Part shown: in pieces, positions 1 to 38,032 of the stretch
Numbering within the stretch: position 1 is the stretch's first letter
Layout of the letters: every line of letters begins with the position of its first letter
Assembly (NCBI GenBank): GCA_013177935.1
Contig: JABLXZ010000005.1
Coordinates: 1-38,032, forward strand
Length of the DNA: 38,032 nucleotides
Direction: 5' to 3'
Source: a candidate division WOR-3 bacterium
GTDB lineage: Bacteria; Hydrothermota; Tepidihabitantia; Tepidihabitantales; Tepidihabitantaceae
Translations under genes and position numbers: made by a program
Notes under the pieces: model-generated
Told to the model about the DNA's origin: nothing
Database searches by the model: none
What the model saw: only the letters and a program-made list of their open reading frames with translations

Positions 1-37
1 GTTTCAATCCTTGTTTTAGTGGATACATCATCATAAC
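1..37 (-). CRISPR. Leader-proximal CRISPR repeat, array continues left of window
   Basis: The window begins with GTTTCAATCCTTGTTTTAGT, which has the form of a CRISPR repeat read on the opposite strand: its reverse complement ends in ATTGAAAC, the usual 8-nt 5' handle left by Cas6. Transcription would therefore run leftwards, in the same direction as the cas operon, making this the repeat nearest the leader. Only one copy is visible, so the right boundary (about position 30-37) cannot be fixed and no spacer can be read. The call rests on repeat form plus the adjacent cas4-cas2-cas1 genes. Confidence 0.62.
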
Positions 38-208
38 CGCACTTTCTTCGTAACAGTTTGAATTTCTGTCATCTCTTTCGTTTTTTCTCCGGCTCTTTTT
101 CCCAAAATTACACCTTCAAAATGGCGTCGCAAAACGCAAAAATAGCCGTTTCTGCAGAGTTTCGCAAATGTAAGTTCCTGTTTTTCTTTAAAATAGAAGA
201 GCGCCATC
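38..208 (-). promoter_or_regulatory. Probable CRISPR leader
   Basis: This AT-rich stretch between the cas4 stop and the first repeat is where a leader belongs when cas genes and array are transcribed in the same direction. On the minus strand it has runs of T and A and no convincing gene. A 70-codon open frame crosses it and overlaps the cas4 3' end, but it shows no domain, no good ribosome-binding site and low-complexity lysine-rich content, so it is treated as non-coding. The leader's own promoter could not be placed with confidence. Confidence 0.5.
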
Positions 209-2103
<1,895 letters not shown>

Positions 2104-2107
<4 letters not shown>

Positions 2108-2282
2108 AAGGAGTTTATAGAGTTTTTCCTTAGATAACTTGAAAAACCCATAATCATCTTTGATATTTCATCAGCCGTTTGATACAGAGTTTCAAACTCA
2201 TTTCGCACAATATATTTCTGGTCAAGGGCAACATAAAGAGCTGCCATACCTTTATAACTTCAAACCTATTTATCTTTGCCAT
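2104..2282 (-). pseudogene. Remnant of an S23/IVP four-helix-bundle protein gene
   Basis: The 200-base gap between cas6 and cas1 is not empty. On the minus strand an ATG at 2282 opens MAKINRFEVIKVWQ, the typical start of the S23 / 23S-rRNA intervening-sequence four-helix-bundle family. After a frame change comes ALYVALDQKYI, then NEFETLYQTADEISKM and MIMGFSSYLRK, the typical C-terminus of that family, ending in a TGA that overlaps the cas1 ATG. About 60-70 central residues are missing. The joint falls in GGCAGCTC, which can be read in both frames, consistent with deletion between short repeats (inference). The product cannot fold as the normal bundle, so it is called a relic. Confidence 0.72.
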
Positions 2283-2309
2283 TTCATTACTTCTCACGAC
2301 TCAACAACT

Positions 2310-2978
2310 CTATAAACTCCCAACTCTTAAACTCTTTTTAATCGTCCCGAACCCTCTTGATACCGATTTTCCCAGACCCCAGTAGTCAGGAATCTCAAAA
2401 TTGACCACAAACTCGCCTAAAAATCCAAGCATCGGTGTGCCTTTCAAGGTAGCACGAATTTCTTTCATACTCAAGGTTGCTCTTAAGTCATTCTCCACGA
2501 CATACCCCAACCCCTTGGACATTGAAAGAATGTTACCAATCAACGCACGCTTTAAAATTTCATCTCGTTTGTCGGAGTTGACATATATTTGAAAATTTCT
2601 CTCGTTAAGAGCCAACCACGGAGTAATGAATACATATCTATACTCTTCGTCTGTCGAACCAAAAGAAACAGTGGTCATCTGTAAACCCGGTTCGTAGAAC
2701 TCTAAGCGATTCGATACCAATTTAAGGTTGATTATTGTATTCTGGATGGTTGTAAGTAACGCAATCCCCTCTTCAATAATGACAATATAAGCTATTCCGT
2801 CTATAACCTTAAATTGGATTCGGGGATAGGTGTAAAGAAACCCGTTATCTAAATGATGATGAAATAAAGGGTTGTCAGGAAAAAGGCGACCGAGATATCC
2901 CCGGATTACTGCAGCTTCATAGGGCTTCAAAGGACGCGATGCCGGAATTTTTAGGGTAGCTACCGCCAGAGTCCTCAT
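2310..2978 (-). CDS. cas6: CRISPR pre-crRNA endoribonuclease Cas6 (Cas6b type)
   Basis: This 222-residue protein cleaves the CRISPR transcript within repeats to give mature crRNA. The C-terminal half has the Cas6b-type pattern: an IGNILSMSKGLGY helix (about 148-159), LKGTPMLGFLGEF (178-190) and the glycine-rich loop YWGLGKSVSRGFG at 199-211, which contacts RNA in Cas6 proteins. The N-terminal half (NPLFHHHLDNG) is histidine-rich and fits the Cas6b N-domain; the catalytic His is likely among His40-His42, but this cannot be fixed from sequence alone. It lies 12 bases after csc1. Its ribosome-binding site is weak, so coupling to csc1 is likely. Confidence 0.87.
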   Translation of the reverse strand: MRTLAVATLKIPASRPLKPYEAAVIRGYLGRLFPDNPLFHHHLDNGFLYTYPRIQFKVIDGIAYIVIIEEGIALLTTIQNTIINLKLVSNRLEFYEPGLQMTTVSFGSTDEEYRYVFITPWLALNERNFQIYVNSDKRDEILKRALIGNILSMSKGLGYVVENDLRATLSMKEIRATLKGTPMLGFLGEFVVNFEIPDYWGLGKSVSRGFGTIKKSLRVGSL

Positions 2979-2990
2979 ATATTATTAATC

Positions 2991-3722
2991 CTATACAATA
3001 ATTGTGCGCCCTCCATTTCTCACCATTTTCAGCACAGGAAGTTGCCATTCATCTGGCAAGGCTATAACCCTTAGCATCTGCTCTTCCTGGGATTTTGCCA
3101 CTACACCACGCGCGATTGTCGCGTTATCGACTATGGGATATGGGAACATATTTACCATAACTCCCCTAAAAACCTTAGTTATTAAAGGGTCAACGGGATG
3201 GGAGGCTGTTTGTTCTTTTTCAAATACCCCGACAATTTCCAACTCTTCAAGATGAAGGCGTGCCTTACCACGGAATGAGCCAAGACGAATAAGGCTGGGA
3301 AAAACAACATCCGTCTTGGAAATCAAAAAACCTTTGAATTCTGCCTCCGGCGGAAGATAGTTTAGTATCTCAGCCTTTAAGACTTCACCCCTCTTTGTTT
3401 GTGCAACAAAACCATCGTTTTCACCTTTAGTCCATTCTGGCAAGTATTTCAACGGAGTTGTTAACCTGGCCGGGGTAAAATAAAACTTATCAGAAGCAAG
3501 CGAGTTTTTATACCGCGGGGTATTTCTGCCACCATTATGCTCGCCAATTACATAAGATTGGTGTTGGGGGTCCAGCCCCGTGACCTCAGGCGAAATTACA
3601 GCAGTTACGGCAAAATTAATTGCAGTGGCGTGGAGATAATGGGGTGTATATGCCGCAGACAGACCCTCCCGGGCGTAAAATAATGGGTCGAGGAGATAAA
3701 TAGAGCAGGCAAAAACCTTCAT
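2991..3722 (-). CDS. csc1: Type I-D Cascade subunit Csc1 (Cas5-like)
   Basis: This 243-residue protein is identified as Csc1, the Cas5-group RAMP subunit of type I-D Cascade that caps the crRNA 5' handle. The start (about 6-40) has the family pattern of a strand, LDPLFYAREG, then a PHYLHATAINFAV segment equivalent to the conserved 'thNyALtYAl' region. The position between csc2 and cas6 supports the call. The C-terminal part is variable in the family and is recognised mainly from context. The gene starts 14 bases after the csc2 stop with a weak AAGAG ribosome-binding site. Confidence 0.82.
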   Translation of the reverse strand: MKVFACSIYLLDPLFYAREGLSAAYTPHYLHATAINFAVTAVISPEVTGLDPQHQSYVIGEHNGGRNTPRYKNSLASDKFYFTPARLTTPLKYLPEWTKGENDGFVAQTKRGEVLKAEILNYLPPEAEFKGFLISKTDVVFPSLIRLGSFRGKARLHLEELEIVGVFEKEQTASHPVDPLITKVFRGVMVNMFPYPIVDNATIARGVVAKSQEEQMLRVIALPDEWQLPVLKMVRNGGRTIIV

Positions 3723-3736
3723 TTTGATGACTCTTC

Positions 3737-4567
3737 TTACTCTTTTTCTGCTTCAGCCGTCACCTTTTGTTTTTTCTTACCTTGCCCCCCTTCCCCTTCG
3801 GGTAGTATTTTGATAATTGCATCAGCAACTTTACGAAAAGAATCCTCAACAGGTGGGAGCTGTAAATCTTTAATGTTGTTTAAGTCGGCTGGCATCTCTT
3901 GCACTATGTCGTAAGAAGAAAGCATCTCTCTATCACTTAATACATAACCGATTATTTCAGTCTTCACCTTACCCCATTCCCTGGTTGATGCCCCCAAGCG
4001 AGTAAGCCTATTCAGGTTGTCAACCAAAATAGCAGTCAGCTCTTTGGTGGGGTCTCGTAAAGTAACGACACCAATAAATTCGGTCTCAGTGGGTACTTTT
4101 ACAATCGTCATCAGTGCTTGCCCTGTAGTTAATGTTTCCTCGTCAACAGCATTTGCCGTGTAAGCAGATATATCTTTTACTTCTGTTTGCGAGATGAATG
4201 TTTCACCTAAAACCCTCGATAACAGGTTATAACTCGACTTTGTTTTAGATGTTTCACCGGTACCGCCGAATAAGAGGCAAGCAGGACACTTCATACAGAG
4301 ATTGTCCTTTAAATAACATTTAGAATCCTGAGGGATATTTAACTCCCGTTGTTTTTCCATAACCATTCTGCGCAGTTTGCCTTTAACCTTTCGCCAAGGG
4401 ATAATGAATCGGGTCCCGAGTTTTTTGTAGGTGAAAGTTAAGACCTCCTCGGGTTCATTGGAGCGGATTATCGCATCGTCCAGAAGTGTTATCTTTACTA
4501 CCAGTTGAAGATAACGGCCCCGCGGCAATACCTTTATATCATTAAAAAAGCCCATTGCGTTAGTCAT
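3737..4567 (-). CDS. csc2: Type I-D Cascade backbone subunit Csc2 (Cas7-like)
   Basis: This 276-residue protein is Csc2, the Cas7-type RAMP that polymerises along the crRNA. Family features include the N-terminal GRYLQLVVKITLLDDAIIRSN strand-helix, a basic GKLRRMVMEKQRE helix, and a small cysteine cluster, CYLKDNLCMKCPACLLFG (about 104-121), typical of the Csc2 zinc-binding insertion. The tail (about 255-276) is rich in Lys and Glu. The ATG follows GGAGG with good spacing and overlaps the cas10d stop by 8 bases, so translation is probably coupled. A second in-frame ATG lies four codons on. Confidence 0.9.
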   Translation of the reverse strand: MTNAMGFFNDIKVLPRGRYLQLVVKITLLDDAIIRSNEPEEVLTFTYKKLGTRFIIPWRKVKGKLRRMVMEKQRELNIPQDSKCYLKDNLCMKCPACLLFGGTGETSKTKSSYNLLSRVLGETFISQTEVKDISAYTANAVDEETLTTGQALMTIVKVPTETEFIGVVTLRDPTKELTAILVDNLNRLTRLGASTREWGKVKTEIIGYVLSDREMLSSYDIVQEMPADLNNIKDLQLPPVEDSFRKVADAIIKILPEGEGGQGKKKQKVTAEAEKE

Positions 4568-7133
4568 TTATGACCTCCTTTAGGTTTTGGTACCTCGTTA
4601 AAATAAAGATTGCAGAAAGCAGTGAGTTCTTGGCCTTCAAGAAGTCGCTTAAATCGCTCTTACGGATTGCGTAATAGCGTTTAAGGATTTCCTTGGCTTT
4701 TTTAACAAAGTTACTCAATTCACCTTGTTCTTCTTGACCGATTTTAACCGATAAATTCCGCATAAACCTTTCCATCGCCATATCAAAAGATAATCCTGCC
4801 ATAATGGCATCAAGAGCCTGTGCAACGGGTTTCCCTGCCTTATGCTTAGACAAATCTTTCCAGAACTCGCCTCTTTTTTCAGGTTCCACACAAAAATGTG
4901 GGATCCCTTTTTCTTTGTCGGCAAAAAATGCCGCGTCTTTTAAAAGATTGTCCATAGTTAGTTCACCTCCTTCTATAATTTTTAAGTTTGCCATCTTTAA
5001 CGCCTTAATTAACCACGAGGCGTATAATTCAAACTGCTCTTTGGTAAACCTCTTTTTTCCCTTACCTTCTCCTATGTCAGCCAATGACATTAGAACGGTA
5101 CTCGGTGAATTAAGAATCAAATTCCGAGCGAAGACAAATTGCTTTTGTGTTTTGCCAATAATATTTGCCAGCAGAATCGTCGCCAGAGAAAGGTAATAAT
5201 TTTCGCCCCTCTCATCAGTTAAGACATCTTCACCAAAAAGCCCAACTTGCTCTTCTGCACCTATTGAAACCTTAAAACCAAGGTATTTCATTATGTGATA
5301 CAAAGGTTCGTACTTTGCCTTTAAGTCTTTGGGGCTATATTCTTCTATCGCAATATCTCTCCCTATTACAAATAAAATTCCGCTGTCGCTCTGCAATATC
5401 GGTTCTTTTGTCAACTCATCTATATCCCTCTCGGTGCCGATAGGAATTTCTATTCGGTCAGGAAAGGGCAGGTTGTTCAATTCGGGAATTTTTCTGAAAT
5501 TAGTAATCTGCCGTGGATTTCTCACCCCAGCAGCCACCATTGCTATAAGCCTTTTTATTCCCTGATAGTGTAAAAGCATATCCGGGACTTTAGTTTCAAG
5601 TCTTAAATAGATACGATTCTGATTACTTCGAACATCTCGCCTAAGGGTAAGATTGTCAAACCCGCACAAGCCACAGATTGCACGATAGTCATACTTTGCC
5701 TTTATTTGAGAAAACGACTGGGGACTCTGTGATAGATTTAATGCCGGTTGCATTTTTTGGGAAACTGGACAGCCGCATCTTTCACATACCCCTCTTTCAG
5801 CATTGGATGTTTTTTTGTAATTGCGATATCTCTCAAAACACAATTCGGCCAGCCCGCGAAAATCGGTTTCTTCGTCCATTGAGAGACTAACTGAAATGTA
5901 ATCTTCAAGATCTGAATTATGCTCTTTTTCTTGGGTCCGTGCAGCAGCCTCCAATATTTCAAATAGTTCAATAGGTTCCAGCGTTGCCAGTTCAGTTTTC
6001 TTGCCTACAGGTAAGTTTAAATTCGGAGGGAATAAATCCACAACCCGCGCTCCGTCAAAAAGAGGGTCGATCATTTGTCTATTAACTTTTTCCGGAGGCT
6101 CTTTTTTGGTAAACTTTTTGAACAACGCCTTGCTAAATCTGTGTGCACTGGTACTATTTGCACTCTCGATTACACCAAGTATCCAGGGATTATTGAGTTC
6201 ACCTTTTATTAACCTTTTCGTCAGTCTATCTGGAATCAAATTGCGGGCAGATAAAATGTCTCTCGCCAATTTAAAAAATACTACCGCCTTCTGGTCTCTA
6301 TTTCCAAGGGCATTAAGTATTTGTTCCTTATTGCATGTTAAAAATACATCCGGATATTCTCTTGAAAGAAGAGTCAAAAAGTCGCCGGTGTAGTTTGATG
6401 GAAGTTTTTGCAGGGAAAGCGACCCCTTTATTATTTCTTCATTAATTTTCTTAACGCAACCAACTTTTTCAGGCAGCGCTGTTTTAGGTTTAGAACTAAA
6501 TATAGCACCATTTTCAAAAGTTCTCAGGAGAAGCCACCCTTTCTCTTTATAAGATTGAATCAAAATATCTACAACTTTGAATGTCGTGGGAGAAGCAAAA
6601 CGCGAAAAAGAGAAGTAGGTGAAATCTATTTTATCTCTATACAATTCCCGAAGGCGATAAAGGGTATCAAAAGCGATAGTTTCCATTGAAGCGATATAAT
6701 CGGCAGTTCTCAATAAATTGGTAAAGAAAGAGGCACCAGGAGTGCGGATTTCACTTAAATCGTGTTCGGCAACGCTATGGTGTGTGTGTATGATATCTCG
6801 TATTTTTTTTATCTTTTCCTCGGGAATAGCATCCAGGATTCCAGCATTTTTAAAATACAGCTTCAAATCCTCCAACTCTATACGATGTGTAACCAGGCTT
6901 TCATTATTTTTTAACTTTCTCTGGTTTTCATCTCTCATTTTCCCTATGTCATGCACAAGACAAGCGACCTCTATGTCTTCTTTTTCCTCTTCATCAAGAG
7001 ATGGACAGAGTTTGGCAAGGTTCTTAAAGATAGACCAGACCGCAAAGTGATGCGCATACAGTAATTCGCCGTTGGACTTTGCCCAATATCCAAATTGAGG
7101 GTTTAATATTTTTATAACTTCCTCAATTTTCAT
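4560..7133 (-). CDS. cas10d: Type I-D large subunit Cas10d (Csc3) with N-terminal HD nuclease
   Basis: This 857-residue protein is the large subunit of type I-D Cascade. In this subtype the HD nuclease that usually belongs to Cas3 is carried by Cas10d, and here the HD domain (about 20-160) shows His28-His29, His61-Asp62 in LVHDIGK, the His116-His119 cluster in IHTHHS, and Asp145. A zinc finger sits at Cys450, Cys453 and Cys487, Cys490 (Cys455 also nearby). No GGDD cyclase motif is seen, as expected for Cas10d. The open frame extends to 7208, but that would run deep into cas3'. ATG 7133 gives an 11-base overlap and a GGTGG site, so it is preferred. Confidence 0.92.
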   Translation of the reverse strand: MKIEEVIKILNPQFGYWAKSNGELLYAHHFAVWSIFKNLAKLCPSLDEEEKEDIEVACLVHDIGKMRDENQRKLKNNESLVTHRIELEDLKLYFKNAGILDAIPEEKIKKIRDIIHTHHSVAEHDLSEIRTPGASFFTNLLRTADYIASMETIAFDTLYRLRELYRDKIDFTYFSFSRFASPTTFKVVDILIQSYKEKGWLLLRTFENGAIFSSKPKTALPEKVGCVKKINEEIIKGSLSLQKLPSNYTGDFLTLLSREYPDVFLTCNKEQILNALGNRDQKAVVFFKLARDILSARNLIPDRLTKRLIKGELNNPWILGVIESANSTSAHRFSKALFKKFTKKEPPEKVNRQMIDPLFDGARVVDLFPPNLNLPVGKKTELATLEPIELFEILEAAARTQEKEHNSDLEDYISVSLSMDEETDFRGLAELCFERYRNYKKTSNAERGVCERCGCPVSQKMQPALNLSQSPQSFSQIKAKYDYRAICGLCGFDNLTLRRDVRSNQNRIYLRLETKVPDMLLHYQGIKRLIAMVAAGVRNPRQITNFRKIPELNNLPFPDRIEIPIGTERDIDELTKEPILQSDSGILFVIGRDIAIEEYSPKDLKAKYEPLYHIMKYLGFKVSIGAEEQVGLFGEDVLTDERGENYYLSLATILLANIIGKTQKQFVFARNLILNSPSTVLMSLADIGEGKGKKRFTKEQFELYASWLIKALKMANLKIIEGGELTMDNLLKDAAFFADKEKGIPHFCVEPEKRGEFWKDLSKHKAGKPVAQALDAIMAGLSFDMAMERFMRNLSVKIGQEEQGELSNFVKKAKEILKRYYAIRKSDLSDFLKAKNSLLSAIFILTRYQNLKEVIND

Positions 7134-8736
7134 GTCTGCCACCATAGAAGACATAGTGGTCTTTTGCCAATATCCGGAGTTCATTTCTGCCCTCATCATA
7201 AACAACATTCGGCCTTGAAGAGTATTCTCGTGCCAGTTTTCCGGTTAATACTCCCCAGAACGGGAACAGCTTGTCTCTTAATAATATAGTTTCCCATTCA
7301 GATTCCGGAATCCTAAATTCCCTCAATGTCTCACCCTTTTCATCTTGAGATTTTCGTTGCCATTCGTATTCATAGTCATCGTCAATGTCATACATAGAAA
7401 AAAGTGCCTCGTGGTAAATAAAATACTTATTAAGTTCGGTGTCAAAAAGCAAAAAATTAAAATTCTTCCCGCGAAAACAATCGCCAAAAACCAAATCCTC
7501 ACGGGGATTGGGAAATGCTTCCTTTAAAACTTCTTTTTCAAAAGATGTTCGCTCCCAGTTTTTCTTCCCTTTTATATAAGGCCGTAAATCTTTTGCTGTC
7601 AAAAGAACGGCCGTGCCTGCTTCTTTTCTTCCAACCCGTCCCAGTCTTTGAATCGCAGAGGTCCAATAACTGGCTTCAAATATCAAACTTTTAAAAGGCA
7701 TATCTATTCCAACTTCTATGGCGGAAGTGCCCAACACAAAGGTCTTTTCGGTTATTGGATGTACTAAGTCCTTCTCCAATCCGCTCCATTCAACGATTTC
7801 TATCTCGTTAAAGTTCTGGTTTAGCAAATTGCGTTTTATATGCTGTAATCTGAATACACTGTCTGAAATATACGCCATTGGTTTAGGAAGTTCAACAATG
7901 AGCGATGTAATCTTCTCCAGTGTTTGCGCGATATTGGTCAGTCTAAAATTGTAATAATCAAAATTCAAGGGGTAATTGAATATCTCGTCTCGCTCACTAC
8001 CCTCAGAATTATTAAAATCTATATGAGCAAAACTATACCTCTTCTTTAATTCTTTTAAGGCGGTACTTTCGAATGGTGTGGCAGAAAGCATTACTACTTT
8101 GTTTACATTTTTTGATAATAACTCGTCTACTAATATTGGAAAATTTTTCAATTCCGAATAAAGATGAAATTCGTCAAAAATTACAATGGCATTAGCAAGT
8201 GCATTCTGAATCTCCTTTGACCTTGTGTATGCCTCTTTATATATTAAAAAAAGTACATCGGGCGAGGTAATCACACCCCCCTTTTTTGAATGCCACTGCA
8301 GGTCAAAAAACAGTTTTTCAATCAGTCTTCCGCGACTTTCAATACTCTCAATTTGTTTACTTCGGAGGTAATATAATAAAGAATCCGATGAATATAGAAA
8401 GACATTAATCCCACCACTAATAAAATCTGTATAGGGCCATACGCCTACTCGTCCTTCTCCGACATCCTTCCCAAGCGACCTCACCTGAGTTTCCATTAAG
8501 ATTTTTGTCGGGTATGTAAATACCAAAGGTATTCTCTCAAAAGAGTTAAGCTCCAATAACTTTCTAATAACATGACTCTTCCCCGAACCAACGGGGGCTT
8601 CTACAAAGATTAATTTTGCGTCTGAATTTGTGAGCAACTCAATAATCTGTTTTTGAAAAGGACGGAGACCATCATCACCTTGTTTCACAAATCGAGGACT
8701 TATATGGAGCATTGCTTCTCTCTTCTCCTCTGCCAT
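7123..8736 (-). CDS. cas3': Type I-D CRISPR helicase Cas3' (no HD domain)
   Basis: This 537-residue superfamily 2 helicase is the Cas3' of type I-D, which unwinds and translocates target DNA while Cas10d supplies the nuclease. Visible motifs are Walker A APVGSGKS (47-54), the DExH box DEFH (188-191), motif III SATP (218-221) and motif VI QRLGRVGR (363-370). There is no HD domain, matching the HD found on Cas10d. It is the first gene of the cas operon, about 50 nt from a strong promoter. An alternative start at ATG 8712 has a better purine-rich site, so the first eight residues are uncertain. Confidence 0.92.
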   Translation of the reverse strand: MAEEKREAMLHISPRFVKQGDDGLRPFQKQIIELLTNSDAKLIFVEAPVGSGKSHVIRKLLELNSFERIPLVFTYPTKILMETQVRSLGKDVGEGRVGVWPYTDFISGGINVFLYSSDSLLYYLRSKQIESIESRGRLIEKLFFDLQWHSKKGGVITSPDVLFLIYKEAYTRSKEIQNALANAIVIFDEFHLYSELKNFPILVDELLSKNVNKVVMLSATPFESTALKELKKRYSFAHIDFNNSEGSERDEIFNYPLNFDYYNFRLTNIAQTLEKITSLIVELPKPMAYISDSVFRLQHIKRNLLNQNFNEIEIVEWSGLEKDLVHPITEKTFVLGTSAIEVGIDMPFKSLIFEASYWTSAIQRLGRVGRKEAGTAVLLTAKDLRPYIKGKKNWERTSFEKEVLKEAFPNPREDLVFGDCFRGKNFNFLLFDTELNKYFIYHEALFSMYDIDDDYEYEWQRKSQDEKGETLREFRIPESEWETILLRDKLFPFWGVLTGKLAREYSSRPNVVYDEGRNELRILAKDHYVFYGGRHEN

Positions 8737-8793
8737 CTGCCAATATCACGAATTGCGGTCAACATATCTATTTACCCTTTTCGATGTTGCCTT

Positions 8794-8822
8794 AATATAC
8801 ATATTTTCCTGCCCGCTGTCAA
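8794..8822 (-). promoter_or_regulatory. Promoter of the cas operon
   Basis: On the minus strand TTGACA (8822-8817) is followed after exactly 17 bases by TATATT (8799-8794), a near-consensus sigma70-type promoter. Transcription would start near 8787, leaving about 50 nt before the cas3' ATG. No other promoter is needed to explain expression of the eight cas genes downstream, which overlap or are closely spaced. Confidence 0.75.
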
Positions 8823-9152
8823 GCAAAATCCTTATTTTAGTATGTGTTGCCGTTATGTATGTTACTATATTATCACATATCTTTCTCCCCTGTTGAGAAA
8901 TTCGGCAGTGTGTCGCCTGAGGCGGGTAACAGCCATCACGGATACTATCCCCACAAGGAGGGAGGGGACCGTTACCGATACCGTTTCGGGTATGGTATCT
9001 ATCTGGGATTCAACCGGTTGCCGGTAAGTTGAAATGTCAGGGAAATAGGGTTTTAACAGTAATATGACCTGTTTGTGAGCGAGGTACTCATCTGCCCAAG
9101 TCGTTGACTTTTCAATAGTTAGATACCGGTCACCACGCCCTGCTTAAAAAAC
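8823..9152. other. Intergenic region with a possible gene-end remnant
   Basis: No intact gene is seen between the cas promoter and the promoter of the next gene. On the plus strand, about 8880-9032 reads as an open stretch rich in Tyr, Gly and Arg, ending RFGYGIYLGFNRLPVS and a stop. This resembles the tail of a secreted or surface protein, but there is no start, no ribosome-binding site and no recognisable domain upstream. It is most likely a decayed 3' end or chance. Confidence 0.3.
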
Positions 9153-9181
9153 TTGACAAAGGCGGGTTTTTGCGGTATATA
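9153..9181 (+). promoter_or_regulatory. Promoter of the secreted BNR/Kelch gene
   Basis: TTGACA (9153-9158) is followed after 17 bases by TATATA (9176-9181); TATATT two bases later is an alternative -10. The transcript would have a leader of roughly 110 nt before the ATG at 9297. That leader contains the palindrome described separately. Confidence 0.65.
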
Positions 9182-9223
9182 TTATGTTGAGACGCAATAG
9201 GGCTAGCGTCGCATTTGAGGAGA

Positions 9224-9257
9224 ATTTTACCGGTAAAATAGGTAGAAATTTTACCGG
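9224..9257. promoter_or_regulatory. 16-bp perfect palindrome plus a repeated half-site
   Basis: ATTTTACCGGTAAAAT (9224-9239) is a perfect palindrome, and its ATTTTACCGG half recurs at 9248-9257. It lies about 40 bases downstream of the predicted transcription start and upstream of the ribosome-binding site AGGAGG. The arrangement suits a dimeric repressor with a second, weaker site, or an RNA hairpin in the leader. The regulator is unknown. Confidence 0.5.
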
Positions 9258-9296
9258 GTTTGGCATTTGAAGTAAGTTAAAGAACAGGAGGCTGAG

Positions 9297-12209
9297 ATGC
9301 ATAGAACTTTTTTGTCATATCTTGTCCCCGCGTTAATCGGCGCCGTTTTCGCATCAGGAACTTTTACGCCACCGGACGCTCAAAGGATTGAACCGTTACG
9401 GCTCAATCCCGATGAAGAGACAACCGCCCGTTTGTCCCAGCGTAACTTTGATGAGTGGTCGTTTACCGATTGCCAGTGGGATGTGGAGGTCCGTTTGACC
9501 AATAACACCGTCAGCGACTGTAATGAGGGCGATGGCCAGCGTCAGATTGCGGTTGACCTGTGTGGTCGGGTTCATGTCGTCTGGGTTTCGGAACGGAGTC
9601 CGGGCGCCTATTCACCCCAGATTTACTATTGCCGTTATTATCCAAGCACCGGCTGGACCTTAGACACCTGCCTCTCGGGAGACATCGCTAACATCGGCTA
9701 CTCTTACAACCCGGCAATCTGCGTTGACTCAATGGGTGATGTCCATATCGTCTGGTGTGTTGAACAGTGCATTTCACCCGAAGGCTATTTTATCGCCTAT
9801 AAGAGTTGCACGCCAACCAGTGCCGGCAATGGCGGCTGGACACCGACAACCCGCATTACCGAAGACACCCTGTTGTGGTATAAGGCGTTGCCCGATATCA
9901 ACGCCTCACCAGACGGCAGATTGCATCTGGTTTACTGTTACTCTTACATCACCCCACCGCCGGTGCCGGTTGCTGTATCCGCCATCGCCTACAAGGAGAA
10001 AATCGACACCGATTGGCAGCCGCGTATCACCATCACATCTGAAGCCCGCCCCTTTGAATTAACATCACCGCGCGTTGCCGCGGACCGCTTTAACAACATC
10101 CACCTTGTCTGGGCAAAGCAAAAGAAAGAGCCGCCTTATTACAGTGCAATTGGTTATCAGGGTCGTTTTGGCGGCATCTGGGACACATTGAGGGAGAATA
10201 TCGCCGGTGATATAACCAGCAACCATAGCCAGCCTTCTATCGCCGTCAACCCGTTGACCAATCGTCTTCATATCGTCTGGAGCGCGGGCGCTCCTTACTC
10301 CCGAATTGTCCATAAAGAAAGGCTCGGCACCTATGCCTCGGACACCTTTCAACTGATTGGCGACACCGTGTCGTCAAGCGGGATAAGTTATAGCCAGACC
10401 GCACCCTGTATCGCCTTCTCCTCTGACGGCATTGCCCATACCGTCTGGAAGGGTTTTAGCCCGACAACCTCGTCCTATCAGCAGATTTACTACAACATCC
10501 GGTTTCGGGAAGGTCATTGGGGCACGCCAACCCAGTTGACCTGTATTGATGGCTCGAATCGCGGGACACCGTGCATCAACACCGGTGGCACAAGCGCCAA
10601 CCCGAACGATGTCCATATCATCTGGTGTGATGAGCGCGATGGCAATCCGGAAATCTACTACAAGCATTACGGACCAATTGATGTCGGCGTCATCGCCATC
10701 ATCGCACCACGGGACAGAATTCGCACCGGCGAACCGGTGATACCCCAGGCAAGGGTGAAGAATTTTGCCAGCGGCACCCGGACCTTTTTGGTAAGGTTTA
10801 CAATCGGAACGATTTACTACAACACCAAACTGGTAGCCAATCTTGCCCCGAACAGTGCGGCAACGGTCTTTTTTGAGCCCTGGACCCCAATCACACCCGG
10901 CGAGTTCAGCACGCAGTGTGTTACGCTGCTTTTGAACGATGAAACGCCCGGCAACGACACGATGCGGGGCACGGTTGAGGTTTATGTACCGGAACAACCG
11001 GGCTGGACCGAAAAGGCGCCTCTGCTCGGTCCGGCAAAGAACGGCGCGTTCCTCGTTTTCAACCCCGACAACGGGCTTCTCTATGCGGCGCGCGGTGACC
11101 ACGCCAGCGACTTTTACTCTTATGACCCGAACACCAACACCTGGACGCCCCTTAACTTCTGGCCCACGGGTGGTGATGGCAAACAGCCCTATACCGGCGG
11201 CAATGGCTGTTACGGTGCCGGTTATATCTGGGCGATTAAAGGCAACAACACCCGCGAGTTCTGGCGCTATTCAATAGAAACCGGTAACTGGGAGCAACTG
11301 GGAGATGTTCCGACCGGTGCCAGTGGCAAGCCGGTCAAGGGCGGTTCGGACCTGATTTATGTCGATAACTATGTTTACCTCCTGAAGGGCTACCGGCAGG
11401 AGTTCTTCCGCTACAACACAACCAGCAACTGCTGGGAGTCGCTCCCGTACGCACCGGCGGGCGAGCGTGCCAAATGGGACAAGGGCTCCTGGCTCGTTTA
11501 CGACGGCGTTGACAAAATTTATGCCCATAAGGCGAAGTACAGTGAGATGTGGATTTTCAACCTGACAACGCAGGAGTGGGAACCAAACCCTGTCCCCGGA
11601 ATTCCTCTGCCCAGCACGAAAACCGGTAAGAACAAGAAGTCCAAGGATGGCAGCGATGCGGTATTTTACAACGGGTTCATCTATGCGCTGAAAGGCGGCA
11701 ACACCTGCGAGTGGTGGTGTTGTGATGTTGCGAGTGGCACCTACACCTGGATTGAACTGGACCCGATACCGGAAGTGGGAATGAGCGGCAAAAAACGCCG
11801 GGTCAAGGGTGGCGGTGCGCTTACCAGCACAAACGATGGCCTCTTTTACGCGCTGAAAGGGGGCGGAAGTCAGGAGTTCTGGCGCTATCGGGAACTCGGT
11901 GCTTTTGCGCCCGGTCCTGACCAGAGCGGGGTAATGGCAACACCCGAGCCGAACCGTTCGCTCCAGTTCCGTATTGCGCCCAATCCGGCAATTAAGGGCT
12001 TTACCGTGCTTTCCTACAATCTACCGAAGAAGGCGCCGGTGCAGGTTACCCTGTTTGACATCACCGGCAGAACGGTAAGCAACTTGACATTTGCCCTTTC
12101 CGGTCAGGGCACAAAGAGGCTCGATTTGCGCCATCTTGCCCGTGGTGTTTATCTTGTGAAACTGGAGTCGAGCGGACTGACCTTTGAGCAGAAGTTGACG
12201 GTGCCTTAA
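9297..12209 (+). CDS. Secreted BNR/Kelch-repeat protein with C-terminal sorting domain
   Basis: This 970-residue protein is probably exported and surface-bound or released. It has an N-terminal signal peptide (about 1-20, hydrophobic LVPALIGAVFASG). An N-terminal half (about 60-460) carries repeats of the 'vHVVW.D...iYY' type seen in sialidase-like BNR propellers. A CARDB-like beta domain follows (about 461-575), then about six Kelch-like repeats (575-870) with motifs such as WRYSIETGNWEQL and FFRYNTTSNCWESL. The last 80 residues form a C-terminal sorting domain, with IAPNP near its start and ARGVYLVKLES near its end. Start ATG has AGGAGG at good spacing. It appears monocistronic. No enzyme active site was recognised, so the role is unknown. 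Confidence 0.85.
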   Translation: MHRTFLSYLVPALIGAVFASGTFTPPDAQRIEPLRLNPDEETTARLSQRNFDEWSFTDCQWDVEVRLTNNTVSDCNEGDGQRQIAVDLCGRVHVVWVSERSPGAYSPQIYYCRYYPSTGWTLDTCLSGDIANIGYSYNPAICVDSMGDVHIVWCVEQCISPEGYFIAYKSCTPTSAGNGGWTPTTRITEDTLLWYKALPDINASPDGRLHLVYCYSYITPPPVPVAVSAIAYKEKIDTDWQPRITITSEARPFELTSPRVAADRFNNIHLVWAKQKKEPPYYSAIGYQGRFGGIWDTLRENIAGDITSNHSQPSIAVNPLTNRLHIVWSAGAPYSRIVHKERLGTYASDTFQLIGDTVSSSGISYSQTAPCIAFSSDGIAHTVWKGFSPTTSSYQQIYYNIRFREGHWGTPTQLTCIDGSNRGTPCINTGGTSANPNDVHIIWCDERDGNPEIYYKHYGPIDVGVIAIIAPRDRIRTGEPVIPQARVKNFASGTRTFLVRFTIGTIYYNTKLVANLAPNSAATVFFEPWTPITPGEFSTQCVTLLLNDETPGNDTMRGTVEVYVPEQPGWTEKAPLLGPAKNGAFLVFNPDNGLLYAARGDHASDFYSYDPNTNTWTPLNFWPTGGDGKQPYTGGNGCYGAGYIWAIKGNNTREFWRYSIETGNWEQLGDVPTGASGKPVKGGSDLIYVDNYVYLLKGYRQEFFRYNTTSNCWESLPYAPAGERAKWDKGSWLVYDGVDKIYAHKAKYSEMWIFNLTTQEWEPNPVPGIPLPSTKTGKNKKSKDGSDAVFYNGFIYALKGGNTCEWWCCDVASGTYTWIELDPIPEVGMSGKKRRVKGGGALTSTNDGLFYALKGGGSQEFWRYRELGAFAPGPDQSGVMATPEPNRSLQFRIAPNPAIKGFTVLSYNLPKKAPVQVTLFDITGRTVSNLTFALSGQGTKRLDLRHLARGVYLVKLESSGLTFEQKLTVP

Positions 12210-12218
12210 AGGGTTGCT

Positions 12219-13595
12219 TTATTCTGATTCATCCCGGGGCTTTATGCCCAGCACCTGAAAAAGGACATCCTTACCGGCGTTGAGCCGCCACAGGGCAAGG
12301 GTTGAAAGCGCCCGCACCGTATGACGAACCGGTTTACTTCCCGGCTCCTGAACCTTCAAAAGTAGGGGCAGACAGGCGAATCGGGCAAGACCGGCAAGAA
12401 AGAACATCACATCGTAGTTGTAGAACCGGACCCCGAACAGGGCAAGATGAAATCGGGAAAGGAACTGGGCAACAGTACCGGCAATAAGCGAAGCAAAAAA
12501 GGCACCCAATCCGGTGACCACGGTGTAAATCGCAAAGTAACTCTCCTTGCGTGCCGGATTGTCCGCAAGGTCAAGTAACAGGTTCCACAACCCCAAACTC
12601 GCTCCGGTCCAGACCACACCGTTGAGTACGCCGTCAATCCAGATGGGCAAACGAAACTCAGGCGTGGCAAAGAGCCAGAGAAACGGCATCACGCCCACAA
12701 CCGCAAAGTTTAACACCGTTACCGGTCTGGAGCCAAACTTGTCTATCGCCCTGCCCCAGAGGAGTTGAAACAAGACGCCAATCACCCCGCCAATCATTGA
12801 GTAAATCGCAATTGAGGCGAAACTGAACCGGAGGTTTTTAATCAGATGTACTAAGTAGAATGGTGAGGCAAGGGTGCCGGTCAAAAACCAGACCGCGAGA
12901 AATGTGGTCAAGCGCCGAAACTGCGGCTCCTGTAAAGGACCAAAGAAAATCTCTTTGAACCCGGATTGCGTGCGGGGCGCCAGCGCCGGTTCGGGTTGCC
13001 GGGTGAGGAGTAAGGTGGAGATGAGCCCGAACAGAACCGCGAGGGCAAACGCCAGCGCATAACCGAGCCCTTCGTTGCCCGTCGCCTTTAAGTAGTCCAT
13101 ACCCCGACCCGCACTGTATCCGGCAAACACACCAATCACCCCTAAAATCGCATTGCGCAGACCGAAGAATCTGCCCCGGCGCTCTTCCGGCACAAGGTCG
13201 CGCACCCAGGAGGTCCAGGTTGTACCGGCAATCTGCATCAGGATGCTGGAGAGCGCCACCACCACCAAAAGAAAAACCACACCGGGCTTGACCTGTAAAA
13301 ATAGAAAGGGCAAGAGCAGGATAAACGCGGTCCTGCCCAGACCTGCACTCCAGATTACCAGCCGCTTGCGGCTTTGGGTAAGGCGCAACAGGTAGTTGGT
13401 CAGGAAACTGAACACCGTGGACAGCGCCGGAATGCCGGACAAAAGCGCAATCTGAAATGAGTTGGCACCGAGATAAAGCGCCAAGCCGGCAAGAAACATT
13501 CCGCCCGCAAGGGTGGTGTAAAGGGTGGCAAACGCCCCTTCAATCACCGAAATTTTTAACCCCTGCTGAATCTCCTTATCCGAAAGCGGGCTCAT
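12219..13595 (-). CDS. Major facilitator superfamily transporter
   Basis: This 458-residue membrane protein has about 12 hydrophobic segments in two halves, with a longer hydrophilic loop after TM6 (about 200-220) as in MFS carriers. The loop between TM4 and TM5 holds the short basic motif VPEERRGRFFGLRNA, a common MFS signature. The substrate cannot be inferred. The ATG overlaps the lipA stop as ATGA, so it is the last gene of the redox operon. Its 3' end meets the secreted BNR/Kelch gene tail to tail, nine bases apart with no clear terminator. Confidence 0.85.
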   Translation of the reverse strand: MSPLSDKEIQQGLKISVIEGAFATLYTTLAGGMFLAGLALYLGANSFQIALLSGIPALSTVFSFLTNYLLRLTQSRKRLVIWSAGLGRTAFILLLPFLFLQVKPGVVFLLVVVALSSILMQIAGTTWTSWVRDLVPEERRGRFFGLRNAILGVIGVFAGYSAGRGMDYLKATGNEGLGYALAFALAVLFGLISTLLLTRQPEPALAPRTQSGFKEIFFGPLQEPQFRRLTTFLAVWFLTGTLASPFYLVHLIKNLRFSFASIAIYSMIGGVIGVLFQLLWGRAIDKFGSRPVTVLNFAVVGVMPFLWLFATPEFRLPIWIDGVLNGVVWTGASLGLWNLLLDLADNPARKESYFAIYTVVTGLGAFFASLIAGTVAQFLSRFHLALFGVRFYNYDVMFFLAGLARFACLPLLLKVQEPGSKPVRHTVRALSTLALWRLNAGKDVLFQVLGIKPRDESE

Positions 13596-14476
13596 CGGAA
13601 CAGTTCGGCGGCACGATAAGAGGAACGGACCAGCGGCGCAGCAAAAACCCTCTTGAACCCCATCTTCTCACCCGCGTCCTGAATCGTCTTAAACTCCTCT
13701 AAACCCCAGTAGCGCGCCACCGGCAAAGCGCGGCGGCTCGGTTGCAGGTACTGGCCGATGGTCACGATGTCACAACCCACCGAACGCAAATCTTTTAGCG
13801 TGGCAATCACCTCATGCATCGTCTCACCCAGACCAACCATTAAACCGCTCTTGGTTAGCATCCCGGGTGCCAGTTCTTTGACCTTTTGCAACACCGCCAG
13901 CGAAAGCCGGTACCCGGCACGCCGGTCGCGCACTAACGGTGTCAACCGCTCAACCGTCTCAAGGTTGTGGCCAAACACATCCGGTCCGGAATCAACCACC
14001 TGTTTAATCAACCCCTCCTGACCGCCAAAGTCCGGCACCAGCACCTCAACCCGCACCCCCGCTGCACCGTTTGGGTCTGCCGATTTTCCATCCGCACACG
14101 CATTTTGCTTGACCAGCCGCACCGCGCGGGCAAAAACCCCAGCACCCAGGTCAGAAAGGTCGTCCCGGTCAACTGAGGTCAAAACCAGATACTTTATTCC
14201 TAACTCCTGAACCAGTTGCGCAATCCGCTCCGGCTCGGTCTCATCAATTCTACCGCCAGGATTTCCTTTCTGTACCGCGCAGAACCGGCAACTCCGGGTG
14301 CAAACATCACCCAGAATCATCAATGTTGCGGTACCGGAGTTCCAGCACTCGGTTAAGTTGGGACAGCGGGCATTAGAACAGACCGTGTTCAGGTGGTACT
14401 TGCGCAGCAGTTCGTTTACCCGGTCAAATTCAGCACCGGTTGGTAAGCGGGTTTTTAGCCAGGAAGGTTTTGGCAC
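13592..14476 (-). CDS. lipA: Lipoyl synthase
   Basis: This 294-residue radical SAM enzyme inserts two sulfurs into octanoyl groups on lipoyl domains. Both iron-sulfur sites are complete: the auxiliary cluster CSNARCPNLTEC (Cys33, Cys38, Cys44) and the radical SAM motif CTRSCRFC (Cys59, Cys63, Cys66). The C-terminal RSS motif that supplies the serine ligand is present (Ser285). A short extra loop rich in Ala, Asp and Gly (about 128-142) is unusual. The start is GTG at 14476, four bases after the stop of the upstream gene and without a clear ribosome-binding site, so it is probably coupled. No lipoylated enzyme or lipB lies nearby. Confidence 0.95.
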   Translation of the reverse strand: MPKPSWLKTRLPTGAEFDRVNELLRKYHLNTVCSNARCPNLTECWNSGTATLMILGDVCTRSCRFCAVQKGNPGGRIDETEPERIAQLVQELGIKYLVLTSVDRDDLSDLGAGVFARAVRLVKQNACADGKSADPNGAAGVRVEVLVPDFGGQEGLIKQVVDSGPDVFGHNLETVERLTPLVRDRRAGYRLSLAVLQKVKELAPGMLTKSGLMVGLGETMHEVIATLKDLRSVGCDIVTIGQYLQPSRRALPVARYWGLEEFKTIQDAGEKMGFKRVFAAPLVRSSYRAAELFR

Positions 14477-14480
14477 CGGT

Positions 14481-15761
14481 TCAGGTTGATATCTTTAAAC
14501 TCGATTTCGGGCAGTTCCAGACACATTCAAAGCAGCGGATACACTCCCCTTGATTTGGCTCTTCATAGGGTTCGATGTCCATCGGACATACCCGGCGGCA
14601 GATTGTGCATTCTGTGCAGGTTGCGGTGTCCAGTTTCATCCGCATTAAACTTGCCCGGTTGAACAATGAGTAGATGGCACCAATTGGACATACCGCCCGG
14701 CAAAAGGGCCTTTTGATGACCATTGCCGCCCAGATGACAAACATTAAAATCGCCACCTTGTAATAGAACAACCAGGAGACAAGGCTGCGCAACCCCTGAA
14801 CCGGGTCCCAGAGGACTAAAGGTATCCCGGCTTCCAAGGTGCCCTGCGGGCAAAGTTTGCAGAACCACGGTTCGCCGGTGAAGAAAGCCAGAATCCCGGC
14901 AACGAGGATGAAGAAGACAAACTTGAGCGATGTGACCGGCAGGGAAAGTTTGAGTCCAAGGTCAAACAGCCCGATTAGCACCACCACCCCGAGTACAAGA
15001 ATTAAACCCAGTTCGGCGCCGGCAAAAGGTCCAATTTGGAGCGGTTTGCCGAAAAGGGCAAGAACAAAGACAAGCGGTGCGGCAAGGAGAAGCACCCGGC
15101 TACCACCAATCAGGCTGAACAGGGTGAGCGCACCAACACCAGCCGCAATTCCCAGACCAACATCAAACTTGACCGCGATTAACAAGCCGAGCAAAACACC
15201 GACTAGCATGCTACCGAACCACCATCTCTTTGGTAACGCCATCTTGCCCTTGTGCAGGCTGTATAAATACAACCCGATAAACGGCACCCAGCCGAAAAGC
15301 AGCGACTTCCACACCGCAACCTTGACAAACAGGGCAAGTAAAGCAACCGCGATTAAGCCGATGCCGCTGACGACCCCAAAAGTGAGCCAGCCTTTGGTCC
15401 CGGCTCTTTTGCCCAGTTTAATCTTGTAAAGCAAATCCTGCCACAACCCGAACGGGCAAACCCAGGCACAGGCTGCCCTTCCGACAAAGGCACCGATGAT
15501 GAGAAATAGACCGATGATAACCCAGGGCACCCTTTGCCACCAGATTATACCCTGTTGACCGAGAATCTGCTGGAACGAACCGAGCGGACAGGCAAAGACC
15601 GAAAGCGGTCCACCGTAGCAGTTGAGCACCGGTTCAGGAATACTTTTGAGAAATCCGGAATAGAGAATTTTGCCCTGGACATAGGCGAGGATATATCCGT
15701 TCAAGATTACCGTAGCGATTATTTGGCTGATGCGGTAAGGAGCGACCCTTCTTTTCGCCAT
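14481..15761 (-). CDS. NapH/CcoG-type membrane polyferredoxin
   Basis: This 426-residue protein combines about ten membrane segments with cysteine motifs of iron-sulfur electron carriers. Cys98 and Cys102 (CAWVCPFG), CKLCPQG and CRAVCPIG are membrane-edge CxxxCP/CxxCP motifs typical of the NapH/RnfD-adjacent family. Two [4Fe-4S] motifs, CTECTICRRVCP and CIRCFECVWNCP, form a C-terminal ferredoxin domain. It probably moves electrons across or along the inner membrane. Its neighbours are two extracytoplasmic thioredoxin-fold proteins, which suggests it feeds reducing power to them (inference). The exact redox partner is not known. The ribosome-binding site AAGGG is weak. Confidence 0.86.
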   Translation of the reverse strand: MAKRRVAPYRISQIIATVILNGYILAYVQGKILYSGFLKSIPEPVLNCYGGPLSVFACPLGSFQQILGQQGIIWWQRVPWVIIGLFLIIGAFVGRAACAWVCPFGLWQDLLYKIKLGKRAGTKGWLTFGVVSGIGLIAVALLALFVKVAVWKSLLFGWVPFIGLYLYSLHKGKMALPKRWWFGSMLVGVLLGLLIAVKFDVGLGIAAGVGALTLFSLIGGSRVLLLAAPLVFVLALFGKPLQIGPFAGAELGLILVLGVVVLIGLFDLGLKLSLPVTSLKFVFFILVAGILAFFTGEPWFCKLCPQGTLEAGIPLVLWDPVQGLRSLVSWLFYYKVAILMFVIWAAMVIKRPFCRAVCPIGAIYSLFNRASLMRMKLDTATCTECTICRRVCPMDIEPYEEPNQGECIRCFECVWNCPKSSLKIST

Positions 15762-15773
15762 ACTATGCGCCCT

Positions 15774-15836
15774 TCAAAAACCCAAAGCCACTTTTTCCTT
15801 TGCCGGACCTACACGAGGCCCATACAGGAAAGTCAT
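15774..15836 (-). CDS. Possible 20-residue peptide before the polyferredoxin gene
   Basis: An ATG overlapping the stop of the 36-codon gene (ATGA) opens a frame for MTFLYGPRVGPAKEKVALGF, which ends 12 bases before the polyferredoxin ATG. It has no domain and could equally be spacer translated by coupling to carry ribosomes to the next start. It is listed because the overlap and tight spacing are what one expects of translated operon sequence. Confidence 0.25.
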   Translation of the reverse strand: MTFLYGPRVGPAKEKVALGF

Positions 15837-15943
15837 ATCTGTCCGGCAAATCCTCGAATTACCGCAAGCATCCCGAATTTGATACCGAGCGCAACAATCA
15901 CCGCGCCAATGAGGGAAAGGACGATGACGAGTAGTTTCCGCAT
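15833..15943 (-). CDS. Small single-span membrane protein (36 residues)
   Basis: A short frame starts 3 bases after the beta-barrel gene stop. It encodes a basic start (MRKLL), one membrane helix (about 4-20, VIVLSLIGAVIVALG) and a short tail ending in RGFAGQI. Position between two operon genes, immediate start after the upstream stop and clear hydrophobic design support a real gene. It may be a small partner of the polyferredoxin membrane protein, by analogy with small subunits of membrane redox complexes, but no family was recognised. Confidence 0.5.
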   Translation of the reverse strand: MRKLLVIVLSLIGAVIVALGIKFGMLAVIRGFAGQI

Positions 15944-15946
15944 CGG

Positions 15947-17452
15947 TTATATCCGGCTGATTAACTGCAGTTTCGCACCCCGAAACGGCGCCTCATAACG
16001 GCACACCCCACCCGAACAGGTGTAACCCCCTTTCTCCGCGCCAATCCGCAGCCGCAACACATTCCGCTCGCTGATGTTCCAGACCGTCTCAAACATCGGC
16101 CAGGACTTCTGGTTGTCGTAGCGATGGAGTGAGTCCATATCAACACCCTGCCAGCCCAGGGTGAAAAGCCATTTGGCACCGTACCCATAACTGAACGAGA
16201 TTAAAGGTTCGTGATAGCGCCACCAGGTTTCCGGGATGGGTTCGCTCGGCTGTTCCTGAACCCAGCCCAGTTCCGCCTCAAGGGTAAAGGTGTGCTCACC
16301 GGTCAGAAAGTTCACAAGCAGTCCGGGCCGGTCTGTTACCCGGGAATAGGTTCCCAGTTCAATGTTCTTCTGCAACATATGGTTGAACTTGACCTCCCAG
16401 TTCCAGTTTGCGCCAAGGCTGTATCTACCCTTGATTTCACCTTCTAAAACCCCGGCTGAGGTGTCGTCGTGGACAAAGAGCCGGCCCAGTTCACCTTCCA
16501 GGTAAAGTTGGTCAATCGGTGTGCCCGAGACCGTGAGCCCGAACCCGCGTTCATCAACCCCCCGATTGATTGCCACCCCGGACTTAATCGGGGTTGGTGG
16601 GTCGTTGTAATGGTACACCCCTTCGGGAAATCCCAAACGGGTGTAATCAACATACTGACCGAGTATGGAAAAACCGGTCAGGGCAAGGCTGGCGTTTGCC
16701 ACATAACCAAAACCCTTTTCCCTGCCGCCAATGCCGGGCTTTGTTCCCAGACGCCAGGCAACCTCACCACCCAGCGTTACCGGACCAATGTCAACACTGA
16801 CATCACCCCCGAAAAGTTCGGTAAACGCCTTTGGGGTCGGGTCAACATCCCGATTAATCCGCACATACCTGCCCCCCAGCGCAAGAAACTGAACCGGTCG
16901 AGAACTTATGTTGGCACCTAAAACCTGGTCGGTGGTGTCCAGTTCGTTCATTATCTTATAGGTGTTCTCCTGGAAGAACACATCCCGTAACCTGCCGCCC
17001 AGTAGCGTCACCTCGCTCGCCAATGGCAACTGGAATCTGCCATAAAGCCCATGCAAACTTTTGTAGTGCCGGAAATCGTCATCCGAATAGGTGCGCAGGG
17101 TCAAGCCCTGGCCAAAGGTCGTAAAAAATCTGCCCAGTCGCACCTCTAACTCTGCCGGGTTGTAGGCGATGGAGTAGTCCAGAAGCCGCAACGGCTGGCG
17201 CGGCGCAGGACTGTGTTTTGATGGTTCAAAAAAGAGCACGCCCAGTTCACCTTCAAAATCACCGTAACGGGCGATTAAATCCAGTTTGTCCTCAATATGG
17301 GTCGCCCAGTTTGACTCGTACCCCCAGAACTCGGCGCGATTGGAACCCTGAATGGAAAAGTCGTTCCCGAAAACCGCGGTGACAAGAAACAGAATCGCAC
17401 AGCCGGGTATAAGCAAAATTACCTGTGCGCTTCTGCCCTTTTGTGCCCTCAC
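15947..17452 (-). CDS. Outer-membrane beta-barrel protein, DUF6029-like
   Basis: This 501-residue protein has a signal peptide (about 1-29, hydrophobic VILLIPGCAILFLVTAVFG). It then alternates short amphipathic strands and turns across its whole length, ending LQLISRI, with an aromatic/hydrophobic tail pattern typical of barrels. The early segment (FSIQGSNRAEFWGYES, then LDLIARYGDFEGELG) fits the DUF6029 group of FCB outer-membrane proteins. The start is GTG overlapping the upstream thioredoxin stop (GTGA). It shares an operon with two exported thioredoxin-fold proteins, so it may bring in or anchor a redox substrate, but this is inference. Confidence 0.75.
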   Translation of the reverse strand: MRAQKGRSAQVILLIPGCAILFLVTAVFGNDFSIQGSNRAEFWGYESNWATHIEDKLDLIARYGDFEGELGVLFFEPSKHSPAPRQPLRLLDYSIAYNPAELEVRLGRFFTTFGQGLTLRTYSDDDFRHYKSLHGLYGRFQLPLASEVTLLGGRLRDVFFQENTYKIMNELDTTDQVLGANISSRPVQFLALGGRYVRINRDVDPTPKAFTELFGGDVSVDIGPVTLGGEVAWRLGTKPGIGGREKGFGYVANASLALTGFSILGQYVDYTRLGFPEGVYHYNDPPTPIKSGVAINRGVDERGFGLTVSGTPIDQLYLEGELGRLFVHDDTSAGVLEGEIKGRYSLGANWNWEVKFNHMLQKNIELGTYSRVTDRPGLLVNFLTGEHTFTLEAELGWVQEQPSEPIPETWWRYHEPLISFSYGYGAKWLFTLGWQGVDMDSLHRYDNQKSWPMFETVWNISERNVLRLRIGAEKGGYTCSGGVCRYEAPFRGAKLQLISRI

Positions 17453-18018
17453 TGGCTGCCACCCTTCTCGCCTTCAGTGCTATCACCCTTCTCCTCTTCT
17501 GCTTTCTCCGGCAGCCACTTCCCAATCTCATCCGCAATCCGTTTTTCATCGCCCTTCTTGTACCCGATATGGGTGAACACAATCTCGCCCTTGGTATTAA
17601 TCAGCACCGCAGTCGGTTTGATGATGATGTTGTAAGCCTTCTTCACCTTCTGCTGCTGGTCAAGTACCACGATGTAGGGCCATTTTTTACTTTTGACAAA
17701 ACTGCGCACCCTTGCCTCATCGGAAGGTTTATCAACCGAAAGGGCAACAATCTGTAACCCCCGTTCCTTCAATGAGTCGTAAACCGGTACGAGCGCATCC
17801 AGTTGAGCAATGCAGTTGACACAGGGCAAATCCCAGCACTCCATATAAACCGGTCCGTTCTTTAACAATTCCGAAAGTTTCACCTCAACGCCGTTGATGT
17901 CCTTCAAGGTCCAGTCCGGTGCCTTGGGGAACTTTTTTTCTTCCTTCTGCGCCTCTGCCCCAAACGCAATCAGGGCTGAGAGCAGGCTAAAACATATCAG
18001 TGTCTGATATCTCTTCAT
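17449..18018 (-). CDS. TlpA-like exported thioredoxin
   Basis: This 189-residue protein is a thiol-disulfide oxidoreductase of the TlpA/AhpC-TSA type. A Sec signal peptide (about 1-23) ends near FGAEA. The thioredoxin fold follows with APDWTLKDINGVEVKLSEL, the active-site stretch CWDLPCVNC (CxxC at Cys66 and Cys69, with Cys61 just before), and the cis-proline region IIIKPTAVLI. The usual Trp-Cys pair is replaced by Pro-Cys. The tail is Glu/Lys/Gly-rich. The ATG at 18018 sits 5-6 bases after GGAGG; an upstream GTG is less likely. It lies between the Omp28-like gene and the barrel gene. Confidence 0.87.
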   Translation of the reverse strand: MKRYQTLICFSLLSALIAFGAEAQKEEKKFPKAPDWTLKDINGVEVKLSELLKNGPVYMECWDLPCVNCIAQLDALVPVYDSLKERGLQIVALSVDKPSDEARVRSFVKSKKWPYIVVLDQQQKVKKAYNIIIKPTAVLINTKGEIVFTHIGYKKGDEKRIADEIGKWLPEKAEEEKGDSTEGEKGGSQ

Positions 18019-18033
18019 CAACACCTCCGCTTC

Positions 18034-18817
18034 CTAATTTTTTACCCTTCGTTTAATTGCCGACTGCAACACGGCGCGGGTTGTAACATCCTGAACCGAT
18101 ACCGCTAATCCAACCCGGTCGATGTTGTAGCCTGAAACCGGTGCCCAAAGCAGGGTGTCGTAACTGGCTCCAAACTTTAACTGCACCGGTATCCCGAAAC
18201 CTGTCGCCGACCACATTACGCACCACCCGGGAGATGTAAACCGTATCACCCATCAAGAGCGAGTAGTAGGGCACGCTGTCCTCATAGACCACCGCAACCA
18301 GGCGTAAACCGGTCATCTCATTGACCGTGGAATCGGTCGGCTCAATGTGAACCTGAATCGCAATCCGCTGCGAGTCAATCACGGTGCTGTCCAGTTTCAA
18401 CTCGAGAAAAGTCTTGCGCGCCCGGGCACCATCGGTCATATTCCGATAAATCGGGTAAAATGAGTCGGGCAGCGTCACCTGCGGTGCCCGATTGGTGCCA
18501 TCAAAAAATGCCAGTGGTAAAAGGGTCGGCTCCACACCATACCAGTTCGCCCGCGCCCTTCCGGCTTCGCTTTCCAGTTCTGGATGCGACTCCGCCGCGT
18601 AGTACACAATTGGAACCACCGAATCACCGTAAATCATCGTCAAACTGTCCAGCGCCTGCAACGCAGACGCACAATAGGCTCACTCATCAGGTAAAGTGGA
18701 AAACAGTTCAAGAAACACCACCCGGTTTGCTTCCCGCTCAATTAACGGTGCTTCGGAACAGCCCAAAATCGTCGCCAGAGCCAGCACTGTCAAATAAAAA
18801 AGTTTGTGCTTAACCAT
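18034..18817 (-). CDS. Omp28-like thioredoxin-fold lipoprotein with in-frame UGA; candidate selenoprotein, frameshifted
   Basis: ATG 18817 opens a lipoprotein signal (ATILGCSE, Cys20 lipobox), then VVFLELFSTLPDE, an in-frame TGA at codon 46 (18682-18680), then AYCASALQALDSLTMIYGDS. Thioredoxin-fold homologs have CxxC here, so UGA stands for the first cysteine: UxxC. The following text (VVPIVYYAAESHPELESEA and the NWYGVEPTLLPLAFFDGT region) fits the Omp28-related family. Near 18195-18199 the frame must move by +1, after GDRF, to give the natural end GIPVQLKF...VSVQDVTTRAVLQS. With both events read through, the product is 260 residues. Either a selenoprotein with a sequencing or real indel, or a decaying gene. 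It heads the redox operon. Confidence 0.7.
18652..18682 (-). promoter_or_regulatory. Candidate bacterial SECIS: UGA plus downstream hairpin
   Basis: On the minus strand TGA (18682-18680) is followed by nine bases and then an 8-bp stem: GCGTCTGC (18670-18663) pairs with GCAGGCGC (18659-18652), with one G-U pair, around a GTT loop (18662-18660). The loop begins with G and lies 17 bases after the UGA. This fits the position and loop type of known bacterial SECIS elements, which sit directly 3' of the UGA inside the coding region. Chance cannot be excluded in GC-rich coding sequence. Confidence 0.55.
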
Positions 18818-18826
18818 AACCCTTAA

Positions 18827-18854
18827 ATCTTAAACTATTCGGTATTATGGTCAA
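18827..18854 (-). promoter_or_regulatory. Probable promoter of the Omp28-TlpA operon
   Basis: TTGACC (18854-18849) is followed after 16 bases by TAAGAT (18832-18827) on the minus strand. The -10 ends nine bases before the ATG at 18817, so the transcript would be nearly leaderless. The -35 lies directly after the T-rich tail of the hsp20 terminator, so transcription is re-initiated as soon as the previous unit ends. Confidence 0.5.
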
Positions 18855-18889
18855 GAAAAGCAAAAGGAGACGCCCGAACCGGCGTCTCC
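18855..18889 (-). terminator. Rho-independent terminator of hsp20
   Basis: On the minus strand GGAGACGCC (18889-18881) pairs perfectly with GGCGTCTCC (18874-18866) around a 6-base loop. It is followed by TTTTGCTTTTC. It lies 18 bases after the hsp20 stop codon and separates that gene from the redox operon downstream. Confidence 0.85.
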
Positions 18890-18907
18890 TGAATCTGTTC
18901 CGGGAGA

Positions 18908-19357
18908 TTAGTCCTCGGCAACGATGCTAATCTCTTTTGCCTTGGACTTCTCGGACTTCGGCAGGACCAGTTCCAGCACTCCGGCACGGTAAGTTGCCTT
19001 TGCCTTGTCACCCTCAACCTCAACCGGCAGCGTTACCGTACGCTGGAACTTACCATAGGCGCGCTCAATCCGATAATAGGTTTTACCCTTCTTTTCTGTC
19101 TCCTGCTTCCGCTCACCGGAAATCGTCAGCGTATCACCCGAGAGATTGATTTTTATGTCATCTTTACTCATACCGGGCAGTTCCGCCCGAACAATAACCG
19201 CCTCATCGGTCTCCTCAATGTCCATCGGTGGTGCCCAGTAGGTTTCACCCCGCTCCCGCGGGAACCTGCCAAAGACCGAATCAAACAAACGGTCCAGTTC
19301 ATCCCGCAGCGAAACCATCTCCCGGAACGGGTCCCAGGTTGTCAGGTGTTTAGCCAT
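18908..19357 (-). CDS. Hsp20 small heat-shock chaperone
   Basis: This 149-residue protein is a small heat-shock chaperone that holds unfolding proteins in the cytoplasm. A short N-terminal arm (WDPFREMVSLRDELDRLFD) precedes the alpha-crystallin domain (about 40-138). This domain includes the AELPGMSKDDIKINLSGD region and the conserved AxYxxGVLELVLPK end (ATYRAGVLELVLPK). The C-terminal I-x-I anchor is present as ISI just before the end. Start ATG 19357 is eight bases after AGGAGG; upstream in-frame ATGs overlap or precede that site. It follows the FmdE-domain gene by 66 bases and has its own terminator. Confidence 0.95.
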   Translation of the reverse strand: MAKHLTTWDPFREMVSLRDELDRLFDSVFGRFPRERGETYWAPPMDIEETDEAVIVRAELPGMSKDDIKINLSGDTLTISGERKQETEKKGKTYYRIERAYGKFQRTVTLPVEVEGDKAKATYRAGVLELVLPKSEKSKAKEISIVAED

Positions 19358-19423
19358 TTTCATCACCTCCTTTTCGTTTTTCTTAATCTCCACCTTATTA
19401 GACTAATCCGACCGTTTCGGGAT

Positions 19424-19942
19424 TCACCGCTTCGAATCTTCCTCTTTTTCACTTATAAACAGTTGAACGAATGGTTTTTGGGACACCTGATGAGCACGAG
19501 CGATAGCCTCGTTTTTCTTAATTTTAATAAGCGTCTCGAACACTTCGCCTCGCACCTTAAATGAGACCTTTTCCGCGGTATCTCGATGTTCAAAAACGAC
19601 CCGGCACCCACCTGGTCTTACCCGATGTTGAATATTGCTCTTACCCATTGTACAACCTGAACCTAACTGGACCCCATCAATAAAACAGCTTACCGGCGGT
19701 TTTGCCGGACACTCAACAACCGCCCTCAGGTCAAAGGGCGACCCATTCAACATCTTTCGAGCACACCTGCCCGCACGCAAACCTAAAACCAGCCACGGAC
19801 CAAGATGGCCATGGAACCTCTCTGCCCTCTTCAACTCCCGGGGCGGTAATGTTGCTTGACCGTGTCTAACCACTGGGGATACGGACTCGGGCTTCTGCCC
19901 TATTCGCTTTCGGTTTTCCTGTTCTTTCTGATTTTTGCTCAT
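19424..19942 (-). CDS. FmdE-domain metal-binding protein
   Basis: This 172-residue protein has an FmdE domain, named after subunit E of formylmethanofuran dehydrogenase but widespread as a single-domain protein. The family motifs are clear: FHGHLGPWLVLGLRAG (His44, His46) and SCFIDGVQLGSGCTMGK (Cys86, Cys97), with Cys78 just before. These residues bind metal in the family. The partner and substrate are unknown; no molybdoenzyme genes lie nearby. A lysine-rich N-terminus (about 1-25) precedes the domain. The upstream in-frame TTG is unlikely. ATG 19942 lies 7 bases after a TATATT box, so the message may be leaderless. Confidence 0.82.
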   Translation of the reverse strand: MSKNQKEQENRKRIGQKPESVSPVVRHGQATLPPRELKRAERFHGHLGPWLVLGLRAGRCARKMLNGSPFDLRAVVECPAKPPVSCFIDGVQLGSGCTMGKSNIQHRVRPGGCRVVFEHRDTAEKVSFKVRGEVFETLIKIKKNEAIARAHQVSQKPFVQLFISEKEEDSKR

Positions 19943-19949
19943 CCCTCTT

Positions 19950-19977
19950 AATATACCCTGGGTGTCCAACAACGCAA
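19950..19977 (-). promoter_or_regulatory. Possible promoter of the FmdE-domain gene
   Basis: TATATT (19955-19950) on the minus strand is a good -10 box, with a poor -35 (TTGCGT, 19977-19972) 16 bases upstream. It ends seven bases before the ATG, so transcription would begin at or next to the start codon. Confidence 0.4.
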
Positions 19978-20066
19978 GCCTACCGTACTCATCTTTCTCA
20001 CCTCTGCTCTTTCCGATTGCCGGTTGATTTCCCAGTGATTGACTGCCGGTTTGCTGTTTGTTGACA

Positions 20067-20095
20067 TTGGCAGGGATTTGGTTAATTTAAATAAT
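20067..20095 (+). promoter_or_regulatory. Promoter of the rpsO-pnp operon
   Basis: TTGGCA (20067-20072) and AATAAT (20090-20095) are each one base from consensus and separated by 17 bases. An overlapping TTGACA at 20061 has no matching -10 at normal spacing. Transcription would start near 20102, about 20 nt before the rpsO ATG, leaving room for the AAGGA ribosome-binding site. Confidence 0.6.
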
Positions 20096-20122
20096 ATAGG
20101 ACAAAAAGGAAAAGGAAAAAAT

Positions 20123-20392
20123 ATGGCACTAACTAAGGAACAGAAGATGAAACTGGTGAGCACATTCCGGTTGCACGAAAAGGACACAGGCTCACCTGAA
20201 GTTCAGATAGCAATTCTTACTGAAAGGATTAATCAGTTAACCGAGCATCTGAAGGTGCATAAGAAAGACCGCCATTCGCGGCGCGGCTTGATTAAACTGG
20301 TAAATGCGCGACGCCGGCACCTGCAGTATCTGGCAAAACACTATCCCGAGCGGTACGAGAAAATCATTACCACCCTTGGGCTCAGAGGTTAG
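20123..20392 (+). CDS. rpsO: 30S ribosomal protein S15
   Basis: This 89-residue protein binds 16S rRNA in the small-subunit platform. It matches S15 over its full length, including [20 protein letters not shown] (about 22-41) and [20 protein letters not shown] (about 48-67), the conserved rRNA-binding helices. An open frame extends 28 codons upstream, but ATG 20123 gives the normal family start MALTKEQK and has purine-rich AAGGA before it. It is followed at 8 bases by pnp, the usual order in bacteria. Confidence 0.98.
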
Positions 20393-20400
20393 GCAACACA

Positions 20401-22620
20401 ATGCATCGCGTTGAAGTTGAGGTCTGCGGCCGGACCCTGTCGTTAGAATTTGGCCGCGTTGCCCGTCAGGCTGATGGCGGCGTGCTTGCCCGTTACGGCG
20501 ATTCGGTTGTTCTGGCAAGTGCCGTTTACAACAAACAACCGATTGAAGGTTTTCAGGACTTCTTTCCCCTGGTGGTTGACTATCGGGAACTGGCTTACGC
20601 GGCAGGTAAAATTCCGGGTGGATTCTTCAAGCGTGAAGGCAAACCCCGGGATAAAGAAACCCTTACCTGTCGATTAATTGACCGCCCAATCCGACCGCTT
20701 TTCCCGGCTGGATTTCGGCACGAAACCCAGATTATCGCCTATCTCCTCTCCACCGATATGGAGAATGAGAGCGAGTTTTTAAGCCTGGTTGCCTCTTCGG
20801 CTGCCCTGGTAATTTCCGAAATTCCTTTCCTTGGTCCCATTGGTGTCTGCCGGGTGGGAAAAATTAACGGTCAACTAATCGCCAACCCGCCGATGAGCCA
20901 GCTCGATGATGCGGATATGTCGATGATTTTCGTCGGGTTAGAGAACGGCGAGGTTATGACCATCGCAGGACAGGCACGGGAGGTTTCAATTGAAGATATT
21001 GACCGGGCATGGGAACTGGCTCAACCAGTAATAAAGAAGACCATCGAGCTCCAGAAGGAGTTACAGGCGGCGGTTGGCAAACCCAAAATCAGCCCGGATG
21101 AACCATTGATTTCGGATGAGTTGCGTCAGGAGATTCTCCAGCGCATTGCCGAACCTGCGGTCGCAACTAACGACATCACCGACAAGCGCGCCCGGAGCAA
21201 CGCCCGAAGAGAACTTATCCAGCAGGTTAGTTCTCAACTGGAGGAAAAATATCCTGATGCCGAAGGTGCGGTTGCCGCGGTACTGGAAGAGGTTATCAGC
21301 CGGGATATCCGGAATCGAATTCTCGAGCGGGAGCAGCGGCTTGATGGCAGAAAACTTGACGAGTTGCGTCCGATTGAATGTGCGGTTGGCGTTTTGCCCC
21401 GCGCCCATGGCAGCGCTTTATTTACCCGCGGTCAAACGCAATCGCTCGCAACAACCACGCTCGGCACAAAGTCGGACGAACAGGTGGTTGATGATGTCGA
21501 ACTGGCAATGGAAGAGAAAAAGTCGTTTATGCTCCATTACAACTTCCCGCCCTTCTCGGTGGGCGAAGTCCGGATGTTACGTGGACCGGGTCGTCGGGAA
21601 ATTGGCCATGGCGACCTTGCGGAACGGGCGCTCCAGGCGGTTGTACCCAAAGAAGAGGAGTTTCCTTACACCATCAGAATTGTCTCGGACATACTTGAAT
21701 CCAATGGCTCCTCCTCAATGGCATCGGTCTGCTCCGGTTCAATGTCAATGATGGACGCCGGGGTTCCGGTCAAAACTGCGGTTGCCGGCATCGCGATGGG
21801 TCTGGTTAAAGAGGGCGAGCGGTTTAAAATTCTCACCGACATCATCGGTGATGAAGACCATTACGGTGATATGGACTTTAAAGTCGCGGGCACCAAGGAC
21901 GGCATTACCGCCATCCAGCTTGACCTCAAACTGCCCGGTGTCCCCTACTCGATACTGCGCACCGCAATGGAACAGGCAACCCGGGCGCGTCTCAAAGTCC
22001 TTGAGATAATGAACTCGGTTATCGACCGCCCCCGACCCGAAATTTCCCGGTTTGCACCCCGGATTATATCGCTTGTTATCGACAAAGACAAAATTGGTAC
22101 CGTTATCGGACCGGGCGGAAAGACCATCCGCAAGATTATCGAAGCCACCGGCACCACGATTGACATTGAAGACGACGGCACGGTTACCATCGCCGCCACC
22201 AATCCCGATGCGCTCCAGAAGGCAAAAGAGTGGGTCGAATCGCTCGTCGCCGAAGTTGAAGTCGGGAAAGTTTACCAGGGTACCGTAACCCGTGTCACCT
22301 CCTTTGGTGCCTTTGTTGAAGTTCTTCCCGGCAAAGAAGGGATGGTACACATCTCCCAGCTGGCTCCGGGTCACTGCCGACAGGTCACCGATGAGGTGAA
22401 GGTCGGTGATAAGGTCTGGGTCAAGGTAACCGAGATTGACAGTCAGGGAAGAATAAACCTCTCCCGGCGCAAGGCGATGGAAGAACGGGGTGAAATACCC
22501 CCTTCCAACGACTCGGGCATCGTTGAAAATCGGGACCGCCGCCCATCACGCTCCGCCCATAGCTCTTCCAGCCGAACCGGTCACAGCCGCGGTAAAGAAC
22601 AAAGACGCGGGCGGTTCTAA
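20401..22620 (+). CDS. pnp: Polyribonucleotide nucleotidyltransferase
   Basis: This 739-residue protein is PNPase, the phosphorolytic 3'-5' exoribonuclease of the RNA degradosome. Two RNase PH domains are seen: the first opens with LEFGRVARQADGGVLARYGD and the second includes TTLGTKSDEQ and FPPFSVGEVRMLRGPGRREI. They are joined by an alpha-helical linker (about 210-300). The KH domain (from about 560) contains IGPGGKTIRKII and the S1 domain (about 620-690) contains GAFVEVLPGKEGMVHISQL. A basic Ser/Arg-rich tail follows. Length and domain order are complete. Confidence 0.98.
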   Translation: MHRVEVEVCGRTLSLEFGRVARQADGGVLARYGDSVVLASAVYNKQPIEGFQDFFPLVVDYRELAYAAGKIPGGFFKREGKPRDKETLTCRLIDRPIRPLFPAGFRHETQIIAYLLSTDMENESEFLSLVASSAALVISEIPFLGPIGVCRVGKINGQLIANPPMSQLDDADMSMIFVGLENGEVMTIAGQAREVSIEDIDRAWELAQPVIKKTIELQKELQAAVGKPKISPDEPLISDELRQEILQRIAEPAVATNDITDKRARSNARRELIQQVSSQLEEKYPDAEGAVAAVLEEVISRDIRNRILEREQRLDGRKLDELRPIECAVGVLPRAHGSALFTRGQTQSLATTTLGTKSDEQVVDDVELAMEEKKSFMLHYNFPPFSVGEVRMLRGPGRREIGHGDLAERALQAVVPKEEEFPYTIRIVSDILESNGSSSMASVCSGSMSMMDAGVPVKTAVAGIAMGLVKEGERFKILTDIIGDEDHYGDMDFKVAGTKDGITAIQLDLKLPGVPYSILRTAMEQATRARLKVLEIMNSVIDRPRPEISRFAPRIISLVIDKDKIGTVIGPGGKTIRKIIEATGTTIDIEDDGTVTIAATNPDALQKAKEWVESLVAEVEVGKVYQGTVTRVTSFGAFVEVLPGKEGMVHISQLAPGHCRQVTDEVKVGDKVWVKVTEIDSQGRINLSRRKAMEERGEIPPSNDSGIVENRDRRPSRSAHSSSSRTGHSRGKEQRRGRF

Positions 22621-22674
22621 CAGTTGAGCGGTGAACTGCGGTGCAACCCTCTGAACCAAAGTTAATCTGATGCG

Positions 22675-23952
22675 ATGGCGATAGACTTTTCCGGTGCTGG
22701 AGAGATTCAAGCCACCCGCAACCCGGGTGGCTTGCTTGTTATTTCCGAAAGGCTTCCTTATCTCAAATCGCTGTCCCTCGGTTTCGCCTTTCGGCTCGGA
22801 AGTCGTGATGACCCGCCCGGACAGGAAGGAACCGCCCATCTCATCGAACATATGATTTTCAAAGGAACCGAACAGATGGACGCGCGGGCGATAAATGTGA
22901 TGGCTGAGTCCTGCGGTACCGAGTTAAACGCCTTTACCGACAAAGAAGCAACCTGTTTCTACGCCCGGGCACCGGCTGATAAATTAAAAGAGGTTACCGG
23001 GTTGCTAACCGAAATTTTAGGAAAGCCCGCTTTCCTTGAAGCCGAACTGCTGAAGGAAAAAGAGGTGGTCACCGAAGAAATCCGGAGTAATGAAGAGGAC
23101 CCGGAATCGTGCGCCATTAACCTGCTGCTTCAGGCGCTCTACGGTGCAAGCCCTTTGGGTAAACCGGTTGTGGGAACATTCAATTCGGTTGCGTGCATAA
23201 GCCGGCAGCAATTGCACAATTTTTACCATCAGAATTACGGGACTCAATCTGCCATTGCGGTTGCGGTGGGCGATGTTGAGCACCAGCAGGTTGTTGAGCT
23301 CCTCGCCCGGTTGAATCGGGACAACTGTCAAACCCCATCCCGGGTTCGTTCAACATTGATGGCGCCGCAAACCCTGGTCCGCAGCCGGCGTGAACTGTCC
23401 CAGGTTTTCGTCTGTCTTGCCAAACCCGCCTTTTCCTTTGCCGACCCGAGGCGCTATGCCCTTTCGGTGTTAAACACCGCCTTAGGTGGTGGCGTCTCTT
23501 CCCGGCTGTTTCAAAGGTTGCGTGAAGAGGAGGGTTTGGTATATTCAATAGGCAGTTTTGTTGAACTTTACGAAGAAACGGGTCTTTTAGGCATCTACTT
23601 TATCGCCGAGAAGCGAAAACTGCCCCGGTGCGTCACGGCGCTGAAAGATGAACTGGCACGATTACGGCAGGAGAAAATCAACCGGGAAGAGTTTGAACGG
23701 TCGTTAACAATGACCCGCAGCGCCCTGATTTTAGGTTCGGAAAGTTCCATCAACCGGATGATGCGAATTGCCCGCAGTTATCTTATGCTGGGCAGGGTGA
23801 CAACTCTGGAGGAGGCGATTGAGGTTTACAACCGGTTAAAGCGCGATGAGGTTGCCCAACTGGTTGATGAACTTTTAAGCGACGACCGCTTTTATGCCGG
23901 CGTCGTCGGTCCGGTTCAGGAAGGGGAAATAAGACAGGTATTAGAACAATGA
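22675..23952 (+). CDS. M16-family zinc protease
   Basis: This 425-residue protein is an M16 (pitrilysin/mitochondrial processing peptidase-like) metallopeptidase. The inverted zinc motif HLIEH is at His55-His59, and the distal glutamate ligand lies in TEEIRSNEEDPE (Glu134/Glu135). The second, inactive domain (about 215-425) includes the RLFQRLREEEGLVYSI element typical of M16. The family normally acts on exposed or misfolded peptides. The gene starts 54 bases after pnp, as often seen in bacteria (pnp-M16 order). No strong ribosome-binding site is visible. Confidence 0.94.
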   Translation: MAIDFSGAGEIQATRNPGGLLVISERLPYLKSLSLGFAFRLGSRDDPPGQEGTAHLIEHMIFKGTEQMDARAINVMAESCGTELNAFTDKEATCFYARAPADKLKEVTGLLTEILGKPAFLEAELLKEKEVVTEEIRSNEEDPESCAINLLLQALYGASPLGKPVVGTFNSVACISRQQLHNFYHQNYGTQSAIAVAVGDVEHQQVVELLARLNRDNCQTPSRVRSTLMAPQTLVRSRRELSQVFVCLAKPAFSFADPRRYALSVLNTALGGGVSSRLFQRLREEEGLVYSIGSFVELYEETGLLGIYFIAEKRKLPRCVTALKDELARLRQEKINREEFERSLTMTRSALILGSESSINRMMRIARSYLMLGRVTTLEEAIEVYNRLKRDEVAQLVDELLSDDRFYAGVVGPVQEGEIRQVLEQ

Positions 23953-23961
23953 AAGGAGCCG

Positions 23962-25182
23962 ATGATGAGTGAAAAACAAATCTTGCAACTTTCCCAGCGT
24001 GCCCGGTTAATGCCCGCATCGCCCATCAGGCGGCTTGTGCCCTATGCCGAAAAGGCAAAGGCAAGAGGGATAAAGGTTTACCATCTCAACATCGGGCAGC
24101 CCGACATCGAAACCCCGGCCGAGATAATGCGAGGCTACCGCGAAGTTGACATCAAGGTTCTCGGTTATGGCCATTCTGCCGGATTGCAAACCTATATCCA
24201 GACGCTCGTTTCCTACTATCACTCGGTCGGAATTGATGTTACCGGCGACGACATCCTCGTAACCACCGGTGGCAGTGAGGCGATTCTCTTTGCCATCAAA
24301 GCGGTTACCGACCCGGGTGATGAAGTGATAGTGCCCGAGCCGTTTTACACCAACTACTTCGGCTTTGCGGTAATGGCAGGAGTGAAACTGGTACCGATAA
24401 CCACCCACGCCGATAACGGGTTTGCCCTGCCTTCAAAAGAACAGTTTGTGCGCCTGATTACCCCCCGCACCAAAGCGATTCTCTTCTCCAACCCTGGCAA
24501 TCCGACCGGTGTTGTTTACTCCGAAGCGGAGATGGAACTGTTGCGCCAGCTCGCACTCGAGTACAACCTGTTCTTAATCGGCGACGAGGTGTACCGGGAG
24601 TTTGTTTACGATGAAGGTGTCCAGCCTTTGAGTGTTCTAAACCTGAAAGGGGTCGAAGACCGCACGGTGATGGTTGACTCCATCTCCAAGCGCTACAGCG
24701 CCTGTGGTGCCCGGGTCGGCTGTGTTGTGAGCCGAAACCGCGATTTTATGGCGGCGATGCTGCGATTTGGTCAGGCGCGACTTTGCCCGCCGACCGTTGA
24801 CCAGTTAGCCGCACAGCGCGCCCAGGATATTCCACCTTCCTACTTTGCGCAGGTGCGGGACGAGTACCGGCGCCGCCGCGATGTCCTGTGCGACGAATTG
24901 AGTAAAATCCCCGGTGTCAAGTTCCTGCGACCCCGGGGCGCATTTTACCTCATTGCGCGCCTGCCCGTGCCTGATGCCGAAGCGTTTGCCATCTTCCTGC
25001 TCAACGACTTTCACCTTGACCACGAAACGGTGATGCTGGCACCGGCACAGGGTTTTTACGCCACGCCTGGTCTGGGCAACGATGAGGTACGCATCGCCTA
25101 TGTGCTGAAGTGCGAAGACCTGGTGCGCGCGGTCCGGGTCCTGGCGGCAGGTTTAAAAGCATTTCCGCATCGAACCGAATAG
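23962..25182 (+). CDS. Class I/II aminotransferase
   Basis: This 406-residue PLP enzyme belongs to the aspartate aminotransferase fold I family. PLP-binding residues are visible: Lys243 in SISKRYSACGARVG, Asp208 in IGDEVYREF and Asn180 in NPGNPTG; TGGSEAILFA holds the phosphate-binding start. The substrate is probably an acidic or aromatic amino acid, but this cannot be fixed. Two ATG codons follow AGGAG; the second (23965) has better spacing, so the first residue is uncertain. It starts nine bases after the M16 gene and ends three before the glycosyltransferase. Confidence 0.92.
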   Translation: MMSEKQILQLSQRARLMPASPIRRLVPYAEKAKARGIKVYHLNIGQPDIETPAEIMRGYREVDIKVLGYGHSAGLQTYIQTLVSYYHSVGIDVTGDDILVTTGGSEAILFAIKAVTDPGDEVIVPEPFYTNYFGFAVMAGVKLVPITTHADNGFALPSKEQFVRLITPRTKAILFSNPGNPTGVVYSEAEMELLRQLALEYNLFLIGDEVYREFVYDEGVQPLSVLNLKGVEDRTVMVDSISKRYSACGARVGCVVSRNRDFMAAMLRFGQARLCPPTVDQLAAQRAQDIPPSYFAQVRDEYRRRRDVLCDELSKIPGVKFLRPRGAFYLIARLPVPDAEAFAIFLLNDFHLDHETVMLAPAQGFYATPGLGNDEVRIAYVLKCEDLVRAVRVLAAGLKAFPHRTE

Positions 25183-25185
25183 CCG

Positions 25186-26343
25186 ATGCGCATCTGCATG
25201 GTCTCGGACAACTACTACCCTTATATTGGTGGTATCGCCGAACACATCCACCATCTGGCAAGAGAGTTGCGTCACCGGGGCCATACGGTAAAAATCCTCA
25301 CCACCAAGGTCGGCGCCAAGATGATCGACTGCCTGGACCAGGTTCCGGACGAAGACCAGGTTTTTCGGGTAGGCCGGGGTCTGGTGATTCGCTCCAACAA
25401 ATCGTTTGCCCGCGTTCCGGTCGCAATCAGGCCCGGTGCCCGGGTTAAAAAATTTTTCGAAAAGGAACAGTTTGAAATCATCCATATGCACGGCTCGCTC
25501 GCTCCGACCCTGCCGCTCGTCGCACTCCGTGTTTCCCGGATGGTAAATGTGTTCACCTTCCACGCCAACCACGACAAAAGCATCGGCTATGCGCTCGCCC
25601 GTTCCGTTCTTTTACCATATTTTCGGGCGATTCATGGCAAAATAGCGGTCTCGACCGCGGCTCGGGACTCTGCTGCCAAATACTTTCCGGGTGAATATCG
25701 CATCATCCCCAACGGTATTGATGTCCAGTTCTTCCGGCCTGATGTCGCACCGGTTCCCGAACTAAACAACGGCCGGCCCAAAATCCTTTTCCTGGGCCGA
25801 TTTGAACCACGCAAAGGGCTCAAATACCTGTTGATGGCACTACCCGAAATCGTCCATGAGATACCGGATGTGCAACTGGTCGTGGTCGGCACCGGCTTGT
25901 TAGGCTACGCTTATAAAGGCTACCTTGACAAAGATGTTGAAGAGCATGTCTACTGGGCAGGACTAATACCGGGTGAAATGCGGCCCGCCTACTATCGCAG
26001 TTGCGACCTGTTCTGTTCACCGGCAATCGGTTACGAAAGTTTTGGTATCGTCCTGCTCGAAGCGATGGCGACGGGTCGACCGGTTGTTGCCTCGGACATT
26101 GTCGGTTATCGCACCGTCCTGACCCCGGGTGAGCAAGGTTTTCTCGTTCCGCCCCGTGACCCGCATCGGCTGGCACAGGCGATTGTCAAAATTCTCAAAG
26201 AGCCCGAACTGGCGCGCAAAATGGGCGAAGCCGGCAGACGCCGGGCACTGGAATTTTCCTGGGCCAGGGTTGCCGAACAGGTTGAACAGTTCTATCAGGA
26301 ACTGCTCGACCGCTACCCGGTTCCAAGGTTTGAGCGCTACTAA
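25186..26343 (+). CDS. GT4-family glycosyltransferase
   Basis: This 385-residue protein is a GT-B-fold glycosyltransferase of family 4, close to PimA-type mannosyltransferases in pattern. The N-terminal domain opens with VSDNYYPYIGGIAEHIHHLA, the acceptor-side glycine-rich loop. The C-terminal domain has the FLGRFEPRKGLKYLL element and the donor-binding ESFGIVLLEAMATGRPVVAS stretch with the EX7E pair. It probably adds a sugar from a nucleotide donor to a lipid or glycan at the cytoplasmic membrane face; the acceptor is unknown. It is tightly packed in the operon. Confidence 0.92.
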   Translation: MRICMVSDNYYPYIGGIAEHIHHLARELRHRGHTVKILTTKVGAKMIDCLDQVPDEDQVFRVGRGLVIRSNKSFARVPVAIRPGARVKKFFEKEQFEIIHMHGSLAPTLPLVALRVSRMVNVFTFHANHDKSIGYALARSVLLPYFRAIHGKIAVSTAARDSAAKYFPGEYRIIPNGIDVQFFRPDVAPVPELNNGRPKILFLGRFEPRKGLKYLLMALPEIVHEIPDVQLVVVGTGLLGYAYKGYLDKDVEEHVYWAGLIPGEMRPAYYRSCDLFCSPAIGYESFGIVLLEAMATGRPVVASDIVGYRTVLTPGEQGFLVPPRDPHRLAQAIVKILKEPELARKMGEAGRRRALEFSWARVAEQVEQFYQELLDRYPVPRFERY

Positions 26344-26346
26344 CCT

Positions 26347-27753
26347 ATGAGCCAGGAAAAACCATCCGCACCCAACACCAATCTACCACCTCATCCCGAA
26401 GACACCGTCCCCAACAACCCTGATGCCGGGGTTGAACCATTGACCCCGCGCAAGAGCCAGTTATTACCGGTGTTGCGGATTCCGGAGTTTGTGGTGTTTG
26501 CCCTCTCCCAGGCTTTTTCTCTGTTCGGTGACAAACTGGACTATATGGCACTTCTCGCGATGATTGCCTACTACGCCACCCGGTTCGGCTGGGAAAGTGC
26601 CCGGGCAATCTCCTACCTTTCGGTCGTGGTCGCCCTGCCCACGGTACTATTTGGACCGCTTGCCGGCGTTCTCGTTGACCGCTGGGACCGGCGCAAGGTG
26701 ATGATTGTGTGCGACTCCTGCCGGACGGTGCTCGTGCTACTCATCCCGCTCCTTGCCATCGCCACCAATCAACTGCTCCTCGTCTACTTTCTTGCCTTTT
26801 TAGTGTTTCTCTTTGGCTTATTCTTCAACACCTCCCGGCTCGCAATCATCCCCAACCTCGTGGGACCGGAGCGGGTGCTCGGTGCCAACTCGGTCTTAAA
26901 CATCATTGGCCGGCTCGCAACATTCGCCGGAATGGTTCTCGGCGGTTTAATCGTGGACTGGAACGGCTGGGCACGCATGGGAATTAGACCGGTCTGGACC
27001 GCGGGATTTTACCTTGACTCCTTCACCTATTTCGTCTCGGTCATTTCGCTCCTCTTTATCTTCAAGCGGCTTGCCAGCGGCAAGAAGTACAACGCACCGC
27101 ACCAGCCCGAGGTTCAACTTTTTATCAAAGAGCAGTCCCGGATGATTGAAAGTGTCAAAGGGTTGCTGCGCGTGGTCAAAGGCGAGCCCGCGGTCTGGTT
27201 CGTTTACTCCTCAATCGTTTTGATGGTGATTTTGGGCGCCGCGGTCATCGTCCTCTATGTTCCGGTGATTCAGTCAAGCCGGGAACTGGGCGGTGTTGGT
27301 CTGGGTACCAAGGGTGTTGGTTATGTCGCGGCTATCGGCTCAATCGGCTTACTCCTTTCCTCAATGGGTTACGGCATCATTGGCCATCGCCTGCCCAAAC
27401 ACAAGGTCATCCTTGTCTGTTTTTTAGTGATGGGTGCGGTTGTCGCCGGACTCGCCGCCTCAAAGACATTCGCGCCGGTTGCACCCTTGATATTTATCGC
27501 CGGATTGGCACTGTCACCGGTCTATATCGGTATGGACACCCTGTTACACGAAGCGGTGCCCGAAGAGGTCCGGGGCCGTATCTTTTCCACCCGGGACTGG
27601 CTCTTACATCTACTTTTTGCCATTGCCGCATTTTTAATCGGACAGTTGACCAACTTCTTCTCCAGCCGGCGGTTACTGTTTGGTTTTGGAATTCTGGTCG
27701 TCGTCGCTTGTATTGCCGGGTTTTTTGTCACCCGGAATAAGAAAATCGGCTAA
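26347..27753 (+). CDS. MFS transporter with hydrophilic N-terminal extension
   Basis: This 468-residue membrane protein has about 12 membrane segments and resembles the EntS/MFS_3-type exporters, with the loop-2 motif GVLVDRWDRRKVMI and the LVGPERVLGANSVLNII segment typical of that group. The first 40 residues are rich in Pro, Asn and Asp, with no membrane segment. The MFS half-repeat returns after the central loop (about 250-290). No substrate can be named. It starts three bases after the glycosyltransferase stop, which may hint at export of a glycosylated product (weak inference). Confidence 0.88.
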   Translation: MSQEKPSAPNTNLPPHPEDTVPNNPDAGVEPLTPRKSQLLPVLRIPEFVVFALSQAFSLFGDKLDYMALLAMIAYYATRFGWESARAISYLSVVVALPTVLFGPLAGVLVDRWDRRKVMIVCDSCRTVLVLLIPLLAIATNQLLLVYFLAFLVFLFGLFFNTSRLAIIPNLVGPERVLGANSVLNIIGRLATFAGMVLGGLIVDWNGWARMGIRPVWTAGFYLDSFTYFVSVISLLFIFKRLASGKKYNAPHQPEVQLFIKEQSRMIESVKGLLRVVKGEPAVWFVYSSIVLMVILGAAVIVLYVPVIQSSRELGGVGLGTKGVGYVAAIGSIGLLLSSMGYGIIGHRLPKHKVILVCFLVMGAVVAGLAASKTFAPVAPLIFIAGLALSPVYIGMDTLLHEAVPEEVRGRIFSTRDWLLHLLFAIAAFLIGQLTNFFSSRRLLFGFGILVVVACIAGFFVTRNKKIG

Positions 27754-27773
27754 ATAGCTAAAAAGGAGGAATA

Positions 27774-28877
27774 ATGTTTGACCCAAGAATTGAAAAACTG
27801 GCAAAACTGATGGTCCGTTACAGCGTCCGGCTCAAAAAAGGCGAATGGGCGGTAATCTATGGTCCAGCCAATGCCGAACCCTTGTTAAAGGCGCTGGAAC
27901 TGGAGGCGTTGAAGGTTGGTGCCAATGTGACCCTGCGCGTCACTATTCCGGACGCCACCTATCTTCTGTTCCGCAATGCAAAACCCCAGCAGTTGCGCTT
28001 TGTCGCGCCGACCGACCTCGTGGAGGTGGAAAAGGCGGATGCGCTAATCTTTGTGCGGGGCGGCTGGAATCTGAAAGAGTTGACCGGCATCGATGCGGCA
28101 AATATGAGTATCTATCAAAGCGCCCGCAAGGTCCTGCTCCAGCGCCGATTGCAGCGCGAGGCGGAAGGAAAACTGCGCTGGGTTCTGACCAACTTTCCGA
28201 CCGATGCCCTGGCACAAGAGGCGGCGATGTCCCGGATTGAGTACGAGGAGTTTGTGTTTGGTGCCGGTCTGTTAGACAGACCGAACCCAATCCGGGAGTG
28301 GCAGAAGATATCAAAACGGCAACAGCGGTTGATTGCCAAACTGAACCGGCTCAGCACCATCCGCATCGTGGGTCAGGACACCGACATCACCTTTGGGGTC
28401 CGGGGCAGAAAATGGGCAAACTGCGATGGCCACAACAACTTCCCGGATGGTGAGGTATTCACCGGACCCGAAGAAGATAAAACCGAAGGCGTAATCCGCT
28501 ACACCTATCCGGCAATCTATCAGGGCAAAGAGGTGGAGAATATCCGGCTCGTGTTCAAAAAGGGTAAGGTGGTGGAAATGTCCGCGGACAAAGGTGCCGA
28601 CATCCTCCGGGCGATGGTTAACACCGATGAAGGCGCAAAACGGGTGGGTGAACTCGCCTTTGGTACCAACTACTCAATCCAGCGGTTTACCAAGGACATC
28701 CTGTTTGACGAAAAAATTGGCGGTACCGTCCATGTCGCCCTGGGCACCGGCTATCCGAAAACCGGCAGTAAAAACCGCTCGGTCATTCACTGGGATATGG
28801 TTTGCGACACAAGAAAAGGTTTTACCGTTTATGGCGATGGCAAACCAATAATGAAAGACGGGAGGTTTCTGATATGA
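27774..28877 (+). CDS. M29-family aminopeptidase
   Basis: This 367-residue protein is a thermophilic-type (AmpS/PepS) M29 metallo-aminopeptidase. Family signatures are FPDGEVFTGP (metal-binding glutamate), LFDEKIGGTVHVALG (glutamate and histidine) and SVIHWDMVCDTR (histidine and aspartate), in the correct order in the C-terminal half. The N-terminal domain (about 1-180) is the expected alpha/beta cap. It releases N-terminal residues from cytoplasmic peptides. A clear AGGAGG ribosome-binding site sits at 27765-27770. Its stop overlaps the start of the GAF gene. Confidence 0.94.
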   Translation: MFDPRIEKLAKLMVRYSVRLKKGEWAVIYGPANAEPLLKALELEALKVGANVTLRVTIPDATYLLFRNAKPQQLRFVAPTDLVEVEKADALIFVRGGWNLKELTGIDAANMSIYQSARKVLLQRRLQREAEGKLRWVLTNFPTDALAQEAAMSRIEYEEFVFGAGLLDRPNPIREWQKISKRQQRLIAKLNRLSTIRIVGQDTDITFGVRGRKWANCDGHNNFPDGEVFTGPEEDKTEGVIRYTYPAIYQGKEVENIRLVFKKGKVVEMSADKGADILRAMVNTDEGAKRVGELAFGTNYSIQRFTKDILFDEKIGGTVHVALGTGYPKTGSKNRSVIHWDMVCDTRKGFTVYGDGKPIMKDGRFLI

Positions 28878-29323
28878 AGTACCAGGCACAATTAGACGAA
28901 CTGCGGGAACTGGTCCGCGCCAGCCAGCGTGCCGAAGATGCCCAGGCACGCGTCGTTATGACGCTGAAAAAACATTTCCCGGAGTTCAACTGGGTTGGCA
29001 TCTTCCGGCTTGAGGGCAACAACCTTGTACTCGGACCATACCAGGGTAAAGAGCCGAAAGGGTTTGAAAAGATTCCGGTGGGCAGGGGTATCTGCGGTAC
29101 GGTTGCGGTAACGATGCGCACCGAGGTGGTGCCCGATGTCAGCGCCGATGCCCGCTACCTGACCTGCTTTTCCGAAACCCGCTCCGAACTGGTTGTGCCG
29201 ATAATCAAACAGGGCAAATTCTGGGGCGAGATTGCGATTGATGCCTCTCAGCCCCACGCCTTTACCCGGGACGAGATTGCCCTAATTGAAGAGGCGGCAA
29301 AACTCCTTGCCGAACTGGTTTAA
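28874..29323 (+). CDS. GAF-domain protein, free methionine-(R)-sulfoxide reductase-like
   Basis: This 149-residue protein is a single GAF domain. The pattern GRGICGTVA (Cys74), DVSADARYLTCFSETRSELVVPI (Cys98) and WGEIAIDAS follows that of free methionine-(R)-sulfoxide reductases, which use cysteines in the same two places. Repair of oxidized free methionine is therefore likely but not certain, because the third family cysteine is absent. The ATG overlaps the M29 stop (ATGA) after GGGAGG. An in-frame upstream start inside the M29 gene is rejected. Its stop interlocks with the convergent gene. Confidence 0.82.
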   Translation: MKYQAQLDELRELVRASQRAEDAQARVVMTLKKHFPEFNWVGIFRLEGNNLVLGPYQGKEPKGFEKIPVGRGICGTVAVTMRTEVVPDVSADARYLTCFSETRSELVVPIIKQGKFWGEIAIDASQPHAFTRDEIALIEEAAKLLAELV

Positions 29324-30450
29324 CCGGCGCGGCTGGTAATCCGCAGGTCAAAACCCCGGCGCCGCAGTTCCTGAATAAACCGCTTTGTCGGAATTGCCCT
29401 TTCTGCGGGCAAAACACCCTTGCTTAAAACCTGTCCCCGACCGAGTAACAACGCGACAATCGCCGCGGAAAAGCCGGTGGTGCGCATCATCGCGGTCAAC
29501 CCCGTTTTGGGGTCCGCATAGTCAATCAACTGATAACGAACCGTCCGCTTCTTGCCCGCCTTTATCCCCTTGACCTCGACCCGCAGTAAAACCACATCGT
29601 CCGTTTCAAAACCGAGGGTGCGCTCCAGTGCACAGGCGAGTTGCGCCCGCGGTATCCGGCGCCAGTTGCCAACTGCGGCTTTTAATAGCAAAAGAAACAT
29701 CAACCGGTGCCCGGGATAACGAATCGTCTTGTAGTCCAGGGTCTTGACTTTACCCTGAAAAGTCTCGGGCAGGGTCGAAGAGCCGCCCGAAGTGTGAAAC
29801 GCCTCAAGGGTGCCAAACGGCTCGGGAAACCGGATTGGCTCCACACCGGTAAGCGGCGGCACCTTTTTAATCTTACCGCCCTCTAAGACCAGACAGGGCT
29901 CAGCGTACTCATTCAAAAGCCCCTGGGCAGAGAACACCAGTTTGTAGAACAAAGGCGGTTTGGGTTTAACCGGTAAACCGCCCACGCGGATGTGAATCGC
30001 CTCGGTTTTATCCAGCCGGCTCACACCGTCCGCGGCAAGGATGTTTGCCATCCCCGGCGCCAAGCCACAGTCCGGCACAACTGTGATGCCAGCAACTTTT
30101 GCCTCTTTGTTCAGGGCAAACTGGCGCCGCACCACCGTGTTGTTGCCACCGAGGTCGCAAAAATTGGTTCGGGCAGCAATCGCCCGTTTGGTGAGCCGCA
30201 GATTAAAGTTGTAAGGAACACAACTCACCGCCACCGCGCAACGGCCGATTAAAGACAAAAGATTTCGGTCCGTGGCATCGGCTTGAATCGTGACCACCTT
30301 CGGGCTCGCCAGAAAATTTTTTAAACTTTGCAACCGCCTCTTATCAACATCAATCAGATAAACCTTCGCCACATCCTTCTGCTGGATAAGGTCAAACGCT
30401 ACCGCCTTTGCCATCAAACCCGAACCGAATACAACCGTCTCCACCTTCAC
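29320..30450 (-). CDS. Saccharopine dehydrogenase-like oxidoreductase
   Basis: This 376-residue protein has an N-terminal NAD(P)-binding Rossmann motif (VVFGSGLMAKAV, about 6-17) with the acidic end of strand 2 (YLIDVDKRR). A saccharopine dehydrogenase-type catalytic domain follows, containing FCDLGGNN and DCGLAPGMANILA, both conserved in this family. The exact substrate (an amino-acid/ketoacid pair such as lysine-related compounds) is not fixed. The start codon is GTG: 30450 touches the GGAGG site, whereas GTG 30444 has ideal spacing and would remove two residues. The 3' end interlocks with the GAF gene stop. Confidence 0.87.
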   Translation of the reverse strand: MKVETVVFGSGLMAKAVAFDLIQQKDVAKVYLIDVDKRRLQSLKNFLASPKVVTIQADATDRNLLSLIGRCAVAVSCVPYNFNLRLTKRAIAARTNFCDLGGNNTVVRRQFALNKEAKVAGITVVPDCGLAPGMANILAADGVSRLDKTEAIHIRVGGLPVKPKPPLFYKLVFSAQGLLNEYAEPCLVLEGGKIKKVPPLTGVEPIRFPEPFGTLEAFHTSGGSSTLPETFQGKVKTLDYKTIRYPGHRLMFLLLLKAAVGNWRRIPRAQLACALERTLGFETDDVVLLRVEVKGIKAGKKRTVRYQLIDYADPKTGLTAMMRTTGFSAAIVALLLGRGQVLSKGVLPAERAIPTKRFIQELRRRGFDLRITSRAG

Positions 30451-30776
30451 CCTCCTTTTTGTTTCTCTCCTTCTGCCTTGTTCAATGCCGCCTCAAGCAG
30501 CTCCCCGGCAAAAACACCGCTATAACCCTCTTTTGTCTTATAAATCCGGCAGCCAAAGACCGGTGGGTCATTCCGCCGCTCCTTTTCGATGTCAAGCCCG
30601 TTCACCTGAACCGAGGGCGAACCAAGAAAGTGATAACGCCGGGCATCCTCCTCACTATTGATTTCCACCATCTCAACCTCAACATCCAGCCTCTTCTCTT
30701 TTAGTACCTGCTTCAAAAGCGTCAGCGCCGGCTCTTTGTGGGGACAACCCTCAAAATATAAAAACCTTACTTTCAT
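30447..30776 (-). CDS. Small thioredoxin-fold protein with GCPH motif
   Basis: This 109-residue protein begins FLYFEGCPHKEPAL, the strand-loop-helix of a thioredoxin-like fold with a lone Cys11 instead of CxxC. It continues with EVEMVEINSEEDARRYHFLGSPSVQVNGLDIE, a pattern seen in small thioredoxin-like proteins often found with mercury or redox genes. The FLGSPSVQVNG stretch holds the cis-proline. The function is unknown. The long upstream frame is rejected because a good promoter ends seven bases before ATG 30776. Its stop overlaps the GTG of the next gene (GTGA). Confidence 0.77.
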   Translation of the reverse strand: MKVRFLYFEGCPHKEPALTLLKQVLKEKRLDVEVEMVEINSEEDARRYHFLGSPSVQVNGLDIEKERRNDPPVFGCRIYKTKEGYSGVFAGELLEAALNKAEGEKQKGG

Positions 30777-30783
30777 ACCGGTT

Positions 30784-30812
30784 ATAATACATATCTCCAG
30801 GCACACTGGCAA
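30784..30812 (-). promoter_or_regulatory. Promoter of the thioredoxin-fold gene, leaderless
   Basis: TTGCCA (30812-30807) and TATTAT (30789-30784) are each one base from consensus with a 17-base spacer on the minus strand. The -10 ends seven bases before the ATG, so transcription should begin at the start codon itself. It also serves the saccharopine dehydrogenase-like gene downstream. Confidence 0.65.
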
Positions 30813-31118
30813 CCCTGACCTGATTATGCAAAAAAGATGATAGACCAACCGCAATCGCAACTAACAGTTTCAACCCGGCTTATATTCCACTAATTATGAT
30901 GCGTCGGACAAAGTATACTTTAAAGTATACTGCCCGATTTTATTAATTTTCTATCAACCCCTTGTGACAACGGATGTTAACCCGTTTTTACGCTATTTTC
31001 CACACCCAACCCCGGGACTGTATTAGGGATGGTATGGGAAATTGATGCTATTCTTATCTGGTTACAACGCTCCTGACTCCTGATACCTGTTCCCCGCCCC
31101 ATCTTCCTGTTGCCAGAG
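30813..31118. other. Intergenic region with a 20-bp perfect palindrome
   Basis: No gene is seen in this stretch between two divergent transcription units. Its main feature is AGTATACTTTAAAGTATACT (30912-30931), a perfect 20-bp inverted repeat without spacer. It lies about 100 bases upstream of the minus-strand promoter and about 190 bases upstream of the plus-strand promoter, so it could serve as an operator or a binding site for either unit. The remainder shows no obvious structure. Confidence 0.6.
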
Positions 31119-31146
31119 TTGACAGGGGCAATGGTTGTGCTAATAT
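31119..31146 (+). promoter_or_regulatory. Promoter of the RRM protein gene
   Basis: Consensus TTGACA (31119-31124) with TAATAT (31141-31146) 16 bases later; AATATT at 17 bases is an equally good reading. Transcription would start near 31153, giving a long 5' UTR of about 145 nt before ATG 31296, in contrast to the very short leaders of several nearby genes. Confidence 0.6.
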
Positions 31147-31155
31147 TATTCAGTT

Positions 31156-31292
31156 GGTTCTGCCGGGTCCAGAACCAGCCGTAAAGAAGAAGAGACCCGG
31201 AAACGCTTGTGGTCCGTTAAGGTCTGCGTTGGCTGATTTTCTGTCCCGTAGCCTGTAACGTCTCCCCAAGCACAAACCTTACTGGAGGTAAG
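31156..31292 (+). promoter_or_regulatory. Structured 5' UTR of the RRM gene (possible pseudoknot; hairpin over the ribosome-binding site)
   Basis: GGTTCTG (31156-31162) pairs with CAGAACC (31170-31176). The seven-base loop between them, CCGGGTC (31163-31169), is exactly complementary to GACCCGG (31194-31200). The two pairings form a pseudoknot or mutually exclusive hairpins. Just before the gene, CTTAC (31278-31282) pairs with GTAAG (31288-31292), placing TGGAG of the ribosome-binding site in the loop. Such a leader on an RNA-binding protein gene suggests temperature control or autoregulation, as known for cold-shock-type genes. No known riboswitch class was recognised. Confidence 0.5.
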
Positions 31293-31295
31293 TAA

Positions 31296-31574
31296 ATGGG
31301 TAAGCGTGTGTTTGTGGGAAACCTCCCATTCAGCACCACCGAGGAAACCCTGCGGGAACTTTTTTCTCAGCACGGTGAAGTTGCCTCGGTCGAAATAATC
31401 AAAGACAAGTTCACCGAGCGGTCTCGGGGATTTGCCTTTGTGGAAATGGCTACCGATGAGGGAGCCGCAGCCGCCATTGCCGCCCTGAATCAATACGAAC
31501 TGGACGGCAGACAGCTGACCGTGAACGAAGCGCGGGCACGTACCGAAAGACCACCCCGTGGTGGTATGCGGTAA
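31296..31574 (+). CDS. RRM-domain RNA-binding protein
   Basis: This 92-residue protein is a single RNA-recognition motif, of the small bacterial Rbp type. RNP2 is VFVGNL (5-10) and RNP1 is RGFAFVEM (44-51), with the aromatic RNA-contacting residues in place. A short Arg/Gly-rich tail (RARTERPPRGGMR) follows. Such proteins bind single-stranded RNA and are often induced by cold. It starts after GGAGG within a small hairpin and is followed by a strong terminator, so it is monocistronic. Confidence 0.95.
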   Translation: MGKRVFVGNLPFSTTEETLRELFSQHGEVASVEIIKDKFTERSRGFAFVEMATDEGAAAAIAALNQYELDGRQLTVNEARARTERPPRGGMR

Positions 31575-31605
31575 CCGAGCGCGCAATAGCTAACGGTTTT
31601 CACGC

Positions 31606-31640
31606 CGGGCTCTGCCTTGACTGGCAGAGCCCGGTTTTTA
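31606..31640 (+). terminator. Rho-independent terminator of the RRM gene
   Basis: CCGGGCTCTGCC (31606-31617) pairs perfectly over 12 bases with GGCAGAGCCCGG (31624-31635), followed by TTTTT. The six-base loop is TTGACT, which doubles as the -35 box of the accD promoter. Confidence 0.93.
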
Positions 31641-31645
31641 TACTA
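31618..31645 (+). promoter_or_regulatory. accD promoter embedded in the preceding terminator
   Basis: TTGACT (31618-31623), the terminator loop, and TATACT (31640-31645), which begins in the terminator's T tract, are each one base from consensus and 16 bases apart. The -10 ends five bases before the accD ATG, so the mRNA would be leaderless, in keeping with the absence of a ribosome-binding site. Confidence 0.6.
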
Positions 31646-31650
31646 CATCT

Positions 31651-32445
31651 ATGGCGAGCAAGGTCGGTGATACCCTCTGGTTTCGCTGCAACGGCTGCGG
31701 CGAAATCATCTACCGCAAAACATTGGAGTCCAACTTCTACATCTGCAACCGCTGCGGCTTCCACTTCCGGATTAGCCCGGACGACTACATCAAAATCCTT
31801 TTAGACGAAGGCAGCTGGGAAGAACTGGATTCCGGACTTATTGCTGCTGACCCGCTTAAGTTTCCGAAATATCCGGAAAAGGTGAAAGAGGCGCGGGAAA
31901 AGACCGGCAGAAACGACGCCTTCATCTATGGCCGCGGCCTCATCTCCAGCCTGCCCGTGGTGTTCGGCGCAATGGACTTCAGTTTTATCGGTGGCAGTAT
32001 GGGCTCGGTCGTGGGTGAAAAGGTGGCGCGGGCGGTTCGGCTGGCGTACACCGAAAAAAGGCCCCTTATCATCATCGCCACTTCCGGTGGTGCCCGAATG
32101 CAGGAAGGCATCATCTCCCTGATGCAGATGGCAAAAACCTCAGCCGAACTTGGACTTTTGCGCCGCGCCGGTGTCCCGTTTATCTCGATTCCGATTGACC
32201 CTTGCACCGCCGGCGTAATGGCATCGTTCGCCTCGCTCGGTGATGTGATTATCTCTGAACCCGGTGCCCTTTTAGGCTTTGCGGGCCAGCGGGTGATTGA
32301 AGACACGATTGGCCAGAAACTGCCTGAAGGGTTTCAACGCGCCGAATTTATGCTCAAACACGGCTTGATAGACATCGTCTGTATCCGCCGCAACCTCAAG
32401 GAAACGGTCACCCGTATCCTGACCGTCCTCAGTCCCAGAAAATAA
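31651..32445 (+). CDS. accD: Acetyl-CoA carboxylase carboxyltransferase subunit beta
   Basis: This 264-residue protein is the beta half of the carboxyltransferase that makes malonyl-CoA. The N-terminal four-cysteine zinc ribbon is complete (Cys13, Cys16, Cys32, Cys35). The crotonase-fold domain shows DFSFIGGSMGSVVGEK and the TSGGARMQEG stretch that binds the acyl-CoA. accA and the biotin subunits are not in the window, so the complex is encoded at several loci. The ATG has no ribosome-binding site and follows a -10 box closely. An ABC transporter ATPase gene follows 12 bases later. Confidence 0.95.
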   Translation: MASKVGDTLWFRCNGCGEIIYRKTLESNFYICNRCGFHFRISPDDYIKILLDEGSWEELDSGLIAADPLKFPKYPEKVKEAREKTGRNDAFIYGRGLISSLPVVFGAMDFSFIGGSMGSVVGEKVARAVRLAYTEKRPLIIIATSGGARMQEGIISLMQMAKTSAELGLLRRAGVPFISIPIDPCTAGVMASFASLGDVIISEPGALLGFAGQRVIEDTIGQKLPEGFQRAEFMLKHGLIDIVCIRRNLKETVTRILTVLSPRK

Positions 32446-32457
32446 AGGGGTCAATCG

Positions 32458-33528
32458 ATGAGCCAGGTGCTCTTCAAATCGGTCAGCAAAATTTTCAAAA
32501 ACAGGGTCATCGCGGTTGACAATGTCACCCTCGAGATTAAAGACCAGGAGTTCTTTGTCATCCTTGGTCCATCCGGTTGTGGCAAATCGACCCTGCTGCG
32601 CCTTGTTGCCGGGCTGGAAGAACCGGACTCGGGCGAAATTTACATTGGCGACCGCCTGGTCAATACCGTTGAACCCCGGGACCGCGACATTGCGATGGTG
32701 TTCCAGAACTACGCCCTGTACCCCCATATGACGGTATTTGAAAATATGGCGTTCGCCTTAAAACTGCGCCGCCTGCCCGGGGATGAGATTCAACGCCGGG
32801 TTCTGGAAGCCGCCCGCATCCTTGGCATCGAAGAGCTCCTGGACCGCAAACCCGCCGAGATTTCCGGTGGTCAGCGCCAGCGCGTTGCGGTCGGCAGGGC
32901 GATTGTCCGCAACCCCAAGGTGTTTCTGTTTGACGAACCCCTGTCCAACCTTGATGCCAAACTCCGCGTCGGGATGCGGGCAGAACTTGCCCGTCTGCAC
33001 CAGCAACTGAAAACCACCGTCATCTATGTAACCCACGACCAGGTTGAAGCGATGACTTTAGGTCAGCGCATCGCGGTGATGAAGAGCGGCAAACTGCTTC
33101 AGGTTGGTGACCCGGCAACCATCTACAACCGGCCCGCGAACCGGTTCGTTGCCGGTTTTATCGGCTCACCACCGATGAACTTCTTTACCGGCAGAATCAC
33201 CACCAATCCGCTGCGCTTTGTTCACCAATCGTTCACAATTAACCTGCCGGACCACCTTATCCCCGTAGTAAAACCGGAAGGTGAAATCGTTCTCGGTGTC
33301 CGTCCCGAACATATCTTTATCACCGATAACGGTCCGATTAAAGCGGTGGTTGAGGTTACTGAACAGTTAGGCAATGAGGCGCTGGTCTATTTGAAAATCG
33401 GTGCCGACCGTTGTGTCCTGCGCACCAATCCGGACCACGCCCCGCGACCCGGAGATACTGTCAACATCTCTTTGGAAACCGGTAAACTGCACCTGTTTGA
33501 TCCGGTTTCGGAAAACCGGCTGAACTAA
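32458..33528 (+). CDS. MalK/UgpC-type sugar ABC transporter ATPase
   Basis: This 356-residue ATPase has Walker A GPSGCGKST (37-45), the signature ISGGQRQR (about 134-141), Walker B VFLFDEP and the switch histidine in YVTHDQ. A C-terminal regulatory TOBE region (about 240-356) includes LGVRPEHIFI, typical of the MalK/UgpC/MsmK group that energises sugar or glycerol-phosphate importers. No permease or binding protein gene lies nearby, so it may serve several importers elsewhere. It follows accD by 12 bases, and its stop interlocks with the convergent esterase gene. Confidence 0.94.
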   Translation: MSQVLFKSVSKIFKNRVIAVDNVTLEIKDQEFFVILGPSGCGKSTLLRLVAGLEEPDSGEIYIGDRLVNTVEPRDRDIAMVFQNYALYPHMTVFENMAFALKLRRLPGDEIQRRVLEAARILGIEELLDRKPAEISGGQRQRVAVGRAIVRNPKVFLFDEPLSNLDAKLRVGMRAELARLHQQLKTTVIYVTHDQVEAMTLGQRIAVMKSGKLLQVGDPATIYNRPANRFVAGFIGSPPMNFFTGRITTNPLRFVHQSFTINLPDHLIPVVKPEGEIVLGVRPEHIFITDNGPIKAVVEVTEQLGNEALVYLKIGADRCVLRTNPDHAPRPGDTVNISLETGKLHLFDPVSENRLN

Positions 33529-34448
33529 CGCCGGTGTCTTGAAAAAAATTCCCAGATGAGCCGGGTGGCGTTAATCGCATCGGTCTTTCGGCCATAATTG
33601 CTGGGCCTTTCCCTTCCTCCGGGCCAAGTGTGACCACCACCTTCCACTGTCAGAAGCACCACTTCGGTTCCTTTGCGCCCGTTGCGATAAACCGTTTTTT
33701 GCACGCCTAAGCCGGTGTCGCTCTTGACCAGCGTTGTTTCTGTCGGCACCGTTTCACAACCGTTCGCTTTTACCCAGAACTCAATTGCCTTTGAAACCGC
33801 AACCACCCGACCCCGCTGCTTGACCAGACCAACACCACCACCTTGAAAAGGCACAATCGGGTCTGCGGTACCGTTAATCATCAAAACCGCGATTGGCATT
33901 ACCGGCTTTTCATCAATTAGATTCTCCGGCAGGGATGCGCCCACCGAAGCGAACGCCGCCAGTTTATGGGAAAGTTCGCAACCTAAACGCTGACACATCA
34001 TCCCGCCGTTAGACATCCCGGCTGCATAAACCCGGCTCACATCAACTCCCAGCCGCCGGATTAGTGTATCAATCAGCGTGGCGATAAAACCAACATCATC
34101 AATCCTCTCCCGGTGCGAACGAAACCGTTTCACCTCCCGGCCATCGTTCCAGTGCCGGTTCACCGCCGCCGGATAAACAACGATAACCCCCTCCTCATCG
34201 GCAAGTTTGCTGAATCCGGTAAGTCTTGCAACCGCTTCCGGGGTTCCGCCACCACCGTGCAGCACCAGCACCAGCGGTACCCCATTTTTCCCGCGCACCT
34301 TTTCCGGGATGTGTAAGAGAAAATTCCGCTTTCTCCCCTGATAAACAATCGACCCCTTCTGGTCATCGGTCGCCCGCGTTTGCGATAACCGGGGCGCACC
34401 GAATAACCATCCTACCAATACCAGTATTAGTAAAATCACCACCGGCAT
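33525..34448 (-). CDS. Exported PHB depolymerase/feruloyl esterase-like hydrolase
   Basis: This 307-residue alpha/beta hydrolase belongs to the LpqC / esterase PHB depolymerase family. The catalytic triad is visible: Ser146 in GMSNGG, Asp196 in NGTADPIVP and His273 in GGGHTWPGG. LVLHGGGGTPEA holds the oxyanion loop. The N-terminus (MPVVILLILVLVGWLFG) is a signal or membrane anchor, so it acts outside the cytoplasm. An open frame extends 22 codons further but runs into the terminator hairpin of the upstream gene; ATG 34448 after GGGAG is preferred. The ester substrate is unknown. Confidence 0.88.
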   Translation of the reverse strand: MPVVILLILVLVGWLFGAPRLSQTRATDDQKGSIVYQGRKRNFLLHIPEKVRGKNGVPLVLVLHGGGGTPEAVARLTGFSKLADEEGVIVVYPAAVNRHWNDGREVKRFRSHRERIDDVGFIATLIDTLIRRLGVDVSRVYAAGMSNGGMMCQRLGCELSHKLAAFASVGASLPENLIDEKPVMPIAVLMINGTADPIVPFQGGGVGLVKQRGRVVAVSKAIEFWVKANGCETVPTETTLVKSDTGLGVQKTVYRNGRKGTEVVLLTVEGGGHTWPGGRERPSNYGRKTDAINATRLIWEFFSRHRR

Positions 34449-34472
34449 AAAAACTGAACTCCCTGCCCTGAA

Positions 34473-34509
34473 ACAAAAACGGGGCGAGCCGTAATTGACC
34501 CGCCCCGTT
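34473..34509 (-). terminator. Rho-independent terminator of the subtilase gene
   Basis: On the minus strand AACGGGGCG (34509-34501) pairs with CGCCCCGTT (34486-34478) around a 14-base loop, and a T-rich run follows. It lies a dozen bases after the subtilase stop and limits read-through into the esterase gene. Confidence 0.8.
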
Positions 34510-34520
34510 CTCATCCTTTG

Positions 34521-37500
34521 TTACCTCAGGTAAACCGCCTTAAGGGTACGCGACTCGCTCTCGCTTTCCAGACGGATTAGATAAACACCCTGCGCCACGC
34601 GCTTGCCCGCATCGTCGCGCCCGTTCCAGACCAGTTGATAGTTGTCCGGCTTCATCCGTCCGTTCAATAGCGTCCGCACCTTGCGCCCGCTTCGGTCGTA
34701 GATAACCAGCCGCAACTGCCCCTCCTGATTCAGGGTAAACCGCACCTGTACCCGGTCGCGGAAAGTGGTCGGTAACACCTTTAGCCCGCTCACCCGGGTC
34801 AAGAGATTTCGGGCATCTTCACCAATCGCCACGAGCGGTGCATCGGTGGTGATTTTAATCGCCCGGCCCGGTGCAATTGGCGCGGCTGCCCGGTGATAAG
34901 CGTTATCAAAAACCACCTGAATCGCAATCGTCCGCGTCGGGTCCTGTTCCCCAATCGTCATACTTGAGTTCCGGTTCGCGGTCAGATACTGATACACCAC
35001 CTCGGTATTGCCATCCGCCGCGGCTAAAGTTGTGTCGTAGAAGATAATCTGCATCTTCTCCCAGGAGTCCCGCGGGTTGTAGTAGTGTACCGAATCCCAC
35101 TCAACGATAAACCGATGGTTTGCCACATCATGGTAGTACCAGACACTGTTACCGGTGGGTGGATACAAATCGTCCCATTTCAGACACCACATCGGTGGCA
35201 TACTGGAATTGGGCAAGGAGGTATTGGTCCAGGTTGTCTGCGTCGCTGAACCCGGTGCAACCCAGCCGTTCGAGCAGATGGAAATCTGGGTGTAGCGCTG
35301 ACCATAGAACTTAATCGGACCGAAGCCCGGGGGTAGTGTAATCTGCCGGGTTTCATCGTCCGAAAGTGTCAGTCTGGTACCGATATTTCTAATCTCCACC
35401 CAGCTGAATGTCGGACGCTCTGAATACTCAACATCGATATCGTCGTAGGCGTAATAGAGCGCGGGCTGGCGCGGACCATCCGGAATCGGGTCAACCGCGG
35501 TCAGCCTGCCCACCTCAATCCCGAAGGGCACATTCTGCATCGGATACCCGGTCTGGCTGATACGCAGCGTGCACGGAATAACATACTCTCTTGGTATCGC
35601 GCTGCTCGCCCGGACCCGGAAATGGTCGGCCTCATTCATCAACCAGGAGTCTGCTGGCACAAACCCGTAAACCGCGACCGAATCAAGAACCTCAAGCCGG
35701 CTATCACCCGACTTCAAGATTACGCTCACATTGTAGCCGTTACCGAGCCCGGCGTTCACCAGTTGCACCGCAATGTCGCACTCCTCACCCGGGTCAAGTT
35801 TGCCATTGCCGCCGTCATAGGCATATACCGAATCGCCGTAAAGCACCGGTGTACCAACCTTAAATGTCAATCCCGAAGTCCAGACCGAATCCTGGGCGTC
35901 GCGAATCGTCAATGTGAACTTGAGCGCATACCCATTGCTGCAAGCCGGTGCCACAGTAAACCGATAGCCCGGATTTCCTGAATAGGCGGTCTCACCCGCC
36001 GGTATCGTGCCGAAACTCTTAAAAGAGTCAAGTAGTGTGATGTGGGCGGTGTCAATGGTGCTCAAAACCCCGGTCACACCGCTTGCCGTGTAGTCGCACT
36101 GGTTCTTAACCCAGACCGGCAGGTTGATTGTTTCGCCCGGGTTGATAATCCGGTCGTTGTTACCTCCGGCTGAATCGTCAACCTCAGCCCGGTAAAACCG
36201 CACCCCGAAGGGCAACGGCGTATTCTCAATACAAAGCATCGCATCAATCCGGCCCGTGCCATAGGTGTTGTTCTTGGGCGGTGTGCCCCGTGGTACAACC
36301 GACATCTGCATGATTGAGTCAATCTCCTCAGGTAACAGGTTGGGGTTCTTTTGCAACATCAACGCCGCAATCCCGGCTGCACACGGTGTTGCCATTGAGG
36401 TTCCGGACATCGAAATATAACCACCACCGCGCCGACAGGAGATTACATCAAGACCCGGTGCCGAAAAGTCGGGCTTCAAAAGTCCGGGCGGATAGGCGTA
36501 ATCGTTGTACGGCGGCACGTTTGACCAGGAAACCGGTCCCCAGGAGGTGAAATAGGCGTAATTATCAACCGAATCGGTCGCCCCAATCGTTATCGCACCA
36601 CCCAAACCGCCCGCCATCTCCGCCGGATGCTTCCAGGGTCCGGGCACATCACCCGGAGTCCGGACATTGTCCGGCGGACTGGAAGAACCTTCATTGCCCG
36701 CCGCAATGAAATAAGGCAATCCGGCAGCTGCAACATTGGTCACCGCCTGACGCCACAGCGCGCGCCGCGGGTTCCAGGAGTGCAGCCAGCCCAGACTCAT
36801 CGACAGGAGATGGGCATGATTCTCCGGCGAAAGCGGCGGCGCAACACAGAACTGCATCGCATTGAAAACTGTGTTCTCCGCAATCGTATCAGGAAACGGC
36901 TGCGCCAGACTGGTCTTGGTGCGAATCGTCATAATCCGGGCATTGGGCGCCATTCCGGTGGTATCACCGCCGGTGCCATCACCGGCATTAATCCCGCAGG
37001 TGTGCGTGCCATGGCCATTCTCATCCATCGGGTCGTTGTCATTGTTCTCAAAATCCCAGCCGTGATACGGATAGTTCGGGTCCTCCCACATATGGTCGGC
37101 AAGGTCCGAATGATTGTAGTCGCAACCGGTGTCAATGTTGCCAATCACCACCCCTTCGCCGGTATAGCCGTAAACAAACCAGACACTATCCGCCTTCACC
37201 TTTCTCACATGCCATTCAAGGTTAAAAGTCCCGCCGGTAACATCAGCCGCCGGTCGCTTGACATCAACACCTAACGCATTCTCGGTCGGAATCAAATCCC
37301 ACTGAATAAACCAGACCTCCGGCCTTTCACTCAACTTCAAAATTACATCGCTCGTCGCCTCGAAGTAAACCGCATTGACAATCCACAGGGGCTTCACATT
37401 GCGCACTTTACCCTGGCGCTCGAATCCGGCAAGTTCTGCTAACAAACCCGCCTGACTCCGCGTCGCCAGTTCCTTCAATCCGTTGACCGTTATCTGCCAG

Positions 37501-37691
37501 CGCGCCTCTTTGTTCTTCACGGTTTGAATCACCGACACCGCATCGAACTGCTCATTGAGCGCAACCATAACCGGCAGATACTCATCCGCTTGTGCCTTTC
37601 CCATCCGTTCCATCAAAAGCGGCTCAATCGGTGCCGCAAATCCGATGGTGACGAAAAGGAGGGCGAGAATCAAACACCGCGTCAAAGACAT
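34521..37691 (-). CDS. Secreted subtilisin-family (S8) protease with C-terminal sorting domain
   Basis: This 1056-residue exported protease has a signal peptide (about 1-20), then an I9-like propeptide (about 30-135) and an S8 catalytic domain (about 155-475). The triad is complete: Asp187 in NIDTGCDYNHSDL, His227 in ENGHGTHTCG and Ser433 in SGTSMATP; Asn334 in AAGNEG is the oxyanion residue. Long beta-sandwich domains follow (about 490-960), and the C-terminus has a sorting-type domain with RKVRTLLNG and AQGVYLIRLES. Start ATG 37691 follows AGGAGG; an upstream in-frame start lies over the -10 box and is rejected. It probably degrades external protein. Confidence 0.95.
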   Translation of the reverse strand: MSLTRCLILALLFVTIGFAAPIEPLLMERMGKAQADEYLPVMVALNEQFDAVSVIQTVKNKEARWQITVNGLKELATRSQAGLLAELAGFERQGKVRNVKPLWIVNAVYFEATSDVILKLSERPEVWFIQWDLIPTENALGVDVKRPAADVTGGTFNLEWHVRKVKADSVWFVYGYTGEGVVIGNIDTGCDYNHSDLADHMWEDPNYPYHGWDFENNDNDPMDENGHGTHTCGINAGDGTGGDTTGMAPNARIMTIRTKTSLAQPFPDTIAENTVFNAMQFCVAPPLSPENHAHLLSMSLGWLHSWNPRRALWRQAVTNVAAAGLPYFIAAGNEGSSSPPDNVRTPGDVPGPWKHPAEMAGGLGGAITIGATDSVDNYAYFTSWGPVSWSNVPPYNDYAYPPGLLKPDFSAPGLDVISCRRGGGYISMSGTSMATPCAAGIAALMLQKNPNLLPEEIDSIMQMSVVPRGTPPKNNTYGTGRIDAMLCIENTPLPFGVRFYRAEVDDSAGGNNDRIINPGETINLPVWVKNQCDYTASGVTGVLSTIDTAHITLLDSFKSFGTIPAGETAYSGNPGYRFTVAPACSNGYALKFTLTIRDAQDSVWTSGLTFKVGTPVLYGDSVYAYDGGNGKLDPGEECDIAVQLVNAGLGNGYNVSVILKSGDSRLEVLDSVAVYGFVPADSWLMNEADHFRVRASSAIPREYVIPCTLRISQTGYPMQNVPFGIEVGRLTAVDPIPDGPRQPALYYAYDDIDVEYSERPTFSWVEIRNIGTRLTLSDDETRQITLPPGFGPIKFYGQRYTQISICSNGWVAPGSATQTTWTNTSLPNSSMPPMWCLKWDDLYPPTGNSVWYYHDVANHRFIVEWDSVHYYNPRDSWEKMQIIFYDTTLAAADGNTEVVYQYLTANRNSSMTIGEQDPTRTIAIQVVFDNAYHRAAAPIAPGRAIKITTDAPLVAIGEDARNLLTRVSGLKVLPTTFRDRVQVRFTLNQEGQLRLVIYDRSGRKVRTLLNGRMKPDNYQLVWNGRDDAGKRVAQGVYLIRLESESESRTLKAVYLR

Positions 37692-37713
37692 TAGACCTCC
37701 TTTTGTTTGTATC

Positions 37714-37741
37714 ATTCTATCCAAAACCGATTGCCGGTCAA
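37714..37741 (-). promoter_or_regulatory. Promoter of the subtilase gene
   Basis: TTGACC (37741-37736) and TAGAAT (37719-37714), each one base from consensus, are 16 bases apart on the minus strand. Transcription would start near 37707 and leave room for the AGGAGG ribosome-binding site before ATG 37691. Confidence 0.65.
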
Positions 37742-37797
37742 GAAAACTTTTCCCACCAATCCTTGACAGATGCTAATTTTGCCTCTAAGGTTTTCCT

Positions 37798-37965
37798 ATG
37801 CGGCAGCGGCACCGATTAAAAACCGTTTTCATTTTATTTGCGGTCGCATTTGCCTCTTGTGGTACAAGTCGGACACTTGACTTACGCTTCACGCGATGCG
37901 GGGATATGGGATATCAGACAAAGTCAGTGCGTAATCACCACCCGGGCTGCCTTTGCGTCTGTTAA
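37798..37965 (+). CDS. Short lipoprotein-like frame, possibly a truncated gene
   Basis: A 55-codon frame opens with MRQRHRLKTVFILFAVAFAS followed by Cys21, a full lipoprotein signal and lipobox. Thereafter the text (CGTSRTLDLRFTRCGD and beyond) shows no domain and is rich in cysteine at the end. TTGACA lies at 37763-37768, but its -10 is poor. The last 42 bases run through the end of the minus-strand gene at the window edge. It is either chance or the 5' stub of a lipoprotein gene whose remainder was lost. Confidence 0.3.
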   Translation: MRQRHRLKTVFILFAVAFASCGTSRTLDLRFTRCGDMGYQTKSVRNHHPGCLCVC

Positions 37966-38032
37966 CCTGTTTTTAATAAAATAAACACCTGGAACAAGAG
38001 CCCGGACATTATTTTCTCCCGGTTTAAGGTCA
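37924..38032 (-). CDS. 3' end of a secreted protein with C-terminal sorting domain (cut by window edge)
   Basis: The minus strand entering from the right edge reads DLKPGENNVRALVPGVYFIK, then NRLTDAKAARVVITH and a TGA stop (37926-37924). The PGVYFIKN pattern followed by a short strand is the last part of the same C-terminal sorting domain seen in the BNR/Kelch protein and the subtilase. Only about 35 residues are inside the window, so the rest of the protein is unknown. Confidence 0.7.
   Translation of the reverse strand, partial: DLKPGENNVRALVPGVYFIKNRLTDAKAARVVITH

Follow-up and report, generated by a model that had tools for sequence, protein, structure and literature searches.

A UGA codon in a surface-lipoprotein gene of a candidate division WOR-3 bacterium is, very probably, a site of selenocysteine (Sec) insertion, and the product would be an exported redox lipoprotein. 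The stretch of DNA analysed here (the window, 38,032 nucleotides) is the entire contig C5 of a 1.96-Mb genome that consists of 5 contigs and is 98.6% complete. The codon, the hairpin that follows it, the Sec machinery and the protein fold were assessed by sequence comparison and structure prediction, and from these we infer Sec insertion itself. The gene has the following features:

18054..18817, minus strand: candidate selenoprotein gene (UxxC thioredoxin-fold, Omp28-like lipoprotein), read with TGA as Sec; the last ~48 codons are out of frame in the window copy
18758..18817, minus strand: signal peptide with lipobox; predicted lipidation at Cys20 (18760-18758), with SEAP after it
18680..18682, minus strand: in-frame UGA, codon 46, putative Sec of a UAYC redox motif
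18652..18670, minus strand: SECIS hairpin with an 8-bp stem (18670-18663 with 18659-18652) and a GUU apical loop (18662-18660); the stem starts 9 nt past the UGA
18200..18201, minus strand: private 1-base insertion (an extra G) that shifts the frame near codon 206; neither the sister species nor the other relatives have it

Read from the ATG at 18817 on the minus strand, the frame contains a single TGA (codon 46, 18682-18680), and the residues around it are LFSTLPDE-U-AYC-ASALQALDSL. UAYC thus stands in place of a CxxC, exactly as stated in the preliminary description of this DNA. The hairpin also has the dimensions given there: the two arms of the stem (GCGUCUGC and GCAGGCGC) form eight base pairs starting 9 nt after the UGA, and the GUU loop begins 17 nt past the codon. 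The fold energy of the lone hairpin is not unusual when compared with shuffled sequences (z 0.09). A single sequence therefore proves nothing in this case, and comparison and covariation were used instead.

At the exact offset from the UGA, at least seven of the eight pairs can be formed in 34 of 37 Sec genes and in none of 18 Cys homologs; of 7836 in-frame control positions taken from the Sec genes, no more than 53 reach this value. Judged from these sequence comparisons, the occurrence of the hairpin at a fixed offset in the Sec genes is far beyond chance. When the 37 sites were aligned, 92% of the cells were paired and six of the eight pairs showed double changes, so that pairing across relatives, which the preliminary description had singled out for comparison, is both conserved and covarying. 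The covariation score was reached by none of 500 shuffles, and sliding the partner by 1-3 columns lowered the pairing from 92% to 23-52%. The loop sequence among the 37 sites is GGA in 27 cases, GGC in five and GUU in two, the window being one of the latter. A covariance model was built from the 37 sites, the window sequence among them; in the 1.96-Mb genome, its sole significant site is the UGA hairpin (38.9 bits, E 1.6e-6), and the second-best match scores 16.5 bits. An Rfam scan of the window returned a CRISPR repeat alone and no SECIS family.

The published bSECIS model places the loop 16-37 nt from the UGA, with a G in the first two loop positions and an MFE of -7.5 or lower (PMC13188914). 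The WOR-3 hairpin agrees with this consensus in that its loop lies 17 nt after the UGA and consists of three nucleotides starting with G, on a stem of 8 bp. It differs from the consensus (PMC13188914) in being short and uniform, with mostly a GGA triloop and one fixed offset throughout the class.

Homologs of the gene were found in 74 of 150 related genomes. Outside its own genome, the eleven best homologs belong to the same genus or family and have 38-88% identity; each contains exactly one in-frame TGA. In close relatives, TGA, reading frame and hairpin are all preserved and no further stops occur. When 55 WOR-3 homologs were aligned, every one of the 37 in-frame TGAs came to lie in a single column, which is occupied by Cys in the remaining 18 sequences; these are the Cys/Sec pairs that the preliminary description had proposed to look for. 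One well-supported sister pair combines a Sec form (ARUTYC in L030) with a Cys form (ARCTYC in L039). On the tree the two forms are clustered yet exchanged, with at least three changes, two of which are forced by well-supported branches. A close-alignment search of genome contigs yielded matches in a WOR-3 MAG (SKW181) and in an uncultured bacterium bin.

Sec insertion depends on dedicated genes, and the four that had been named for a search, selA, selB, selC and selD, were all found in the same genome. SelA scores 567.6 bits (cut-off 267.9), SelB 383 bits (cut-off 242) and the tRNA-Sec encoded by selC 74.2 bits (gathering score 47); the latter is also called by ARAGORN as tRNA-SeC(tca). The selD gene follows directly after selB and was recognised by sequence and position, without a model score. 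It has an in-frame UGA of its own at the catalytic position (L001:3396-4433, TCAGUASK), and SelD is thus likely to be a selenoprotein itself in this organism, so that Sec seems to be employed here in one classical selenoprotein family at least. Plain ORF calling mis-starts selD.

The distribution of selB follows that of the TGA form. It exceeds the cut-off in 38 of the 42 genomes that have the TGA form and in five of 32 homolog-bearing genomes without a TGA (Fisher p 4e-11, uncorrected for relatedness). Among the four TGA genomes without selB, three have selA and fragmented assemblies. One observation counts against Sec: in genome G029 (L084), which is 91% complete, neither selA nor selB was found, and it contains a UANC homolog with a good hairpin.

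Three other explanations of the UGA have to be weighed against Sec insertion. If the codon were a true stop, a second short protein would have to begin downstream, and a mechanically called ORF of 202 aa does open at TTG 18661. A stop at the UGA would cut the thioredoxin fold at its active site, however, and the segment between the UGA and the TTG ORF is conserved in both protein and RNA, while the Cys homologs are translated straight through the position of the UGA; we regard termination as practically excluded. Decoding as an amino acid other than Sec, be it through reassignment to Trp or Gly or through a Cys tRNA with a UCA anticodon, is the second alternative; in the alignment the UGA lies opposite Cys, and a UGA-reading tRNA-Cys would give the same picture. 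A reassigned code is at odds with TGA being an ordinary stop: it ends eight of the 30 genes in the window, among them the gene that follows in the cluster, and several of the UGA-containing homologs themselves. It is also at odds with the presence of selABCD and with a covarying SECIS element at a fixed distance, and we consider it extremely improbable.

The remaining alternative is that the TGA and the frameshift together mark a decayed or misread Cys gene. It draws on the private insertion near the end of the window copy, an extra G at 18201/18200. This base puts the last ~48 codons out of register, and over the ~12 kb aligned with the sister species (G001) no other indel breaks the frame well within a gene without being compensated. 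The preliminary description had called the frame coding-like on both sides of the UGA; this holds around the codon, but not at the 3' end, where the extra G interrupts it. As the insertion is private to the window copy, it stems either from an error in the assembly or from a very recent mutation and plays no part in the mechanism; the UxxC domain is left untouched. The TGA, on the other hand, is common to 37 homologs from many families in a single column, which makes a misread TGC or TGT untenable, and the hairpin covaries. In the comparison with G001, 71 of the 103 substitutions after the UGA are at third positions, a strong bias that points to purifying selection, and ~60 nt around the UGA and the hairpin are identical in a locus that is otherwise ~84% identical. 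The frameshift alone is private. For the family, a decayed or misread Cys gene is already refuted, and overall we hold it to be very unlikely, although the window copy, with its last ~48 codons frameshifted, may be a fresh pseudogene. The selenocysteine interpretation of the preliminary description was thus correct in substance, and the machinery, the Cys/Sec column and the covarying hairpin support it very well.

By prediction, the product is a lipoprotein whose thioredoxin fold resembles that of Omp28 and HBP35. The lipobox, judged by eye, reads ILGC-SEAP, and Cys20 is invariant in 50 aligned homologs. A structure model of the intact sister protein (mean pLDDT 92.5) has a predicted layout of signal peptide, thioredoxin domain and C-terminal beta domain, and residue 46 sits just before a helix formed by residues 47-66. 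The top Foldseek match of this model is HBP35 of P. gingivalis (PDB 5y1a, E 3.6e-11, TM 0.71/0.60), followed by Omp28 of the same organism (PDB 2r2c, E 6.9e-5). HBP35 is thus the best fold match, and its thioredoxin activity requires its two active-site cysteines, i.e. is CxxC-dependent (PMC2907840). It differs from the window protein by sharing only 13% identity and by having Cys where the latter would have Sec; HBP35 also binds hemin, and it is located at the cell surface and has a conserved C-terminal domain.

From these elements, a mechanism can be proposed. The hairpin immediately downstream of the UGA would be bound by SelB carrying Sec-tRNA(Sec), and Sec would be inserted at position 46, the N-terminal end of the first thioredoxin helix. 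After export and lipidation at Cys20, the protein would work outside the cytoplasm as an oxidoreductase of the UxxC type, in thiol/disulfide exchange or a related two-electron reaction. Extracytoplasmic thiol redox chemistry is thus the activity that we would expect of the Sec lipoprotein.

The relationship to known families makes the novelty of the finding smaller than the preliminary description assumed. There, an Omp28-type selenoprotein was thought not to be an established family, which is wrong: NCBIfam holds NF045500, "Omp28-related selenoprotein", which corresponds to GOS_C of 2008. GOS_C, a UxxC selenoprotein with a Trx-like fold, was described from the 2008 Global Ocean Sampling data under the label of a hypothetical protein, represented by 74 sequences (PMC2398784). 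It is listed with NF045500 and the UxxC motif in a 2026 catalogue that covers 119 families and subfamilies of prokaryotic selenoproteins (PMC13188914 Table 1), where MDP6169091.1 is given as the representative. The window protein shares with this family the thioredoxin-like fold, the UxxC motif and the relationship to Omp28. However, it scores only 23.9 bits against NF045500, far below the cut-off of 200, and the product of the intact sister gene scores 24.5 bits. The weak match aligns residues 30-202 with model positions 37-209 without a net shift; the model has 377 positions, whereas the window protein is a lipoprotein of ~250 aa. None of 390 relatives searched has a genome that passes the NF045500 cut-off. 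Given these scores, we have filed the protein as a divergent branch and not as a member of NF045500. By sequence it lies outside the curated equivalog; it would work like the family and is probably a distant relative of it. With Sec at the redox site almost certain, the WOR-3 protein would form a divergent, widespread branch of the selenoprotein superfamily known from marine metagenomes.

With Omp28 itself (PF11551, NF033782; PDB 2r2c) the protein has in common that it is a predicted lipoprotein and matches the fold; it differs in having Sec instead of Cys, and it stays under both curated cut-offs, with 11.7 bits against PF11551 (cut-off 34.9) and 18.3 bits against NF033782 (cut-off 150). NF033782 is matched at E <= 0.001 by 49 of the 50 homologs. 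In a literature search, no paper was found that connects selenoproteins with WOR-3 or Omp28. The related genomes also contain a second group of Omp28-like proteins (L055, L059, L060, L065, L070, L071, L072 and L074), which are longer, mostly ~600-670 aa, with UPYC or UTYC at the place of a CxYC in others. In this longer group, the UGA is followed by a hairpin that departs from the 8-bp GGA pattern, so the SECIS element is a different one.

The gene is the first of a cluster, the other members of which are, in order:

17449..18024, minus strand: TlpA/ResA-like periplasmic thioredoxin with CVNC; conserved next gene, likely redox partner
15947..17452, minus strand: DUF6029 protein, probable outer-membrane barrel (presumed localisation); conserved in the cluster
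14481..15761, minus strand: NapH-like membrane 4Fe-4S polyferredoxin; conserved in the cluster
13592..14476, minus strand: lipoyl synthase (radical SAM), end of the cluster; conserved within the family

The CVNC motif that had been reported for the next gene is indeed present in the TlpA-like thioredoxin. The order of Sec lipoprotein, TlpA-like thioredoxin, DUF6029 protein, NapH-like polyferredoxin and lipoyl synthase is identical in relatives of the same family wherever the contig extends far enough. L107 and L108, two genomes from a different family of the class, also have the order of lipoprotein, TlpA-like protein, large envelope protein and NapH-like protein; outside the window, neighbours were identified by eye from their sequence and size. 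Directly upstream of the Sec lipoprotein gene, an Hsp20 chaperone and an FmdE-family protein are encoded (18908-19972), as they are in G001 and G002; they were not seen in the more distant relatives read. The edge of the window (1-8736) contains the CRISPR repeat (CRISPR-DR7), then apparent cas4, cas1 and cas2 genes and further cas genes up to a helicase, in a type I-like arrangement.

The conserved gene order suggests an envelope redox chain, in which electrons would pass from the NapH-like polyferredoxin membrane protein to the CVNC-containing TlpA-like protein and on to the Sec lipoprotein. We put this path forward tentatively, with somewhat less than even confidence, and the substrate of the Sec lipoprotein is a guess from gene order. 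It is conceivable, though less probable than not, that the NapH-like polyferredoxin, the DUF6029 protein, the TlpA-like CVNC protein and the UxxC lipoprotein of the cluster constitute an undescribed selenium-dependent extracytoplasmic electron relay that is found throughout the class and in which Sec would perform a reduction at the cell envelope.

Since ORF calling by standard means ends such genes at the UGA, part of the envelope redox chemistry of an uncultured phylum is hidden in the databases. The case described here provides a divergent branch of the Omp28-related UxxC selenoproteins with a clear class-wide SECIS element and Sec/Cys exchanges, and the tie of this branch to a conserved redox cluster leads to a concrete hypothesis for the role of Omp28-like proteins. 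If the relay is real, the Sec of the terminal lipoprotein would reduce disulfides, peroxides or an inorganic acceptor at the envelope.
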